A stretch of 64,000 bases of DNA, from NCBI RefSeq assembly GCF_016801985.1, contig NZ_JAEVLS010000002.1, positions 682,001 through 746,000 of the forward strand, read 5' to 3'. Position 1 is the first letter of the stretch. Each line of letters starts with the position of its first letter. Under the pieces are notes generated by a model that had not been told where the DNA came from, did no database searches, and was given only the letters and a program-made list of their open reading frames with translations. Of this stretch, positions 1-64,000 are shown piece by piece. Position numbers and translations under genes: made by a program. Source of the stretch: Steroidobacter gossypii. Its GTDB lineage: Bacteria; Pseudomonadota; Gammaproteobacteria; Steroidobacterales; Steroidobacteraceae.

Positions 1-2
1 CG

Positions 3-164
3 CGCGACGAAGCGACCGGCGAGCGGCTGGACGAGCTGGAAGATCCGTTCAAGCTGTATCGGTGCCATACCATCATGAATTGCACCGAGGCCTGTCCGAA
101 GGATCTGAATCCTGCGAAAGCGATCGCTGAGATCAAGAAGAAAATGGCTGAGCGTCGCCACTGA
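3..164 (+). CDS. sdhB: Succinate dehydrogenase iron-sulfur subunit, C-terminal end (partial)
   Basis: Only the last 53 codons lie in the window; the frame opens at base 3 and closes with TGA at 162-164. The visible piece carries the C-x3-C-P type cluster segment (residues [18 protein letters not shown]), the third part of the cysteine set that binds the [3Fe-4S]/[4Fe-4S] centres in the SdhB/FrdB family. The tail ends with a basic helix rich in Lys and Arg. In the complex it passes electrons from SdhA-bound FAD to quinone at the inner membrane. The SdhA maturation gene sdhE follows 63 bp downstream, which supports the call. Confidence 0.93.
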
Positions 165-227
165 GGCCAGTAGTTGGCGGCTGAGTAGTCAGGGGTTGGC
201 CAGACCAGAGCAGAGAAGAGGCGCGGC

Positions 228-524
228 GTGAGCGATTCTGAACCAACCCCCGATCCCCAACAGCCAAGTACTGGCGCGCTGCGCTGGCGCTGCCGCCGCG
301 GCATGCGCGAATTGGACGTGCTGCTCGAACGGTATCTTGAGGAACGGTATCCTTCGGCCCCGGCTGCCGAACAACAGGCCTTTGCAGCATTGCTGGAAGC
401 GCCAGACCCGCAGCTGTTTGCCTATGTAGTGCAACGCGAGGTGCCGGAAGATCCGGAATGGGCGCATGTCATTGCCAGATTACGCAACGCTGATTCCAGC
501 GGCACATCAGCCGCTGATCGTTGA
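228..524 (+). CDS. sdhE: FAD assembly factor SdhE
   Basis: A 98-residue protein of the SdhE/YgfY family. The family signature RRGMRELDVLLERYL is seen at about residues 23-37; the RGxxE core is what attaches FAD covalently to the succinate dehydrogenase flavoprotein. The family is usually 80-95 residues and here has a short, proline-rich N-terminal extension. The start is GTG at 228 with an AGAGAAGAGG purine-rich ribosome-binding stretch just upstream. It lies directly after sdhB and overlaps ygfX, the classic sdhE-ygfX pair. Function is from family knowledge and position. Confidence 0.93.
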   Translation: MSDSEPTPDPQQPSTGALRWRCRRGMRELDVLLERYLEERYPSAPAAEQQAFAALLEAPDPQLFAYVVQREVPEDPEWAHVIARLRNADSSGTSAADR

Positions 525-981
525 CGTCCGCGGCCGACGCTGCGAGCGTCGGCTCGGCGTGCTCGCGTTGCTGGCAGTGGCGGCCTGCGGCCCTTTGCTG
601 CCTGTGTCATCCCACCTTGCCGCCGTGTTTGTCATCTTTGCCTGCGCGCTGCTGGCCGCCGGCCTTTGGTGGCATGGATGGCTTGGTGGCGCCCGGCGTG
701 TCACCCAGATCCGCCGCAATGCCGATGGTCGCTGGCTGCTGAGCGACGGCAGACAAGAAAATATTCCCGCCCACCTGTCCGCCGACTCGCGGGTCGGCAG
801 CCAGTGGCTGTGGCTCCGATGGCGCACCGATGGCTTGGCAGGCGGACCGCGCAGCCGTTCGATGTTGATCCTCCAGGGGGATGTCGCCGGCAACGAGCTG
901 CGCCGACTGGGCGTGCGGCTGCGCCTGGAATCCGTTTACCGTCAGCCGGGCCGAGCTGAAGCGCGCTGCGCCGGTGTCTGA
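466..981 (+). CDS. ygfX: YgfX-family membrane protein (CptA-like)
   Basis: A 171-residue protein with two hydrophobic segments at about residues 30-45 and 50-68, followed by a soluble, Trp- and Arg-rich domain (GSQWLWLRWR region). This is the layout of YgfX, the inner-membrane partner encoded with sdhE in E. coli; there it was described as a toxin acting on FtsZ and MreB, though its normal role is disputed. The ATG at 466 gives a 59-bp overlap with sdhE. The true start may be a later codon, because homologues begin only about 15 residues before the first membrane segment. Divergent family, so the name rests on topology and neighbour. Confidence 0.75.
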   Translation: MSLPDYATLIPAAHQPLIVDVRGRRCERRLGVLALLAVAACGPLLPVSSHLAAVFVIFACALLAAGLWWHGWLGGARRVTQIRRNADGRWLLSDGRQENIPAHLSADSRVGSQWLWLRWRTDGLAGGPRSRSMLILQGDVAGNELRRLGVRLRLESVYRQPGRAEARCAGV

Positions 982-1046
982 ACAATGAAATTTGAAGGCC
1001 GTCACGCATTCGCTCAGCGAGTGTTCAGGGAAGCTTATGTCGCGGC

Positions 1047-1073
1047 GAACTTTCGCGCGGCCCATCAGTCTAT
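1047..1073 (+). promoter_or_regulatory. Predicted RpoE (sigma-E)-type promoter for rpoE
   Basis: GAACTT at 1047-1052 and TCTAT at 1069-1073 are separated by 16 bp, matching the sigma-E/AlgU consensus (GAACTT, 16-17 bp, TCtgA/TCAAA). Transcription would start near 1080, giving a leader of about 54 nt before the TTG start of rpoE. Autoregulation by sigma-E is established in E. coli and Pseudomonas; here it is inferred from the match and position. Confidence 0.7.
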
Positions 1074-1133
1074 GGGAGCAGTCGTTGCGTTCCCGTTGAG
1101 TGCGCTTCCGCCTGACAGGCAGGGAGCGGGCGC

Positions 1134-1718
1134 TTGACGACCACAGCGGATGACACCACCGACCAGGAATTGGTCCGGCGCGTGCAGGCGGGCGACCAGA
1201 CGGCGTTCAACCTGCTGGTGCTGAAGTATCAGCATCGAGTGCTGAAGCTGGTGGGTCGGTTCGTGAACGACGCGGCCGAGGCGGAGGATGTCGCCCAGGA
1301 GGCGTTCCTCAAGGCGTATCGGGCGTTGGCGTCGTTCCGCGGCGATAGTGCGTTTTATACATGGCTGTATCGGATCGCGATCAATACGGCCAAGAACGCA
1401 CTGGTGTCGCAGCGGCGGCGACCGGTGGACTTCGACCTGGATCTGCAGGATCCGGATCAGTACGAGCGGCAGGCGAAACTGAAGGAAGCCGATACGCCGG
1501 AGGGCGTGCTGCTGACGGACGAGATTCGCGGCGTGGTCGAGGAAGCCATGGAACAGCTGCCTGAGGACTTGCGCACCGCCATCGTGCTGCGCGAGTTGGA
1601 AGGCTTGTCGTACGAGGAGATTGCCGAAGCGATGGATTGCCCGGTGGGCACGGTGCGATCCCGCATTTTCCGGGCGCGCGAGGCCATCGACAAAAAGCTC
1701 AAGCCGCTGCTCGATTGA
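1134..1718 (+). CDS. rpoE: RNA polymerase sigma factor RpoE (sigma-24, AlgU)
   Basis: A 194-residue ECF sigma factor. Region 2 is visible at about residues 25-95 (KYQHRVLKLVGRFV, then DVAQEAFLKAYRALASFRG and FYTWLYRIAINTAKN), and region 4 at about 135-185 (LPEDLRTAIVLRELEGLSYEEIAEAM with the helix-turn-helix ending GTVRSRIFRARE). It directs transcription of envelope-stress genes when freed from RseA. The start is TTG at 1134, preceded by AGGGAG at a suitable distance; no in-frame ATG would keep region 2 intact. Genes for its anti-sigma factors follow, and a matching promoter lies upstream, suggesting autoregulation. Confidence 0.97.
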   Translation: MTTTADDTTDQELVRRVQAGDQTAFNLLVLKYQHRVLKLVGRFVNDAAEAEDVAQEAFLKAYRALASFRGDSAFYTWLYRIAINTAKNALVSQRRRPVDFDLDLQDPDQYERQAKLKEADTPEGVLLTDEIRGVVEEAMEQLPEDLRTAIVLRELEGLSYEEIAEAMDCPVGTVRSRIFRAREAIDKKLKPLLD

Positions 1719-1842
1719 GTGGCGCGGGGCCTGGATGGCGAGCATGGCCGGATTGCATGGATTGGGAGTGCATTGAATTGAGTTGTGGATTACTGGCAAT
1801 GTTGCCCGATGTGGTGAGCGTGTCGATGATCACGGTGACAGC

Positions 1843-2550
1843 ATGACCGATGCTCTGAACGAACAGCTTTCTGCCTGCCTCGACGGCGAACTGCCGGCGG
1901 CAGAGCTCGATCTGCTGTTGAAGCGGGTGGAGCGGGAGGCTGAGCTGCGCGCCGCCATCGGGCGCTACTCGCTGATCGGCGAGGCGATGCGGGCCGAGCG
2001 CCCAGCGATCGCATCCCGCGATTTCGCCAGCAAAGTAATGGCAGCAGTGGCCGCCGAGCCCGCGCGCGAGGAATCGGCCACTCCTACGAGCGTCGCGCCG
2101 AAGCGCCTAGAAAGGCCGGCCGCGGCCGTGCGCGCTCCCCGAATTTCTCCCGCCGCACTCCGTTATCTGCGGCCAGCCGCTGGCATGGCCATCGCCGCCG
2201 GCGTCGCCGCGGTCGCCGTGCTCAGCATGCAGCCCGTCGGTCAGCCCGAGGTTGGCAGCGTCAGCACGCCGCTGGTGGCGGCGAATCAGCCGGCCGCCAA
2301 CGAGCCCTCGATCGCCGTGACCAATGTCGAGTCGAGTTACGTGGTGCCGACCTCAACTTCGAACAACGCATTCATCCCGGCTACGCGTCTGACCAACTAC
2401 GTAGTCGCACACGGCGAGTTCTCTTCGCCGCTCGGCCGGCGCTCGGTGTGGAGCGGCGTGCTGGCCGATGACGAGGAGGCGCAGGCGCTCGAAGCCGGCG
2501 AAGCCGAAGTCAAGATTTCCATTAGCAATCACGGTGCTCCGGAACGTTGA
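1843..2550 (+). CDS. rseA: Anti-sigma-E factor RseA (MucA)
   Basis: A 235-residue protein with the RseA N-terminal sigma-binding domain (residues about 5-55, NEQLSACLDGELP and RYSLIGEAMR), an Ala/Pro-rich linker, one transmembrane helix at about 112-128 (GMAIAAGVAAVAVLSM) and a periplasmic tail. It holds RpoE at the inner membrane until DegS- and RseP-type proteolysis releases it. The ATG at 1843 is preferred over upstream in-frame codons because the conserved domain starts immediately. It lies 124 bp after rpoE, and its TGA overlaps the ATG of rseB by one base (TGATG), suggesting translational coupling. Confidence 0.93.
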   Translation: MTDALNEQLSACLDGELPAAELDLLLKRVEREAELRAAIGRYSLIGEAMRAERPAIASRDFASKVMAAVAAEPAREESATPTSVAPKRLERPAAAVRAPRISPAALRYLRPAAGMAIAAGVAAVAVLSMQPVGQPEVGSVSTPLVAANQPAANEPSIAVTNVESSYVVPTSTSNNAFIPATRLTNYVVAHGEFSSPLGRRSVWSGVLADDEEAQALEAGEAEVKISISNHGAPER

Positions 2551-3620
2551 TGGCTTCACTGCGCGCCACTGTCCCGCCCTTGTTCATGAAACGTGCGCTG
2601 AGATGGCCGGTTAGTCTGCTTGCCGCGATGCTGGTGTCCACGGTTCACGCCGGGGATCGAGAAGCTCGCCAGTGGCTGGAGCGGATGTCCGAAGCGCTGG
2701 CCACGCGCAACTACGAAGGCCGATTCTTCCATCTGCGCGATTCGCGCTCCGAGGCGATGCGCATCTATCACCGTGTCGATAAAGGCAAGGTGACCGAGCG
2801 CCTCGTCTCGCTCGACGGCAGCGGCCGCGAGATCATCCGCAACCAGACCGAAGTGATCTGCTATCTGCCGGACCGTCGCACGGTGCTGGTGGAGAAGCGC
2901 ACCGACGACAACACGTTGTTGGCCGCAGTGCCGGCTTACAACGAAGAGCTCGAAACTCACTACAACATCGAGCGTGGCCCGTTCACCAAGGCGCTGGGTC
3001 GCCGGACCCAGGTCATCAATGTGACGCCGCGCGACCAGTTCCGGTACGGCTATCGGCTGTGGCTGGACGATGAAACCGCGATGCCGCTCAAGTCGCAGTT
3101 GTGCGATCGCGAGGGCAGGGTGATCGAACAGATCCTGTTCGCGGAGCTGAATTTCCGTGATCGCATTCCCGCCGACAGCCTCAAGCCGTCGATCAGCGGC
3201 GAAGGTTTCCGGTGGATCCGGCAGGACGCGCAGCCGCAGCTGGCCGCGGGTCAGACCGGCAACTGGGGCGTGATTCGTCCGCCCGCGGGCTTCCGGCTCA
3301 CGGCGTGGCGCATCCAGTTCATCGCAGGCTCCAGCGTTCCAGTGCAGCACCTGGTGTATTCGGATGGCCTGGCGTCGGTGTCGGTGTTCATCGAGCCGCG
3401 CAATCCGCAGGCGGAGCCCATCAAGGGGCTCGCCAAGGTGGGCGCCGCTTTCGCTTTCTCCCGCGCGCTCGACGATCACCAGGTGACCGCTGTAGGCGAA
3501 GTCCCGCCGGTGACGCTGGAAGCCATTGCCGCTGGCGTGGCCAAAGAAGGCGCCAAGCCGGCGCCGGCCGCGCCACCCGCCCCGGCCCATCAGCCGGGAC
3601 CGCCACCGCCCCAGCAGTAA
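2550..3620 (+). CDS. rseB: Sigma-E regulatory periplasmic protein RseB (MucB)
   Basis: A 356-residue exported protein. A signal peptide (MKRALRWPVSLLAAMLVSTVHA) begins at the internal Met encoded at 2586; the coupled ATG at 2550 adds 12 residues, and either could be used. The mature part matches RseB: an N-terminal LolA-like fold (NYEGRFFHLRDSRSEAMRIYHR) and a C-terminal domain (LVYSDGLASVSVFIEP). RseB binds the periplasmic part of RseA, shielding it from protease and sensing mislocalised lipoprotein or LPS. The C-terminus is a Pro/Ala-rich tail of about 25 residues. The mucC and mucD genes that follow mucB in Pseudomonas are not here. Confidence 0.93.
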   Translation: MASLRATVPPLFMKRALRWPVSLLAAMLVSTVHAGDREARQWLERMSEALATRNYEGRFFHLRDSRSEAMRIYHRVDKGKVTERLVSLDGSGREIIRNQTEVICYLPDRRTVLVEKRTDDNTLLAAVPAYNEELETHYNIERGPFTKALGRRTQVINVTPRDQFRYGYRLWLDDETAMPLKSQLCDREGRVIEQILFAELNFRDRIPADSLKPSISGEGFRWIRQDAQPQLAAGQTGNWGVIRPPAGFRLTAWRIQFIAGSSVPVQHLVYSDGLASVSVFIEPRNPQAEPIKGLAKVGAAFAFSRALDDHQVTAVGEVPPVTLEAIAAGVAKEGAKPAPAAPPAPAHQPGPPPPQQ

Positions 3621-3640
3621 TTCCGGCAGTAACTCCCGCT

Positions 3641-3886
3641 ATGACTCAGTGGACTGTGCTGGGCCGTCCCGAGTGCAGCCTGTGCGAGCAGCTGCTCGCT
3701 GAGCTCGCGCACGAGCTCAGTCCGGCCGAGGCCGCCAGGGTCGAGGTGCTCGACGTCGACCAGGACCCGGCCCTGGCTCGCAAGTACGGTCACCGCATTC
3801 CGGTGCTGCTGGCCGATGACGAATTCGTCTGCGATTACCGGCTGGACCCGGAACGGGTGCGGCTGATTACCGGCACACGGTCCTAA
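3641..3886 (+). CDS. Glutaredoxin-like protein (DUF836 family)
   Basis: An 81-residue thioredoxin-fold protein. The redox motif C-S-L-C is at about residues 12-15 (GRPECSLCEQLL), and the cis-proline segment RIPVLLADDE follows at about 52-61, typical of the glutaredoxin-like DUF836 family. The start is the ATG at 3641, 20 bp after rseB. It lies between rseB and lepA and is probably cotranscribed with the sigma-E genes. Its substrate is unknown. Confidence 0.85.
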   Translation: MTQWTVLGRPECSLCEQLLAELAHELSPAEAARVEVLDVDQDPALARKYGHRIPVLLADDEFVCDYRLDPERVRLITGTRS

Positions 3887-3997
3887 GTCGGCGGCGGAAG
3901 CCGCCACAGTGCGACGCCAACCCCGCTATAATCCGCCGCCGCCGGCCAGTCCCCCGGCCAGCCCAGACTCTCCGGCCTAGAAAATACAAGCCTTCTG

Positions 3998-5800
3998 ATG
4001 AAGCTGATCCGCAACTTCTCGATCATCGCGCACGTCGATCACGGCAAATCCACGCTCGCGGACCGTTTCATCCAGCTGTGCGGCGGCCTGGAAGCCCGCG
4101 AGATGGAAGCGCAGGTGCTCGACTCCATGGATCTGGAGCGAGAGCGCGGCATCACCATCAAGGCGCAAAGCGTGTCCCTGCGTTACAAGGCGCGCGACGG
4201 CCAGACGTATCAGCTCAACATGATCGATACGCCGGGCCACGTGGACTTCTCCTACGAAGTGTCCCGCTCGCTCGCGGCCTGCGATGGCGCGCTGCTGGTC
4301 GTGGACGCCGCGCAGGGCGTGGAGGCGCAGAGCGTCGCCAACTGCTACACGGCCATCGAGCAGGGCCTGGAAGTGGTGCCCGTGCTCAACAAGATCGATC
4401 TGCCCTCGGCCGATCCGGACCGGGTGATCAAGGAGATCGAGGAAATCATCGGCATCGAGGCCAGCGACGCGGTGCGCGTCAGCGCCAAGACCGGCGAGAA
4501 CGTGCCCGAGCTGCTGGAACAACTGGTCGCGCGCATTCCGCCGCCGAAGGGCGATCCCGAAGCGCCACTGCAGGCGCTGATCATCGATTCGTGGTTCGAC
4601 AACTATGTCGGCGTCGTGTCGCTGGTGCGCGTCATGAACGGCTCGCTCAAGATCGGTCAGAAGATACGGGTGTGGTCGACGGGACGGGCGCATCAGGTCG
4701 ACAAGCTCGGCCGCTTCACGCCCAAGTCGCTGACCAGCGAAACGCTGCAAACCGGCGAGGTGGGTTTCGTGATCGCCGGCATCAAGGAAATCAACGGCGC
4801 TCCGGTGGGCGACACCATCACGCTCGACAATCGTCCGGCCAGCGAGCCGCTGGCGGGCTTCAAGCAGGTGCAGCCGCGCGTGTTCGCCGGCCTGTTCCCG
4901 GTGCAGTCGGACGATTACGAAAACTTCAGAGACGCGCTCGCCAAACTCAAGCTCAATGACTCGGCCCTGCATTACGAGCCGGAAGTCTCGACCGCGCTGG
5001 GTTTCGGCTTCCGTATCGGCTTTCTCGGCCTGCTGCATATGGACATCGTGCAGGAGCGCCTGGAGCGCGAGTACAACCTGGACTTGATCACCAGCGCGCC
5101 CACGGTGGTGTACGAGATCCTCAAGACCGACGGCACCACCGTCAACGTCGACAATCCATCGAAGCTGCCGCCGAGCAATGAGATCGAAGATCTGCGCGAG
5201 CCCATCATCACAGCCAACATTCTGCTGCCGCCGGAGTACGTCGGCGCCGTGATCACGCTGTGCACGGAGAAGCGCGGTCGGCAGACCAAGATGCTGTATG
5301 TGGGCAATCAGGTGTCCCTGCAGTACGAAATGCCCATGGCGGAAGTGGTGCTGGACTTCTTCGACCGCCTCAAATCGGTGAGCCGCGGGTACGCCTCGTT
5401 CGATTACGAATTCAACCGCTTCGAAACCGCGCCGCTGGTGAAGCTGGATGTGCTCATCAACGGCGACCGCGTCGACGCGCTGTCGCTGATCGTCCATCGC
5501 GACAATGCATATGCGCGCGGCCGCGAGCTGGTCGACAAGATGCAGGAGCTGATTCCGCGGCAGCAGTTCGAGATCGCCGTGCAAGCCGCGATCGGCAGTC
5601 ACGTGGTCGCCCGCGCGACCGTGAAGGCGCTGCGTAAGAACGTGCTGGCCAAGTGTTACGGTGGCGACGTGTCGCGCAAACGAAAGCTGCTGGAGAAGCA
5701 GAAGGAAGGCAAGCGGCGCATGAAGCAGGTGGGCTCGGTCGAGATTCCGCAGGAGGCGTTCCTGGCCGTCCTGCAGGTCGGCAAGACCAAGAAAGAATAA
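3998..5800 (+). CDS. lepA: Elongation factor 4 (LepA), back-translocating GTPase
   Basis: A 600-residue translational GTPase of the usual LepA length. The G1 loop AHVDHGKST (residues about 11-19), the G3 motif DTPGHVDF (about 77-84) and the G4 motif NKIDLP (about 131-136) are intact. The LepA-specific C-terminal domain ends [17 protein letters not shown]. It acts on the ribosome, promoting back-translocation or helping subunit maturation. ATG at 3998 starts the conserved [12 protein letters not shown]. lepB follows 11 bp after the stop, so the two form an operon, as in most proteobacteria. Confidence 0.98.
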
Positions 5801-5811
5801 GTGGACACAGC

Positions 5812-6609
5812 ATGATCTACGACTTCTCTTTCATTCTGGTCGCGGCGACGTTGCTGACCGGCCTGATCTGGGGCATCGACACGCTGGCCTTCAAGCCGCA
5901 GCGCGTGGCCGCCGCCAGCGCCAAGGGCGTCGCGCCCGACAACATCCGCGAGCCGATGCTGGTCGAGTACGCACGCTCGTTTTTTCCAGTGATCCTGATC
6001 GTGCTGCTGATCCGCTCGTTCCTGTTCGAGCCGTTCCGCATCCCCTCCGATTCGATGATGCCGACGCTGCTCGACGGCGATTTCATTTTCGTCAACAAGT
6101 TCTCCTACGGCCTGCGGCTGCCGGTGCTCAATTCCAAGATCGTTTCGATCGGCGAGCCGCAGCGGGGCGACGTGATCGTGTTCCGCCTGCCGCAGGATCC
6201 GGCCACCAACTACATCAAGCGGCTGGTCGGCCTGCCGGGCGACCACATCGTGGTGCGTGGCCAGAACCTGTACATCAACGGCGAGCGGGTCAAAGTCGAG
6301 AAGAACGGCAGCTACCGGGGCCATGGCTACAGCGATGCGGAGCTGGCCACCGAGTATCTCGGCGACGTCGAGCACCATGTGCTGTACTTGCCGCGTCGCG
6401 CCGGCGAATCGCGGGACTACGACGAGATCGTCCCGGCCGGGCACTATTTCTTCATGGGCGACAACCGGGACAACAGCCGGGACAGCCGCTTCTTCGAGGT
6501 CGGTTTCGTGCCCGAGCGCAACCTGGTGGGCAAAGCGGTGCGGATCTGGCTCAACTGGGACCTGCCGGCGGCGCCAATCTGGGACCGGATCGGCGATCCA
6601 ATCCGTTGA
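5812..6609 (+). CDS. lepB: Signal peptidase I
   Basis: A 265-residue inner-membrane serine protease that removes Sec and Tat signal peptides. Two N-terminal membrane segments lie at about residues 5-25 and 57-72. The catalytic serine is S81 (IPSDSMMPTL) and the general-base lysine is K136 (YIKRLVGLPGD); their 55-residue spacing equals that of E. coli S90/K145. The box-E motif GDNRDNSRDSRF is near residue 220. ATG at 5812 is 11 bp after lepA, so the pair is presumably cotranscribed. Confidence 0.97.
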   Translation: MIYDFSFILVAATLLTGLIWGIDTLAFKPQRVAAASAKGVAPDNIREPMLVEYARSFFPVILIVLLIRSFLFEPFRIPSDSMMPTLLDGDFIFVNKFSYGLRLPVLNSKIVSIGEPQRGDVIVFRLPQDPATNYIKRLVGLPGDHIVVRGQNLYINGERVKVEKNGSYRGHGYSDAELATEYLGDVEHHVLYLPRRAGESRDYDEIVPAGHYFFMGDNRDNSRDSRFFEVGFVPERNLVGKAVRIWLNWDLPAAPIWDRIGDPIR

Positions 6610-6666
6610 TTGGGGTATCTTTCGCGCCAGTTCCGGCCCCAAGCGGCCATTAGCGGAGTTGCAAGC

Positions 6667-7044
6667 ATGCGTTCCCGTCAGCGTGGCGCCACGTTTCTCG
6701 GCATGGTGAGCATCGTCGCCGTCCTGGGCTTCGGCATCTACGGCGTGATCCGCCTGGTGCCCCTGTACATGGAATACATGGCGGTGGTGCGGGCCCTGGA
6801 GCAGACCGCCAAGGAAAATCCCGGCGCCAGCCAGCAGACGCTGCGCACCTCGCTGATCCGCCGCTGGACGGTCGAGGACATCAAGAGCATCGATCCCAAG
6901 GACATCGAGATCAAACGCGCCGGCAACGGTTTCGTGATGCGCGCCTGGTATCGAGCCGAGGTGCCGTTCATTTCCAATATTTCGCTGGTGGCCGACTTCG
7001 ACAAGAGCGTGCCGGTCGGCAGCGGCAACCTGTCGGGGACCTAG
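6667..7044 (+). CDS. DUF4845 small membrane protein
   Basis: A 125-residue protein with a basic N-terminus (MRSRQRGATFLG) and one hydrophobic segment at about residues 8-30, followed by a soluble domain. It matches the DUF4845 family found between lepB and rnc in many gammaproteobacteria, including Pseudomonas. The ATG at 6667 is chosen over an upstream TTG because GGAG precedes it and the membrane segment follows at once. The N-terminus resembles a prepilin-like leader, but no prepilin function has been shown. Function unknown. Confidence 0.85.
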   Translation: MRSRQRGATFLGMVSIVAVLGFGIYGVIRLVPLYMEYMAVVRALEQTAKENPGASQQTLRTSLIRRWTVEDIKSIDPKDIEIKRAGNGFVMRAWYRAEVPFISNISLVADFDKSVPVGSGNLSGT

Positions 7045-7050
7045 TCCGCA

Positions 7051-7743
7051 TTGAAGACCGCGCGCGAATGGCTGCGAGACAAGCTTGGATACGAGTGCCG
7101 GGACCCGGCTCTGCTCGAGTCCGCGCTCACGCATCGCAGCGCCGGCGGCTCGCATAACGAGCGGCTGGAATTCCTCGGTGACGCGGTGCTCAACTGCGTG
7201 GTCGCCAAGCTGGTGTTCCACGGATTCGCCAGCGCCAACGAAGGCGATCTGTCCCGCTTCCGCGCCAGCCTGGTGAGCGGCGAGGCGCTGGCGGTGATCG
7301 CCGCCGAGATCGACCTGGGCAGCCAGCTGCGGCTCGGCTCGGGCGAGCTCAAGTCCGGCGGTTTCCGACGCAAATCCATCCTGGCCGATGCGCTCGAGGC
7401 GCTGTTCGGCGCGGTGTATCTGGATGGTGGGTTCGAAGCGGCCGCCGGCGTGATCGAGCGGCTGGTACAGCCCCGGCTGGGGCAGCTGCCGAGCGCGGAT
7501 GAATTGAAGGATCCCAAGACGCGCCTGCAGGAGGCTTTGCAGGCCCGCGGTCTGCCGCTGCCATCATATGCAGTCGAATCCATTTCCGGCGAGGCGCACA
7601 ATCAGGTCTTCCAGGTGCGCTGTACGGTCAGCTCGCTGGGCCTGAAGGTGTCGGCGAGCGGCGCGAGCCGGCGCCGTGCGGAACAGGCCGCCGCTCAGCT
7701 GCTGCTGAACGCGTTCCACGAAGCCCAAGGAATTTCCACCTGA
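7051..7743 (+). CDS. rnc: Ribonuclease III
   Basis: A 230-residue endoribonuclease for double-stranded RNA (rRNA and mRNA processing). The catalytic signature NERLEFLGDAVL lies at about residues 36-47. The second metal-binding acidic cluster is in the ILADALEALFGAVYLDGG segment near residue 110. The double-stranded-RNA-binding domain fills the C-terminal 75 residues (DPKTRLQEALQARGLPLPSY; GASRRRAEQAAAQLLL). The start is TTG at 7051, six bases after the DUF4845 stop; this rare start may limit expression. era follows 19 bp downstream, the normal rnc-era pair. Confidence 0.97.
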   Translation: MKTAREWLRDKLGYECRDPALLESALTHRSAGGSHNERLEFLGDAVLNCVVAKLVFHGFASANEGDLSRFRASLVSGEALAVIAAEIDLGSQLRLGSGELKSGGFRRKSILADALEALFGAVYLDGGFEAAAGVIERLVQPRLGQLPSADELKDPKTRLQEALQARGLPLPSYAVESISGEAHNQVFQVRCTVSSLGLKVSASGASRRRAEQAAAQLLLNAFHEAQGIST

Positions 7744-7762
7744 TGTATTTGTTTGCGATCCG

Positions 7763-8731
7763 ATGAGCGAGCAGCCTCCAGAATCCCCCGAGCTCGATGA
7801 CGCCAATGAGTCCGACGCGAGCGCCGAGGGCCACGACGTCCCCGGGACGTATCGCTGTGGATTCGCCGCCATCGTCGGCCGGCCCAACGTCGGCAAGTCG
7901 ACGCTGCTCAACGCCTTGCTCCGACGCAAGGTGAGCATCGTCAGCCCCAAGCCGCAGACCACCCGTCATCGCATCCTGGGCATCCTCACCCGGCCCGAGG
8001 AACAGATCATCTTCGTGGACACGCCGGGCATTCATTCCACGGCCCGTCGCGCCATGAACCGTCACATGAATCGCGCCGCGCTGTCGTCGCTGGCCGATGC
8101 CGACATCAATCTGTTCGTCGTCGAAGCGCTCACCTGGACCGACGAGGATCAGCGCGTGCTCGATGCTTTGAAACAGCAAAAGCGTCCCATCATTCTGGTG
8201 CTCAGCAAGGTCGATAAGGTCACGCCGCGCGAGCGCCTGCTGCCTTACATCACCGAGATGAGCCGTCGCGCCGAGTTCGTCGAAGTGGTGCCGCTGTCGG
8301 CGCTCAAGAACAGCAATCTCGAACAGTTGCCGTCGATCATCGCGCGTCATCTGCCGGTGTCGCCGCCGCATTTCCCGCCCGATCAGGTGACCGATCGCAG
8401 CCCGGAGTTCCAGGCCGCCGAGATCGTGCGCGAGAAACTCACATTGCGTCTGCGGCAGGAGCTGCCTTACGGGCTGACCGTGGCCATCGAGCAATTCAAG
8501 GAAGAGGATGGACGGCTGCTGGTCAACGCCGTGATCTGGGTGGAGCGCACCGGCCAGAAAGCCATCGTCATCGGCCAGGGCGGCGAGCAGTTGAAAGAAG
8601 TGGGCCGCTCGGCGCGCATCGAAATGTCCAATCTGTTCGGCCAGCCGGTGCACCTGGAGCTGTGGGTGAAGGTCAAGGAAAACTGGTCCGATAACGAAAT
8701 GGCGCTGAAACAACTCGGCTACGAGATGTGA
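7763..8731 (+). CDS. era: GTPase Era
   Basis: A 322-residue GTPase that binds 16S rRNA during 30S assembly. The G1 motif GRPNVGKST, G3 DTPGIH and G4 LSKVDK are intact. The C-terminal KH domain is visible as KAIVIGQGGEQLKEVGR. The N-terminus has an acidic, poorly conserved extension of about 30 residues before the GTPase core, longer than in E. coli. ATG at 7763. The stop overlaps the GTG start of recO by 4 bases, as expected for a translationally coupled operon. Confidence 0.97.
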   Translation: MSEQPPESPELDDANESDASAEGHDVPGTYRCGFAAIVGRPNVGKSTLLNALLRRKVSIVSPKPQTTRHRILGILTRPEEQIIFVDTPGIHSTARRAMNRHMNRAALSSLADADINLFVVEALTWTDEDQRVLDALKQQKRPIILVLSKVDKVTPRERLLPYITEMSRRAEFVEVVPLSALKNSNLEQLPSIIARHLPVSPPHFPPDQVTDRSPEFQAAEIVREKLTLRLRQELPYGLTVAIEQFKEEDGRLLVNAVIWVERTGQKAIVIGQGGEQLKEVGRSARIEMSNLFGQPVHLELWVKVKENWSDNEMALKQLGYEM

Positions 8732-9471
8732 GCGACGCTCGCCGCATACAGTTACAACCTGCCTATGTGCTGCATCACCGGCCGTATCGCGACACGAGCC
8801 GGATTCTGGAATTGTTCACACGCGATCATGGTCGCGTTTCGGTGTTTGCCCGCGGCGCGCGCGGCGGCAGTAAATCCAATTCTTCACTGCTGTCCATCCT
8901 GCAGCCGTTCAATCGGCTGCTGGTGTCCTGGACCGGCCGCGGCGAAGCAGGGCAGCTGACCGGCGCCGAGTTCGACGGCGCGATGACGCCGCTGCCGCCG
9001 GATCGGCTGGTGCACGGTTTCTATTTGAACGAGCTGCTGCTGAAGCTGTTCGCGCGCCATGACAGCCATCCCGACGTGTTCGCCTTGTATTCGCGGACCC
9101 TCGAAGATCTGAAACACGTGGACGCGATCCGCCCATTGCGACTGTTCGAGAAGCGCTTGCTCGAAGCCATCGGTTACGGGCTCGCGTTGGAGCGCGATGT
9201 TCAAAGCGGCGCGGAGATCGAGCCCGGCGCGTCCTATCACTACCGGATGGAGCAGGGGCCGGTGCGCGTGGAAGGCGTCGCCGAAGGTGCTCCGGCTTAT
9301 AGCGGCGTTTATTCCGGCGCAACGCTGCTGTCGCTGGGCCGCGAGGAGTTGTCCGACGCCGAGGTGTGCGCCGAGGCCCGGCGGCTGCTACGGGACGCCC
9401 TGGACCGCTGCCTGGATGGTCGCGAGCTGCGCAGCCGGCAAGTGATGCTGGCGTTGCGAAAGGGAAAATGA
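8728..9471 (+). CDS. recO: DNA repair protein RecO
   Basis: A 247-residue RecFOR-pathway protein that loads RecA onto SSB-covered single-stranded DNA. The N-terminal OB-fold is recognisable (AYVLHHRPYRDTSRILELFTR, then RVSVFARGARGGSKS). The helical C-terminal part contains ELLLKLFARHDSHPDVFALY. The start is GTG at 8728 inside the end of era (ATGTGA). The cysteine-containing zinc site of some RecO proteins is not evident here, which is usual for the gammaproteobacterial type. Confidence 0.95.
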   Translation: MSDARRIQLQPAYVLHHRPYRDTSRILELFTRDHGRVSVFARGARGGSKSNSSLLSILQPFNRLLVSWTGRGEAGQLTGAEFDGAMTPLPPDRLVHGFYLNELLLKLFARHDSHPDVFALYSRTLEDLKHVDAIRPLRLFEKRLLEAIGYGLALERDVQSGAEIEPGASYHYRMEQGPVRVEGVAEGAPAYSGVYSGATLLSLGREELSDAEVCAEARRLLRDALDRCLDGRELRSRQVMLALRKGK

Positions 9472-9483
9472 CAGCATTCTCAA

Positions 9484-10212
9484 ATGCTTCACCTCGGTGT
9501 CAATGTCGATCACGTGGCCACGCTGCGTCAGGCGCGGCGCACTACCTATCCTGATCCCCTGTTCGCGGCGTTGATCGCCGAGCAGGCCGGCGCGGACAGC
9601 ATCACCATTCATCTGCGCGAAGACCGTCGGCATATCCAGGACCGCGACGTGCGCATGTGCAAGGATGCGCTGCAGACGCGGCTGAACCTGGAGATGGCCG
9701 CCACCGATGAGATGGTGCGCATCGCGCTGGAAGTGCGGCCGCCGGATGTTTGTCTCGTGCCCGAGAAGCGCACCGAAGTCACCACCGAAGGCGGGCTCGA
9801 CGTGCTCGGCCAGCAGGAGTCGTTGAAGCGCATCTGCGCCAGGCTCGGCGAGGCAGGCATCCGCGTTTCGTTGTTCATCGATCCGGAGCCGGCCCAGCTG
9901 GAAGCCGCCGTTCGCGTCGGCGCGCCAGTGGTCGAGCTGCACACCGGCGCGTACGCAGAAGCGCTCGGCGAGCATCGCGCCAAGGAGCTCAAGCGCATCG
10001 AGGTTGCGGCTCGTCATGCGGCTCAGCTGGGACTGACGGTGCACGCCGGCCATGGTTTGCACTATCACAACGTGCAGCCCATCGCCGCCATCAGCGAGAT
10101 CGTCGAATTGAACATCGGGCATGCCATCGTCGCGCACGCCGTGATTCATGGGCTCGCGACGGCCGTGTCGGAAATGAAGCGCCTGATGCTGGCCGCCCGG
10201 GCGGGGCGTTGA
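9484..10212 (+). CDS. pdxJ: Pyridoxine 5'-phosphate synthase
   Basis: A 242-residue TIM-barrel enzyme that condenses 1-deoxyxylulose 5-phosphate with 3-amino-2-oxopropyl phosphate to form pyridoxine 5'-phosphate. The strongly conserved start [17 protein letters not shown], the segment [17 protein letters not shown], and the histidine region [11 protein letters not shown] are all seen. Length is normal. It follows recO by 12 bp, as in E. coli and Pseudomonas. Confidence 0.97.
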
Positions 10213-10296
10213 GCAGGCGTTGGCTGCCAGCAATCGGCGGTTGTTCGGCAGCTGCCTCGCTGGTCAACGGCCAGTCTCGAACAGCCCACTACTGAC

Positions 10297-10695
10297 ATGA
10301 TTTTTGGGATCGGTACCGACGTCGTGCAGATCGAGCGCATCGAGCGGCTGCATGCCAGGTACGGCGAGCATTTCGTGCAGCGCTTGCTGTTGCCCGCCGA
10401 GCTCGAGGCATTTCGCGCCCAGTCGCGCTCCCAGTCTCGAGCGGCGCGCTTCCTGGCGATGCGCTTTGCCGCCAAGGAGGCCATCGTCAAAGCCATGGGC
10501 ACCGGCTTCCGGCACGGACTGTGGATTCGCGACATCGGCGTGGCCGCCAACGAATTCGGCCGACCCGACATCATCTGGTCCGAGCGCGGCCAGCAACTGC
10601 GCGAGCGCCTCGGCATCGGCGAAGGACACATCACGCTGACGGACGAGGCTGGCCTGGTCGTAGCGGTGGCGATATTGATGCGGCGAAACGTTTAA
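10297..10695 (+). CDS. acpS: Holo-[acyl-carrier-protein] synthase
   Basis: A 132-residue phosphopantetheinyl transferase that converts apo-ACP to holo-ACP using CoA. The family motifs GIGTDVVQIERIE (residues about 3-15, with the magnesium-binding Asp) and ARFLAMRFAAKEAIVKAMG (about 50-68, with the K-E-A signature) are intact. ATG at 10297. It lies 84 bp after pdxJ, the usual partner gene. Confidence 0.96.
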   Translation: MIFGIGTDVVQIERIERLHARYGEHFVQRLLLPAELEAFRAQSRSQSRAARFLAMRFAAKEAIVKAMGTGFRHGLWIRDIGVAANEFGRPDIIWSERGQQLRERLGIGEGHITLTDEAGLVVAVAILMRRNV

Positions 10696-10720
10696 CTGCG
10701 CTGTCGAGTGCGACTCCAAC

Positions 10721-11512
10721 ATGCCCGTATTTGTTTTCGACATAGAAACCATCCCGGACGTCGAGCTTGGCCGGCGCATCTACGACCTTGGCGACCTGAG
10801 CGACAAGCAGGTCGGCTACGTGATGCAGGCCAAGCGCCGCGAGGAATCCGGCAGCGAGTTCCTTTCGTATGAGCAGCAGCGCGTGGTCGCCATCTCGGTG
10901 GCGCTGCGTTCGCGCGATACGTTCAAGGTGTGGTCGCTCGGCGATCCGAGCGCGTCGGAAGCGGAGATCATTCAACGCTTCTACGACGGCATCGACAAGT
11001 ACACGCCCGATCTCGTGTCCTGGAACGGCGGCGGGTTCGATCTGCCGGTGCTGCACTATCGCGCGCTTCGTCACGGCATCGTCGCGCCGCGCTACTGGGA
11101 GAGCGGCGATGAGGACCAGGCGTTCCGCTGGAACAACTATTTGAACCGCTATCACTGCCGGCATCTGGATCTGATGGATGTGCTGTCCAGCTACCAGGGC
11201 CGCGCGCGCGTGAGCTTGCAAGCTGCGGCCACGTTGCTCGGGCTGCCGGGCAAGCTGGGCATGAGCGGCGACAAAGTCTGGGATGCGTACCTGGATGGGC
11301 AGCTGGAGGTCATCCGCAATTACTGTGAAACCGACGTGCTGAATACGTTTTTGATCTATCTGCGCTTCGAGATGATGCGCGGCCGGCTGCTGCGCGAGGA
11401 ATATCACGCCGAAGTCGCCAGGGTGCGCGACGTGCTGGCGGCGCAGGGCAAACCTCACTTTCAGGAATTCCTGTCGGCATGGGAGACCACGGCCTGGGAG
11501 ACGCAGCGTTGA
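10721..11512 (+). CDS. Predicted 3'-5' exonuclease, PolB-exonuclease-like (DEDD)
   Basis: A 263-residue RNase H-fold protein of the PolB exonuclease-like family PF10108. The DEDD acidic residues are in VFDIETIPD (residues 4-12), SWNGGGFDLPVLHYRA (about 103-118), HLDLMDVLSSY (about 148-158) and YCETDVLNTFLIYLRF (about 203-218). It would remove nucleotides from DNA or RNA 3' ends; the physiological substrate is not known. Its TGA overlaps the probable TTG start of rlmD, and GGGAG inside this gene serves as that gene's ribosome-binding site. Confidence 0.88.
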   Translation: MPVFVFDIETIPDVELGRRIYDLGDLSDKQVGYVMQAKRREESGSEFLSYEQQRVVAISVALRSRDTFKVWSLGDPSASEAEIIQRFYDGIDKYTPDLVSWNGGGFDLPVLHYRALRHGIVAPRYWESGDEDQAFRWNNYLNRYHCRHLDLMDVLSSYQGRARVSLQAAATLLGLPGKLGMSGDKVWDAYLDGQLEVIRNYCETDVLNTFLIYLRFEMMRGRLLREEYHAEVARVRDVLAAQGKPHFQEFLSAWETTAWETQR

Positions 11513-12843
11513 ACGCACGGGCACGCGGGCGGCCGTCGGCCCAGCCCGAGACGGCGAAGATCACCGACTTGTCGCACGAAGGCCGCGGCGTCGCACATGT
11601 CGACGGCAAGACTGTGTTCATCGACGACGCGCTGCCGGGCGAGCTGGTCGAATGGCGACGCATCAAGCGCGGCCGCAATTTCGACGAAGGCCAGTTGTTG
11701 CGAGTGATCGAGCCTTCGCCGGATCGCGTCGAGCCGCGTTGCATTCATTTCGGCATGTGCGGCGGCTGCGTGCTGCAGCACCTGGCCGTGGATCAGCAGC
11801 TGCAATTCAAACAAAAGCAGCTGATGGATTCGCTAACCCGAATCGGCAAAGTCACGCCGCGGGACATTCTGCCGCCGTTGCAGGCGAGCACTTGGAACTA
11901 TCGCCGGCGTGCGCGACTCGCTGCACGTTGGGTTCCGAAAAAGCATCGGACAGTGGTCGGCTTTCGAGAGCGCAGCACCCCATACATCACGGATTTGCGG
12001 CGCTGCGAGGTGTTACAGCCGCCGATGGACCAATTGCTCGTCCCGCTGTCCGAATTGGTGACCGCGCTGAGCATTCGCAATCGCGTGCCGCAGATCGAAG
12101 TCGCGGTGGCGGATAACGCGGTCGCATTGGTCGTGCGCGTGCTCGAGCCGTTGACCGAGTCGGATACGGAGTTGCTGCGTGGTTTTGGTCGCGAGCACTC
12201 GGTGCAAATGTTTCTGCAGCCCGGTGGCTATGAGACCGTCGCGCCGATGGACGAGGCCGCGCCGTTGGAATATCGGCTGCCCGCGTTCGATCTCACGTTG
12301 CAGTTCCTGCCGACCGATTTCGTGCAGGTCAACGGCCCGCTCAATCTGCAGATGATCGATCGGGCGATGACGTTGCTCGCACCCGCCGCAAATGACCGCG
12401 TTCTCGATTTGTTCTGCGGCCTGGGCAATTTTTCCCTGCCGCTGGCGCGCCGGGCCGGGCAGGTGATCGGCGTGGAAGGCGAGGCCGGGCTGGTCGAGCG
12501 CGCCCGCGCGAATGCCGCTCGCAATGGGCTCACAAATGTTCAGTTTCACACGGCCAATCTCGCCGACGAAAGCATCGCCATGGCTCAGTTCACGGCGCCA
12601 TGGGCCGGCAGGTTCGACAAGGTTCTGCTGGATCCGCCGCGCGCCGGAGCTAAAGAAGTGCTGCCGGTGGTCGCTAAGTCGGGAGCCGACACTGTGTTGT
12701 ACATTTCCTGTCATCCCGGCAGTCTCGCGCGGGACGCGGGTATTCTCGTGCACGAGCATGGTTATAAGCTGCAGGCGGCGGGTGTGATGGATATGTTCCC
12801 GCATACGGCGCACGTCGAATCGGCCGCATTATTCACGAAGTGA
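11509..12843 (+). CDS. rlmD: 23S rRNA (uracil-1939-C5)-methyltransferase RlmD
   Basis: A 444-residue protein with an N-terminal TRAM domain (ITDLSHEGRGVAHVDGKTVF) and the [4Fe-4S] cysteines in CIHFGMCGGC plus a downstream RRCEVL. The Rossmann methyltransferase domain shows VLDLFCGLGNFSLPLA, LLDPPRAGA and the nucleophile motif YISCHPGSLARD. It methylates U1939 of 23S rRNA with SAM. I prefer TTG at 11509, which overlaps the previous stop (TTGA) and follows GGGAG by 8 bases; an ATG at 11479 is the alternative. Confidence 0.95.
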   Translation: MNARARGRPSAQPETAKITDLSHEGRGVAHVDGKTVFIDDALPGELVEWRRIKRGRNFDEGQLLRVIEPSPDRVEPRCIHFGMCGGCVLQHLAVDQQLQFKQKQLMDSLTRIGKVTPRDILPPLQASTWNYRRRARLAARWVPKKHRTVVGFRERSTPYITDLRRCEVLQPPMDQLLVPLSELVTALSIRNRVPQIEVAVADNAVALVVRVLEPLTESDTELLRGFGREHSVQMFLQPGGYETVAPMDEAAPLEYRLPAFDLTLQFLPTDFVQVNGPLNLQMIDRAMTLLAPAANDRVLDLFCGLGNFSLPLARRAGQVIGVEGEAGLVERARANAARNGLTNVQFHTANLADESIAMAQFTAPWAGRFDKVLLDPPRAGAKEVLPVVAKSGADTVLYISCHPGSLARDAGILVHEHGYKLQAAGVMDMFPHTAHVESAALFTK

Positions 12844-12848
12844 TCAGT

Positions 12849-13892
12849 ATGACCCTCGGTCCATTGATGATCGATATCCAGGGCACGACCCTGACCCAGG
12901 AGGATCGGGAGCTGATGGCCCATCCGCTGGTCGGGGCCGTGATCCTGTTCACCCGCAATTTCGAGAGCGTCGAGCAGCTGACTGAGCTGGTCGCCGACAT
13001 CCGCGCGGTCCGCTCGCCGCCGTTGCTGGTGACGGTCGATCACGAAGGCGGACGGGTGCAGCGGTTCCGCAAGGGATTCACGGTGCTGCCCTCGATGCGG
13101 TTGATCGGTCGCGAATATGACCTCGATGCAGCGGCTGGCAAGCTGCTGGCCCGCCAGTGCGGCTGGCTGATGGCCGCGGAGCTGCGGGCCGTGGGCATCG
13201 ATATGAGCTTCGCGCCCTGCGTGGACCTGGACTATGGCGCCAGCAGCGTTATCGGCGATCGCGCTTTCCATCGCGATCCGCGAGTGGTTTCGGAGCTGGC
13301 CATCGCGTTCATGGGCGGCATGCGCGAGGCGGGCATGTCCGCCTGCGCCAAACATTATCCCGGCCATGGTTTCGTGGCCCCGGATTCGCACGTGGCCATG
13401 CCGGTGGACCGCAGGCCGCTGGTCGACATCGACGACGACGTGATCCCGTACCGCCGGCTGATCGACAATGGGCTACCCGCCATCATGGCGGCCCATGTCG
13501 TGTACAGCGACGTGGACGACAAACCGGCCGGCTTCTCGCGCCGCTGGCTGCAAAACGAGCTCCGCGGCCGGCTCGGTTTCGACGGCGCGATTTTCACCGA
13601 CGATCTGTCGATGGCCGGCGCCAGTGTGATCGGCGACATGCCGGCTCGCGCCAAAGCGGCGCTGGCGGCCGGTTGTGACGTGCTTTGCATGGCCAACGAT
13701 CGCAAAGGTGTGCTCCAAGTCGTCGCATCTTTGACGGGGAGCGGGGATCCTTTAAGTCAAGTCCGCATGGCCCGCCTGCACGGCAAGCCGGGATTGACCC
13801 GGGAGGCGCTACACGCTTCGAGCGACTGGCAGACCTGCGAGGGGGCCGTCAAAGGCTGCATGGAGCGGCCGGATCTCCGGTTGAATTCGTAA
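12849..13892 (+). CDS. nagZ: Beta-N-acetylhexosaminidase NagZ (GH3)
   Basis: A 347-residue cytoplasmic GH3 enzyme that removes N-acetylglucosamine from anhydro-muropeptides during peptidoglycan recycling. The family residues KHYPGHG (catalytic His loop) and TDDLSMAGA (nucleophile Asp) are present, along with TVDHEGGRVQRFRKGFT. ATG at 12849 begins the typical MTLGPLMIDIQGT; an in-frame GTG at 12840, overlapping the rlmD stop, is possible. The next gene starts 5 bp after the stop, so the two are probably cotranscribed. Confidence 0.96.
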   Translation: MTLGPLMIDIQGTTLTQEDRELMAHPLVGAVILFTRNFESVEQLTELVADIRAVRSPPLLVTVDHEGGRVQRFRKGFTVLPSMRLIGREYDLDAAAGKLLARQCGWLMAAELRAVGIDMSFAPCVDLDYGASSVIGDRAFHRDPRVVSELAIAFMGGMREAGMSACAKHYPGHGFVAPDSHVAMPVDRRPLVDIDDDVIPYRRLIDNGLPAIMAAHVVYSDVDDKPAGFSRRWLQNELRGRLGFDGAIFTDDLSMAGASVIGDMPARAKAALAAGCDVLCMANDRKGVLQVVASLTGSGDPLSQVRMARLHGKPGLTREALHASSDWQTCEGAVKGCMERPDLRLNS

Positions 13893-13897
13893 CAATT

Positions 13898-14842
13898 ATG
13901 AGCGTCGACGCAACACTGCTGCAGAGCCTGGTAGAAGCCGCCCCGGACGGCATGGTCATTTGCGACGCTCGCGCCGCCGACCGCCCGGTGGTGTTCCTGA
14001 ACGCCGCGATGGAGCGGCTCACCGGGTACGACGCCGATTATATCCGCGGCCGCAACCTGCGCTTCCTGCAGGGCGAGGATCATGAACAGGAAGGCCTGGA
14101 CAAGATCCGCTCGGCGCTCCGGCAGGGCACATCGTGTCACACCACGCTGCGCAACTATCGCAAAGACGGCACGATGTTCTGGAACGAAGTGACCATTCAG
14201 CCGCTGCGCGACGCCAACGGCAATGTGACGCACTTCGCAGGTTTTCATCGCGAGGGGGGCGATCGCCTGCGTCTGCGCGAGTCCGCCGAGAAGACCGATC
14301 CCTCGCTGAGCACGCAGACCATGCTGGCGTATCTGCGCGACGACAAGCTCACCGGCCTGCTGCGACGGACCTATTTCGACGAGCTGGTGAAGCGCGACTG
14401 GGGCCTGGCGCAGCGCGAATCGCGGCGGCTCAGCTTCCTGCTGTTCGACCTGGACTGCTACTTCACCTACAAAGAAACATTCGGCAAGAACGGCTCGGAT
14501 CAGTCCTTCAAGCGCATCGCTCGCGTCATCGGCGGATGTTTCCGTCGCGCCAGCGATCTGTGCGGCCGCTTCGATGAGGATCAGATCGCCGCGGTCACCA
14601 CCGGTCTGGATCTGGCGCAGGCTTCCAAATTAGCCGAAGCCGTGTTGGGACGCGTGAAAGATCTGGCTATTCATCATCCGCGCTCGCCTGTGTCCCGCTA
14701 TGTGACCGCAAGCGCCGGCGTTGTTTCTCTAGTGCCCCCGCACGACGCCGCCCCCGAACGCGTTTACGAGCTGGCCTTGCAGGCGCTCCGAGACGCCAAG
14801 GACCTCGGCCGCAATCGCGTGGTCAGCCGGGAGGCTGATTAA
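13898..14842 (+). CDS. LOV-like PAS domain with degenerate GGDEF domain
   Basis: A 314-residue soluble protein. Residues about 8-118 align closely with flavin-binding LOV domains (as in Bacillus YtvA): LTGYDADYIRGRN, RFLQGEDHEQ, RNYRKDGTMFWNE. The adduct-forming cysteine of GxNCRFLQ is leucine here (L54), and the glutamine that contacts flavin N5 is histidine (H117, in FAGFHRE). The flavin-contacting asparagines N86 and N96 remain. Residues about 146-310 are a GGDEF fold (KLTGLLRRTYFDELV, FDLDCYF, with D184 kept). The signature is replaced by D-E-D-Q-I at 226-230 and the substrate-binding region is altered, so cyclase activity is unlikely. It may be a receptor or binding protein. It follows nagZ by 5 bp. 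Confidence 0.85.
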   Translation: MSVDATLLQSLVEAAPDGMVICDARAADRPVVFLNAAMERLTGYDADYIRGRNLRFLQGEDHEQEGLDKIRSALRQGTSCHTTLRNYRKDGTMFWNEVTIQPLRDANGNVTHFAGFHREGGDRLRLRESAEKTDPSLSTQTMLAYLRDDKLTGLLRRTYFDELVKRDWGLAQRESRRLSFLLFDLDCYFTYKETFGKNGSDQSFKRIARVIGGCFRRASDLCGRFDEDQIAAVTTGLDLAQASKLAEAVLGRVKDLAIHHPRSPVSRYVTASAGVVSLVPPHDAAPERVYELALQALRDAKDLGRNRVVSREAD

Positions 14843-15501
14843 TCAGCGCCACTCGCGGTGCTCGGCGTGATGATCGCGATCACGCCCAATTTCGGACTGT
14901 CGATGTAATGCCGCTCGTTGCTCCGCATGCGACGCGTCTGTCGCAGTACGTAGCGCTGACCGTCGCCACTGGCGGCGCCGTCCAGCACCAGATCCAATGT
15001 CAGATGCAGATAGCGCCCGCGTGACAACGCGATCTGGCCCTGTAGACCGGACGACGCCGGCACCAGCGAGCTGACCGAAAGGAACTTGGCGGAGTTGCGG
15101 GCGTAACCCGGCTGCGTCCAGCCGATGTGCGCGATCGGTTGATAACCGCGGCTGCGGCGCATCGTGTCCTCGATGGCCTGCAGTTTCATCTTCGACGCAG
15201 GCAGAGCAGGGAACGTAACGGTCGGTGCGGCCACCGTGGGTACAGCTTCGAGCACGCTCGAAGACAGCTCGTCCTCCGGAATGTCGAGTCGCTGCGCCGC
15301 TCCCGCGGCTTCCACGCCCCAGTCCTCGGGCGTCTCTTTGCCCGTCAGATTGCGAAAGATCAGCAGCTCGACATCGTACGACTGCGTCGGCGCCGCCTGC
15401 TGTGCAACCGCCGACCCCACCGACATCAGGGACGCAATCAACACCGCCGCGCCCAGCATACGTGTGCGCGCCCAACGACCGAACAAAGCTGAATGGCTCA
15501 T
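14839..15501 (-). CDS. csiV: CsiV-family periplasmic protein
   Basis: A 220-residue exported protein with an N-terminal signal segment (MLGAAVLIASLMSVGSAVAQ at about residues 15-34), then the CsiV family core: YDVELLIFRNL at the start of the mature part and GRYLHLTLDLVL and RQTRRMRSNERHYIDSPKLGV near the end. CsiV of Vibrio cholerae binds peptidoglycan and is needed for cell shape during D-amino-acid stress. Members are commonly encoded next to mfd, as here (83 bp downstream of its stop). The 3' end overlaps the convergent LOV/GGDEF-like gene by 4 bp. Confidence 0.85.
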   Translation of the reverse strand: MSHSALFGRWARTRMLGAAVLIASLMSVGSAVAQQAAPTQSYDVELLIFRNLTGKETPEDWGVEAAGAAQRLDIPEDELSSSVLEAVPTVAAPTVTFPALPASKMKLQAIEDTMRRSRGYQPIAHIGWTQPGYARNSAKFLSVSSLVPASSGLQGQIALSRGRYLHLTLDLVLDGAASGDGQRYVLRQTRRMRSNERHYIDSPKLGVIAIITPSTASGAD

Positions 15502-15584
15502 GGCGAAAGTTTACCAGCTGCCCGCCGCTCCCGGATCCCGGAAGGTTTTGCAAGGAAGATGAACGGTGCCAGTGGCCATCGACC

Positions 15585-18500
15585 TTACCTCTTGAAGCGT
15601 TTACCCGACCCAGAAGATTTGTAGCTCACGGTGGGCTTCGGAGCCGGAATCTTCGCTGGCGCACTTGACTTCGAGGCCGCCGCGGCGATGGCCTTCTCGC
15701 GAGCTTTCTCAGCGGCGAGTTCGGCAGGAGTGGGAGTGGTGCGGCTGAGTTCGGAGAGCAACTGCTCGACTTGCGTAAAGCGCAGCTCCTCCTGCTCCAG
15801 GTTCATGGTGAACTTGAGCTTGTTGCCACCCTCCAGCCGATGCGTCCGCGAATTGCGCTGAACGTAGCGAATCAGCGTGCCAGGCTCGACCTTGGTGTCG
15901 CTCTCGAATGTGACCGAGCCGCCGCCCGGCCCGATGTCGATCTTGCGCAGTCCCAACGCCCGCGCCGCCTGTTTGAACTCGGCAATACGGAACAAGTTCT
16001 TCGCCGGCGGCGGCAAGAGACCGAAACGATCGATCATCTCAACCTGCAGCTCACGCAACTCTTCGTTGGTTTTCGCCGCGGCGATTCGCTTGTACAGCAC
16101 CAGTCGTAAATGCACGTCCGGCAGATACTCGTCCGGCAGCAACGACGGCACATGCAAGTCCACCTCGGGCCCCTGGTGCATGGGCTCGTCGAGCTGCGGC
16201 ACTTTGCCCGACTTCAGCGCATTCACCGCGCGCTCCAGCATCTCCATATACAGCGCGTAACCGATCTCCTGGATCTGTCCGCTCTGTTCCTCGCCAAGCA
16301 ACTCGCCCGCACCACGAATCTCCAAGTCGTGAGTTGCGAGCGTGAACCCCGCGCCGAGATCTTCGAGCGACTCGATCGCTTCCAACCGTTTGACGGCATC
16401 TGCAGTCATGAGATTGCGCGGCGGCGTCATCAAATAAGCATATGCCTGGTGATGCGATCGACCGACGCGCCCACGCAGCTGATGCAGCTGCGCCAGACCC
16501 AGCTTGTCGGCCCGATCGATGATGATCGTATTCGCCGACGGCACGTCGATGCCGCTTTCGACGATGGTGGTACACACCAGCAGGTTGGTCCGCTGATGAT
16601 AAAAATCCAACATCACTTGCTCGAGTTCGCGCTCGCGCATCTGACCGTGGCCCACCGCGATACGCGCCTCGGGCACCAGTTCGGCCAGCGTGCGTGCGGT
16701 CTTCTCGATCGTGTCGACGCTGTTGTGCAAAAAATAAATCTGACCGCCGCGGCGGAGCTCACGAAGACAGGCCTCGCGAATGGTGGCAGTATCCCATTGC
16801 GAAACGAAGGTCTTGATCGACAGTCGCGACACCGGCGGCGTGGTGATCAACGACAGCTCGCGCAAACCACCCATCGCCATGTTCAGCGTTCGGGGAATTG
16901 GCGTCGCGGTGAGCGTCAACACGTCCACTTCGGCGCGCAGCTGTTTCAACTTCTCCTTGTCCTTGACGCCGAAACGATGCTCTTCGTCGATGATGAGCAA
17001 GCCGAGCCGCGCGAACTTCACCCCTGATTGCAGCAGGCGATGCGTGCCGACGACGATGTCCGTCTGCCCGGACTCCAGCGTCTCCAACACCTGGTTCACT
17101 TCTTTGGAGGTGCGGAATCGGGACAACGATTCCACTCGCACCGGCCAGTCCGCGAAGCGATCTGCGAATGTTTGATAGTGCTGTTGCGCAAGCAGGGTGG
17201 TCGGAACCAGCACCGCAACCTGTTTGCCCGCTTGCACGGCGACGAACGCAGCGCGCAGAGCGACTTCGGTCTTACCGAAGCCCACGTCACCGCAGACCAC
17301 GCGGTCCATCGGCTGACCGCTGCCGAGATCCTCGATCACGGAACGAATGGCCTGGGCCTGATCGGGTGTTTCTTCGAACTTGAACGCCGCTTCGAACGCG
17401 CGCAAGTCGTCTTCAGGCGCAACCAATTGTTCGCCCTGACGCGCGGCGCGGCGTGAGTACAAGTCCAGCAGCTCGGCCGCCGTGTCTCGGATCTTTTGCG
17501 CGGCTTTCTTGCGCGCCTTTTCCCAAGCATCGCCGCCGAGCTTGTGAAGCGGCGCTTGATCGGCGGGCGCACCGGTGTAGCGACTGACGAGATCGAGCGC
17601 CTGCACCGGAACGTACAGCTTGTCGCCTTCGGCGTATTCCAACACCAGGAATTCGCTGGTGAGGCCACCGACGTCCAGAGTGGTCAGTCCCACGAAGCGA
17701 CCTACACCATATTCCTCGTGCACCACCGGTGAGCCGGGATGCAGGTCGGTGAGGTCGCGAATGATTTTTTCCGGATCGCGTTCGGGCCGGCGCCGCCGCC
17801 GTTCCTGACGCGCGCGTTCGCCGAACAACTGTTCTTCGGCGATCAATGCCAGCGGCGGCTCGTCCAGCAGCAAGCCGGTCGAGATGGGCGAGACGGTGAT
17901 CGCCACGCGGTCCTTGCCCGTGTTGAACGCCGACCAGCTGTCGACCAACTGCGGCTTCAAGCGGCTCTTGGTCAGCAGGTCGATCAGCATCTCGCGGCGA
18001 CCGGCCGACTCGGCGGCGAGCAGCACCCGGCCCGAGAAGGATCCGAGGAAGTTTACTAGCTCGCGCGCGGGCTCTTCGCTGCGCTGATCGACGCGCAGAC
18101 TGGGCGGCTGGCGAGTGGAGAAATTCTGATAGGGCAGGTTCTGAGTGAGCGGATCCAGCTCCACGCGCGACAGCTCGATGCGTCGATATGACGTCATCCG
18201 CTGCATGAACTCCGCCACCGGCATGAACACTTCGCGCGGCAGCAGGATGGGACGGTCGACGTCGTGGCCGCGTTGCTCGTAACGCGTTTCGACTTCAGTG
18301 AACGCCTGCGTCGCCATCGAATCGATCTCGCGCTCGGCGGCGATGATGGTGTTCGGCGGCAGGTAGTCGAGCAGCGTCGCCGTCTTGTCGAAGAACAGCG
18401 GCAGGTAATATTCGATGCCCGGTGGCGGCGCGCCTTCGGCGATATCGCGATAGATCGCCATGCGCGTGAGGTCGCCCGGGAAACGATTGCGAAAGCGACG

Positions 18501-19184
18501 CTTGAAGTTCTGGATGCCTTCGGCGGTGAGCGGAAACTCGCGCGCCGGCAGCAAACGCAGCGCGGGCACTTTGTCGCCGGAGCGTTGCGTCTCGGGATCG
18601 AACTTGCGGATCGACTCGACCTCGTCGTCGAACATGTCGAGGCGGTAAGGCGTGTCGCTGCCCATCGGATACAGATCGACGATGGAGCCGCGCACCGCGA
18701 ACTCGCCCGGGGCCATCACCTGCGAGCTGGAGACGTAGCCCGCGCCGGTCAGCCGCTCGCGAAACGCGGCGACATCGAAGGTCTCCCCGGCGCGCAGATC
18801 GAAAGCATGCGCGTCGATATAAGCCTGCGGCGGCAACCGCTGCAGCATCGTTTCCAGATCAACGATGACGATGCCGCGGGTCAGCCGGGGCAGGGTGGAG
18901 AGCAGTCGCAGCCGTTGCGAAACGATGTCGGGGTGCGGCGAGAACAGGTCGTACGGCAGCGTCTCCCAGCCGGCGAAGGTTTCAATCGACGTGCCGGGCT
19001 CGCAAAAAAAGCGCAGCTCGTCTTCGGTGCGGCTGGCCTGGCGCGCGTCGTGCGCGATCACCAGCAGCGGGCCGGAGGATTTGCGGGCAGCCTCGGCCAA
19101 CCACAGGGAAGTCGCGGAGCCGTACAGCTGGCCCCAACGAACTTGCAGTTGCGTACGACTGGGAAGAAGCGGACGTTCGGACAT
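15585..19184 (-). CDS. mfd: Transcription-repair coupling factor Mfd
   Basis: A 1199-residue SF2 translocase that removes stalled RNA polymerase and recruits UvrA. In order it has the UvrB-like N-terminal module (GWETLPYDLFSPHPDIVSQR), the RNA-polymerase-interacting domain (VHEEYGVGRFVGL, GDKLYVPVQALDLVSRYTG), helicase motif I (CGDVGFGKTEVALRAA), motif II (IIDEEHRFG), motif III (TLTATPIPRTLNMA), motif VI (QLRGRVGRS) and the C-terminal D7 domain. The last 45 residues are a Lys/Ala/Pro/Ser-rich, probably disordered tail not found in E. coli Mfd. ATG start at 19184. Confidence 0.98.
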   Translation of the reverse strand: MSERPLLPSRTQLQVRWGQLYGSATSLWLAEAARKSSGPLLVIAHDARQASRTEDELRFFCEPGTSIETFAGWETLPYDLFSPHPDIVSQRLRLLSTLPRLTRGIVIVDLETMLQRLPPQAYIDAHAFDLRAGETFDVAAFRERLTGAGYVSSSQVMAPGEFAVRGSIVDLYPMGSDTPYRLDMFDDEVESIRKFDPETQRSGDKVPALRLLPAREFPLTAEGIQNFKRRFRNRFPGDLTRMAIYRDIAEGAPPPGIEYYLPLFFDKTATLLDYLPPNTIIAAEREIDSMATQAFTEVETRYEQRGHDVDRPILLPREVFMPVAEFMQRMTSYRRIELSRVELDPLTQNLPYQNFSTRQPPSLRVDQRSEEPARELVNFLGSFSGRVLLAAESAGRREMLIDLLTKSRLKPQLVDSWSAFNTGKDRVAITVSPISTGLLLDEPPLALIAEEQLFGERARQERRRRRPERDPEKIIRDLTDLHPGSPVVHEEYGVGRFVGLTTLDVGGLTSEFLVLEYAEGDKLYVPVQALDLVSRYTGAPADQAPLHKLGGDAWEKARKKAAQKIRDTAAELLDLYSRRAARQGEQLVAPEDDLRAFEAAFKFEETPDQAQAIRSVIEDLGSGQPMDRVVCGDVGFGKTEVALRAAFVAVQAGKQVAVLVPTTLLAQQHYQTFADRFADWPVRVESLSRFRTSKEVNQVLETLESGQTDIVVGTHRLLQSGVKFARLGLLIIDEEHRFGVKDKEKLKQLRAEVDVLTLTATPIPRTLNMAMGGLRELSLITTPPVSRLSIKTFVSQWDTATIREACLRELRRGGQIYFLHNSVDTIEKTARTLAELVPEARIAVGHGQMRERELEQVMLDFYHQRTNLLVCTTIVESGIDVPSANTIIIDRADKLGLAQLHQLRGRVGRSHHQAYAYLMTPPRNLMTADAVKRLEAIESLEDLGAGFTLATHDLEIRGAGELLGEEQSGQIQEIGYALYMEMLERAVNALKSGKVPQLDEPMHQGPEVDLHVPSLLPDEYLPDVHLRLVLYKRIAAAKTNEELRELQVEMIDRFGLLPPPAKNLFRIAEFKQAARALGLRKIDIGPGGGSVTFESDTKVEPGTLIRYVQRNSRTHRLEGGNKLKFTMNLEQEELRFTQVEQLLSELSRTTPTPAELAAEKAREKAIAAAASKSSAPAKIPAPKPTVSYKSSGSGKRFKR

Positions 19185-19205
19185 TAGAATTGACGGATGG
19201 CTAAT

Positions 19206-19373
19206 GACTGGTCAGAAGGGCGCAGCGTGGCCTCCGGCCAAGTGGTGTCTCGCCGGCGGAATGCAATACACGCCACTCGGGACGACGCCGTGAGGCGTCC
19301 CCGAGGTGGGCAAGGGTAGCAGAGGAGAGCCGGGTACTGGGGATGACCTGGGCAGAGGCGACTCTGACCAGTC
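19206..19373. repeat. Inverted repeat pair flanking the mfd upstream region
   Basis: The 11-mer GACTGGTCAGA at 19206-19216 recurs as its exact complement TCTGACCAGTC at 19363-19373. The right end is followed by further CAGT/AGTC-rich sequence up to the stop of the small exported-protein gene. This covers the 214-bp gap upstream of mfd. No gene is seen in this gap. The role is unknown; the arms are 146 bp apart, so a simple hairpin is not obvious. Confidence 0.5.
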
Positions 19374-19398
19374 AGTAGTCACCAGTCGTCAGTCACTT

Positions 19399-19704
19399 CT
19401 AGCCGATGGCGACCGTATGGATGACCAGGTGATGCTCGAAATAGACCACGAAGCCGGGGTATTCCCAGCGGGTGATCGGCGGTTCGCCGACGGCCGCTTC
19501 CCGGCGGGTGGGGGCGCCATAGGTGGCTTCGACCTTGTCCATGGACATGCCGCGGGCAGGGCGATTGGCCTGCTCGGCCGCGGGGGCCGACGGGGTGGTC
19601 AGCACGTCGGCGCTCACCGACATCGAGGCGCCAATGGCCATGGCCACACCGGCCAGCAGCTGTGGCAGCTTGTTACGCAGTTTCGGGCGAATCTGAAAGC
19701 TCAT
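19399..19704 (-). CDS. Small exported BamE-like protein
   Basis: A 101-residue protein with a signal sequence (LPQLLAGVAMAIGASMSVSA at about residues 13-32). The short mature domain contains RGMSMDKVEATYGAPTRR and PPITRWEYPGFVVYFEHHLV. The G-M-(S)-x2-x-V-x3-x-G-x-P pattern followed by a Trp/Tyr-rich strand recalls the BamE/SmpA fold, but there is no lipobox cysteine. I do not recognise a named family. The start at 19704 is supported by a strong GGAGGGG ribosome-binding site 4-10 bases upstream. It could be cotranscribed with mfd. Confidence 0.75.
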   Translation of the reverse strand: MSFQIRPKLRNKLPQLLAGVAMAIGASMSVSADVLTTPSAPAAEQANRPARGMSMDKVEATYGAPTRREAAVGEPPITRWEYPGFVVYFEHHLVIHTVAIG

Positions 19705-19748
19705 ACACCCCTCCCAAGCGGGATTCCTTTTTGACCCATGTTCACCGT

Positions 19749-19820
19749 GCGCCGCCGACGGCGCACCTTCTCGATGCGCCGCCGACGCAGCGCCTTCTCG
19801 ATGCGCCGCCGACGGCGCAA
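19749..19820. repeat. 27-bp tandem repeat, hairpin-forming, upstream of lolC
   Basis: Two complete 27-bp units (19749-19775 and 19776-19802) and a third partial unit (19803-19820) share the core GCGCCGCCGACGGCGC, ending CTTCTCGAT. Each good copy can fold as GCGCCG-CCGA-CGGCGC; the second unit carries an insertion-like change (CGCAGCGC) that weakens its hairpin. It lies in the divergent gap between the BamE-like gene and lolC, where it might act as a barrier, terminator or protein site. Function unknown. Confidence 0.8.
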
Positions 19821-19956
19821 GGGCCGCGGCGACTGTATAGCAGGGCTTACATAAGGGCCAAGCGCGGCGCCCCGAATTGTGGTCGCAGTTCACAGTTTTG
19901 GCGGCAGTTTCCATAAGGCACGCCGCAAGGTAGCCTTGCGCGCCCAAAGGAGGCAC

Positions 19957-21222
19957 ATGTTCCACCCCCTGCCGCTCTACATCGGACTGCGCTACGTGCG
20001 CAGTCGCAGCCAAGGCTTCTTCGTCTCATTCATCAGTTGGGTTTCGATGCTGGGCATCTGCGTCGGGGTGGCGGCGCTGATCACCGTCATTTCGGTGATG
20101 AACGGGCTGGAGGGCGAGATGCGGGGGCGGCTGCTCAGCCTGGCCTCCCATGCCACCCTGTCCGGCGAACCTGAACAACTCGAGGACTGGCCGGAGCTGG
20201 CCGAGCGCATCCGCAAGGAAGAGGGTGTCGTGGGGGTCGCACCGTTCATCGATCTGCAGGGCATGCTCGGTCGTGGCGAAGACATGCGCGCCGCGCTGAT
20301 TCGCGGCGTGGATCCCGAGTTGGAATCGCAGGTCTCCGACGTCGGCGCCCATATGCAGGTGGGTCGGTTCAGCGACCTGATCCCAGGCGAGCAGCACATC
20401 ATTCTGGGCTCAGGGCTCGCGTATGCGCTCGACGCTCGAGTGGGAGACGAGATCACGGTGCTGGTGCCCGCGATGGCCAATGGCGGTGAGGGTGCCATCG
20501 CCGGCATCGACCTGAAGCCTCGCATTCAGAATTTCATCGTCAGCGGCGTGTTCGAGGCTGGCGCGCAGGAACTCGACAACGTGCTCGGGCTGGTCCACCT
20601 TCAGGACGCCTCGGGGCTCGCCGGCACGCACGGCATTCCCGGCGGACTGCGTTTGAAGTTCGACGATATCTTCGCCGCGCCGGTGCGCACGCCACAAATC
20701 AATCAAGCGCTCGGCGGCCAACTCAAAGTCAGCGACTGGTCCATCGAGAACGCCAGCTACTTCCGCGCCGTGCGTATCGAGAAGACCATGATGAGCCTGA
20801 TCCTGATGCTCATCGTCGCCGTGGCCGCTTTCAACATTGTCGCCGCGCTGGTGATGGTGGTGAACGAGAAACGCACCGACATCGCCATCCTGCGCACCGT
20901 GGGCATGACGCCGCGCGACGTGATCGGCGTGTTCATGACTCAAGGCGTGCTGATCGGCTGGTTCGGCGCGCTGCTCGGCTTGATCGTCGGTCTGCTGCTG
21001 GCCTTCAACGTCGGTACCATCGTGCCGTTCCTCGAAGGCCTGGCGGGCGTCAAAGTATTCGATCCCACCGTATTCGTGATTTCGGACATGCCTTCCGAGG
21101 TTCAGTGGCCACAGGTCATCACCATTACGGTCACGGCGTTGGTGCTCACGGTGCTGGCCACGATCTATCCCTCGCTGCGTGGCGCGGCGACCGAGCCGGC
21201 GGAAGCGTTGCGCTATGAGTAA
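19957..21222 (+). CDS. lolC: Lipoprotein-releasing ABC transporter permease LolC
   Basis: A 421-residue membrane protein with the LolC/E plan: one N-terminal membrane helix (FFVSFISWVSMLGICVGVAALITVISVMNGLEGEMR), a large periplasmic domain (residues about 45-270), then three helices containing the FtsX-like segment ([30 protein letters not shown]). With LolD and LolE it extracts outer-membrane lipoproteins from the inner membrane and hands them to LolA. ATG at 19957 follows the strong ribosome-binding site AAAGGAGG. Its end overlaps the next gene by 8 bases. Which paralogue is C and which E is assigned by order. Confidence 0.93.
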   Translation: MFHPLPLYIGLRYVRSRSQGFFVSFISWVSMLGICVGVAALITVISVMNGLEGEMRGRLLSLASHATLSGEPEQLEDWPELAERIRKEEGVVGVAPFIDLQGMLGRGEDMRAALIRGVDPELESQVSDVGAHMQVGRFSDLIPGEQHIILGSGLAYALDARVGDEITVLVPAMANGGEGAIAGIDLKPRIQNFIVSGVFEAGAQELDNVLGLVHLQDASGLAGTHGIPGGLRLKFDDIFAAPVRTPQINQALGGQLKVSDWSIENASYFRAVRIEKTMMSLILMLIVAVAAFNIVAALVMVVNEKRTDIAILRTVGMTPRDVIGVFMTQGVLIGWFGALLGLIVGLLLAFNVGTIVPFLEGLAGVKVFDPTVFVISDMPSEVQWPQVITITVTALVLTVLATIYPSLRGAATEPAEALRYE

Positions 21223-22462
21223 GCGTTACGAATTTCTCATCGGCCGTCGCTATCTGCGCTCCACTCGCGGCAACCGGTTTGTGTCTTTCATCTCGACGAT
21301 CTCCATGCTCGGCATCGCCATCGGCGTGGCGGTGCTCATCGTGGTGCTGTCGGTGATGAACGGTTTCGAGCGTGAAGTGCGCGGCCGCATTCTCAGCCTC
21401 ACTTCGCATGCTTCAATCAGCGCGTTCGGCTCCGGCTTGCCCGATTGGCAGGGAACGGCCGCGAAGATCGAAGAGCATCCGGAGGTGGTTGCCTCCGCGC
21501 CCTACATCGAAGCGCAGGCGCTGCTGATCGCAGGCTCGAAGAGCAGCGGCGCGGTGATGACCGGCGTGCTGGCCGACCATGAGCGCAAGGTCACCTCGAT
21601 CACCGAGAAGATGGCGTCGGGCTCGTTCGAAGCGTTGGAGCCGGGCAGCTACGGCATCGTGTTGGGATCGGAGCTGGCGAAAGCGCTCGAGGTTTCGCTG
21701 GGCGATCGCGTGATCGTCGTGACATCGCTGCGTAACACGACTCCCGTCGGCGTGATGCCACGCCACCGCGGTTTCAAGGTGGTCGGGATCTTCAATGCCG
21801 CCATGTACGAGTTCGACCGCAACATGGCGTATGTGAACATGGAGGACGCCGCGCGCCTGTATCGCATGGGCGATCAGGTCACCGGAGTGCGCCTGAAGCT
21901 TTCGGATATGTTTCTTGCGCCACAGCTGGTGCGCGAGCTGGCGCTGTCGCTCGGCGGCGGTTATTACATCGACGACTGGACCCGCAAGCACGCCAACTTC
22001 TTCCGCTCCATCCAGCTCACCAAGTCGGCCATGTTCCTGATCCTGCTGCTGGTGGTGGCGGTGGCGGCGTTCAATATCGTGTCCACGCTGGTGATGGTGG
22101 TCAAAGACAAGCGCGCCGATATCGCGATCCTGCGCACCATCGGCGCCTCGCCGCGCGGCATCCTGACGGTCTTCATGACTCAGGGCACCGCCATCGGATT
22201 CATCGGCACGGTGGCGGGCGTGGCGCTGGGCGTGCTGATCTCGGTGAATCTGGAAACATTGATTCACGGCCTGGAAGCGCTGCTAGGCGTGCATTTCCTG
22301 GACGCCAAGGTGTATTACATCAGCGATCTGCCGGCCACGGTGCAATGGGCCGATGTGATCAAGATCAGTGTGACGACCTTCCTGCTGTGCTCATTGTCCA
22401 CGCTGTATCCGGCATGGCGCGCTGCCCGCACTCAGCCGGCGCAGTCGTTGCGGCATGACTGA
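21215..22462 (+). CDS. lolE: Lipoprotein-releasing ABC transporter permease LolE
   Basis: A 415-residue paralogue of the preceding permease, with the same layout: [16 protein letters not shown], membrane helix 1 with [21 protein letters not shown], the periplasmic domain and three C-terminal helices ([34 protein letters not shown]). It starts with ATG at 21215 inside the end of lolC (overlap ATGAGTAA) and ends inside the start of lolD (overlap ATGACTGA). This is a tightly coupled lolC-lolE-lolD operon; E. coli instead has the order C-D-E. Confidence 0.93.
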
Positions 22463-23171
22463 CCAAAAACCCAACGAGAACGCTAGAGAAATGTCCGATC
22501 CGGTTCTGGCTTGTAGCAACCTGACCAAATATTTCCAGCAGGGCGATGCCCGCGTGGATGTGCTCAAGGGCATCGATCTTGCGATTCATCCTGGCGAGCG
22601 GGTCGCCATCGTCGGCGCTTCCGGGTCGGGCAAGACCACGTTGTTGCAGCTGTTGGGTGGCTTGGATCTGCCGACGTCCGGCACGGTGAGCATCGCTGGG
22701 CAACAGATCAATCAGCTCTCGGACAAGGAGCGCGGCGACTTGCGCAACCGCGCGCTCGGCTTCGTGTATCAGTTTCATCATCTGCTGCCCGAGTTCACGG
22801 CCCTGGAGAATGTCGCGATGCCGTTGCTGATTCGACGTGTGTCGGTGGCGGAGGCGCGTGCGCAGGCGCGGCAGTTATTGGAACGCGTGGGCTTGGGCGC
22901 GCGACTCGAGCATCGGCCGGGACAGCTGTCAGGCGGTGAGCGTCAACGCGCGGCGGTCGCGCGGGCATTGGTTACGAAGCCGCCCGTGGTCCTCGCCGAT
23001 GAACCCACCGGCAATCTCGACGGCGCGAATGCGCGCCAGGTCTTCGATCTGATGTTGGAATTGAACCGCGAGCTGGGCACCGCGCTCATCATCGTGACTC
23101 ACGCGCCGGAGCTCGCCGCTCAACTGCAACGCTCGCTGACTCTGAGCGATGGGCAACTCCACCCAACCTGA
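22455..23171 (+). CDS. lolD: Lipoprotein-releasing ABC transporter ATPase LolD
   Basis: A 238-residue ABC ATPase. Walker A is GASGSGKTT, the signature is LSGGERQR, Walker B is [12 protein letters not shown], and the switch histidine is in IVTHAPELA. It energises lipoprotein release by LolCE. The start is ATG at 22455, overlapping lolE by 8 bases; a second ATG at 22491 ([15 protein letters not shown]) fits the usual LolD N-terminus better and has an AGAGA stretch ahead of it, so the first 12 residues may not be made. Confidence 0.95.
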
Positions 23172-23209
23172 CAGCTTGCCGATACGGCTCTCCGGCTGAG
23201 CAGCGAAAA

Positions 23210-23746
23210 TCAGTCGTTATTCTTTGGTACTTTGCTCTTGGCGCCTTTGCGCTCGTGATATTTGAGCACGAGGCTGAGGTGCCACACTCCGCCCAACAGC
23301 ACGTAGCCGCTGAGCGCCGCGGCCATGCCGAGCACGAGGCACCCGAGCAGGAACGGTTTCCAGATCGGCAGCAGCGCCGTGCTCAACCACTCCCAGCTCA
23401 TTTCGAAGGCGATGTGACCGCCGCTGATGCCGAGCAGGCTGCAGCCCACCCAGTAAGCGCCCATGTACATGGGCACCATGGTGAGCGGGTTGGTTAGAAA
23501 CGTTCCCACGATCGCAGCCGGCACGTTCAAGCGGAACAACAGCGCGAGCAGGGTGGCGAGAAGAATGTGCACTGGAATGGGCACGAACGCGATCAGCAGG
23601 CCGAGCGCGAAAGCGCGCGTGACGCTGCGACGGTTCAAGCTCCAGTACGCCGGATGTTCCAGCAGCAGGCGGAAAGGCCGCATGAACCAGCGTTCCTTCC
23701 AGCGGTGGCGCTGGCGGCTCAGGGGCTTGAAGACGCGTCTGGGCAT
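23210..23746 (-). CDS. DUF2062 membrane protein
   Basis: A 178-residue protein with a basic N-terminus and three or four hydrophobic segments; the DUF2062 core is seen in SVTRAFALGLLIAFVPIPVH and FLTNPLTMVPMYMGAYWVG. The family has no proven function. It sits on the opposite strand between lolD and comEC, the same place as the DUF2062 gene of Pseudomonas. It is convergent with lolD (38-bp gap) and divergent from comEC. Confidence 0.88.
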   Translation of the reverse strand: MPRRVFKPLSRQRHRWKERWFMRPFRLLLEHPAYWSLNRRSVTRAFALGLLIAFVPIPVHILLATLLALLFRLNVPAAIVGTFLTNPLTMVPMYMGAYWVGCSLLGISGGHIAFEMSWEWLSTALLPIWKPFLLGCLVLGMAAALSGYVLLGGVWHLSLVLKYHERKGAKSKVPKNND

Positions 23747-23879
23747 GCAGTGACCGTGCGAGGAACGGACGGGGATTATCTCAGCGGCGGCAGTCCGCCG
23801 CGATGGATTTCTTCCTGTGCGCGTGGTGAGTTTCCGCGCAGTTGGGAAGGCGGAGTTGGCGCACGCGCAAGGAGGCGCA

Positions 23880-26201
23880 ATGGGTGCGATTGCCTTGGCA
23901 TTTCTTGCGGGTCACTGCGCCGTGCACAACCTGTCGCGGCTGCCTGGGCGGGCCGGGCTGGCGATACTCGTGCTCGCATTGATGACTACTCTCGCGGGAG
24001 GCCGCTTCGCGGCGCGCTGGCGAGGCGGAACTGCGGTTCGAACGGCAATGATGGCGGCATTGTTGGGGGTGTCGTGGGCTTGGGGTCATGCAGCGCTGCG
24101 CCTGGCGAACGATCTGCCGGCGGCGCTCGAAGGTCAGGATCTGGTCGTGCGTGGCTGGATCGCTTCGTTGCCGGACTCGAGTGTCGATCCTCAGTTCGTG
24201 TTGGAGGTCGTCGATGCGGCGCCCGACGTTCCGATGCGGCTGAGTTTGACCTGGTATCGCGCACCTCTGGCACCGCAGCCTGGCGAACACTGGCAGCTCA
24301 CCGTTCGTTTGAAACGTCGCAGTGGGTTCGCGAACCCGGGCGGATTCGATTACGAAGGTTACTTGTTCCGTGAAGGTCTCGGCGCCACCGGTTATGTCCG
24401 CGACGGTGGCGACAACCGGCGCCTGGAGAGTTCTCCGCAGGGCTATGTGATCGCCCGAGTCCGTGCATGGATCGGCTCCCGCATCGCTGAAGCCGCAGGC
24501 GGGCACGAGATGCTCGGTGTGCTGCAGGGATTGGCGATCGGCGACACCCGCACGATGACAGTGGATCAGTGGCGCGTATTCACTGCGACCGGCACCACTC
24601 ATCTGATGGCCATCTCGGGTTTGCATGTCGGCATGGTCGCCATGCTGGCGGCCTGGTGCGGTGGAAACATTGTTCGCTGGCGTGGTGCGCAATCGTTTGG
24701 TCTCACGGCCATGCATGGCCAGGTGCTCGCGGGCATGTCGGCGGCGGTCATCTATTCGGTGCTGGCCGGGCTGTCGATTCCCACGCAGCGTACGCTAGTG
24801 ATGCTATGTATCTATTTCGGCCTGCGCTGGCGGCGCCGCACCTTGGGCATCGGCAGATCGCTGAGCGTGGCGGTGGTCGCGATTCTGCTGCTCGACCCAT
24901 TCGCGCCGCTCGCGCCGGGAGCGTGGCTGTCGTTCGTCGCGGTAATGGTGATCTTGATGGCCGTATCGGGTCGGCTCACGCGTGAGGGTGCGATCGTCAG
25001 CTTCTGCCGAGTGCAACTGGCCGTGACGATTGGATTGATCCCGGTGTTGCTGGTCGCTTTCGGCAACTTGTCCTTGGTCGCGCCGCTTGCAAACGCGGTC
25101 GCGGCGCCGGCATTCACCGTGTTGATCGTCCCTGGCGTGTTGCTGGGAACGTTGGCGGCAGCGATTCACCCGGCGGCAGGCGCACTGCTATTGCAATTTC
25201 CGGTGCTGCTGTTGGACGCGGGCTGGCCGTTGTTGGAATGGCTGGCTCGACATCCTTTGGCGGTGTGGCATGCACCGCAGCCGTCGTGGCCGGTGTTCGT
25301 TGCGTTGGTCGCGGGAGTGGCGTTGACGATGCTGCCGGCAATCTGGCCGCTACGGATCGCGGGCGCGCTGCTGTGCTTGCCCATGATGTTTTATCGCGCG
25401 CCCACTCCGGCGCCTGGCGCATTCGAGCTGACGGTGCTGGATGTGGGGCAGGGGCTGGCCGTGGTGGTGCGAACGCATTCGCATGTGCTGGTGTACGACA
25501 CGGGCCCGGCGTTTCAATCCGGGCGCTCGGCTGCCGAGCTGGCAGTGCTGCCTTTTCTGCGTCATGCCGGCGTGACTCATATCGATATGCTGATGGTCAG
25601 TCACGGCGATCAGGATCACAGCGGCGGGCTGCGTGACATGCTCGCAGCTCTGCCAGTGCGCGCGGTCTCGGTCGGCGCTGCAGTCAATCAGGCGCCGCCG
25701 GATAGGATCGAATGCGAGCGCGGCCAACAATGGCGCTGGGACGATGTGACCTTCACGGTCCTGCATCCGCAATTCGGTGCCGGAGCGCAGGCTGAATCTC
25801 GACGCGACAACGACGGGTCATGCGTGCTGAGGATCAGCGGCCGCGACGGTTCAGCGTTGTTGACCGGAGACATCGAGGCAGCCGCCGAACGCGAGCTGCT
25901 GGAGCGTGAGCTGCGGCCAGCAAGCGTGGTCGTCGCGCCTCATCACGGCAGTGACACTTCCTCGAGTTCGCTATTCGTCGCCGGCCTGCGACCGGATGTG
26001 ACGATTTTTTCCACCGGCTATCGCAATCGCTGGAATTTCCCACGTCCGGCCGTGGTCGAGCGCTGGCGCGCAGCGGGCGCGCGCAACTACGACACCAGCG
26101 CAAGCGGCGCGATCCGCGTGACCTTCGACCCTCACGAGGGCCGAGTTGCCGCTCGAGTTTTTGAGCACCGTCACACACAGCGACGTTACTGGACCCGGTA
26201 G
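23880..26201 (+). CDS. comEC: DNA internalization channel protein ComEC/Rec2
   Basis: A 773-residue polytopic protein. The N-terminal DUF4131 region has several helices, the Competence domain follows (TTHLMAISGLHVGMVAML at about 238-255), and the C-terminal metallo-beta-lactamase-like domain carries SHGDQDHSGG and VAPHHGSDTSSS, giving the channel plus the predicted nuclease that degrades the non-transforming strand. The ATG at 23880 is chosen because a perfect AAGGAGG lies 4-10 bases upstream; an in-frame GTG at 23817 lacks one. With the type IV pilus genes in the same window, natural transformation is plausible. Confidence 0.94.
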   Translation: MGAIALAFLAGHCAVHNLSRLPGRAGLAILVLALMTTLAGGRFAARWRGGTAVRTAMMAALLGVSWAWGHAALRLANDLPAALEGQDLVVRGWIASLPDSSVDPQFVLEVVDAAPDVPMRLSLTWYRAPLAPQPGEHWQLTVRLKRRSGFANPGGFDYEGYLFREGLGATGYVRDGGDNRRLESSPQGYVIARVRAWIGSRIAEAAGGHEMLGVLQGLAIGDTRTMTVDQWRVFTATGTTHLMAISGLHVGMVAMLAAWCGGNIVRWRGAQSFGLTAMHGQVLAGMSAAVIYSVLAGLSIPTQRTLVMLCIYFGLRWRRRTLGIGRSLSVAVVAILLLDPFAPLAPGAWLSFVAVMVILMAVSGRLTREGAIVSFCRVQLAVTIGLIPVLLVAFGNLSLVAPLANAVAAPAFTVLIVPGVLLGTLAAAIHPAAGALLLQFPVLLLDAGWPLLEWLARHPLAVWHAPQPSWPVFVALVAGVALTMLPAIWPLRIAGALLCLPMMFYRAPTPAPGAFELTVLDVGQGLAVVVRTHSHVLVYDTGPAFQSGRSAAELAVLPFLRHAGVTHIDMLMVSHGDQDHSGGLRDMLAALPVRAVSVGAAVNQAPPDRIECERGQQWRWDDVTFTVLHPQFGAGAQAESRRDNDGSCVLRISGRDGSALLTGDIEAAAERELLERELRPASVVVAPHHGSDTSSSSLFVAGLRPDVTIFSTGYRNRWNFPRPAVVERWRAAGARNYDTSASGAIRVTFDPHEGRVAARVFEHRHTQRRYWTR

Positions 26202-26273
26202 TGATGCCCCTGCGACGAAAGCTGCTAACATGCGGCGGAATAATCCGCCAACCCACGGACATTCATACAAGTC

Positions 26274-26909
26274 ATGTTCGAACTCGTGAAAGCCGGCGGC
26301 ATCATGATGGGGCCGATCATTCTCGCCTCCATCGTGACCGCAGCCATTTTTCTGGAACGTCTCTGGACCTTGCAGACCAAGCGCGTGCTGCCCGGCGAGC
26401 TCACCGAAAAGGTGTGGCGCTGGGTCGAGCAGCAGCAGATCCAGGACAAGCACATCGCGGCGCTTCAGCAGAACTCGCCGCTCGGCAAGATCCTCGCCGC
26501 GGGTCTGACCAATCGGTATCGCGATCGCGTGGTGATCCGCGAGGCTATCGAGGATACCGGCCGGCACGTGGTGCATGAGCTGGATCGCTTCATCGGCACG
26601 CTCGGCACCATCGCGTCGCTGTCGCCGCTGATGGGCCTGCTCGGCACGGTGCTGGGCATGATCCGCACCTTCAATGCCATCACCACCGCCGGCATCGGCA
26701 ATCCGGCGAGTCTCGCGGGCGGCATCGCCGAGGCGTTGATCACCACCGCTGCGGGCCTTACGGTCGCTATTCCGGCGCTGCTGGCCTATAAATATCTGCG
26801 GGGCCGCGTGCAGACGCTGGTGGTGCAGATGGAAAAAGAGGCCATGAAGCTGGTCGAGGCGCTGGAAGCTCAGGCCCGGCAGCTCAGCGCCGAGCACGGA
26901 GTCGGCTGA
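26274..26909 (+). CDS. exbB: MotA/TolQ/ExbB proton channel family protein
   Basis: A 211-residue inner-membrane protein with three membrane segments: one at the N-terminus (GGIMMGPIILASIVTAAIFL) and two in the C-terminal half (SPLMGLLGTVLGMIRTF; LITTAAGLTVAIPALLAYKYL), which hold the conserved proton-channel core. It forms a proton-driven motor with the next gene; the energised partner is uncertain, as this msbA-linked pair differs from both the TonB and Tol systems. The stop shares a base with the exbD start (TGATG). Confidence 0.9.
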   Translation: MFELVKAGGIMMGPIILASIVTAAIFLERLWTLQTKRVLPGELTEKVWRWVEQQQIQDKHIAALQQNSPLGKILAAGLTNRYRDRVVIREAIEDTGRHVVHELDRFIGTLGTIASLSPLMGLLGTVLGMIRTFNAITTAGIGNPASLAGGIAEALITTAAGLTVAIPALLAYKYLRGRVQTLVVQMEKEAMKLVEALEAQARQLSAEHGVG

Positions 26910-27346
26910 TGAACCTGCGGCCGAAGGATCACGAAGAGCCGGAAATGAACCTCACGTCGCTGATCGACGTGGTGTTGCTGCTGCTGATTTTTTTCATGGT
27001 CTCGACCACCTTCGTGGACGAGTCGCGCATCAAGCTGCAACTGCCCCAGGCCAGCACCGAGCCGGCGGCGGAGCAGAAGAAAGATCCCATCGAGGTGGCC
27101 GTGACCGCCACCGGCGAGTATCGTGTCAACGGTCAGGTGCTGATCAACACCAGCCCCTCGACCTTGTCGGCCGCGGTATCGAAGCTGGCCGGCGAACGCC
27201 GCGATCTGCCGGTGACCATCCGCGCCGACGCGCGCAGCTCGCATCAATCGGTGGTGACGGCCATGGACGTGCTCGGCCGCCTCGGTTTCAAGGCCATCAG
27301 TATTGCCACAGTCAACGACCAGAGCACCACGGGCCCCGCTCAATAA
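26909..27346 (+). CDS. exbD: ExbD/TolR family protein
   Basis: A 145-residue protein with one N-terminal membrane helix (LTSLIDVVLLLLIFFMVSTTF). It contains the essential aspartate of the family (D in LIDVV), followed by a periplasmic domain of about 100 residues. It partners the upstream ExbB-type channel. ATG at 26909 overlaps the exbB stop by one base. This exbB-exbD-msbA-lpxK order is conserved in many gammaproteobacteria and suggests a link to LPS or outer-membrane biogenesis, though that is inferred. Confidence 0.92.
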   Translation: MNLRPKDHEEPEMNLTSLIDVVLLLLIFFMVSTTFVDESRIKLQLPQASTEPAAEQKKDPIEVAVTATGEYRVNGQVLINTSPSTLSAAVSKLAGERRDLPVTIRADARSSHQSVVTAMDVLGRLGFKAISIATVNDQSTTGPAQ

Positions 27347-27386
27347 GGGGCCCGAACAACAGACCAAGAACGACGCCTACGCGACC

Positions 27387-29150
27387 ATGGCACCTTCCGA
27401 TCGCGGCTCGAAGGCCCCCATTCCAGCCGACGCTTGGCAGACCTACAAACGCCTGATCGGTTACGTGCGTCCCCATCGCGGCATGTTCCTGCTGGGCATG
27501 CTGGGCGCCGTCGTGTTCTCGATCAGCATGGTGAGCTTCACCGCGTTCGCCAAGGTGTTCGGCGACGGCACCTTCGAGAATCGCGACCCACGCACCATCG
27601 TGTGGCTGCCGCTGGCGCTGATCGGCTTGTTCCTGCTGCGCGGGCTGGGCGATTTCACCCAGACGTACTGCATGGGCTATGTCGGCCGTCGCATCGTCAA
27701 GCGCCTGCGCGGTCAGATCTTCGAGCGCATCGTGCATCTGCCGATCGGCTTTTTCGATCGCAATTCGAGCAGCGTGATGCTGACCCGGCTGACCCACAAT
27801 GCCGAGCAGATCGGCCAGGCGGCTACCGATTCAGTGCTGATCACGCTGCGCGAGGCGCTGACCATCATCGGCTCCATCATCGCCTTGTTTTATTTCAATG
27901 CGCGCCTCGCCACCATCGCGCTGATCATGGGCCCGCTGGTGGCCTGGCTGATCGGCATCATCAACAAGAAATTCCGGCGCTACAGCCACCGCATTCAGGA
28001 TTCCATCGGCGATATCACGCGCATCGCCAAGGAAACATTGGAGGCGCCGCGCATCGTCAAGGTGTACAACGCCGAAGATTATCAAGTCGCGCAGTTCGAA
28101 GGCGTGAACGAGCACAATCGGCGCTCGTACATGCGCCTGGTGCTCACCAAGGGCCTGTCGAACCCGGTGGTGCAGATGGTCACGGCCACCGGCTCGGCCA
28201 TCGTGCTGTCGGTCGCCATCTCCGACGCCATCAACGGCCGCACCAGCATGGGCGATCTGCTGGCGTTCTTTGTCGCGCTGGTGGGCATCGCTCAGCCGCT
28301 GCGATCGCTGGTCGGCGTGTCGGGCCCTTTGCAGCAGGGCATTGCGGCCGGGCAGAGCATCTTCCAAGTGATCGATGAGCATCCCGAGCCGCCCGGCGGC
28401 GATCTGGTGGTCGAGCGCGCGCGCGGCGAAATCGAATATCGCCACGTTTATTTCTCGTACCCGATGGGCAAGGGCGTGGCGCTGCACGATGTGAGCCTGA
28501 AAGTCTCGCCAGGCGAGATCGTGGCCATCGTCGGCCGCACCGGCAGCGGCAAATCGACCGTGGTGAATCTGCTGCCACGGTTTTACGATATCGATTCGGG
28601 CAGCATCCTGATCGATGGCCACGAGCTGCGCGAATATCAGCTGCACAACCTGCGCGAGCAGATCGCCGTGGTCAGCCAGGAAGTGGTGCTGTTCAACGAT
28701 ACGATCCGCGCCAACATCGCATTCGGTCGCAACGTGACCGACGAGCAGATCGAGCGGGCCGCGCAGGCCGCGCTCGTCATGGAGTTCGTGAACCAGCTGC
28801 CGGCCGGTCTGGATACGATGGTCGGCGACCGCGGCGTGCTGCTGTCGGGCGGACAGAGACAGCGCATCTCCATCGCACGCGCCTTGCTCAAGGACGCGCC
28901 CATCCTGATTCTGGACGAAGCCATGTCGGCGCTCGACACCGAGTCCGAGCGCATCATTCAGGCGGCGCTGCAAGAGTTCATGCAAAACCGCACCACGCTG
29001 GTGATCGCGCATCGCCTGTCGACGGTGGAAAACGCCGACCGCATCCTGGTGGTCGAGGCGGGCAGGATCATCGAAAGCGGCACGCACGCCGAGCTGATCG
29101 CGCAGCAAGGCCAGTACGCGACGCTGCATCGGCTGCAGTTCAACGCCTGA
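27387..29150 (+). CDS. msbA: Lipid A export ABC transporter MsbA
   Basis: A 587-residue half-transporter: six membrane helices in residues about 20-320, then an ATPase domain with Walker A VGRTGSGKST, Q-loop region, signature LSGGQRQRISIARALL, Walker B ILILDEAMSALD, and the H-loop LVIAHRLSTVE. It flips core-lipid A across the inner membrane. ATG at 27387 lies 40 bp after exbD; no clear ribosome-binding site is visible. lpxK follows after 3 bp, the usual msbA-lpxK pair. Confidence 0.95.
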   Translation: MAPSDRGSKAPIPADAWQTYKRLIGYVRPHRGMFLLGMLGAVVFSISMVSFTAFAKVFGDGTFENRDPRTIVWLPLALIGLFLLRGLGDFTQTYCMGYVGRRIVKRLRGQIFERIVHLPIGFFDRNSSSVMLTRLTHNAEQIGQAATDSVLITLREALTIIGSIIALFYFNARLATIALIMGPLVAWLIGIINKKFRRYSHRIQDSIGDITRIAKETLEAPRIVKVYNAEDYQVAQFEGVNEHNRRSYMRLVLTKGLSNPVVQMVTATGSAIVLSVAISDAINGRTSMGDLLAFFVALVGIAQPLRSLVGVSGPLQQGIAAGQSIFQVIDEHPEPPGGDLVVERARGEIEYRHVYFSYPMGKGVALHDVSLKVSPGEIVAIVGRTGSGKSTVVNLLPRFYDIDSGSILIDGHELREYQLHNLREQIAVVSQEVVLFNDTIRANIAFGRNVTDEQIERAAQAALVMEFVNQLPAGLDTMVGDRGVLLSGGQRQRISIARALLKDAPILILDEAMSALDTESERIIQAALQEFMQNRTTLVIAHRLSTVENADRILVVEAGRIIESGTHAELIAQQGQYATLHRLQFNA

Positions 29151-29153
29151 GCA

Positions 29154-30191
29154 GTGGACGCTTTTCTCCAGCGAGTCTGGTACGAGCGCCGATCCCAGTG
29201 GTTCTCGCTGCTGGTGCTGCCGCTGTCCTGGTTGTTTGCCGTGATCGCAGGCCTGCGCCGCCTGGCGTATCGAAGAGGCTGGTCGCAGTCGTATCGCATG
29301 ACCCGTCCCGTCATTGTCGTGGGCAACATCACCGTTGGCGGCACGGGCAAAACTCCTCTGACAATCTGGCTGGCGGAGCAACTGCGCTCGCGAGGTTTGC
29401 GCGTTGGCATCGTGCTGCGTGGTTATGGAGGCACGTCGACACAGTGGCCTCGCGATGTCGCTGAGCACACTGCGGCCGATGAAGTCGGCGATGAGGCGGT
29501 TTTGCTGGCGCAGCGAACTGGAGCGGTGGTGGTGGCGGGGCCGGATCGGGTCGCGGACGCGGAGCGCGCTATCGAACTGGGCGCGCAGGTCGTCCTTTGT
29601 GACGACGGCTTGCAGCACTATCGACTGGCGCGCGATCTGGAGATTGCCGTTATCGATGAGCAGCGTGGCTTGGGTAACGGTCGGTTGCTGCCCTCGGGGC
29701 CACTGCGTGAGCCCGCAAAGCGGCTGGGCAGCGTCGATGTGAAAGTTTTGACCCGGCGTGCTCGAAACAATCGTCCGTCGACATCGTTTCCGAATGCGGT
29801 CATTGCCACTCCGGTGCTCGGGGATGCCGTGTCGCTGGGCACCGGCGAACGCCGCTCGTTGCAAACTTTCGTCGGCACACGCGTGCACGCCATCGCCGGC
29901 ATCGGCAATCCTCGGGCGTTTTTCGATGCGTTGTCGGAGCTGGGCTTGACCGTGGATGCGCACCCGTTGCCGGACCATGCGCGGCTGACTGTTGCCGACC
30001 TCGCATTCCCGGATGGCGGACCAGTGCTAATGACCGAGAAGGATGCAGTAAAATGCCGCTCCGGGGCCGACGCTGCGGGGCTCGCGAACTGCTGGGCCGT
30101 GCGCCTGGACGTTGCGATGAGCGAAGCCGACGCGCAAGCCATCCATCGACTGCTCGATCGCGTGCTCGCGACCGGCGGTCCTCTCAAGTGA
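29154..30191 (+). CDS. lpxK: Tetraacyldisaccharide 4'-kinase
   Basis: A 345-residue membrane-associated kinase that adds the 4'-phosphate to the lipid A disaccharide. The P-loop is [19 protein letters not shown] at about residues 50-68. The N-terminal hydrophobic helix ([18 protein letters not shown]) anchors it to the membrane. Other family segments include [16 protein letters not shown]-like residues ([14 protein letters not shown]) and [11 protein letters not shown]. Start is GTG at 29154. It lies between msbA and trm112, as in other gammaproteobacteria. Confidence 0.95.
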
Positions 30192-30202
30192 CCGGAGCGT
30201 CC

Positions 30203-30391
30203 ATGGACTCCAAATTGCTCGACATTCTGGCCTGTCCGCTGTGCAAGGGGCCCTTGCAGTATGCGAAGGCCCAGCAGCTGCTGATCTGCCGCGCCGATCG
30301 GCTGGCTTATCCGATTCGCGACGGCATTCCCGTCATGCTCGAAGACGAGGCGCGCACGCTCGAACCCATGGATCCTCTGCTGAAGGATTGA
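30203..30391 (+). CDS. Trm112/YcaR family small protein
   Basis: A 62-residue protein with the motif [14 protein letters not shown] at residues about 5-18 and [20 protein letters not shown], the typical YcaR/Trm112 fold. In eukaryotes Trm112 activates methyltransferases; the bacterial partner is not known. ATG at 30203 with GGAG upstream. It is fixed between lpxK and kdsB in gammaproteobacteria. Only one CPxC pair is present, which is common in the bacterial type. Confidence 0.92.
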
Positions 30392-30392
30392 T

Positions 30393-31160
30393 GTGAGCTT
30401 CAAAGTCGTGATTCCGGCGCGCTACGCGTCGGCTCGATTGCCTGCCAAACCGCTGCTGGATATCGGTGGGCGGCCGATGATCCAGTGGGTCATCGAGGCG
30501 GCGTTGAAAAGCGGCGCGGACGAAGTGCTGGTCGCCACCGACGATGAGCGTATCGCGGCTGCGGCGGTTCATCCTGATTCTCGTCTGATGACGGTCATGA
30601 CGAGCCCGAATCATCTTTCGGGCACCGATCGCATCGCCGAGGTCGCCCACCTGCGCGGTTGGGATGAGCGGACCATCGTCGTCAACGTGCAGGGCGACGA
30701 GCCACTGTTGCCGCCGGGATTGGTGGGGCAGGCCGCCGACTTGCTGGCGCGGCACGAAGATGCCGACATCGCCACGCTGTCGACCCCGGTGACGAGCCTG
30801 CATGAGTTTCTGGATCCCAACGTGGTCAAGGTCGTGACAGCGCAAAACGGCACGGCGCTGTATTTCAGTCGCGCACCCATCCCATGGACACGCGACGGTG
30901 CGCCCCAGGGTTTGAGCAGTCAGACGATTTTCGCGGGCGCGCAACGTCACTTGGGTATCTATGCGTATCGAGTGGATGCGTTACAGCGCGTGACCGCGTT
31001 GCAGCCCGGCGAACTGGAGCTCACGGAGAAGCTTGAACAGCTGCGCGCTTTGCAGGCCGGGATGAAGCTCGTGGTGGCTGCCGCCTCCGTGCCGCCGCCG
31101 GCAGGCGTGGATACGGAGAGCGATTTGATCCGCGTGCGTGCCGTGCTCGGAGTCGGCTGA
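30393..31160 (+). CDS. kdsB: 3-deoxy-manno-octulosonate cytidylyltransferase
   Basis: A 255-residue enzyme that activates Kdo as CMP-Kdo for LPS core synthesis. Motifs VIPARYASARLPAKPL, LVATDDERI and VNVQGDEPLLP are intact, as is the C-terminal ELTEKLEQLRAL. The start is GTG at 30393, immediately after the trm112 stop. A small gene of unknown function converges on its 3' end 9 bp downstream. Confidence 0.96.
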   Translation: MSFKVVIPARYASARLPAKPLLDIGGRPMIQWVIEAALKSGADEVLVATDDERIAAAAVHPDSRLMTVMTSPNHLSGTDRIAEVAHLRGWDERTIVVNVQGDEPLLPPGLVGQAADLLARHEDADIATLSTPVTSLHEFLDPNVVKVVTAQNGTALYFSRAPIPWTRDGAPQGLSSQTIFAGAQRHLGIYAYRVDALQRVTALQPGELELTEKLEQLRALQAGMKLVVAAASVPPPAGVDTESDLIRVRAVLGVG

Positions 31161-31169
31161 TTTGTGATG

Positions 31170-31370
31170 TCACTTTTGAGGCGCGCCGTTGGCGACCTTG
31201 GTGAGCTCGGAATGGTGCGCGGTCTCCAACACGTCGCTGTCCCAGCGGACCAGTAGATAACCCAGGTCCATCAGTCGCAGCACGGTACCGTCAGGAAATT
31301 CAGGACGCCGCTGCGCACGCACCCGATCGCCTTCCGCGAAGTCATGTTTTGAAGTGGGCACTCGAGTCAT
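31170..31370 (-). CDS. Small protein of unknown function, SH3-like
   Basis: A 66-residue protein (MTRVPTSKHDF, then GDRVRAQRRPEFPDGTVLRLMDLGYLLVRWDSD). The alternation of short strands with G-x-V and L-V-R-W-D resembles a small SH3/KOW- or Tudor-like barrel, as in several RNA-binding and ribosome-associated modules, but I recognise no family. It is antisense to the kdsB-ptp spacing and convergent with kdsB. No clear ribosome-binding site is visible. The coding call rests on plausible composition and a complete frame, so it is moderate. Confidence 0.55.
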   Translation of the reverse strand: MTRVPTSKHDFAEGDRVRAQRRPEFPDGTVLRLMDLGYLLVRWDSDVLETAHHSELTKVANGAPQK

Positions 31371-31483
31371 CGGATTGGAAGTTCGCGTTCTTGTACGCAG
31401 CCCCTGGAAGGTCGCCCATGAGCATTTCCGACTAGGGGAGCGACTACAATGTCCGCAGCACTCGGCACCAGGCCAGGAGCATC

Positions 31484-31975
31484 ATGGCAACACGTAGCGT
31501 CACGCGCATTCTCTTCTGTTGCATGGGAAATATCTGCCGCTCGCCTACCGCGGAGGGGGTGTTTCGGCAGGTGCTCGCCACGGAAGCGCCGGATTTGCAG
31601 ATCGAGATCGACTCGGCGGGCACGCACGATTATCACGTCGGCTCGCCGCCGGATCGTCGCGCCATCGAGGCGGCGAGGCGGCGGGGGATCGACTTGTCAC
31701 AACTGCGCGCAAGGATGGTCGCAGTCGATGATTTCGCTCACTACGATTTGATCCTGGCGATGGACGAGGACAACTTGCTCGAGTTGCGGCGGCGCGCGCC
31801 GGCGGCTCATCGCGAGCGCATTCGTCTGATGATGGAGTTCGCGCCGCAGGCCAGTTCGCGGTATGTGCCCGATCCATACTACGGCGGCGCGCAGGGCTTC
31901 GAAGAGGTGTTGGATCTGTTGGAAGAGGCGGCGCGCGGGCTGGTGTCGGAGCTGCGCTCGATGCATCGGTCCTGA
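31484..31975 (+). CDS. Low-molecular-weight protein-tyrosine phosphatase
   Basis: A 163-residue phosphatase with the active-site loop CMGNICRS (nucleophile C13, R19, S20) and the distal acid motif DPYYGG near residue 129. The gene lies between kdsB and rne, as the ptp gene does in Pseudomonas (there with murB between). LMW phosphatases act on tyrosine kinases of exopolysaccharide synthesis or on other phosphorylated targets; none is adjacent here. ATG at 31484. Its 3' end is closed by a bidirectional terminator shared with rne. Confidence 0.93.
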   Translation: MATRSVTRILFCCMGNICRSPTAEGVFRQVLATEAPDLQIEIDSAGTHDYHVGSPPDRRAIEAARRRGIDLSQLRARMVAVDDFAHYDLILAMDEDNLLELRRRAPAAHRERIRLMMEFAPQASSRYVPDPYYGGAQGFEEVLDLLEEAARGLVSELRSMHRS

Positions 31976-31990
31976 ACAAACTCGGCGGCT

Positions 31991-32028
31991 AACAAAAAGG
32001 GCCGGCGGTTGCCCGTCGGCCCTTTGTT
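31991..32028. terminator. Bidirectional intrinsic terminator between ptp and rne
   Basis: The arms AAGGGCCGGCGG and CCGTCGGCCCTTTG pair around a TTGC loop, flanked by AACAAA on the left and TTTGTT on the right. Read rightward the stem is followed by TTTGTTAG, and read leftward by TTTTTGTT, so it can end both the convergent phosphatase gene and rne. Confidence 0.85.
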
Positions 32029-32045
32029 AGATCGAGCAGGATCGA

Positions 32046-34883
32046 CTACTCCTCGCGGCGAGTGCCGGATGGGCCGCCCCCCCACGAGCTGCTACTGCTG
32101 CTCGGCGTAGAGCTCCACACCGTGTACTTCTCACCACCGCTGGACGCGGCGGAAGCGTGTGCTTCCGGTTCGCGCTTCGGCGGCGGAGGAGAGGACTCGC
32201 TCGCGTGCTCGCGCGGCTGCGCTTGCTCACGAGGGGCGGCATGATCCCGAGATGCCGTTTGTTCCCGAGGCGCCGCATGGTCCCGAGACTGTGCATGTTC
32301 GCGCGGCGCGTCCGACCGGGTCTGCGATGCTTCTGATCGAGCCTGCTGTGATCCTTCCGGGCGAGGCTGCACGTCCGAACGAGGTTGAGGCTGAGCATCC
32401 GGGCGAGATTGCGCATCAGAACGGGGCTGCTGCGCTTCCGAGCGAGGCTGTGCGTCCGAGCGGGGCTGTGTATCCGAACGCGATTCCGAGCGGGGCTGCT
32501 GTGGCGCTTCGGAGCGCGGCTGCGAGTCGGACCGGCTCGGTGCGGAGCTGCCGCCGAAATCGCCACCACTTCTGCCGCCGCTGCTGAACTCGCGAGGCGC
32601 AGAGGAAACATTGTCGCTGGGTGCGCCACCGCCCTGAGCCTGACCTTCGTCACCCTGGCCGCCTACGGCACCATCTTCACCGCCACGACCGCGACCACGG
32701 CGACGCCGGCCGCGACGACCCCGACCGCCGCGCTCGCCACGCTCGCCGGAGCGCTCACCGCGATCACCGGAGCGTTGCGCATCGCCTGCGGCGGCGGCAG
32801 CAGCGGCCGGAGCACCATCAGCCGATGCTGATGCCGGCGCCGCGGCAGCCTGGGCGCGCTGTGGCTGTTGCTGCTTTGCCTGCTGTTGTGAACGACCGCC
32901 GTCATGGCGACCGCCCTCAGCCGCATGTTCGCGCGGCTTGCGATCCTGTCGTTGCTGATGACCGCCGCCGTCCCGGCGCGCTTCCTGCGCGGGCTTCTCC
33001 GCACGCTGCTCCTGCTTCTCGTGCTTGCCTCCGCGATCACGATCTCGACCGCGTTGATGATCGCGATCGCCACGATCACGGCCACGACGGCTGTCGCCTC
33101 GATCACGACGTTGATCGGTGCGCCGCGGACTTTCGCGCCGCGCGGGCTCAGGCGCCGGCGGCGTACCGGTGCCGAAGAAGAAGCGCCACAACTTGACGAA
33201 AATGCCAATCTGCTCGGCCGGCTTCGGCGGCGGAGCGATGGTGGTCTCCATCGCAATCGTGGGCGGCGGCGGAACCGAGGGCACCGTCGAAGTCACCACG
33301 GCTGGAGCCGCTGCGACGGCGCGCTCTTCGCGCCTCGCGATCTCTTCTGCCGACGGTTGCGGCGCGACTGGAATCTGATGGCTGATGGCGGAATTTTCCG
33401 GCAGGTTCGCCTCGTCATCGCGCACGCGGCGGATCTCGTACGCCGGCGTTTCCAGGTACTTGTTCGGCACCATCACGACCTGCACCGCGCTCTTGTGCTC
33501 GATGTTGTTGAGCCACTCACGCTTCTCGTTCATGAGATACGTGGCGACTTCCACCGGCAGTTGTGCAATGACTTTGACGGTGCGGTCCTTGCGAGCTTCC
33601 TCGCCGATCAGGCGCAACAGCGCCAGGGCCAGCGAGTCGACGCTGCGAATCGAACCCATGCCGTTACAGCGCGGGCAGTTGATGCTGGCGGACTCGCCGA
33701 TCGACGGACGCAGGCGCTGACGGGACAGCTCGAGCAGGCCGAAGCGAGAGATCCTCCCGATCTGAATACGCGCGCGATCCTGCTTGACGGCGTCACGCAG
33801 GCGATCTTCCACGGCGCGCTGATTCTTCTGCGACTCCATGTCGATGAAGTCGATGACGATCAGACCGCCGAGGTCGCGCAGTCGCAGCTGACGCGCAATT
33901 TCGTCGGCAGCTTCGAGGTTGGTGTTGAGCGCCGTGGTTTCGATATCCGTGCCGCGCGTCGCGCGGGCGGAGTTGATGTCGATGGCGACCAGCGCTTCGG
34001 TAGGGTCGATGACGATCGAGCCGCCCGAGGGCAGGTTGACCTTGTGAGAGTGCGCCGACTCGATCTGGTTCTCGATCTGGAAGCGCGTGAACAGCGGCAC
34101 GCTGTCTTCGTAGAACTTCAGCTTGCGCAACCCGGCGGGCATGAAGCGCTGCATGTACTGCTGCGCCTCGGCGTAGATCTCCTGGTTGTCGATCAGGATC
34201 TCGCCGATGTCGTCGGACAGATAATCGCGCAGCGCGCGGATGATGGCCTTGGATTCCTGATAGATCAGGAACGGGGCAGGCTTGCCTTCGGCGGCCTGGG
34301 CCACCGCGTTCCAGACTTCCTTGAGATTGTCCAGATCCCACTGCAGCTCTTCGGCCGAGCGACCGACGCCGGCGGTGCGCACGATGGCGCCCATGCCTTC
34401 GGGAATCTGCACCTGGTCGAGCGCTTCACGCAGCTGCTCGCGATCTTCGCCTTCGATCCGGCGCGACACGCCGCCGGCGCGGGCATTGTTCGGCATCAGC
34501 ACCAGGAAGCGCCCGGCGAGGCTGATGAAAGTGGTGAGCGCGGCGCCCTTGTTGCCGCGTTCTTCCTTTTCGACCTGGACGATGATTTCCTGACCTTCGC
34601 TCAACAGGTCGCGGATGTTGCCGCGGCCGCCGGGCGACTGGCCGTCCTTGAAATACTCGCGGGAGACTTCCTTCAGCGGCAGGAAACCGTGGCGCTCGGC
34701 GCCGTAGTCGACGAAGCAGGCCTCCAGGCTGGGCTCGACGCGAGTGATGCGTCCTTTATAGACGTTCGCTTTCTTTTGTTCCCGGGACGGGACTTCTACA
34801 TCCAGATCGTAAATTCGTTGTCCATCAACCAGTGCGACGCGCAACTCCTCTTCCTGAGTCGCGTTGACTAACATTCTCTTCAT
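32046..34883 (-). CDS. rne: Ribonuclease E
   Basis: A 945-residue endoribonuclease. The catalytic half has the S1 domain ([32 protein letters not shown]), the DNase I-like segment with [14 protein letters not shown] (metal-binding Asp) and the Zn-link CPRCNGMG. The C-terminal half, from about residue 500, is a disordered degradosome scaffold: Arg-rich RNA-binding tracts ([17 protein letters not shown]), then Pro/Arg/Ser repeats, ending in an isolated GEKYTVWSS motif. It initiates mRNA decay and rRNA/tRNA maturation. The ATG at 34883 is preceded by a leader of about 415 nt, consistent with autoregulation, and it is divergent from rluC as in E. coli. Confidence 0.96.
32202..32525 (-). repeat. 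Degenerate in-frame repeats in the RNase E scaffold
   Basis: The DNA here encodes two families of short repeats: [12 protein letters not shown]-like heptads (at least seven near-copies) and [19 protein letters not shown] units (three to four copies). The tract is rich in Arg, Gln, Ser, Asp and Pro and is certainly disordered. Copy number probably differs among strains by slippage or recombination. Confidence 0.75.
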
Positions 34884-35385
34884 GAGGCCCTTCTAAGGAT
34901 TCGAAAAGGGCCGGGCGAGCACGCACGGCGGGCGCGAGCCATGGAGGCAGAAACGGGCGATCGGGGAATGTCTTCATCCGATGTTGCCAGCGCGGCCCCC
35001 TGATGTGACCGGGGAAATCCGGCGCGTTTTTTATCCTGTCGCTTTGGCGGTCCCGCACGGTGAGCGTGGGCGGTCGACCCGGAATACGAGGTGCGTCATT
35101 CCGGCATCGCCGTTCGCGCGGCCGAGCGATGGTCTGCGACCCTGTCCGGACTCAAGCAGGCAGGTCTGAGCAGAACCAACTAAGATGCGGCGCCCTTCGG
35201 TTCGAAGCGAAGCCTTCGGAGCACCGCGTATCGGTACGCGTGCGTGCGAGACCGATCGGTGTCTGGATCTGTGTCGGTACGCGCGCGGACCTGAAATCGT
35301 CGCGGAACATATCACAGGCAAAAGGTCCAATCAATGGTCAATCAATAGGTTACGAGCGCTTCCCAAGCCGACGCGATAAAGCCAC
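34884..35385. other. Divergent rne/rluC intergenic region, long rne leader
   Basis: A 502-bp gap with no credible gene on either strand; open frames crossing it are shadows with poor composition. It holds a candidate rne promoter at 35306-35334 and so a leader RNA of about 415 nt on the minus strand. E. coli rne has a 361-nt leader that binds RNase E and mediates feedback; whether the same structures exist here was not determined. The rluC promoter must also lie here but I cannot place it. Confidence 0.7.
35306..35334 (-). promoter_or_regulatory. Candidate sigma-70 promoter for rne
   Basis: On the minus strand TTGATT (-35) and TATGTT (-10) are 17 bp apart, and the -10 is preceded by TG one base away (extended -10). 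Each hexamer matches consensus at four of six positions. Predicted start near 35299. Confidence 0.55.
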
Positions 35386-36405
35386 ATGTCCAGGTCCGTT
35401 CCCACCGACTCTCGCCTCGATAAAACCCCTGCGTCCGCCAGCGCCACCGGCACGGGTGTCAGCTATGTGGAGGCCGGCGAGGGCGAGGCCGGGCAGCGCA
35501 TCGACAACTTTCTGAGCCGTATTTTGAAGGATGTGCCGCGCAGCCTGGTGTATCGGATATTGCGCACCGGTGAAGTGCGCGTGAACGGCAAACGCGCCAA
35601 GCCCGAGCATCGCTTGGCGCCGGGCGATCGAATTCGGCTGCCACCCCTGCAGCGAAAAACGGACGAGCAGCGCGCCGCCGAGCGCAGCGCTCCTTCGCGC
35701 TCACTGCGTGATTTCGTCAGCGGCGCAATCATTCACGAGGACCGCGATCTCATCGTCGTCAACAAGCCCGCCGGCGTCGCGGTTCATGGCGGCAGCGGGC
35801 TCAGCGCCGGCGTCATCGAGGCTCTGCGCGCCACGCATCCGGAACTGAAAGAGCTGGAACTGGTGCATCGACTCGACCGCGACACCAGCGGCGTGCTGTT
35901 GGTGGCCAAGCGCAGGGCGGTGTTGCGCGAATTGCATGCGCTGCTTCGAGAGCGCGACATGGAGAAACGTTATCTCGCGCTGGTGGTGGGACGTTGGCCG
36001 TTTGGCGCCAAGACCATCGATCTGCCGCTGAAGACCAATTTGAAACAGGGCGGTGAGCGCGTGGTGCGCGTTCATGCCGACGGTCAGCAGGCCATCACCA
36101 CGTTCAAGCCGCTTCAGCACTTCGGCAAACTGGCCACTTTGCTGGATATTTCCTTGGGCACCGGCCGCACTCATCAGATTCGCGTGCATGCGGCGCACGC
36201 CGGGCATCCAGTCGCGGGCGATGAGAAGTACGGCGATCGCGAGCGCGACGCGAAGCTGAAGCCGTTCGGATTGAACCGCATGTTCTTACATGCACACTCG
36301 CTGACCTTCGAGCGCAAGGGTGCCAAGCCGTTCTCCGTCAGCGCGCCGCCACCGCCCGACTGGCAGGCGGTGATCGATAAGCTGAAGCAGGGGCTCAAGA
36401 GCTAG
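35386..36405 (+). CDS. rluC: 23S rRNA pseudouridine synthase RluC
   Basis: A 339-residue RluA-family enzyme that modifies U955, U2504 and U2580 of 23S rRNA in E. coli. An S4 RNA-binding domain spans about residues 40-95 (IDNFLSRILKDVPRSLVYRIL, VRVNGKRAK), and the catalytic Asp is in ELVHRLDRDTSGVLLVAK. The C-terminal part has GRTHQIRVHAAHAGHPVAGDEKYG. ATG at 35386. It is divergent from rne, the E. coli and Pseudomonas arrangement, which favours RluC over its paralogue RluD. Confidence 0.95.
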   Translation: MSRSVPTDSRLDKTPASASATGTGVSYVEAGEGEAGQRIDNFLSRILKDVPRSLVYRILRTGEVRVNGKRAKPEHRLAPGDRIRLPPLQRKTDEQRAAERSAPSRSLRDFVSGAIIHEDRDLIVVNKPAGVAVHGGSGLSAGVIEALRATHPELKELELVHRLDRDTSGVLLVAKRRAVLRELHALLRERDMEKRYLALVVGRWPFGAKTIDLPLKTNLKQGGERVVRVHADGQQAITTFKPLQHFGKLATLLDISLGTGRTHQIRVHAAHAGHPVAGDEKYGDRERDAKLKPFGLNRMFLHAHSLTFERKGAKPFSVSAPPPPDWQAVIDKLKQGLKS

Positions 36406-36408
36406 CCG

Positions 36409-36437
36409 GCGTACACGCGCGCTGCGCGCGTGTACGC
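36409..36437. terminator. Perfect 13-bp hairpin between convergent rluC and maf
   Basis: GCGTACACGCGCG and its exact complement flank a CTG loop, 3 bp after the rluC stop and 9 bp before the maf stop. No T-tract follows on either side, so it could act as a bidirectional RNA-stabilising 3' hairpin or weak terminator. Confidence 0.65.
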
Positions 36438-36446
36438 AGGGGCTTG

Positions 36447-37052
36447 TCACGGAAGGTCGAAGCCGTTTTTTCTCAACGCGCCGGCCAGCCAGATCAGCGG
36501 CAGGCCAATCAGCGCCGTGGGATCCTGCGATTCGATGCGGTTGAACAGCGCCACGCCGAGCGACTCCACCTTGAAGCCGCCGGCGCAGTCATAGGGCTTG
36601 TCGCGCGCGACGTATCTTTTGATCTCATCCTCGTTGAGCTGCCGGAAATGCACGGTGGTCAGATCGACGTGACTGAGATGGGTGGTCTCGGCGGTGTTGA
36701 TGACATGCACGGCGGTGTGGAACACCACGCGCTGACTGCTGAGGGATTTCAGTTGCGCAATGGCCCGCTCGCCGGAGCCGGGTTTGCCCAGCACGTCCCG
36801 GCCGCACAGGGCCAGCTGGTCCGAGCCGATGATCAGGCTATTGGTATGACGACGGGCGACCGCCTCGGCCTTGGCCCGGGCCAATCGCTGCACCAGGTCG
36901 ACCGCCAACTCGCCCGGCAGCGGCTCCTCGTCCACATTCGAGGCCGCCACCGTGAAAGGAATACCCAGCCGTTCCAGCAGTTGCCGGCGATAGCTGGAGG
37001 TGGAAGCGAGCACCAGCCGGAGCCCGGAGGAGGGGGGCACGGGGGTGCTCAT
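36447..37052 (-). CDS. Maf-family nucleotide pyrophosphatase (YceF type)
   Basis: A 201-residue Maf protein with the N-terminal LVLASTSSYRRQLLERLGIPF, the catalytic segment IIGSDQLALCGRDVLGKPG and RDKPYDCAGGFKVES. The S-Y-R-R form and the position beside rluC, yceD, rpmF and plsX match E. coli YceF, which hydrolyses m7GTP to clear modified nucleotides. The ATG at 37052 is chosen because homology starts there; upstream frame is spurious. It is divergent from yceD. Confidence 0.92.
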   Translation of the reverse strand: MSTPVPPSSGLRLVLASTSSYRRQLLERLGIPFTVAASNVDEEPLPGELAVDLVQRLARAKAEAVARRHTNSLIIGSDQLALCGRDVLGKPGSGERAIAQLKSLSSQRVVFHTAVHVINTAETTHLSHVDLTTVHFRQLNEDEIKRYVARDKPYDCAGGFKVESLGVALFNRIESQDPTALIGLPLIWLAGALRKNGFDLP

Positions 37053-37160
37053 GGCCGGCGCTCCAGGCGCCCGCCACGGGCCGGCCTCGGTGAATCCATG
37101 AATCCGTTCACGTCCCGGATTACAAGCTGTGAGAAAACAAACATTTACGCCTTTCTTTTT

Positions 37161-37189
37161 TTGACACCATGGGGGGGCACCGCTAGTAT
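37161..37189 (+). promoter_or_regulatory. Strong sigma-70 promoter for yceD-rpmF-plsX
   Basis: A perfect -35 TTGACA (37161-37166), a 17-bp spacer containing seven consecutive G, and the -10 TAGTAT (37184-37189). Transcription would start near 37195-37197, only 2-4 bases before the yceD ATG, so the mRNA is predicted to be leaderless. Confidence 0.85.
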
Positions 37190-37198
37190 ACGCGCCCC

Positions 37199-37750
37199 AT
37201 GCCGCGACCCCCGGCCGTCCACGCAGACAAAATCGTTGATGCAGAGGTCTGCGCGCGGGCGGGAAGTACGATTGCACGACGTTTTTCCGCCGCTGAGCTG
37301 CCGCGCCTGCGCGAAGCTGGCGGCCACGACGGGTCGGCGATCGAGGCGCAATTCCAGTTTTCGCAGTTCGATGGCCGCCCTGCCGTGGCAGGCGAGCTGC
37401 ATGGCGTGGCCGTGCTGACGTGTCAGCGTTGCATGCGGCCCGTGGCCGTGGACATCGACGACACCTTTCAGGTGTTGCTGGTGGACGAGGAACGCAGCGA
37501 CGAGCCCGGCGGCTTCGAGCCGGTGGTGGTCAAAGCCTCGCGGCTGGATCTGGGCTGGCTGGCGGAGGAGCAGGTGCTGCTCGCCTTGCCGCTGGTGCCG
37601 ATGCACGAGAACGTGGATTGCGCCGCCGCCGTTGCAACTGACGAAGCTGCAGCGACGCCGGCAGCTGCAGATGAACATGAGTCGGACCCGGAAGCGGGGA
37701 CGACCCATCACCCGTTCCAGAATCTGCGGGATCTGCTGCGCAAACAGTGA
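37199..37750 (+). CDS. yceD: YceD-family protein (DUF177), 23S rRNA accumulation factor
   Basis: A 183-residue protein of the DUF177 family. The conserved central CQRCMRPVAVDIDDTF (C-x2-C) and the C-terminal HHPFQNLRDLL mark the family; YceD is needed for normal 23S rRNA accumulation. It lies directly upstream of rpmF, as in nearly all bacteria. ATG at 37199 agrees with homology, but there is no ribosome-binding site and the promoter ends 9 bp upstream. An acidic, Ala-rich insert lies before the C-terminus. Confidence 0.92.
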   Translation: MPRPPAVHADKIVDAEVCARAGSTIARRFSAAELPRLREAGGHDGSAIEAQFQFSQFDGRPAVAGELHGVAVLTCQRCMRPVAVDIDDTFQVLLVDEERSDEPGGFEPVVVKASRLDLGWLAEEQVLLALPLVPMHENVDCAAAVATDEAAATPAAADEHESDPEAGTTHHPFQNLRDLLRKQ

Positions 37751-37791
37751 CTGCGCGTTGTGAGCCGTATTTGGAGAGTTGGAGATAAGTC

Positions 37792-37983
37792 ATGCCTGTT
37801 CAGAAAAGCCGAAAGACCCCGTCCAAGCGCGGCATGCACCGCTCGCACGACGGCCTCGAGCGCCCGGCGCTGTCGGTCGACCCGACCTCGGGTGAAACCC
37901 ATTCCCGTCATCGCATCTCGCCGGATGGTTTCTATCGCGGCAAGAAAGTGATCGAGAGCCGCGACAAGCCCGATTCGGAATAA
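37792..37983 (+). CDS. rpmF: 50S ribosomal protein L32
   Basis: A 63-residue basic ribosomal protein. The typical [20 protein letters not shown] start and [15 protein letters not shown] end are intact. There is no zinc-ribbon cysteine set, as is usual in gammaproteobacterial L32. ATG at 37792 follows GGAGATAAG. It is cotranscribed with yceD upstream and plsX downstream. Confidence 0.97.
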
Positions 37984-37996
37984 TGTGACGGAATAA

Positions 37997-39079
37997 GTGA
38001 CGGAATCAGTCACGGACGAGTCCGTACTCCGCACTCACATCCGAGCACCGCATCTGAGCAACCGGCCGGTCACCATCGCAGTGGACGCCATGGGGGGCGA
38101 TCACGGCCCCTCGGTCACCGTGCCTGCGGCGCTCGCGGCTTTACAGCGCGATGCCGACCTGCGAATCACGCTGGTCGGCCTGAAAGATCCGGTTCAAGCG
38201 CTGTTGAACGGCGCGGCTGCAACGTTGCTGTCGCGTATTCAGCTGCGTGAGGTCTCGCAGGTCGTCACCATGGACGAAAAGCCGCAGGAAGCTCTGCGGA
38301 AAAAGAAAGATTCGTCCATGCGCGTCGCCATCGACCTGGTGAAAAACGGCGAGGCGGATGCGTGCGTGAGCGCAGGAAACACCGGCGCGCTCATGGCCAC
38401 AGCGCGCTTCGTGCTGAAGACCATCGAAGGGATCGATCGGCCCGCCATCATTTCGCGCATTCGCGCGCGCCACGGTCACACTCACATGCTCGATCTGGGC
38501 GCGAACTCTGAGTGCACCGCCGAGCATTTATTCCAATTCGCGGTGATGGGCTCGGTGGTGGCAGGCGATCTGCACGGCATCGCGCGGCCGCGAATCGGCA
38601 TCCTCAATATCGGCGAAGAAGAAACCAAGGGCGACAGTGTGGTGCAGGCGGCTGCGCGGCTGTTGTCCGCCAGCAAGCTGAACTACATCGGCTTCGTGGA
38701 AGGCGACGATATCTTCTCCGGCGAGGTGGATGTCGTGGTCACCGACGGTTTCACCGGCAACGTGGCGCTGAAGACCATGGAGGGGCTCGCCAACATGCTG
38801 GTCGGCGCGGTCAAAACCGAATACACCCGCAACCCGCTGCGTTATCTCGGTGCGGTGGCCTCCTGGCCGGTGCTGCGTTCGTTGCGTAAGGAATTCGATC
38901 CCCGCACCTACAACGGCGCCAGCATGGTGGGCCTGAACGGCGTGGTCATCAAGAGCCACGGCAGCGCCGACACCATCTCGTTCGCCAATGCCATCAGGGT
39001 CGGCCTGATCGAAGCGCGCAAGGGCGCGCCCACCCAGATCGCCAACCTGCTCAAGGCGCAGGCCGCGGCAGTGGCTTGA
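37997..39079 (+). CDS. plsX: Phosphate acyltransferase PlsX
   Basis: A 360-residue enzyme that makes acyl-phosphate from acyl-ACP for phospholipid synthesis. Recognised from ITIAVDAMGGDHGPSVTVPAA-type start (VTIAVDAMGGDHGP), SAGNTGALMATARFVLK, LDLGANSECTAEHL and DGFTGNVALKTMEG. The start is GTG at 37997, 13 bp after rpmF, giving an N-terminal extension of about 25 residues; no better start lies before the conserved core. The fabH-fabD-fabG-acpP genes that normally follow are absent. Confidence 0.94.
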   Translation: MTESVTDESVLRTHIRAPHLSNRPVTIAVDAMGGDHGPSVTVPAALAALQRDADLRITLVGLKDPVQALLNGAAATLLSRIQLREVSQVVTMDEKPQEALRKKKDSSMRVAIDLVKNGEADACVSAGNTGALMATARFVLKTIEGIDRPAIISRIRARHGHTHMLDLGANSECTAEHLFQFAVMGSVVAGDLHGIARPRIGILNIGEEETKGDSVVQAAARLLSASKLNYIGFVEGDDIFSGEVDVVVTDGFTGNVALKTMEGLANMLVGAVKTEYTRNPLRYLGAVASWPVLRSLRKEFDPRTYNGASMVGLNGVVIKSHGSADTISFANAIRVGLIEARKGAPTQIANLLKAQAAAVA

Positions 39080-39187
39080 AATCGGTCACAATCGCATAAT
39101 TAAGAAGTTGACAGGTGCAAAGGTTTCGGCCGGCATGACTGCCCGGCTCACACTTTGGATGGCGCGCAGCTGCTAGACTTTTTACTC

Positions 39188-40213
39188 ATGAAGTCCCTTC
39201 CTTCGAAGATGCGTCCGCTGAAAACCGTACTCCGGGCCGTGCTGCTGCTGGCCGCTGCGCCGGCCGCTCTGGCCGCCACTTATACCTTGCCGGTGGGCGA
39301 CGATACGGTCGTCGGCGAAGTGCAGAAGGTGGTCGCCGCGCACGAGGACACGCTGCTCGATATCGGCCGCCGCTATGGCGTGGGTTACGAAGAGATCGTG
39401 GCCGCCAATCCAGGCGTCGATCCGTGGCTGCCGGGGGCGGGCACCGAGGTGCTCATTCCGTCGCGTTACATCCTGCCCGACGGGCCGCGCGAAGGCATCG
39501 TCGTCAGTCTGTCCGAACATCGTTTGTTTTATTTCCCGCCCGCCAAGAAGGGCGAGGCCGCGGTGGTGCACACCTATCCCATCAGCGTGGGGCGCATGGA
39601 TTGGCATACGCCGCTGGGCCTGACGCGCATCACCAGCAAGCGCGAGAAGCCGATCTGGTATCCGCCGAAATCGGTGCTCGATGAGCACGCGGCGGAAGGG
39701 CGCCCGCTGCCCAAAGCGGTGCCGCCGGGGCCGGACAATCCGCTCGGCGATTACGCCATGCGCCTTGGCATTCCCGGTGGCGCTTATCTGATCCACGGAA
39801 CCAATCGTCCCTCCGGCGTGGGCATGCAAGTCACGCACGGCTGCGTGCGCATGTTTCCTGAGGACATCAAGGAGCTCTACCCGATGGTGCCGGTGAACAC
39901 GGCCGTGCGCCTGATCGATCAGCCCTACAAGATGGGCTGGCGCGGCGGGGAGCTGTTCATGGAAGTGCATACGCCGCTGGAAGGCAGCAGCGCGCCCGAT
40001 AAGCACAACCTCACCAATATCACCAAGCTGCTGGTGGCGGCGACTCAGGATCGCCCGAACATCGGCGCGGCCGGCGTGATCGACTGGGCCAAGGCGGAGC
40101 GCACCTTCGAGCTCGCCAGCGGCATCCCCGAGCCGGTGATGCTGCGTCCGGCGACCCCCGCCGAAGACGTGCCCGCGACGGTGCAGGTCATCAACGATAC
40201 GGCTGGGAGATAG
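39188..40213 (+). CDS. L,D-transpeptidase, YkuD (ErfK/YbiS-like)
   Basis: A 341-residue periplasmic enzyme. A signal peptide (VLRAVLLLAAAPAALAA, residues about 15-31) is followed by a LysM-like segment (EDTLLDIGRRYGVGYEEIVAANPGVD) and a YkuD domain with the catalytic loop IHGTNRP...THGCVRMFPEDI (Cys in HGCVRM). Family members either cross-link peptidoglycan 3-3 or attach Lpp to it. The neighbouring alanine-zipper lipoprotein ends in Lys and could be a substrate. ATG at 39188 is used; a second ATG at 39209 would give a tighter signal peptide. Confidence 0.92.
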   Translation: MKSLPSKMRPLKTVLRAVLLLAAAPAALAATYTLPVGDDTVVGEVQKVVAAHEDTLLDIGRRYGVGYEEIVAANPGVDPWLPGAGTEVLIPSRYILPDGPREGIVVSLSEHRLFYFPPAKKGEAAVVHTYPISVGRMDWHTPLGLTRITSKREKPIWYPPKSVLDEHAAEGRPLPKAVPPGPDNPLGDYAMRLGIPGGAYLIHGTNRPSGVGMQVTHGCVRMFPEDIKELYPMVPVNTAVRLIDQPYKMGWRGGELFMEVHTPLEGSSAPDKHNLTNITKLLVAATQDRPNIGAAGVIDWAKAERTFELASGIPEPVMLRPATPAEDVPATVQVINDTAGR

Positions 40214-40386
40214 TCGGCAACGCGTTCTGACGCGCGCTGCTAAACTGCGCGCGCGGATCCCGCGGCCGAGGTCACCTAAACCACCGAGTTAGTCCATGGC
40301 CAAGGCTGTGGGATCCGCCTCGAATCTCGAATTCGGCACATCCATGTGCCTATGCAATCGCTCTTCATAGCGAAATCTTGCGGACA

Positions 40387-40417
40387 TAAAAAAACGCCGC
40401 GGATTGCTCCGCGGCGT
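40387..40417 (-). terminator. Rho-independent terminator of the Lpp-like gene
   Basis: On the minus strand a perfect 10-bp stem (ACGCCGCGGA and its complement, loop GCAA) at 40394-40417 is followed by seven T residues, 26 bp after the stop of the lipoprotein gene. This is a textbook intrinsic terminator. Confidence 0.92.
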
Positions 40418-40442
40418 CTTTGTTCGCTCGAACTCGAGTCGA

Positions 40443-40754
40443 TTACTTCGACTGCGACTTCTTGAACATGCGGTCGATCTTCTCGTTCGTAGCGTCACAG
40501 CAGGCCTGGCTCGCCTGAGCGGCCTGCAGCGCCTGGTTGGCAGCGCTCTGCGCGCTGTCGGCAGCGGAACGAGCGGACTGAGCGGCGCTGGCAGCCGAGT
40601 CAGCGGCAGCCTTGGCAGCGGCGGCATCCTGCACCGCCTTGTCGGCAGTGGCCTTGATTTCATCGACAGTCTTCTGCGACACGCAGCCGCTGGCGGCAAC
40701 GAGGGCCAGCGCAGCAATACCTGCCTTCAGCGTGGTGGAGATGGCTTTCTTCAT
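40443..40754 (-). CDS. Lpp-like alanine-zipper outer-membrane lipoprotein
   Basis: A 103-residue lipoprotein precursor. Signal peptide with lipobox LVAASGC (cleavage before Cys at about residue 24), then a heptad-patterned helix almost entirely of Ala, Ser, Asp and Gln (AAKAAADSAASAAQSARSAA), and a C-terminal IDRMFKKSQSK. This resembles OprI/Lpp of Pseudomonas, where the terminal Lys is joined to peptidoglycan. Two adjacent Cys (QACCDA) near the end are odd for this family. GGGGAAAGAAG precedes ATG at 40754; a strong terminator follows. Confidence 0.88.
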   Translation of the reverse strand: MKKAISTTLKAGIAALALVAASGCVSQKTVDEIKATADKAVQDAAAAKAAADSAASAAQSARSAADSAQSAANQALQAAQASQACCDATNEKIDRMFKKSQSK

Positions 40755-40967
40755 GACTTCTTTCCCCTTCGTACGGGTCGGATTAAAAAGGACCAGAGCG
40801 ACAAATTTTCACGGCCTCTTAATACACGAGAGTTATGGCGGGTTCCCGTGTATCAGGCTTAGTAGCTTCTTAGTTGTAAAAGCTGCCAGCGAAGCCGAGC
40901 GCGGAGGATACAAGATTGGCCTCAGACGATAAAGCACATCCGCGCTTTCGTCGTGAGTACGCGACAC

Positions 40968-41384
40968 TCACTGCCAGCATCGGCTCGCCCCCAGCGCCGG
41001 CAGGCGCTGACCGGTTTCATCGATGCTGAACACCGGGCAATCCTCATCCGCCACCTGACTGCCGATGGCAGTCGCGGTGGCGGTATATGCATCGCCGTCG
41101 TCTTCCACGACCAGCTCGATGCGGTACAGCTGCCGCTCGGTCTGGGCGGGCAGCTTCAGATCGTCCAGATCGTCGGTGTATTCGTGCGCGCTCAAATAGT
41201 ACTTCTCTTGCGCGGCCTGCACCCGCAACAGGGCCGATTTGCCTTCGGCCCGGTTGGAGCGCAGCGCCTGGCTGCGATAGTTGGCGACCGCCACCGTGCC
41301 GAGGATGGCGACGATCGCCACCACCACCATCAGCTCGATGAGTGTGATACCCCGCTGCGCGGATCGACGAGCTTTAGTTCGCAT
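40968..41384 (-). CDS. pilE: Type IV pilin-like protein PilE
   Basis: A 138-residue prepilin. The PilD-cleavage site and hydrophobic N-helix are seen as RGITLIELMVVVAIVAILG, with cleavage after G12 and the conserved Glu at mature position 5. The C-terminal half has the DCPVFSIDETGQ and CW disulfide pair typical of PilE minor pilins. It is the last gene of the minor-pilin operon, and its start overlaps the pilY1 3' end by 11 bp. Confidence 0.92.
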   Translation of the reverse strand: MRTKARRSAQRGITLIELMVVVAIVAILGTVAVANYRSQALRSNRAEGKSALLRVQAAQEKYYLSAHEYTDDLDDLKLPAQTERQLYRIELVVEDDGDAYTATATAIGSQVADEDCPVFSIDETGQRLPALGASRCWQ

Positions 41385-44300
41385 TGGATTGACGCCAGTA
41401 GGTCTTGATGCGGCTGCCGAAGTCCTTGCAGGCGTTGAGCACTTTCACGCCCGCCAGGCACGTGACTTTGTTTTCGCCTGGGAACAGGGTGGTGACACCC
41501 GGCGCGATGCCGTTGCTGCCGGCTTCTTCCCAACGATCTTGGGGAATGCGGGTCTCGCCACCGCCGCCGTTCTCGCCGCCCTCGTCGTCTTCAGTCTCGC
41601 CGTCGCGGATGTAGATGGCGGCCGAGCCGTCGAGCGCGTTGAGGAAATACGCCCGGTTCACGCCCTGCGCCGGCGAGCACGAGGCGCCGTTGTCTTCGTC
41701 AGGCAGATAGGTGGTGAACATGAGGATGTTGTCCAGAGTGGTGGCCGGCGCCAGCACCTTCTCGCCCTGGTACTGCGGAAAGTTCAATTGCAACATCCAG
41801 CCGCGAATGTTCGCGGGCAGGTTCGGATTGAGATCTTCCGTGATGTCCTCGAGATCCGCCTCGGTGACGATGTCGTACGTGTTGTACTGCTCCTGAGTGA
41901 ACATCGCGAACGGCGCCTGGTCCCGGATCGCGTAGAACCGATCCTGGTTGTCGGTCGACAGCGGGTGGCCACGGTAGCCCGAACCGATCGCGACGTTGAT
42001 GAACGGCCGCGCGTTGCCGACCTGTAGCAGCGCCGTATCGGGCGTATTGTAGAAGCGCCGAGTGTTGGCCCTGCTCACTGTCTGTGCATCCTTGGCGCCC
42101 AGCGATGCAATCACGCCGCCGGTGACCAGCTCACTGCGCGTCCTGCCATTGAAGATATCGAAGCGCCACAGCTGCGCGGCCATGTCGCCGACATACATGC
42201 GGTCGCCGAAGCCGTCGCCATCCAGGTCCACCACGTTCACGCCCGACGGAATGGAATGCTTCATGCGCTCGAGCTCGAGGTCTGTGCCCTCATCGCCGGC
42301 AGTCCACAGCACGCGGCCGTACAGAGCGTCGACCATGTACACCCGATTACCCACGGAAGTCTCGGGGACATAGGAGTAGCCTTCCTCGACGGAGTCATAA
42401 CCGCCGCCGAACACCAGCACCAGCTTCTGCGTGTTCTGCTGTCCTTCGCTGATGTTCACGCGAGTGATCGCGGGGCGCGACCAGGCTTCACCCAAACCAT
42501 CGAGGGTTTCGGGGCCGATCGACCAGAGGAAGCGCGGCGCGTTCTTGTCGGTCACATCGAGCGCGTAGTAGCGGCTGATGGACGAATTGCGGCCGGTGCT
42601 GAAGAACAGCAGGACGCGATCGTTGTCGGCGGGCTCCACATTGCCGTCGCCGTCGACGTCGTACTTCAGCACGCGCAGGTCGCCGTCGATCATGTAGTTC
42701 TTGTTGGCGATGTTTTCGTTCAAGTAGAGCGGTTTGAGACCAGGGAGCATTTCCTTGGGAATGAAGGCCCACAGCTCCCGACCGTCAGCGGCATTGTCGG
42801 TCTGACGCTCCGTGGTGGCGATGGCGTGCACATAGCCGTCATTGGTGGCGGTGAACACCACCGCGTTGTAGGTCTGGGCGACCGGATCGCCGTCATAGAT
42901 CACCACGGCAGGCTGCGAGTGCATCGGATCGCCCATGGCGTTGCGCTGGTCGGAGCGCTCGACGACATCGTCGACATCGGCGCCGCGGGCCCAGTTGATC
43001 AGCTTGTCCCTTTCTGGATTGCTGGTATCGGTGCCGAGCAGGGCGGGCGTGAGCAGAGCGTTGTCGACGTGCACGGCCGCCTGGCCGTTGCCTCTGAGGC
43101 CGACGCCGGTTGGCGTTCCCGGATTGTTGCCGAGGTATGTATAGAGATTCCGATCGGCCGGAGCGGGGATTTTCATCGCCGCGCCGCCTTTCAGGATGTC
43201 GGGGCCGTCGCCGCCGGTTTCCGACCAGTAATCGCTGAACTGTTCATCGAACGCGCCGTCGCTGTCGATGGCGTCCCTGTTGCCCTTCGCCTTCAGCTTG
43301 CCTTCGACGATACGGTACTTCTTGAGGTTGCCGGGCCAATGCAGTTGGGCGGTAGGCATGAACAGCGAGATGTACAGGTCATCGAGCGTTTGGGTGCGGT
43401 TGAATGCGTTCACGGCTACGGTCGGCGCGGTCAGCGTGGAGCTGCCCTCGGTGATGTTCGCGAAAATGTCGGTGAAGACTCTGCTCAGCTGCGACAGGTC
43501 GCCCGCCTGATAAGCCTGGCCGCCACCGCGCCGAGCCGCGTCTTCCAGGTATTCGAAGGCCGGATTGTCGGTGCCACCGAACGCGTCGCCGAAGCCGATA
43601 TAGAAGCTCGTGACGTTCTGGGTGCCGTCCACGTCCGAGCGCAGGTCCCGGTTGTACATGTATTCCGATAGCGCGCCGAGACACCGGCCGGGGCCGGAGC
43701 CGGAGCATGCGCCTCCCGTGACCGTGGTCCTGAAGTCGGGCAGTCCGCCGGACCCGTTTGCGCCTTCGATCCTGCGGTCGGCCTTGTTGTCGCTGGTGGG
43801 CTGGCCGTCAGTCAGGTAGACCACGTAGTTCTTCTGGCAGCTTTGGTTGGCAGGGCTGCGGTAGTTGTCGTCGCTTCGGGATGACGCGACGCTGTCGAAC
43901 TCGTTGATATCGCCGCTGCAGTTGGTGGTGGTGCCGTCCGCGGAGGGCGTCGATGCCGTACAAACTCGCGAGGTGTTGCCGAAGTCGACCCTCCCGCCGC
44001 TGAAGTACTGATGCGCCTCATACAGCGTCTCCGACAGCGGCGTGCTGCCATAGGCGATGAGGCCGTTGATGCTGGAGATCATCTGATCTTTGTTGTCCGC
44101 GATTGGCGCCACTGGCTGCAGCACCAGGCCGCCGCCGTCGCCGTTGGGGTTGGTCTGAGTGGCGCCACTGACGTTCGCGCTATAGCGCATCAGACCGACG
44201 TTGACGTTGGTGACGCCGTTCAACAGCGAGGTGGCCGCCTGCTTCATCACTTCCAGTCGCGTGCCGAAGTAGGTGTACTGCGAGAACTGATTGAAGTAGG

Positions 44301-44952
44301 CGATGTACCTGGCGGAATACAGCGTCGCCAGCGTGCCGCCGTTGTTGCGCAAGTACGAATCCCGATTGTTGTTGGTGTAGACCGGAGTGTTGTTGCTACT
44401 GCGGCCGTTGACGTCCGGGTAGGGCGCACCGTCGTTTTCACAGTCGATCGGCGCGTTGACGCCGCTGGCTGGAATGTCGCCCTCGCTGAGCAAACCGCGC
44501 CACCGGCGCTCATTGGTGCCCTGTGTGCGCCACTGCGCGAAGCGGTCGCCGCGGAACGAGCCGGCCGAGGAGGCCAGGGGCCCGACGGCGTCCTGGCAGC
44601 GCTGATTCGCCTCGCTGACCCAGGCCAGCGATTCGCAGGTCGGCGGAACGCCCTGATCGTAGCCTGTGGTGTAGTACACGCGGCCCGAGATGCCGGCGCA
44701 GGCGCCGGTCGCTTCCGCCACGTAGTCTCGTCTTGGATCGTACGGCTCCTGCGTCGACACCCGACCCTGCATGCTTCCCGAGGTGTCGAGGATGAGCATG
44801 ATGTTGGGTGGCACGCTGGAGGTCGAGATGTAGATCTCGGAGTCGTCCGCTCGCGCCGTGCCGATCAGCGCGGCCGCCGTGGCGTAGCCCAAAGTCAGCA
44901 GGCGCAGCCAGGCGCCCAGTCGACTCGAAGTCCGTTGGTTGGAACGGTTCAT
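41374..44952 (-). CDS. pilY1: Type IV pilus assembly/adhesin protein PilY1
   Basis: An exported protein of 1192 residues. After a signal peptide (GYATAAALIGTARA) there is a von Willebrand A domain with the MIDAS motif DTSGSMQ at residues 56-62, an Asn/Ser/Gly-rich section and a C-terminal PQQ-like beta-propeller. The propeller contains two Ca2+-loop patterns, DVDGDGNVEPADND and DLDGDGFGDRMYVGD; the second kind controls pilus retraction in P. aeruginosa PilY1. The protein primes pilus assembly and acts as an adhesin and surface sensor. ATG at 44952; upstream in-frame sequence is spurious. Confidence 0.94.
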   Translation of the reverse strand: MNRSNQRTSSRLGAWLRLLTLGYATAAALIGTARADDSEIYISTSSVPPNIMLILDTSGSMQGRVSTQEPYDPRRDYVAEATGACAGISGRVYYTTGYDQGVPPTCESLAWVSEANQRCQDAVGPLASSAGSFRGDRFAQWRTQGTNERRWRGLLSEGDIPASGVNAPIDCENDGAPYPDVNGRSSNNTPVYTNNNRDSYLRNNGGTLATLYSARYIAYFNQFSQYTYFGTRLEVMKQAATSLLNGVTNVNVGLMRYSANVSGATQTNPNGDGGGLVLQPVAPIADNKDQMISSINGLIAYGSTPLSETLYEAHQYFSGGRVDFGNTSRVCTASTPSADGTTTNCSGDINEFDSVASSRSDDNYRSPANQSCQKNYVVYLTDGQPTSDNKADRRIEGANGSGGLPDFRTTVTGGACSGSGPGRCLGALSEYMYNRDLRSDVDGTQNVTSFYIGFGDAFGGTDNPAFEYLEDAARRGGGQAYQAGDLSQLSRVFTDIFANITEGSSTLTAPTVAVNAFNRTQTLDDLYISLFMPTAQLHWPGNLKKYRIVEGKLKAKGNRDAIDSDGAFDEQFSDYWSETGGDGPDILKGGAAMKIPAPADRNLYTYLGNNPGTPTGVGLRGNGQAAVHVDNALLTPALLGTDTSNPERDKLINWARGADVDDVVERSDQRNAMGDPMHSQPAVVIYDGDPVAQTYNAVVFTATNDGYVHAIATTERQTDNAADGRELWAFIPKEMLPGLKPLYLNENIANKNYMIDGDLRVLKYDVDGDGNVEPADNDRVLLFFSTGRNSSISRYYALDVTDKNAPRFLWSIGPETLDGLGEAWSRPAITRVNISEGQQNTQKLVLVFGGGYDSVEEGYSYVPETSVGNRVYMVDALYGRVLWTAGDEGTDLELERMKHSIPSGVNVVDLDGDGFGDRMYVGDMAAQLWRFDIFNGRTRSELVTGGVIASLGAKDAQTVSRANTRRFYNTPDTALLQVGNARPFINVAIGSGYRGHPLSTDNQDRFYAIRDQAPFAMFTQEQYNTYDIVTEADLEDITEDLNPNLPANIRGWMLQLNFPQYQGEKVLAPATTLDNILMFTTYLPDEDNGASCSPAQGVNRAYFLNALDGSAAIYIRDGETEDDEGGENGGGGETRIPQDRWEEAGSNGIAPGVTTLFPGENKVTCLAGVKVLNACKDFGSRIKTYWRQSNAN

Positions 44953-45017
44953 AGGATGTTCTTTGGGGATGTTGGCAAAGCTGGATGAAGAGAAGTCGTG
45001 GTGCCGGCAACGCGCCG

Positions 45018-45410
45018 TTACTGCATTCGCCCGTAAACCATGAGCCGGGTGATGGCGGTGCGGTTGGGTTGCACGAACACCATCAGGAACTGCGGACCGG
45101 TACGGTTCACGAAGGCGTTGAAATCGGCGATGGAAACTTCCGTGCCGCCGACGAAAATCTTCGACTCCGAGGTCAGCTCCAGCGCGCGCATGTTGCAGGG
45201 CTCGCCGCAATTGCGGAACGTGAGCCTGCCTGGCTGACTGCTCGGCAGGATCACCGCATCGGTGCTGGTTTCGATCGCGTCTTCCAGCAATTTGATCGGC
45301 GCCGGCTTGGCTTGCGCCAGCGCCTGTGGCGCGGCGAATGCCGTGGCCAGCAATGCGATGGCCGCGACGCGCGGGAAGATGGCAGACAGTCGAGTGAATG
45401 TTTGAACCAT
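45018..45410 (-). CDS. Exported protein of unknown function in the pilus operon
   Basis: A 130-residue protein with a cleavable signal (AAIALLATAFAAPQALA at about residues 16-32). The mature part has CGEPCN at about 68-73 and the hydrophobic strands FLMVFVQPN and LMVYGRMQ at the C-terminus. Two cysteines could form a disulfide. I recognise no family. It lies between pilX and pilY1, so it is probably a pilus-tip accessory or a chaperone for PilY1, but this is guesswork from position. Confidence 0.7.
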   Translation of the reverse strand: MVQTFTRLSAIFPRVAAIALLATAFAAPQALAQAKPAPIKLLEDAIETSTDAVILPSSQPGRLTFRNCGEPCNMRALELTSESKIFVGGTEVSIADFNAFVNRTGPQFLMVFVQPNRTAITRLMVYGRMQ

Positions 45411-45430
45411 GATGGGTTACCTGATGTTTG

Positions 45431-45949
45431 CTATCGCAGCTCGGTGTCGGGGCCTTCGCCCTCTTCACCTTCACCGGGTGCGGCTGGCAGCGGCGGAATG
45501 GTGGTATCGGCCGGGGCAATGACGCCGACCGCCTGGACGTTGGTCGCGATCGCGCCTCGTTGCGACTGGCCCGTGCTTTCGATCTCGAAGTGATAGGTGG
45601 AGTAATCGTCCAGGCTCGAGCCGGGCAGCGCCGGCTGCGAGGCGCCGTCGAGCTGCGGGCGAGTCATGGCGACGAACGTGCTGTTGTCCTCGCCGACCGT
45701 GCCTCGCTGCTCCTCTTCGTCGGCGGGATTGAACTTGTTCAGCACGATCGACTTCTCGATGCCGCTTTCGGCGGCCTGGAAGGCGTTCTGGGAATACTGG
45801 ACGTTACCGGCGACGATCAGGCTCAGGCTGCTGGTGTTGGCGCCCGAGATGGCGAGCACCGTGAGCACCAGGAGCAACAGCAGACCGACCACCAGAGCCG
45901 CACCCGATTGGCGGCGGGGCATTCGATCGTTGAATGACGAGGGTCGCAT
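45431..45949 (-). CDS. pilX: Minor pilin assembly protein PilX
   Basis: A 172-residue protein with a short basic leader (MPRRQSGAALVVGLLLLLVLTVLAISGAN), a long hydrophobic helix, then GNVQYSQNAFQAAESGIEKSI, the AAESG motif of PilX-type pilins. The C-terminus is acidic and proline-rich (PGEGEEGEGPDTE). PilX is one of the minor pilins that prime type IV pili. It follows pilW by one base. Confidence 0.9.
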   Translation of the reverse strand: MRPSSFNDRMPRRQSGAALVVGLLLLLVLTVLAISGANTSSLSLIVAGNVQYSQNAFQAAESGIEKSIVLNKFNPADEEEQRGTVGEDNSTFVAMTRPQLDGASQPALPGSSLDDYSTYHFEIESTGQSQRGAIATNVQAVGVIAPADTTIPPLPAAPGEGEEGEGPDTELR

Positions 45950-45950
45950 G

Positions 45951-46988
45951 TCAGGTTCCCATGGAGTTGCGGACCTGGATGGTCCGGGTGACCAGCAGGC
46001 GCCTGAAGTTGTCTTCCGGCCGGTAGGCCCTGCCGCCGGCGCCAGGGTCGTTCAGATCGCTGGTGGTGCCGTTTTCGGCGTCACGATCGCCGTATTCGTA
46101 GGTTTCGTTATTCGTGTAGCTGAGGTCGCGCGTATCCGCGCGGATCAACAGCCACACACGCACCGACACGACTTGCGCACCATCCGGAACTGCGCCTGGA
46201 TTCACGTAGCCGCTCGCGACGCCGCTGGTGCCGCTCGGGTCGATGCCGAACTGGATCTGCATGTCCTCCACGCCGGGAACGATTTCCACCTCGTCCATGT
46301 CGGTCATCGGGGCCGTGCCGTTGTTCACCAGGCCCCAGCGGCGCAACGTGGGCAGGCCTTCGCGCTGTTCGGCGTCGCGATTGATGTAGTAAACATTCGC
46401 GACCAGATCGTTTACCTGACCGATGTCCGGCAGCGGGCACATGGTCGCATCGGTGCTGTTATCCACCAGTCGCGCAAATGTGCGGGTGGAGCACACCAGC
46501 AGGCGATCGTCGGAGACTGTGGAAGGAGCGACCGAGGCGCGCTGAACGATCAGCACGTCGGAGCTCGCGACGGCGCCGTTGCCCCGCGCCGCGCAGCCAA
46601 AGTTATATTGATTGTTGCTGCCATCCAGAGAAGCCATGACGTCCTTGGTGTTATCCGGATCGTCGACGGCGAGCGCGAGTCCGCACTCCGTGTTCAAGTT
46701 GCGCATTTCGACGAAGCCCGCGCCTTTGACCAGCCCCCACGAGTTGGCCATTCGGATGTCCGGCTCGATCACCGACAGCGCGAAGCGCGCGGTGTCTTGC
46801 AGCCGGGCAAAGCCTTCGTTGGCTTCGTAGTTCTCGCGACTGTAGAGATAGACCTGGATGGCGCCCGCGATCAGCACCAAGCTGATCACCAGCGCGACCA
46901 TGAGCTCGATCAAGCTCACGCCGCGTAGCCGTGCACGCGACGGTGAGCGTCTCGATCGGACCATCGGGAGGTTGCTGAGCTTGCTCAT
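45951..46988 (-). CDS. pilW: Minor pilin PilW
   Basis: A 345-residue prepilin. The processing motif and helix are RGVSLIELMVALVISLVLIAGAIQ with the conserved Glu. The large C-terminal domain includes YSRENYEANEGFARLQDTARFAL, typical of PilW. It is one of the minor pilins that form the priming complex. It overlaps pilV by 4 bases (ATGA). The N-terminal leader of about 22 residues is long and basic. Confidence 0.92.
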   Translation of the reverse strand: MSKLSNLPMVRSRRSPSRARLRGVSLIELMVALVISLVLIAGAIQVYLYSRENYEANEGFARLQDTARFALSVIEPDIRMANSWGLVKGAGFVEMRNLNTECGLALAVDDPDNTKDVMASLDGSNNQYNFGCAARGNGAVASSDVLIVQRASVAPSTVSDDRLLVCSTRTFARLVDNSTDATMCPLPDIGQVNDLVANVYYINRDAEQREGLPTLRRWGLVNNGTAPMTDMDEVEIVPGVEDMQIQFGIDPSGTSGVASGYVNPGAVPDGAQVVSVRVWLLIRADTRDLSYTNNETYEYGDRDAENGTTSDLNDPGAGGRAYRPEDNFRRLLVTRTIQVRNSMGT

Positions 46989-47491
46989 GGTTCCACTTGC
47001 ATCGTCAGGACATAGCTGAGCCGGTTGTCGTCCTCGGCGTCGCCGTCGCCGCTGCCCGGTTCCTTCCAGCTCACGGTGATGGTGTAGGAGTCTGGCGTTT
47101 TCGGCGGCCCGGGCACGCCTTGCACGAACTGCACCGTGCCCTGCGGGTCACCGGGCAGCAGATCCTCGATCTGCTGCTTCCACAGAAATACGTCGTGCAG
47201 GGCCATTTGATCGCGCGTGCAGTTGCCGGCCGAGATACATTCCTGTTCTTCGCCGGTCGCATTCGTGTAGGTGCCGCGAGCCCAGCGATTGGCGCGGATG
47301 CGGTCGGCCATGTCGCCTGCGAGGGTGACGGCCTGCAAACGCGAGATGGCGCTGCCGCTGGAGCGCAAGGTCGTCACATACACCCCCGCGATGCCCAGCA
47401 TGCCCACGGCGAGCACCACTAGGGCGACCATGACCTCGACCATGCTGAAGCCCGCCAGTGAGCGATGCCCCAGGGAACGATGAGTTTTCAT
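46985..47491 (-). CDS. pilV: Minor pilin PilV
   Basis: A 168-residue prepilin with AGFSMVEVMVALVVLAVGMLGIAGVYVTTLRS; the G-F-S-M-V-E-V-M-V form is characteristic of PilV. The mature domain contains LAGDMADRIRANRWA, also typical. Minor pilin needed for pilus assembly. Start and stop each overlap a neighbour by 4 bases, indicating tight translational coupling. Confidence 0.92.
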   Translation of the reverse strand: MKTHRSLGHRSLAGFSMVEVMVALVVLAVGMLGIAGVYVTTLRSSGSAISRLQAVTLAGDMADRIRANRWARGTYTNATGEEQECISAGNCTRDQMALHDVFLWKQQIEDLLPGDPQGTVQFVQGVPGPPKTPDSYTITVSWKEPGSGDGDAEDDNRLSYVLTMQVEP

Positions 47492-48108
47492 CGCGGACAG
47501 TCTCCGGTCTGGCCGATGGCGGCGGTGACTTCGTCGAAATTCCTGCTGACGCGCGTGCGGCCGGTGCCTTCGATCAGCATGGCGCGAGCGGTGGAGTTGG
47601 TGCCGATCTGCTGATTGCCCCGCGAGTCGCAGATCACGACGTTGCGAGTGGGCGATACTCCACCGGCGGGCGGCGGGGTCGGGAAGCCATTGGCCGCATA
47701 GCTGACGATGCCGCCGTTATCGTTGCGAACCGTGACGGACGCCGGCAGCGCACCGTGCCGCTCGAGGACCTCTTCCTCGTCGTCGATCATCCAGTCGCCG
47801 TCGCTATCCACGAACACGACCCATTGCGAGAACGCGCCATTGCTACAGGACGGCTGCTCCTCTTCGGCATTGGCCGTGGCGCAGACGGCGACCGTGGTCT
47901 GCCGCTTGACCGCTTCGGAGCGGGCCCGCTGGGTCGAGTGCAACAGATCGTTCGAGCCCGCGGTCAGGCGGTTGTTGCGAATGATGTCGCTGAAGGCGGG
48001 CACCCCGATGCCGAGCAGGATGGCCGCGACCGTCACCGTGATCATCAGCTCGAGGAGCGTGAAGCCGGCCATGCGTGCCGGTGGCTTGTACAAATGGGTT
48101 GGCGTCAT
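47488..48108 (-). CDS. fimT: GspH/FimT-family minor pilin
   Basis: A 206-residue prepilin with AGFTLLELMITVTVAAILLGIGVPAF and the downstream NNRLTAGSNDLLHSTQRARSEAVKR segment of the GspH/FimT/FimU family. The C-terminal domain carries Cys residues in CATANAEEEQPSC and GDCPR. First gene of the operon fimT-pilV-pilW-pilX-unknown-pilY1-pilE. Whether it is FimU or FimT cannot be decided from this sequence. Divergent from lexA with a 185-bp gap. Confidence 0.88.
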   Translation of the reverse strand: MTPTHLYKPPARMAGFTLLELMITVTVAAILLGIGVPAFSDIIRNNRLTAGSNDLLHSTQRARSEAVKRQTTVAVCATANAEEEQPSCSNGAFSQWVVFVDSDGDWMIDDEEEVLERHGALPASVTVRNDNGGIVSYAANGFPTPPPAGGVSPTRNVVICDSRGNQQIGTNSTARAMLIEGTGRTRVSRNFDEVTAAIGQTGDCPR

Positions 48109-48230
48109 GGGGCCGGGAATATAAAGAGCGCCTGGCCGGCCTGCCGGGCATGCCGATCAGCGGCCAACGGCAACGGATCAGCGGCATGAGCTCGCTTGAT
48201 ATCGTCAAATTGCCGGCGCACGCGCCGGAC

Positions 48231-48286
48231 TTGCAGGCCTGGGAGCACCTCCTGTATATATAGTCAAATGGTGTTTATCCATACAG
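48231..48286 (+). promoter_or_regulatory. lexA promoter with two LexA operators
   Basis: TTGCAG (48231-48236) and TATATA (48255-48260) are 18 bp apart. Operator 1, CTGTATATATAGTCAA (48252-48267), covers the -10. Operator 2, GTGTTTATCCATACAG (48271-48286), ends 7 bp before the start codon. Both approximate CTGT-N8-ACAG; each has one weak half. Two tandem operators on lexA are typical of gammaproteobacteria, so autorepression is inferred. Confidence 0.75.
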
Positions 48287-48293
48287 GTGACTT

Positions 48294-48920
48294 GTGTCAG
48301 AACTGACCCCTCGTCAACGCGAAATCGTCAAGCTGATTCAGGAATCGGTGCGTGACAACGGCATGCCCCCGACCCGCGCCGAGATCGCCAGCGCGATGGG
48401 CTTCAAGTCGGCCAACGCCGCCGAGGAACACCTGCGCGCGCTTCAGAAAAAAGGCGTGCTGGACATCATCCCGGGCGCCTCGCGCGGGATTCAGTTGAAA
48501 GATTCTCTTCGTGAGCAAATGGGTCTGCCGCTGATTGGTCGAGTTGCAGCCGGCAGGCCCATGCTCGCGGAGGAACACATCGAAGGGCGCTATCAGATCG
48601 ATCCGAAGATCTTCGCGCCGCGCGCGCACTATCTACTGAAGGTGCGCGGCATGAGTATGAAGGACATCGGCATTCTCGACGGCGATCTGGTGGCCGTACA
48701 TCGCACGCCGGAAGTGCGCAATCGCCAGGTGGTGGTCGCGCGATTGGACAACGAAGTGACCGTCAAGCGCTACAAGCAGGACGGCAAGATCGTGTGGCTG
48801 CTGCCGGAGAACGAAGAGTTCGAGCCCATCCGCGTCGACCTCAAAGAACAATCGCTGATCATCGAAGGCATCGTGGTCGGCGTGCTGCGTCAGGGCAAGT
48901 CCAAGGGCTTGTTCCAGTAA
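48294..48920 (+). CDS. lexA: LexA repressor
   Basis: A 208-residue SOS repressor. The winged-helix domain is at residues 1-70 ([25 protein letters not shown]). The self-cleavage site is A86-G87 (GRVAAGRP), with the catalytic dyad S121 ([14 protein letters not shown]) and K158 ([11 protein letters not shown]). RecA-stimulated autoproteolysis would derepress SOS genes. The start is GTG at 48294 and the length matches E. coli LexA. Its stop abuts the nasA stop on the other strand. Confidence 0.97.
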
Positions 48921-51563
48921 CTACTGCGCCAGCAGTTGGCGGATTTCGGGCAGGCACGAGCCGCAGTTCGTGCCCGCCTTGAGCTTGCGTCCCACGTCCT
49001 GAGGCGTCGCCAGTCGCTCGCGCGCAATGGCCTTGCACAGGGTATTGCGCCCCACGCCGAAGCACGAGCACACCATCGGCCCGGGATCGTCCGCGGCCGC
49101 GGCGGTCCCGCCATTCAGCAATGACACGCGATCTTTATCGCTGACGCGTCTCTTCGCGAACAGGCTCGACAGCCACGCCCGCGAGGGCAGGTCGGTGCGC
49201 GGCGAAATGAACACACAACCGGCAATGCGCTCTTCGATCAGCAGCACGCCGCGAAACACGCCGCTTGCCGGATCCGAATATTCGATCCAATCGGCATCGC
49301 TCGAGGATGCATGCAAAAGTTCGTGCGCCCAGTCCGCGCTCGGCGGGCGGCCGCGCCCCGCGATTTCGTAGCGCATGAAATGTTCGCCTCGAATGGCCGT
49401 CCACCATGTCGTGTCCAGGTTCGGGAGCGGTGTGCGTGCCAGAACGAACCCGTGCCAGTTCACGGTGAAGGGTGTAACGCGCGCGGGAGTGTGTTTGAAC
49501 TCCGGCTCACCGGACACGGGATCCACCACCGGGTTCACGAGCGCACCGACGCGAGCATCCGAGGCATTGGCGCCGTTCCAATGAATGGGCACGAACACCA
49601 TGCCTCTGGGCATTTCGCCTGAGGTCTTCACGCGCGCCACCAGGGCGCCCCACTGGGTTTCGACGCGAGCCAGTTGGCCCTCGCTCACCGCTGACAACAG
49701 CGCGTCTTGAGCGTGCATGTCGATGTATGGCTCGGGCAGATGGGACGCCAGCGTCGGCGCGCGGCCGGTGCGCGTCATCGTGTGCCACTGGTCTCGGATG
49801 CGGCCAGTGTTCAATACCCAGGGAAACTCTTCCTGGAGCGCATTGACGGGCGCGCGCGGTGCAGTGGGTACGAAGCGCGCCTTGCTCTCGCGCCGATAGA
49901 AACGTCCGGATTGGAGCAGGCGAGGCGTGCCAGCGTGGCCGCGTGCCGGCACCGGCCACTGCACCGGTTCGAGCGCGTCGTACTCGGCTGAAGTGAGCTT
50001 TGCGAGACCGCCGATATCGAAGGCGCGCTCGCCGCTGTTGAGCTTCGAGAGCGCGGCGTGATCGAGGAAGATCTCGTGCGCGTTGTCGTAGTTGAAGCCG
50101 TTGTCGAAGCCGAGCCGGCGCGCGACTTCGCAGATCAGCCACCAGTCGGGCCGCGCTTCGCCGCTCAACGGCTGGAATGCGCGCTGACGCGAGATGCGGC
50201 GCTCCGAGTTGGTCACGGTGCCGTCTTTCTCTCCCCAGCCCGCGGCGGGCAGCAGAACGTGCGCGAATTCATTGGTGTCGGTGTTTTCAAAACAATCCGA
50301 GACCACCACCAGTTCGCAACGTCGCAGCGCCGCTTTGACCTTGTCTGCATCCGGCAGGCTCACCACCGGATTGGTCGCCATGATCCAGACCGCTTTCACT
50401 TTGCCGTCGTGGATGGCGTCGAACAGCTCGACCGCCTTGAGACCGGGTTTGACTACCATGCGTGGGCTGCGCCAGAAACGCTGCACCAGCTCGCGATGAC
50501 GAGCGTCCTCGATGTCCATATGCGCGGCCAGCATGGTGGCCAGGCCGCCCACTTCGCGACCGCCCATGGCATTGGGCTGGCCAGTGATCGAAAACGGGCC
50601 GGCGCCCGGCTGACCGATGCGGCCAGTGAGCAAATGACAATTGATGATGCTGTTGACCTTGTCGGTGCCGGCGGTGGATTGATTCACACCCATCGAGAAC
50701 GCGGTAACGACACGCGCTCGACTCGCGAACAAACGATAGAACTCCAGCAGCCTGTCTGCATGGATGCCGCAGGCAGCAGCGACGCCTTCCAGATCGCCGG
50801 CGGATGCCAGCGCGGCCTGCAGCGCTTCGTCCAAGCCTTCGGTGTGGTCGGTAACGAAGTCGTGCGCCGTATGGCCTTGTTGATGTAAATACGCGAGCAG
50901 GCCGTTGAACAGCCAGACATCGCTGCCGCCGCGCACCGGCAGATGCAGATCGGCGATCTCGCAGGTCATGGTGCGCCGTGGGTCGATCACGACGATCTGC
51001 ACACCGGGGCGCTGCTGCTTCGCCTGGGCGATGCGCTGATACAGCACCGGGTGACACCAGGCCGTGTTGGACCCGACCAGCACGATCAGATCCGCCAGCT
51101 CCAGGTCTTCGTAACATACCGGCACGAGGTCTTCGCCGAATGCGCGTTTGTGACCGCTCACGGCGGAGGACATGCACAACCGCGAATTCGTGTCGATGTT
51201 GGCCGTGCCGATGAAACCCTTCATCAGCTTGTTGGCGACGTAGTAGTCCTCGGTCAGCAGCTGGCCGGAAACATACAACGCCACTGCATCGGGGCCATGC
51301 TCGTCGACGACGCGCTGGAAGCCAGCGGCGACGTGATCCAACGCGGCGTTCATGCTGGCGCGTTGGCCGTTGATGCGCGGGTAGAGCAGACGCCCTTCAG
51401 AACCCAGCGTCTGACCCAGCGCGGAGCCTTTGGAACAGAGGCGACCGAAATTGGCGGGATGCGCCGGGTCGCCCGCGATACTGACGATGTTGTTCGCGGC
51501 GTCCACTTGGGCAATGACGCCGCAACCGACGCCGCAGTAGGGGCAGGTGGTATTGATGCTCAC
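48921..51563 (-). CDS. nasA: Assimilatory nitrate reductase catalytic subunit NasA
   Basis: An 880-residue cytoplasmic molybdoenzyme. N-terminal [4Fe-4S] cysteines C7, C10, C14 and C43 (TCPYCGVGC, RLCSKGS), the Mo-bis-MGD domains (SITGQPNAMGGREVGGL, MATNPVVSLPDADK) and a C-terminal BFD-type [2Fe-2S] domain (VCSCFGVG, then TNCGSC) are seen. It reduces nitrate to nitrite. The start is GTG at 51563, overlapping the stop of the upstream flavoprotein fusion by 4 bases. It is the last gene of the operon; the fused BFD domain likely accepts electrons from that flavoprotein. Confidence 0.95.
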   Translation of the reverse strand: MSINTTCPYCGVGCGVIAQVDAANNIVSIAGDPAHPANFGRLCSKGSALGQTLGSEGRLLYPRINGQRASMNAALDHVAAGFQRVVDEHGPDAVALYVSGQLLTEDYYVANKLMKGFIGTANIDTNSRLCMSSAVSGHKRAFGEDLVPVCYEDLELADLIVLVGSNTAWCHPVLYQRIAQAKQQRPGVQIVVIDPRRTMTCEIADLHLPVRGGSDVWLFNGLLAYLHQQGHTAHDFVTDHTEGLDEALQAALASAGDLEGVAAACGIHADRLLEFYRLFASRARVVTAFSMGVNQSTAGTDKVNSIINCHLLTGRIGQPGAGPFSITGQPNAMGGREVGGLATMLAAHMDIEDARHRELVQRFWRSPRMVVKPGLKAVELFDAIHDGKVKAVWIMATNPVVSLPDADKVKAALRRCELVVVSDCFENTDTNEFAHVLLPAAGWGEKDGTVTNSERRISRQRAFQPLSGEARPDWWLICEVARRLGFDNGFNYDNAHEIFLDHAALSKLNSGERAFDIGGLAKLTSAEYDALEPVQWPVPARGHAGTPRLLQSGRFYRRESKARFVPTAPRAPVNALQEEFPWVLNTGRIRDQWHTMTRTGRAPTLASHLPEPYIDMHAQDALLSAVSEGQLARVETQWGALVARVKTSGEMPRGMVFVPIHWNGANASDARVGALVNPVVDPVSGEPEFKHTPARVTPFTVNWHGFVLARTPLPNLDTTWWTAIRGEHFMRYEIAGRGRPPSADWAHELLHASSSDADWIEYSDPASGVFRGVLLIEERIAGCVFISPRTDLPSRAWLSSLFAKRRVSDKDRVSLLNGGTAAAADDPGPMVCSCFGVGRNTLCKAIARERLATPQDVGRKLKAGTNCGSCLPEIRQLLAQ

Positions 51564-53116
51564 TGACGCGCGGCCACCGCTTCACCGAAGATCAATTTGT
51601 CTCGCATTGCGCCGACGTCGCGGCCTTCGGTCATCAGCTCGCAGTACCAGGCGCCATCGCGTGTGTCGCCATACAACACTGCTCCGCGCAGTTTGTTGTT
51701 CTCGATGACAATGCGTTTGTAGATGCCACGCTTGGCGTCGCGCATCACCAACGCCTCACTACCTGGCCCGCCCAGGAAATCTCCGGCGGAGAACAGGTCG
51801 ATACCGGTGACTTTGAGATGCGTCGACAGCATGGAACCGCGATAACGACCGACGCCGTGCTCCGCGAGATGTGTGGCGCAGACGCGCGCTTGTTCGTAGA
51901 GCGGCGCGACCAGGCCGTACGTGTTGTTGCGATGCTGGACACATTCGCCCACGGCGTACACGCAAGGATCGAATGTTTGCATGGTGTCGTTGACGAGCAC
52001 CCCGCGGTCGCATCGCAGACCGGCGGCCTGCGCGAGGTCGATGTTCGGTCGGATGCCCGCCGCCATGACCACGAGATCGGCCTCGATGATGGTTTCATCC
52101 GCGAACTGAACACCACGGACGCGATCCGTGCCCAGGATGCCGGTGGTCTTCGCCGGCATGTGAAACTGCAGTCCGCGTTTTTCGAGCGACTGCTTCAACA
52201 GCTGTGCGGCCACCGGGTCGAGCTGGCGTTCCATCAGTGTTTCCAGCAGATGCACCACCGTGACGCGCATGCCCTGCTTGAGGAGCGCGTGCGCAGCCTC
52301 AAGGCCCAGCAGTCCTCCGCCGATGACCACCGCCTTCGAATGGGTGCGGGCGGCTTCGAGCATGGTGTTCACGTCCTGCAAATCGCGGAACGTCACAACG
52401 CCGGGCAGATCCTTGCCGGGCACCGGCAGAATGATTGGATTGGAGCCGGTCGCGAGCAGCAGGCGATCGTAGTCGGCTTCGATGCCACTGCGCGAGCGCA
52501 CTTTGCGGCGTACCCGGTCGATGGAAACGGTCGGATCGCCAAGGTGCAGTGTCACGCCGTTATCCCGATACCACTCGATCGGATTGAGCACGATGTCGTC
52601 GAATCGTTTCTCGCCGGCGAGCAAAGGCGACAACAGAACGCGGTTGTAGTTGGGGTAGGGCTCGGCGCCGAACACCGTGATGTCATAGGGCTGGCCGCTG
52701 ATGCCAATCAGCTCCTCGACCACCTTCATGCCGGCCATGCCATTGCCGACCACGACCAGCTTGCGGCGCTTCGTCATGCGCAGCGGCTGGGACTTGATCC
52801 AGATCTTGCCGTCGCTCACGCGAGTCGGCCAGGCGCGCACCGAGTAGTCCGCATCTTCCACGCAACGGCCGGTCGCCAGATTGAAGTGATGTTTGTAGAT
52901 CGGAGAGGCTACCACCGGCTCGCCATTGAGATCGCCGACCAGGCCGCGCGACAGCACGTTGGCTTCGCTATGCGGATCGTAGTTATCCAGCGCATAGACC
53001 ACATCGCCCACTCGGAAGATGGCGACCTGCCGACCATCGACCAGGGCGGCGACGCCGCTGTCCGGCAGCACGTCATCGAACGAGCACACGCTGCTCCAGA
53101 TGTGAGTGCGTTTCAT
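51560..53116 (-). CDS. NirD fused to FAD/NAD(P)H oxidoreductase (NasC-like)
   Basis: A 518-residue fusion in one open frame. Residues 1-112 are the Rieske-like small subunit of nitrite reductase (SVCSFDDVLPDSGVAALVDGRQVAIFRVGD, VLSRGLVGDLNGEPVVASPIYKHHF). Residues 114-518 are a flavoprotein with the FAD motif VVVGNGMAGMKVVEEL, the NADH motif VVIGGGLLGLEAA and the GVLVNDTMQTFDPCVYAVGECVQH region. It resembles NirB's N-terminal half and Klebsiella NasC, the NADH donor for NasA. No [2Fe-2S] cysteines are present. Start ATG overlaps the nirB stop; no stop codon or ribosome-binding site separates the two halves (junction Met at 52777). Confidence 0.9.
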   Translation of the reverse strand: MKRTHIWSSVCSFDDVLPDSGVAALVDGRQVAIFRVGDVVYALDNYDPHSEANVLSRGLVGDLNGEPVVASPIYKHHFNLATGRCVEDADYSVRAWPTRVSDGKIWIKSQPLRMTKRRKLVVVGNGMAGMKVVEELIGISGQPYDITVFGAEPYPNYNRVLLSPLLAGEKRFDDIVLNPIEWYRDNGVTLHLGDPTVSIDRVRRKVRSRSGIEADYDRLLLATGSNPIILPVPGKDLPGVVTFRDLQDVNTMLEAARTHSKAVVIGGGLLGLEAAHALLKQGMRVTVVHLLETLMERQLDPVAAQLLKQSLEKRGLQFHMPAKTTGILGTDRVRGVQFADETIIEADLVVMAAGIRPNIDLAQAAGLRCDRGVLVNDTMQTFDPCVYAVGECVQHRNNTYGLVAPLYEQARVCATHLAEHGVGRYRGSMLSTHLKVTGIDLFSAGDFLGGPGSEALVMRDAKRGIYKRIVIENNKLRGAVLYGDTRDGAWYCELMTEGRDVGAMRDKLIFGEAVAARQ

Positions 53117-55644
53117 ACGGCCTCCCGCTGCTGGGCGCGCTCGTCGCTGGTGGCGGGGCGGATCTGGCCGCGCTCCTGTACGAACACCACGTTTTCGTCG
53201 GTGCGGTCGCTGTTGACGAAGTGACGGAAACGTTTGAGGGTCTGCGGATCCTCCACGGCCTTCTTCCATTCGCACTCGTAGGTGCTGACGATGCGCGCCA
53301 TGTCCGCTTCGAGCTCGGCCGCGATGCCCAGCTGGTCTTCGATCACGACCTGCTTCAAGTAGTCGAGGCCGCCTTCGAGATTGTCCATCCACACCGAAGT
53401 GCGTTGCAGTCGATCGGCGGTGCGGATGTAGAACATCAGGAAGCGATCGATGTAACGGACCAGCGTCTCGCGATCCAGGTCCCCAGCCAGCAGGTCCGCG
53501 TGGCGAGGCTTCATGCCGCCGTTGCCGCATACGTACAGATTCCAGCCTTTTTCGGTGGCGATGATGCCCACGTCTTTGCTTTGCGCCTCGGCGCACTCGC
53601 GCGTGCAGCCAGAGACGGCAAACTTGATCTTGTGAGGAGCGCGCAGGCCCTTGTATCGGTTCTCGATGTCGATGGCGAAGCCGACGCTGTCCTGAACGCC
53701 ATAACGGCACCAGGTCGAACCGACGCAGGACTTCACCGTGCGCAATGCTTTGCCGTAGGCGTGGCCGGACTCGAAGCCGGCGTCGATGAGCTCGCGCCAG
53801 ATCAGCGGCAGCTCGTGCACCTGCGCGCCGAACAGATCGATGCGCTGGCCGCCGGTGATCTTGGTGTACAGACCGTACTTCTTGGCGACGGCGCCGATGA
53901 CGATGAGCTTGTCCGGCGTGATTTCGCCACCCGGGATGCGCGGCACCACCGAGTACGTGCCGTCCTTCTGCATGTTGGCGAGGTAGTAGTCGTTCGTGTC
54001 CTGCAAGGTCGCCTTGTCGCGCTTCAATACGAACTCGTTCCAGCACGAGGCCAGGATGGAGGCGACGGTGGGTTTGCAGATGTCGCAGCCCAGGCCGCGA
54101 CCGTGCTTCTCCAGTACTTCGCCAAACGATTTGAGCTGCCCGACACGAACCAGATGAAACAGCTGCTGGCGCGAGTAACGGAAGTGCTCGCACAAGTTGT
54201 TGTTGACCGCGACGCCTCGGCTCGCCAGTTCGGCCTTGAGTAGCTGAGTGACCAGCGTGCTACAGCCGCCGCACGAAGTCGCCGCTTTGGTCGAGGACTT
54301 CAAAGCGCCCATGGTGGTGCAGCCCGCTTCGATGGCCGAGCAGATCGCGCCTTTGCTGACGTTGTTACAGGAGCAGATCATCGCCGTCGCCGGCAGGCCT
54401 GCGACACCCGCACGCTTGGGCTGCTCGCTCGCGCCGAAGCTGGGCACAATCAATTCCTCCGGGTTGGCGGGCAGGGCGGTGCCATCCAGCATCATCTGCA
54501 GCCAGATGCCGTAATCCTCGGCGTCGCCGACCAGGATGCCTCCCAGCAGCCGTGTGCCGTCCTGGTTGACGACCAGCTTCTTATAAACCTGCTTGCGTTC
54601 GTCGACGAAGGCATACGCACGCGAGCCGGGACTCGCGCAGTGAGGATCGCCGAGTGAGGCCACGTCCACGCCCATGAGCTTGAGCTTGGTGCTCATGTCG
54701 GCGCCGGTGAAACAGGGCTCCGCCGTGTCCTGCAGGCGCGCCGCGCAGACGTTCGCCATCTGGTAACCCGGCGCGACCAGGCCATACAGCTTGCCATTCC
54801 ACAGCGCGCATTCGCCGATGGCAAAAATGTTCGGATCGGAGGTGCGGCAGTCGTTGTCGATTACGATGCCGCCGCGCTCGCCGATGCTCAGCCCGCAGGC
54901 GCGAGCCAGTTCGTCGCGGGGGCGAATGCCTGCCGAGAACACCACCATATCCGCTTCGAGCGAGGTGCCGTCGGCGAACTGCAATTTGTGACGGCACTGT
55001 TCGCCATCGACAATGGCAGTGGTGCTCTTGCCGGTGTGAATGCCGACGTCCATCTCGGCGATCTTCTGCCGCAACACGCGACCGCCGACATCATCGACCT
55101 GCACGGCCATGAGACGCGGCGCGAACTCGACCACGTGAGTTTTCAATCCCAGATCGCGTAGCGCCTTGGCCGCTTCCAGTCCCAGCAGACCGCCGCCGAT
55201 GACGACACCGACCTTGCTGTTCGCGGCGTCCGAGCGAATCGCCTCCAGATCTTCGATGGTGCGATAGACGAAGCAGCCGGCGCGCTCGCGGCCCGGAATG
55301 GGCGGCACGAATGGAAACGAACCGGTGGCGAGCACCAACTGATCGTAGGGCAAGGTGCGGCCCTGGGCGGTGCGCACACAGCGCGCTTCGCGATCGATGC
55401 CGATCGCCCTGTCGTTCATATGTAGCGCGATGTCGTTGCGCTCGAAGAACTCTTCCTGAACCAGCGACAGATCCGCGGCACTCTTGCCGCTAAAGAAGCT
55501 GGTGAGCTGCACTCGATCGTAAGCAGGGCGGGGCTCTTCGCAGAGCACGCTGATTTCAAATGCCGTCGAGGCGGCCACCAGCCGCTCGAGCAGCCGTTGT
55601 CCGACCATGCCATTGCCAATCACGACCAGCTGTTTCGCTGACAT
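53113..55644 (-). CDS. nirB: Nitrite reductase [NAD(P)H] large subunit NirB
   Basis: An 843-residue cytoplasmic siroheme enzyme reducing nitrite to ammonium. Residues 1-300 bind FAD and NAD(P)H (VVIGNGMVGQRLLERL, VVIGGGLLGLEAAKAL). A BFD-type [2Fe-2S] segment follows (ICSCNNVSKG, TSCGGCSTLV), then the siroheme/[4Fe-4S] half with SCVGSTWCRYG, SGCTRECAEAQ and YVCGNGGMKP. First gene of the operon, ATG at 55644 with GGGTGAAAG ahead. Controlled by the predicted sigma-54 promoter and leader hairpin upstream. Confidence 0.96.
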   Translation of the reverse strand: MSAKQLVVIGNGMVGQRLLERLVAASTAFEISVLCEEPRPAYDRVQLTSFFSGKSAADLSLVQEEFFERNDIALHMNDRAIGIDREARCVRTAQGRTLPYDQLVLATGSFPFVPPIPGRERAGCFVYRTIEDLEAIRSDAANSKVGVVIGGGLLGLEAAKALRDLGLKTHVVEFAPRLMAVQVDDVGGRVLRQKIAEMDVGIHTGKSTTAIVDGEQCRHKLQFADGTSLEADMVVFSAGIRPRDELARACGLSIGERGGIVIDNDCRTSDPNIFAIGECALWNGKLYGLVAPGYQMANVCAARLQDTAEPCFTGADMSTKLKLMGVDVASLGDPHCASPGSRAYAFVDERKQVYKKLVVNQDGTRLLGGILVGDAEDYGIWLQMMLDGTALPANPEELIVPSFGASEQPKRAGVAGLPATAMICSCNNVSKGAICSAIEAGCTTMGALKSSTKAATSCGGCSTLVTQLLKAELASRGVAVNNNLCEHFRYSRQQLFHLVRVGQLKSFGEVLEKHGRGLGCDICKPTVASILASCWNEFVLKRDKATLQDTNDYYLANMQKDGTYSVVPRIPGGEITPDKLIVIGAVAKKYGLYTKITGGQRIDLFGAQVHELPLIWRELIDAGFESGHAYGKALRTVKSCVGSTWCRYGVQDSVGFAIDIENRYKGLRAPHKIKFAVSGCTRECAEAQSKDVGIIATEKGWNLYVCGNGGMKPRHADLLAGDLDRETLVRYIDRFLMFYIRTADRLQRTSVWMDNLEGGLDYLKQVVIEDQLGIAAELEADMARIVSTYECEWKKAVEDPQTLKRFRHFVNSDRTDENVVFVQERGQIRPATSDERAQQREAV

Positions 55645-55761
55645 CTTTCACCCATGATCGAGCGCCCGGCGTGGCGGGCAACGATTCGTTTGCTTGAAGG
55701 GTGGTGAGGGACAGCGAGCTGCGACAGGCCGCGCGCGGCGGGAGGTGTCTCGAGGCACTCG

Positions 55762-55792
55762 CTGGTGCTGCGCCCATCATTGGAGCAGCCAG
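55762..55792 (-). promoter_or_regulatory. ANTAR-type leader hairpin of nirB
   Basis: In the minus-strand leader a stem CUGG-CUGC-UCC pairs with GGG-CGCAG-CCAG around the hexaloop AAUGAU (plus-strand positions 55776-55781). Hexaloops with A at position 1 and G at position 4 are the recognition feature of ANTAR proteins such as NasT, whose gene is divergent here. Only one such hairpin is clear; the usual second one and a terminator I could not identify. It begins about 4 nt after the predicted transcription start. Confidence 0.6.
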
Positions 55793-55806
55793 GATGCCAG
55801 TAGCGT

Positions 55807-55822
55807 TGCAAACGGTATGCCA
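55807..55822 (-). promoter_or_regulatory. Sigma-54 (RpoN) promoter for nirB operon
   Basis: Minus-strand TGGCATACCGTTTGCA: the GG at -24 and GC at -12 are exactly 10 bp apart, and it matches the consensus TGGCACG-N4-TTGCA at most positions. Predicted start is near 55796, giving a leader of about 150 nt. Confidence 0.85.
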
Positions 55823-55873
55823 CGTTGATGGGGCCGCGACGTCCGCGATTTATCGGCCCTGCGTGGCTGCGCT

Positions 55874-55922
55874 TGCTCAGATGTGGTGCGTGTGACGTTC
55901 GCAACGCACTTAAAGTGGTGCG
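55874..55922. promoter_or_regulatory. Two NtrC-like enhancer sites
   Basis: Site 1 at 55874-55890 (TGCTCAGATGTGGTGCG) has the 17-bp NtrC architecture TGCACC-N5-GGTGCA with a weak left half. Site 2 at 55905-55922 (CGCACT, 6 bp, GGTGCG) is a better inverted repeat with one extra spacer base. The GTGGTGCG elements are 32 bp apart, about 85 and 118 bp upstream of the sigma-54 start, the spacing expected for enhancer binding. Confidence 0.5.
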
Positions 55923-55995
55923 AACGCTTGCGCGCCACGCCGTGATGCATCCGGCATGCAAGGGGCCTGACCGCTGGCACAGCCATTGCAAACCC

Positions 55996-56610
55996 ATGGA
56001 TCCGATGCCCGAAGCCACGCCCAAAACCGAGCCCACTCTGCGCGTGTTGATCGTCGATCAAAACGTCATGCGCGCCAGCATTCTCGAGGAAGGGCTGCGC
56101 GAGGCCGGCTATGTGAACGTGACGGTGCTGCGTGAGATGCACAATCTCATGCGACGGATCGTCGACCTCGATCCGGAAGTCATCGTCATCGATCTGGAGA
56201 ATCCGAACCGCGACGTGCTGGAGCAGATGTTCCAGGTGTCGCGCGTGGTGCGGCGGCCCATCGCCATGTTCGTGGATCGCTCCGACACCGACATGATCGT
56301 AGCGGCCGTGGACGCAGGCGTGGGCTCGTACGTCGTCGACGGATTGAAGAAGGAGCGCGTCAAGGCCGTGCTCGATATGGCGATCAGTCGCTTCCATGCC
56401 TTCAACAAACTCCGCGAGGAGCTCGATAACGCACGTCAGGCGCTCGATGAGCGCAAGATCGTCGACCGCGCCAAAGGCATTCTGATGAAGCAGCGAGGCA
56501 TGAGCGAGGAGGCCGCGTATGCACTGCTGCGTAAAGCGGCGATGAATGAAAATCGGCGCTTGAGCGAGGTCGCGCAAAGCGTGGTGACCGCAGCGAGCCT
56601 GTTGAAATGA
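55996..56610 (+). CDS. nasT: Nitrate regulatory antiterminator NasT (ANTAR)
   Basis: A 204-residue response-regulator-like protein: a receiver-fold N-terminus (LRVLIVDQNVMRASILEEGL; DPEVIVIDLENPNRDV, where the phosphorylation position is D in VIVIDLENP) and a C-terminal ANTAR domain (ALDERKIVDRAKGILMKQRGMSEEAAYALLRKAAM). NasT binds hexaloop hairpins to prevent termination and is held inactive by NasS without nitrate. ATG at 55996 (another at 56005). The stop overlaps the nasS start by 4 bases. It is divergent from nirB, whose leader holds such a hairpin. Confidence 0.92.
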   Translation: MDPMPEATPKTEPTLRVLIVDQNVMRASILEEGLREAGYVNVTVLREMHNLMRRIVDLDPEVIVIDLENPNRDVLEQMFQVSRVVRRPIAMFVDRSDTDMIVAAVDAGVGSYVVDGLKKERVKAVLDMAISRFHAFNKLREELDNARQALDERKIVDRAKGILMKQRGMSEEAAYALLRKAAMNENRRLSEVAQSVVTAASLLK

Positions 56611-57800
56611 ATCCTGCTCAAATCGAACACGGAACCACGGTCGTCGGATTCATTCCGCTGCTGGATTGCGCGCCGCTCGCCGTTGCGGTCGAGAAAGGGT
56701 TCGCCGCCGAACAAGGGCTGGACCTGCGCCTGGTGCGAGAAACTTCGTGGGCCAACATTCGTGATCGCGTAGTCGTCGGTCATTTCGACGCCGCGCACAT
56801 GCTCGGTCCCATGGCAATCGCGTCGACTCTTGGCGTGGGGCACCTCAAGGTGCCGATGGCGGCGCCTCTATCGCTCGGCCTCGGAGGCAGTGGCATCACC
56901 GTTTCTCTGGGCTTGTGGGACTCGATGACGGCGGAGGGTGCGTCGCTGTCCGCCAGTCCGCGTGCGCTGGGCGAAGCTCTTCGCACCGTCGTGCGCGCTC
57001 GGGAGCGAGCGCAACGGCAGCCGCTCACGTTTGCGATGGTCTATCCATTCTCCAGTCACAACTATGAGCTGCGTTACTGGCTTGCAGCGTGCGGGATTGA
57101 TCCGGACCGCGATGTGCGCGTCATCGTGATTCCGCCGCCGTTGCTGGTCGATGCCATGCGCGAAGGGCAGATCGATGGGTTCTGCGTCGGCGAGCCTTGG
57201 AACAGTCTCGCGGTGGCGGCCGGCGTCGGATGCATTGCTTTGCCGACCACAGCGATCTGGCGCTTGAGTCCGGAGAAGGTGCTGGGTTGCCGTCTGGAGT
57301 GGACGCAGCGCCATCCGGACCGACTGCGAGCGCTGGTGCGCGCCGTTTATAAGTCTGCGTTGTGGTGCGAGCAGCCGGAGAATCATGCGGAGCTGTCGCG
57401 CTTGCTGGCGGAGCCGCGTTTCGTGGGCGCGCCGGCAGAGATCCTGTTGCGCGGGCTGTCGAATCGCCTTTGCATGCAGCCAGGAGGCGAGCCGCAGCGA
57501 CTTGAGAATTTCTATTTGCCCGCCTCGCGGCTGGCCACGTTTCCGTGGGTAAGTCACGCGCTCTGGTTCTACTCGCAGATGGTTCGCTGGGGACAGGTTG
57601 GCTTCGATCCGGAGCATGTCCCGCAAGTGCGCGCGACTTATCGACCCGACCTGTATCGGCTGGCCCTGTCGGGCACGGCCGCGGAGATTCCCACGTCAGA
57701 CACCAAGATCGAAGGCGAGTCGCAGGGGCGCGACGGATTCTTCGACGGCGCGCGCTTCGATCCCAACGATCTGTCCACCTATGCACGTAAGGCGGAATGA
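56607..57800 (+). CDS. nasS: Nitrate sensor NasS (NrtA/CmpA-like)
   Basis: A 397-residue protein of the nitrate/bicarbonate-binding family without a signal peptide, which distinguishes cytoplasmic NasS from the transport protein NrtA. Family segments: VVGFIPLLDCAPLAVAVEKGFAAEQGLDLRLVRE, FDAAHMLGPMAIASTLG, YPFSSHNYELRYWLAACGIDP and DGFCVGEPWN. It binds nitrate and then releases NasT. ATG at 56607 overlaps the nasT stop (ATGA), so the two-component pair is translationally coupled. Confidence 0.92.
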   Translation: MNPAQIEHGTTVVGFIPLLDCAPLAVAVEKGFAAEQGLDLRLVRETSWANIRDRVVVGHFDAAHMLGPMAIASTLGVGHLKVPMAAPLSLGLGGSGITVSLGLWDSMTAEGASLSASPRALGEALRTVVRARERAQRQPLTFAMVYPFSSHNYELRYWLAACGIDPDRDVRVIVIPPPLLVDAMREGQIDGFCVGEPWNSLAVAAGVGCIALPTTAIWRLSPEKVLGCRLEWTQRHPDRLRALVRAVYKSALWCEQPENHAELSRLLAEPRFVGAPAEILLRGLSNRLCMQPGGEPQRLENFYLPASRLATFPWVSHALWFYSQMVRWGQVGFDPEHVPQVRATYRPDLYRLALSGTAAEIPTSDTKIEGESQGRDGFFDGARFDPNDLSTYARKAE

Positions 57801-59062
57801 TGAGCTCATGGAGTCGGCGAGCAGGTTTGGGCGCACTCGTGGCGGCGATGTCTGCTCCTTGTGCGGCTGCGGATTTCGGAGTGCTGGGGAACGCGCTGTC
57901 GCAGTCGAAGCCCATCATCGATGCGCGGGTCCGCTATGAGAGCGTCGATCAAACCCCGCTGGTTGAAGATGCTCACGTTGAGACGTTACGCATGCGCCTC
58001 GGCTTCGAAACCGGCAGGGCCTGGAGCACGAGCTTTCTGGCCGAGGGCGAACTCATCACGGAGCTGGAGGGCAGGTATCGCGACGACACGGCGCGAGCAC
58101 GCAATCTGAACTACCCGGTCATTCCGGATCCCGAGACCGAGGAGATCAATCGGCTGCAACTGGTGAACACCGCGCTGCCGGGCACGACCGTGACCCTGGG
58201 GCGGCAGCGTATCGTGCTCGACGATCATCGCTTCGTGGGCAACGTGGGCTGGCGTCAGAACGAGCAAACATTCGACGCCGTGCGCATCGTCAACAAGTCG
58301 CTGCCGGCGCTCACTCTGGATGCCACGTATCTGAATCAGGTGAACCGCATCTTCGGTCGCGACTCGCCGCAGGGGCGATATCACGGTGACGGCGTGCTTG
58401 CCAATGCGGCGTATCGATCTGCAATCGGCAAACTCAGCGCCTTCGGTTATTGGCTCGACTTCGATGCGGCTGCTGGCTTGCAAGGCGGTTTGGATCCGAC
58501 ACGCGTGTCGAATGAAACGTTCGGCGTGCGCCTGACCGGTGAGCAACCATTGAGCAAGTTCCAGGTCGCGTACGCCGCGACCGTGGCACGACAAAGCGAC
58601 CATGGCAGCAATCCCTTCGCCTTCGATCTCGATTACTACTCGGTGGAGCTGACCGGCACGTACCGGCAGTACAGCATGACCTTGGGACAGGAAGTCATGG
58701 AAGGGGATGGCACGGTGGGGTTCGCAACGCCCCTGGCCACCATGCATCGCTTTCACGGCTGGGCGGACAAGTTCTTGACCACGCCGGCCAATGGCATCGA
58801 CGACCGCTATGTGAGCCTCGGCTATCTCGCCAAAGGCGTCGCCGCGCTCGATGATCTGTCCGCGACCGTCGTGTACCGCGACTTCGAGTCCGAGCGCCTG
58901 GCGCAGGATCTGGGCGATGAGATCGATCTGCAACTGCAGGCGAGATATCGTCGCTTCGTCGGATTACTCAAGGTCGCGCTCTACGAATCCCATGAAGGCC
59001 GCACGCCTGCGGCTTATCAGGACACCACCAAGTTCTGGGCGCAGCTGGATTACGTGTGGTGA
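57797..59062 (+). CDS. Alginate-export-family outer-membrane porin, linked to nitrate genes
   Basis: A 421-residue protein with an N-terminal signal (GLGALVAAMSAPCAAA at about residues 10-25) and amphipathic beta-strands typical of an outer-membrane barrel, including RYESVDQTPLVEDAHVETLRMRLGFET, and ending in aromatic LDYVW. The pattern fits the alginate-export (AlgE-like) porin family. It is translationally coupled to nasS (ATGA), so nitrate or nitrite uptake is a likely role. No inner-membrane nitrate transporter is in the cluster. ATG at 57797 or 57800. Confidence 0.8.
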   Translation: MMSSWSRRAGLGALVAAMSAPCAAADFGVLGNALSQSKPIIDARVRYESVDQTPLVEDAHVETLRMRLGFETGRAWSTSFLAEGELITELEGRYRDDTARARNLNYPVIPDPETEEINRLQLVNTALPGTTVTLGRQRIVLDDHRFVGNVGWRQNEQTFDAVRIVNKSLPALTLDATYLNQVNRIFGRDSPQGRYHGDGVLANAAYRSAIGKLSAFGYWLDFDAAAGLQGGLDPTRVSNETFGVRLTGEQPLSKFQVAYAATVARQSDHGSNPFAFDLDYYSVELTGTYRQYSMTLGQEVMEGDGTVGFATPLATMHRFHGWADKFLTTPANGIDDRYVSLGYLAKGVAALDDLSATVVYRDFESERLAQDLGDEIDLQLQARYRRFVGLLKVALYESHEGRTPAAYQDTTKFWAQLDYVW

Positions 59063-59073
59063 CAGTCTTGCCG

Positions 59074-59439
59074 CTATGAGCGGGACGGCAGGATCTTCAG
59101 CACGGTCTCCGACGGCCGGCTGAGCACGGCGCCGCGCGGGGTCACGACGATGGGACGATTCATCAGCACGGGATGCTTCACCATCTGATCGATGATCTCG
59201 TCGTCGGTCCACTTCGAGGAGTCGCCGAGGCCCAGCTTCGCCACTTCCTTCTCGCGCATCAGTTCGCGTGGCGTGAGTTTCATCTTCGCCAACAAGTCCA
59301 GCAGCGTTTTACGATCCGCGGGCGTCTTCAAATACTCCACCACGCGCGGCTCGATGCCGGCCTCGCGAATCAGCGCGAGGGTGTTGCGAGACGTGCCGCA
59401 GGCGGGATTGTGGTAGATGGTGACGTCGGCTGAGCTCAT
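59074..59439 (-). CDS. arsC: Arsenate reductase (glutaredoxin type) ArsC
   Basis: A 121-residue thioredoxin-fold protein with the active-site segment YHNPACGTSRNTL (Cys at residue 14) and RPIVVTPRGAVLSRP (with the conserved Arg). This is the ArsC/Spx-like family that reduces arsenate with glutaredoxin and glutathione. Length about 20 residues shorter than plasmid R773 ArsC but typical for the chromosomal type. No arsenite pump or ArsR gene is adjacent. Convergent with the porin gene. Confidence 0.9.
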   Translation of the reverse strand: MSSADVTIYHNPACGTSRNTLALIREAGIEPRVVEYLKTPADRKTLLDLLAKMKLTPRELMREKEVAKLGLGDSSKWTDDEIIDQMVKHPVLMNRPIVVTPRGAVLSRPSETVLKILPSRS

Positions 59440-59498
59440 GGGAATGCTCGCAGTCCATCGAAGCTGCGAGTGTAGCCCATTCCGGCAGCAGAAGACGG

Positions 59499-59527
59499 TC
59501 CCGCCGCCGCGAGCGCCAGCGGCGGGA
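59499..59527. terminator. GC-rich hairpin 3' of hpf
   Basis: TCCCGCCGC and its exact complement are 11 bp apart, between the end of hpf and the start of arsC on the minus strand. There is no long T-run, so it may be a weak terminator or stabilising hairpin. Confidence 0.5.
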
Positions 59528-59553
59528 TCGCGACGCGAATCAACTAGCGGCGA

Positions 59554-59865
59554 TCAGTGTGTTTCCAGCTTGCCGATGGCGTGGCTGAGCGCGTGATCCA
59601 GCCGCTCCAGCGCGCCATCGATGGCCAGTTGTAAAGTCTCGGCGTGGTGAGTCACGGCGATGGGCGCCAGATTCGACATGCGTGCTTCCAGCATACAGCG
59701 CTTATCGGGGCCTCCCTTGCCTGCGTTCAGATCGCCAAGGTGCATTTCCACTCGGGTGATGCGATCGGCGAACTTGGCCAGCGAATCCTCGACGGTTCTG
59801 GACAGCCGTTCGGCGGTGTCTCCGGCGAGGCGGACGCGATTGTCGTGATTGACTTGTACCTGCAT
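59554..59865 (-). CDS. HPF/RaiA-family ribosome-associated protein
   Basis: A 103-residue protein with MQVQVNHDNRVRL, then SLAKFADRITRVEMHLGDLNAGKGGPDKRC and a C-terminal HAETLQLAIDGALERLDHALSHAIG, the beta-alpha-beta-beta-beta-alpha pattern of HPF/RaiA proteins that stabilise or hibernate ribosomes. The single-domain (short) type. ATG at 59865, supported by GAAGGAAG; an upstream in-frame extension is spurious. It lies alone, not beside rpoN. Confidence 0.85.
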   Translation of the reverse strand: MQVQVNHDNRVRLAGDTAERLSRTVEDSLAKFADRITRVEMHLGDLNAGKGGPDKRCMLEARMSNLAPIAVTHHAETLQLAIDGALERLDHALSHAIGKLETH

Positions 59866-60107
59866 GCGAGCTTCCTTCGGGCCCCGGGACTGTGGAATGG
59901 GGCCTAGCCTATGAAAGGACTCGGACGGCGGTGGACTTGTTCCCGGTCGGGGAAAGATCCACAGCGGCGTCCCCACACGATGCACCATGGGGCCGCCAGG
60001 AGCATTACGCAAGCCAGCTGTGCCGCGAATCAATAAGGCGAAGCCGCAAGGCCCGCTCCGGGAGACGCGGGCCCGGAACTGGCCCGCGACGGACACGTTT
60101 TGGCCGC

Positions 60108-60314
60108 ATGCCTTCGACCGTCATCCAGTCGTTCGAGTACGACGCCCGCACGCGGCAGCTGCACGTGCTGTTTCGCTCCGGCCGAAGTTACATCTACCAG
60201 GACGTTGCGGGCGAGACCTATCAGGCCATGCGCCGGTCGTTCTCGAAGGGCGAGTTCTTCAACGAGCACATCCGCGACAAGTACGCTTTTCGGCGCGTCG
60301 ACGTCGAAGACTGA
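60108..60314 (+). CDS. KTSC-domain protein
   Basis: A 68-residue protein (MPSTVIQSFEYDARTRQLHV, then YIYQDVAGETYQAMRRSFSKGEFFNEHIRD) matching the KTSC domain, named for a conserved Lys-Thr-Ser-Cys-like segment and often attached to lysyl-tRNA synthetase or nucleic-acid proteins. Here it is stand-alone. ATG at 60108. The Y-x-Y and F-F-N-x-x-I motifs are clear. Function unknown. Confidence 0.85.
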   Translation: MPSTVIQSFEYDARTRQLHVLFRSGRSYIYQDVAGETYQAMRRSFSKGEFFNEHIRDKYAFRRVDVED

Positions 60315-60413
60315 ATTCCGCTGCCCGGACGGGCGTAGTCACCGCCGTTCGCCGCGGCGTATCATGGGCGTCAGAACAAAGAGTGCGCGCGCACGGGATG
60401 CGCAGGAGCATCC

Positions 60414-62564
60414 ATGAATAAACTCACCGTGCGAGGCGTCGACGGCTCCCACCGCGATTACGGACTGGCCGCCGGCAGCATCGTCATCGGGCGCGACCCC
60501 AACAGCGACATCCATCTGAAAGACCCGCAGGTCAGCTGGAAACATGCCGTGCTGGTCAATGACGCCAGCGGCTGCATCGTCGAAGACCTCGGCAGCTCCA
60601 ACGGCACGTTCGTGGGCAACTCGCGCATCCAGCGACACCTGGTGCATCCCGGTGAGCGCATCAAGATCGGCCCCTACGAACTGATCGTGCAGGCGGTGCA
60701 GGTGCCTTCGCCGAACTCGGCCAGCGAGCGCACCTTGTTCGCTGCCGCCGATCATTATGTACAACATCACCAGCAAGAGCGGGGTGCGAGCGTACAGAGC
60801 GCCGTCAGCCGGGCGGGGGTCGCCGTCAAGGAAGCAACCCAGGTGCGTGACTGGCGAGCCCTCTGGAAACGGTTGCTGCCCATCTTCAATGCCAGCGAGC
60901 TGTACGGAACGATCGAGTGGCGCACCGAGCTCATGGCGGGACTCACCGTGGCGGCGTTGTTGGTCCCGCAAGGCATCGCATATGCATTGCTGGCGGGCTT
61001 GCCGCCGGTGATGGGGTTATATGCATCCATTCTGCCCATGATCGTTTACGCGCTCACGGGCAGTTGCCGGCACGCCTCGGTCGGACCGGTGACGGTCGAC
61101 TCGCTCATGCTGGTGCTGGGGTTGAGCACGATGGCGATCGCGGGGACCGCCGCTTACATCGCGCTCGCCACGTTGCTGACGATGGTCATCGGCGTTACGC
61201 AGCTCGCGATGGGCGCGCTGCGCCTGGGCTTTCTGGTCAACTTTCTGTCTTATCCGGTGCTCGCTGGCTTTACGTCCGCCATCGCAGTCATCACCGCGTT
61301 GGGCCAATTGCATCACTTCCTGGGCGTGCCCCAGCAACAGTTTCCTTATTTGTACGAAGCGATGCTGGATGTGATGTCGCGCGCGGGCGAGGCCAATGTC
61401 GCGACGCTTGCCATCGGCATCAGCTGCATTCTGCTGTTGCTGGGCTTCAGCAAGCTGTCGCCGAAGGCGCCCGGGCCCTTGGCCATGGTGGCCGTATGCA
61501 CGGCCTTGTCGTTTCTGTTCGGTTTGGAACGACATGGCGTGGACGTGCTTGGCGAGGTGCCGCGAGGACTGCCGCAGCTGAGCGCGCCCGATCTCAACTG
61601 GAGCCAGATCGAGCAATTGCTGCCGGTGGCGTTGACCATGGCGCTGGTCGGCTTCGCCCAAACTGTGTCGGTGGGCAAGTCGCTTGGCAACAAACACGGT
61701 TATGACATCGACGCCAATCGCGAGTTGACCGCTCTCGGGCTGGCCAATGTGAGCTCGAGCGTATCGCAGGGTTACGCCGTCTCGGGGAGCCTCGGCCGCT
61801 CCGCACTGAATGCCTCGGCGGGCGCGAAGACGCCGATCGCAGCGATCGTCACCGCACTTTGCATTCTGCTGACGTTGCTGTTTCTGGCACCCGTGTTTCG
61901 TTATTTGCCCGACGTGACGCTCGCCGCCATCCTGGTCGTGTCCTCGCTGCGCCTGATCGACACGCGCGAGATCCGTTATCTGTTCAACGTGAAGATCACC
62001 GAGGGCCTGCTGCTGGTGTTCACGTTCCTTGCCACGCTGATCTTCGGCGTGATGACCGGGTTGTTCATGGGGGTGGTCGCGTCGATCCTGCTGTTCATCA
62101 CGCTGAATACCCGGCCTTACACCGCCATTCTGGGCCGCCTGCCCAACACCAACATCTTCCGCAATGTCGAGCATTTCCCGGAAGGCGAGACCATGCCGGG
62201 CCTGGTGATCCTGCGCATCGACGCGTCCTTGTACTTCGCCAACGTGGTGTTCCTGAAAGAGCGCATCCACGAGGTCTGTCGGACCTACCCGGGCGAGTTG
62301 AAGGCGCTGATTCTCGACGCCAGCGCAGTGAACGACCTGGATTCCTCGGCGGACACGGCCTTGCATCAGCTGTCCGATGAGTTCAAGAAGAAGGGCATCA
62401 CATTCTATATCGCCGGCGTGAAAGCGCCGGTGCGTCGGGTCATGCAGCGCTCGGGGCTGTACACCGCGCTCGGCGGCGATCATTTCTTTTTCACCATCGA
62501 CGCGGCGGTTCGGCGCTTTCAGGAAAAGACCGGTGGGCTTGCGCGGCAGCGCCAGTCTTCTTGA
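60414..62564 (+). CDS. FHA domain-SulP anion transporter-STAS fusion
   Basis: A 716-residue protein. Residues about 1-95 form an FHA domain with the phosphothreonine-binding residues R27 (IGRDPNSDI), S41-H44 (VSWKH) and N63 (GSSNGTF). After a linker of about 50 residues, residues 165-585 are a SulP-type transporter with about 12 helices (LTVAALLVPQGIAYALLAGLPP, GPVTVDSLMLVLG). Residues 596-706 are a STAS domain (ILRIDASLYFANVVFLKERI, NDLDSSADTAL). SulP proteins carry sulfate, bicarbonate or other anions. An FHA fusion is unusual and suggests control by Thr phosphorylation. ATG at 60414 with AGGAG upstream. Confidence 0.9.
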   Translation: MNKLTVRGVDGSHRDYGLAAGSIVIGRDPNSDIHLKDPQVSWKHAVLVNDASGCIVEDLGSSNGTFVGNSRIQRHLVHPGERIKIGPYELIVQAVQVPSPNSASERTLFAAADHYVQHHQQERGASVQSAVSRAGVAVKEATQVRDWRALWKRLLPIFNASELYGTIEWRTELMAGLTVAALLVPQGIAYALLAGLPPVMGLYASILPMIVYALTGSCRHASVGPVTVDSLMLVLGLSTMAIAGTAAYIALATLLTMVIGVTQLAMGALRLGFLVNFLSYPVLAGFTSAIAVITALGQLHHFLGVPQQQFPYLYEAMLDVMSRAGEANVATLAIGISCILLLLGFSKLSPKAPGPLAMVAVCTALSFLFGLERHGVDVLGEVPRGLPQLSAPDLNWSQIEQLLPVALTMALVGFAQTVSVGKSLGNKHGYDIDANRELTALGLANVSSSVSQGYAVSGSLGRSALNASAGAKTPIAAIVTALCILLTLLFLAPVFRYLPDVTLAAILVVSSLRLIDTREIRYLFNVKITEGLLLVFTFLATLIFGVMTGLFMGVVASILLFITLNTRPYTAILGRLPNTNIFRNVEHFPEGETMPGLVILRIDASLYFANVVFLKERIHEVCRTYPGELKALILDASAVNDLDSSADTALHQLSDEFKKKGITFYIAGVKAPVRRVMQRSGLYTALGGDHFFFTIDAAVRRFQEKTGGLARQRQSS

Positions 62565-62574
62565 GAATGGCGAG

Positions 62575-62964
62575 GTGAAGCGACCAATCGAAATGAATTG
62601 CCCGTGCGGCTCGGCTCGGGAGTATGAGCGCTGCTGTGGACGTTGGCATCGCGGCGGGCTCGCGCCGGACGCTGAATCGTTGATGCGATCCCGGTACTCG
62701 GCGTTCGTGCTCGCTAACGAGGAATATCTGCTCGCCACCTGGCATCCGACGAAGCGGCCCAACTCCATTACCTTCGACACAAATCAGAAGTGGCTTGGAC
62801 TGAAAATCGTCGAAGCCACTTCGACAGGGGCGACCACCGCGGAAGTGGAGTTCATCGCCCGTTACCGCATCGGCGGCGGCTCCGCTGCGCGGTTGCACGA
62901 GCGAAGCCGGTTCGTGAAGGAAGCGGACCGCTGGTGGTACGTCGACGGAGATATTCGCGCGTAG
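62575..62964 (+). CDS. YchJ-family SEC-C motif protein
   Basis: A 129-residue protein. The N-terminal SEC-C type zinc motif is CPCGSAREYERCCG, followed by the YchJ core (SLMRSRYSAFVLANEEYLLATWH) and the C-terminal HERSRFVKEADRWWYVDGD. It is a NTF2-like fold protein of unknown function. GTG at 62575 (11 bp after sulP) is used; the ATG at 62593 places the zinc motif at residue 3 and may be the real start. Confidence 0.85.
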   Translation: MKRPIEMNCPCGSAREYERCCGRWHRGGLAPDAESLMRSRYSAFVLANEEYLLATWHPTKRPNSITFDTNQKWLGLKIVEATSTGATTAEVEFIARYRIGGGSAARLHERSRFVKEADRWWYVDGDIRA

Positions 62965-62977
62965 ACGACGGCGGCTA

Positions 62978-63565
62978 TCACATGCCGCCGAAGCCCAGTC
63001 CCAGACCCACCTTGAGCAAAATCAACGCGCCAAAGATCGCGAACAACGCAGCGGCGACGAACCGCATCTTGCTCAGAGGGAAACGCTTGGCGAGGTTTTC
63101 GCCGAGCATCACGGCGGGAATGTTTGCGACCATCATGCCGAGCGTGGTGCCAATGGCCACCGCGGTCAGGCTCGCGTACTTGGCGCCGAGCGCCACGGTC
63201 GCAAGCTGCGTCTTATCGCCCATCTCGGCCAGAAAGAACATCACCAACGTGGTGACGAAAGCGCCGTACTTCGTGGTGGGTTGCTCGGACTCGTCCAGCG
63301 TATCGGGAACCAAGGCCCAGCCGGCGAACGCAAAGAAGGCGAGCCCGAGGATCCAGCGCAAGACTTCGGGGTTGACGGTGGTGGCCACCCAATCGCCGGC
63401 GAGCGCGGCCAGCGCGTGATTGACGATGGTGGCCAGAAAAATGCCGGCGATGATGATCCACGGCTGCCTGCGAAAACGGGCGGCCAGGACGAACGACAGC
63501 AGCTGCGTCTTATCGCCCATCTCGGCGATTGCAACCATGCCGAGCGAGGTAACCAAGGCTTCCAC
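62978..63565 (-). CDS. TMEM165/GDT1-family Mn2+ exporter
   Basis: A 195-residue membrane protein with two copies of the family motif E-M-G-D-K-T, at residues 15-20 and 114-119, each starting a three-helix half; the total is about six helices. Family members in bacteria (MneA of Vibrio) export Mn2+. I prefer GTG at 63565 because GGAG lies six bases ahead and homology starts with MEALVTSLGMVAIAEMG; an earlier in-frame GTG at 63613 lacks one. A yybP-ykoY riboswitch upstream fits a Mn2+ role. Confidence 0.92.
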   Translation of the reverse strand: MEALVTSLGMVAIAEMGDKTQLLSFVLAARFRRQPWIIIAGIFLATIVNHALAALAGDWVATTVNPEVLRWILGLAFFAFAGWALVPDTLDESEQPTTKYGAFVTTLVMFFLAEMGDKTQLATVALGAKYASLTAVAIGTTLGMMVANIPAVMLGENLAKRFPLSKMRFVAAALFAIFGALILLKVGLGLGFGGM

Positions 63566-63636
63566 GGATGACTCCAGGGGCCAGCGGCTCGAATACCCAT
63601 GACTTCGCCCCACCGCCGGCCCCGGCCGCGGGCAAA

Positions 63637-63738
63637 GTCAAAGGTCTCGCCTAGCTGATGCCGCCGACGCCATGGTCTTCGACCAAGTCTGTTGACGTCG
63701 GCTCCTTACGTTGCGTAAGGCGGCTACTCCCCAGTGAC
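63637..63738 (-). ncRNA. yybP-ykoY manganese riboswitch
   Basis: On the minus strand the conserved 5' box GGGGAGTAGCCG (63721-63732) and 3' box GGCGAGACCTTTGAC (63637-63651) are both present. A P1 stem can form between GTCACTGG and CCTTTGAC, with two mismatches. Between them are a TTACGCAACGTAAGG hairpin and a GTCG/CGAC-rich arm. This matches the yybP-ykoY aptamer, which senses Mn2+ and controls Mn2+ exporters. It lies about 70 nt upstream of the GDT1 gene start. The expression platform probably involves the GCCGGGGCCGGC segment. Confidence 0.9.
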
Positions 63739-63851
63739 GGGGCGGGAAGATAGCGGGTCGGGCGGCGATACACAAGCTGCCCGCGCCGCCGGGCCCGTCG
63801 ATCCGAGCGTTCCGCGAGTTCTCCGAGACAGAGTCGCTGGCGCTTGCTTCC

Positions 63852-63998
63852 TCAAGAGGAGCGTGACGGGTCGGTCAAAGGCTCGGCCAGGTCGTGCGGC
63901 GTCGAGACATGGCCCGCCGGCAGTGCTCCGGTCTGACGCTCGATCATGCGCCGGACGACCGGCAGGCCAGGGCCTTGGTGCAACTCACGCAGACGTTG
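63852..63998 (-). CDS. 3' end of an unidentified gene (partial)
   Basis: A frame entering from the right end runs 48 codons to a TGA at 63852-63854, reading QRLRELHQGPGLPVVRRMIE and ending LAEPLTDPSRSS. Composition and absence of stops suggest a real gene, but there is too little to identify it. The region 63739-63851 holds the riboswitch promoter and nothing else I can name. Confidence 0.45.
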   Translation of the reverse strand, partial: QRLRELHQGPGLPVVRRMIERQTGALPAGHVSTPHDLAEPLTDPSRSS

Positions 63999-64000
63999 CG

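Follow-up and report, generated by a model that had tools for sequence, protein, structure and literature searches.

The locus raises the question whether a phosphothreonine reader can govern the anion transporter with which it shares one polypeptide chain. The window, which is the whole stretch of 64,000 nucleotides of Steroidobacter gossypii DNA analysed, holds a gene (FHA-SulP) that joins an FHA domain to a SulP/SLC26 membrane domain and a STAS domain. This domain order suggests that phosphorylation directly controls anion transport. FHA-SulP would be an SLC26/SulP anion transporter with a phosphothreonine reader at its cytoplasmic N-terminus. T107, which lies in an invariant SExT motif behind the FHA domain, would be the target of one of the numerous Hanks-type kinases that the cell encodes. 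The FHA domain would then bind pT107 either within its own chain or across the SLC26 dimer, and this binding would shift the cytoplasmic cap and so alter transport. The working mode would be like that of OdhI and GarA, where the FHA domain binds its own phosphorylated tail. We infer the phosphorylation, the binding, the effect on transport and the identity of the anion alike, and a probability of about 0.4 is given to this self-switch as a whole. The features concerned are as follows.

60404..60408, + strand: AGGAG, probable ribosome-binding site, read directly, 5 bases before the ATG at 60414
60414..62564, + strand: FHA-SulP-STAS gene, 716 aa (ORF, Pfam and NCBIfam; orthologues found)
60480..60671, + strand: FHA domain, residues 23-86 (PF00498, E 4e-18)
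60687..60863, + strand: variable linker, residues 92-150 (residues 95-146 with pLDDT <50 in the AlphaFold2 model)
60723..60734, + strand: SExT motif (SERT here), residues 104-107, with T107 as proposed phosphothreonine site
60924..62018, + strand: SulP/SLC26 membrane domain, residues 171-535 (Pfam match)
62187..62498, + strand: STAS domain, residues 592-695 (Pfam), with D643-S644-S645 invariant in 9/9 fusions
62593..62964, + strand: YchJ-like gene, 28 bases downstream (YchJ_M-like, E 3e-27; SEC-C)

The domain assignment was analysed with curated models. At 66.1 bits the FHA match clears its threshold of 20.7, which was also passed by all four other scanned fusions. The Sulfate_transp family (residues 171-535, E 5.7e-104) and STAS (residues 592-695, E 5.8e-18) were matched as well, and the NCBIfam model TIGR00815 (sulP; cut-off 380.45) spanned residues 156-698 at 452.7 bits, while FHA-SulP scored under the cut-offs of both the DauA and the BicA curated models. 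The protein has the SLC26 fold with a STAS domain, and its AlphaFold2 model matched solved SLC26 transporters in a fold comparison that covered mainly residues 138-711, so that the FHA half is barely tested by it. The sequence-only reading had described a single frame with FHA, about 12 membrane helices and STAS; the frame, the coordinates and the domain order stand, and the helix count falls, since solved SLC26 transporters have 14 membrane segments. The fusion lies in one open frame in five named genome records and three further genomes, and with eight other genomes holding it in this form an assembly artefact is unlikely. The fusion gene is also overlapped by an antisense open frame of 587 codons (window 61017-62780, - strand), probably a side effect of coding at high G+C.

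The distribution of the fusion was examined in genome draws made within Pseudomonadota, the window's own phylum. The carrier counts are lower bounds, being based on at most the best 5, 3, 3 and 2 candidates per genome in the family, order, class and phylum draws at strict E-values. In the family draw 93 of 200 genomes matched at E <=1e-40; in six of them the match extends into the FHA part, and these six, which include the own genome, belong to this genus. The genus draw (14 genomes) returned the same six carriers. The order draw (5/296 matching at E <=1e-90) and the phylum draw (75/398 at E <=1e-130) reached the FHA part in the own genome only, and the class draw (86/369 at E <=1e-100) reached it in the own genome, G674, G415 and G568. 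Within the order of G415 the fusion is present in two of five genomes, and within that of G674 in one of three. Across the genomes numbered G000 to G1149 the draws thus give at least nine carriers. A scan of 84,980 species, made with two FHA peptides that are not common to the three distant members, gave seven loci, five with the fusion and two matching the FHA part only. The named carriers are Steroidobacter agaridevorans SA29-B, Peristeroidobacter agariperforans KA5-B and P. soli JW-3; a Steroidobacter MAG and a gammaproteobacterial MAG are further ones. Among plasmids, 133 records matched at E <=1e-60, and the FHA part was reached in none of the best 20 (earliest query residue 131).

A quick maximum likelihood tree (SulP-STAS columns, midpoint root, no bootstrap) was built from 76 SulP frames at best-matching loci, reduced to 56 by removing duplicates and pieces shorter than 430 residues. 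All nine fusions fell on one side of a branch with an SH-aLRT value of 99. As they form one group, the FHA domain was most simply gained once and retained in each group member found. FHA-SulP is a real, rare fusion, most likely of single origin, and the nine carriers in the four draws bear out its rarity; other phyla may hold independent fusions of this kind.

The binding residues of the FHA domain were then compared. The FHA signature consists of G-R, S-x-x-H and N-G, and it is present in FHA-SulP as G26, R27, S41, H44, N63 and G64, all invariant in the nine fusions; R27, S41 and N63 had already been read as intact from the sequence. Compared with the three distant members, the FHA domain shows 35, 30 and 25% identity and the SulP part 44-50%. 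The spacing from R to S is 14, the same as between Arg81 and Ser95 of GarA, which contact pThr22 (PMC6151718). By sequence, the solved chains nearest to the FHA half are TB39.8 (FhaA), Rv1747 and OdhI, with GarA close behind. The domain looks functional and, judged by its kept residues, probably binds phosphothreonine. Some FHA domains bind without phosphate. Control of transport through phosphothreonine, as earlier proposed for this gene, is plausible and is strengthened by the retention of the binding residues in three divergent lineages; the accompanying claim that the ligand sits on a partner is weakened, as the SExT motif on the protein itself may serve.

The evidence for a site on the same protein comes from the linker. 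It shares only 16-22% of its residues with the distant members, yet S104, E105, T107 and W147 do not vary among the nine fusions. SExT is the sole invariant linker motif besides W147, beginning at residue 104 or 105 in 9/9, about 18 residues C-terminal to the FHA match. Of 10000 within-row shuffles of linker residues 92-146 in five representatives, none produced as many as three invariant columns; the shuffle ignores kinship, two of the five representatives belong to one genus, and the support for SExT comes from three lineages only. None of the 13 other FHA proteins of the own genome (15 FHA rows) has the pattern SE.T, and SExT as a general FHA companion was rejected on this ground. Because the motif is invariant in a divergent linker and absent from the other FHA proteins, a site on FHA-SulP itself is favoured. 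T107 is tentatively proposed as the main FHA ligand; the motif may also serve otherwise, for example as a docking peptide. No docked FHA arrangement was seen in the AlphaFold2 model. Two loosely similar stretches are leads only. EFEKTMVI stands behind the FHA domain of the L113 protein and resembles SERTL/SERTM of the fusions, in a region (G000:C26:815000-821600) where CHASE2-Ser/Thr kinase, PP2C and FHA genes stand side by side; the double-FHA protein of G415 contains EDKTV and EGRTM.

The alternative that survives best takes the FHA ligand to be a phosphothreonine on a partner protein and SExT a mere linker feature, and it is considered somewhat unlikely. Partners would be plentiful, given 16 FHA matches and 27 Pkinase rows in the own genome, and the FHA half resembles those of FhaA, Rv1747 and OdhI, with FHA I of Rv1747 binding Rv2623 in a manner where phosphothreonine 237 matters (PMC5549992). 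This reading, however, leaves the motif kept in 9/9 fusions unexplained, and the scanned neighbours differ among the window, L117 and L118, and YchJ alone stays, in four of five named same-genus loci.

A Ser/Thr kinase check had been advised for the genome, and the 27 Pkinase rows answer it. The suggestion that the transporter is controlled by its own kinase did not hold, as about 330 kb separate the gene from the nearest of these rows on the window's contig; a kinase next door was accordingly rejected for the own genome. No kinase family match was present among 15 scanned neighbours of the fusion in G415, and for the named loci the flank comparison covered the window genes only. PF00069 occurs in 22/22 genomes tested, that is in the nine carriers and in 13/13 non-carriers, so kinases do not discriminate carriers.

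The YchJ-like gene is found downstream of the fusion in L064-L067 but not in L068, a short contig; it is possibly co-transcribed with FHA-SulP. The promoter scan gave 1 promoter-like site against 0.7 expected, and the terminator scan 5 terminator-like sites against 2.3 expected; neither result is relied on here. The genes for an ANTAR regulator and an NMT1-like protein, which we take to be of NasT/NasS type, run directly into an alginate-export-like porin gene (window 55900-59062; 24.9 bits, just below the cut-off of 25.2); in L064, L065 and L067 about 4.4-4.5 kb lie between the two. As operon partners of the fusion the NasT/NasS-type genes (55900-57800) were rejected, because opposite-strand ArsC and S30AE genes stand between. 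In G674 the fusion gene is followed by genes for DUF3375, DUF4194 and an SbcC-like ATPase (L118:2918-8611, + strand), presumably a condensin/Wadjet-like set in which DUF4194 is MksE-like.

The fusion gene of G415 faces, in convergent orientation, a double-FHA gene, a PP2C phosphatase gene and a multihaem cytochrome run. An FHA domain is fused to a multihaem c-type cytochrome at L106:1431-3197 (+ strand; region G000:C22:920500-937000) and, in G415, at L119:8142-9875 (- strand), with FHA scores of 23.1 and 27.0 bits against the cut-off of 20.7. The cluster includes an HbpS-like protein, an LVIVD-repeat multihaem protein and a double-FHA protein, and in G415 also a PP2C and a cyclic-nucleotide-binding flavin/ferredoxin oxidoreductase. 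The own genome has a homologous cluster about 177 kb downstream of the fusion gene. The FHA-cytochrome gene is present in 6/9 carriers against 1/13 non-carriers (Fisher p 0.0066), five of these six carriers being near relatives. The cluster was rejected as an obligate partner in view of these relatives, the three carriers without it and the distance in this genome. No paper on FHA fused to a multiheme cytochrome was found in the open-licence literature searched. A wider version of the self-switch, in which the FHA domain of each chain grips pT107 of its partner chain and so sets the SLC26 cap as part of an FHA/PP2C/kinase network that would also control the FHA-multihaem-cytochrome electron-transfer system near the fusion in one lineage, is regarded as improbable.

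The transporter half was analysed by mapping the anion site of AtSULTR4;1 by hand on the alignment, where Q112, Y116 and R393 correspond to Q186, Y190 and R462 of FHA-SulP. In the fusions these positions are kept in 9/9, in eight as Tyr plus one Phe, and in 9/9, respectively; in a comparison set of 22 SulPs without FHA, hand-picked from the retrieved loci, they are kept in 18/22, 18/22 plus two Phe, and 20/22. The E347 place is acidic (E/D) in 20/22 comparison SulPs, and the Ser392 place is S/T in 18/22. The acidic residue expected of an H+-coupled, SULTR-like sulfate symporter is absent from the six genus members, all of which have Gln, and the three distant fusions have E, G and E; the Ser392 place is Gly/Ala in the same six and Ser in the three distant ones. 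In AtSULTR4;1, E347 is needed for proton-driven transport and Ser392 contacts sulfate (PMC8298490). Because of these two replacements we infer an altered coupling for the genus carrier, which may be an exchanger or an uncoupled path rather than a proton-sulfate symporter. In the STAS domain, D643-S644-S645 is kept throughout the fusions, and S644 occurs in 4/22 comparison SulPs. In anti-sigma antagonists the serine of a DSS motif is a phosphosite, and by this analogy it is a second possible link to phosphorylation.

The replacements at the E347 and Ser392 places, set against the comparison SulPs, also favour a second alternative, in which FHA-SulP is a signalling transceptor and not a bulk transporter and reports anion binding via FHA and STAS to the kinase network; the E. 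coli SulP protein DauA acts in a signalling pathway (PMC5703999). This has a low probability, as the fusions retain the counterparts of Q112, Y116 (once as Phe) and R393, Glu persists at the E347 place in two of the three distant ones and Ser at the Ser392 place in all three, and AtSULTR4;1 E347Q retains about 40% activity (PMC8298490).

Selection on the FHA domain was estimated from five within-genus pairs, drawn from five of the six genus members (all but L039). The dN/dS of the FHA domain was 0.19, 0.28, 0.08, 0.17 and 0.10, and that of SulP in the same pairs 0.13, 0.11, 0.07, 0.08 and 0.06. The values of 0.08-0.28 indicate that the FHA domain is under purifying selection; the ratio is above that of SulP in 5/5 pairs because the FHA dS is lower. 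That the FHA domain is a passenger without control role, retained for folding or stability, is quite unlikely: the higher ratio and the 25-35% identity in distant members, under the 44-50% of SulP, speak for it, but the six signature residues are invariant at such divergence, the domain is present in all nine group members found, and its dN is below that of SulP in 4/5 pairs.

Taken together, the T107 self-switch is favoured by the fusion itself, the single group, the intact FHA signature, purifying selection, the SExT motif, the kinases in all nine carriers and the double-FHA and PP2C genes beside the fusion in G415. Against it stand the lack of a near kinase, the equal presence of kinases in non-carriers and the model without a docked arrangement. 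The mechanism is put forward as a good hypothesis and no more; that the state of the FHA domain alters transport or membrane assembly is slightly favoured. If the switch is true, FHA-SulP would to our knowledge be the first SLC26 transporter with its own phosphothreonine reader, and it would tie the movement of anions in Gammaproteobacteria to Hanks-type kinases. G415 and G568, with only 3 kinase matches each at E <=1e-20, present a small testable kinase set. A natural SLC26 protein with a reader of known ligand chemistry also gives a handle on cytoplasmic gating of this fold. The role of STAS in SLC26 proteins was called unresolved in 2021 (PMC8298490).

No description of an FHA-SulP fusion was found in the open-licence literature searched, in accordance with the sequence-only reading, which knew of no characterised one; the FHA domain and the sulfate transporter named in PMC6151718 belong to different proteins. 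The further suggestion of a new signalling-transport link is retained for the fusion and not for FHA-controlled transport as such, for which Rv1747 of Mycobacterium tuberculosis is a precedent. The known SulP/SLC26 proteins (TIGR00815; AtSULTR4;1, prestin, DauA, BicA, SLC26Dg) are without the N-terminal FHA domain and linker, and the Gln and Gly/Ala at the E347 and Ser392 places further set the Steroidobacter-genus fusions apart from other SulPs. Other SulP fusions carry carbonic anhydrase or a cyclic-nucleotide-binding domain; these too add a cytoplasmic domain, but no phosphothreonine reader. Rv1747 likewise has FHA joined to a transporter, and its FHA structures 6cah and 6ccd are among the nearest to FHA-SulP by sequence; it is a mycobacterial ABC protein with two FHA domains, one binding a phosphothreonine protein (PMC5549992), whereas FHA-SulP has one FHA domain and no ABC match among its five listed Pfam families. 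FHA-bearing transporters linked to phosphothreonine are thus already known. In OdhI and GarA the own FHA domain binds the phosphorylated N-terminus (PMC2784874), and they share with FHA-SulP the R and S that hold phosphothreonine and a threonine motif adjoining the FHA domain. They are, however, small soluble proteins with the motif N-terminal to FHA, whereas FHA-SulP is a membrane protein with its candidate phosphosite C-terminal to it; by analogy it may still work like the OdhI/GarA switch.
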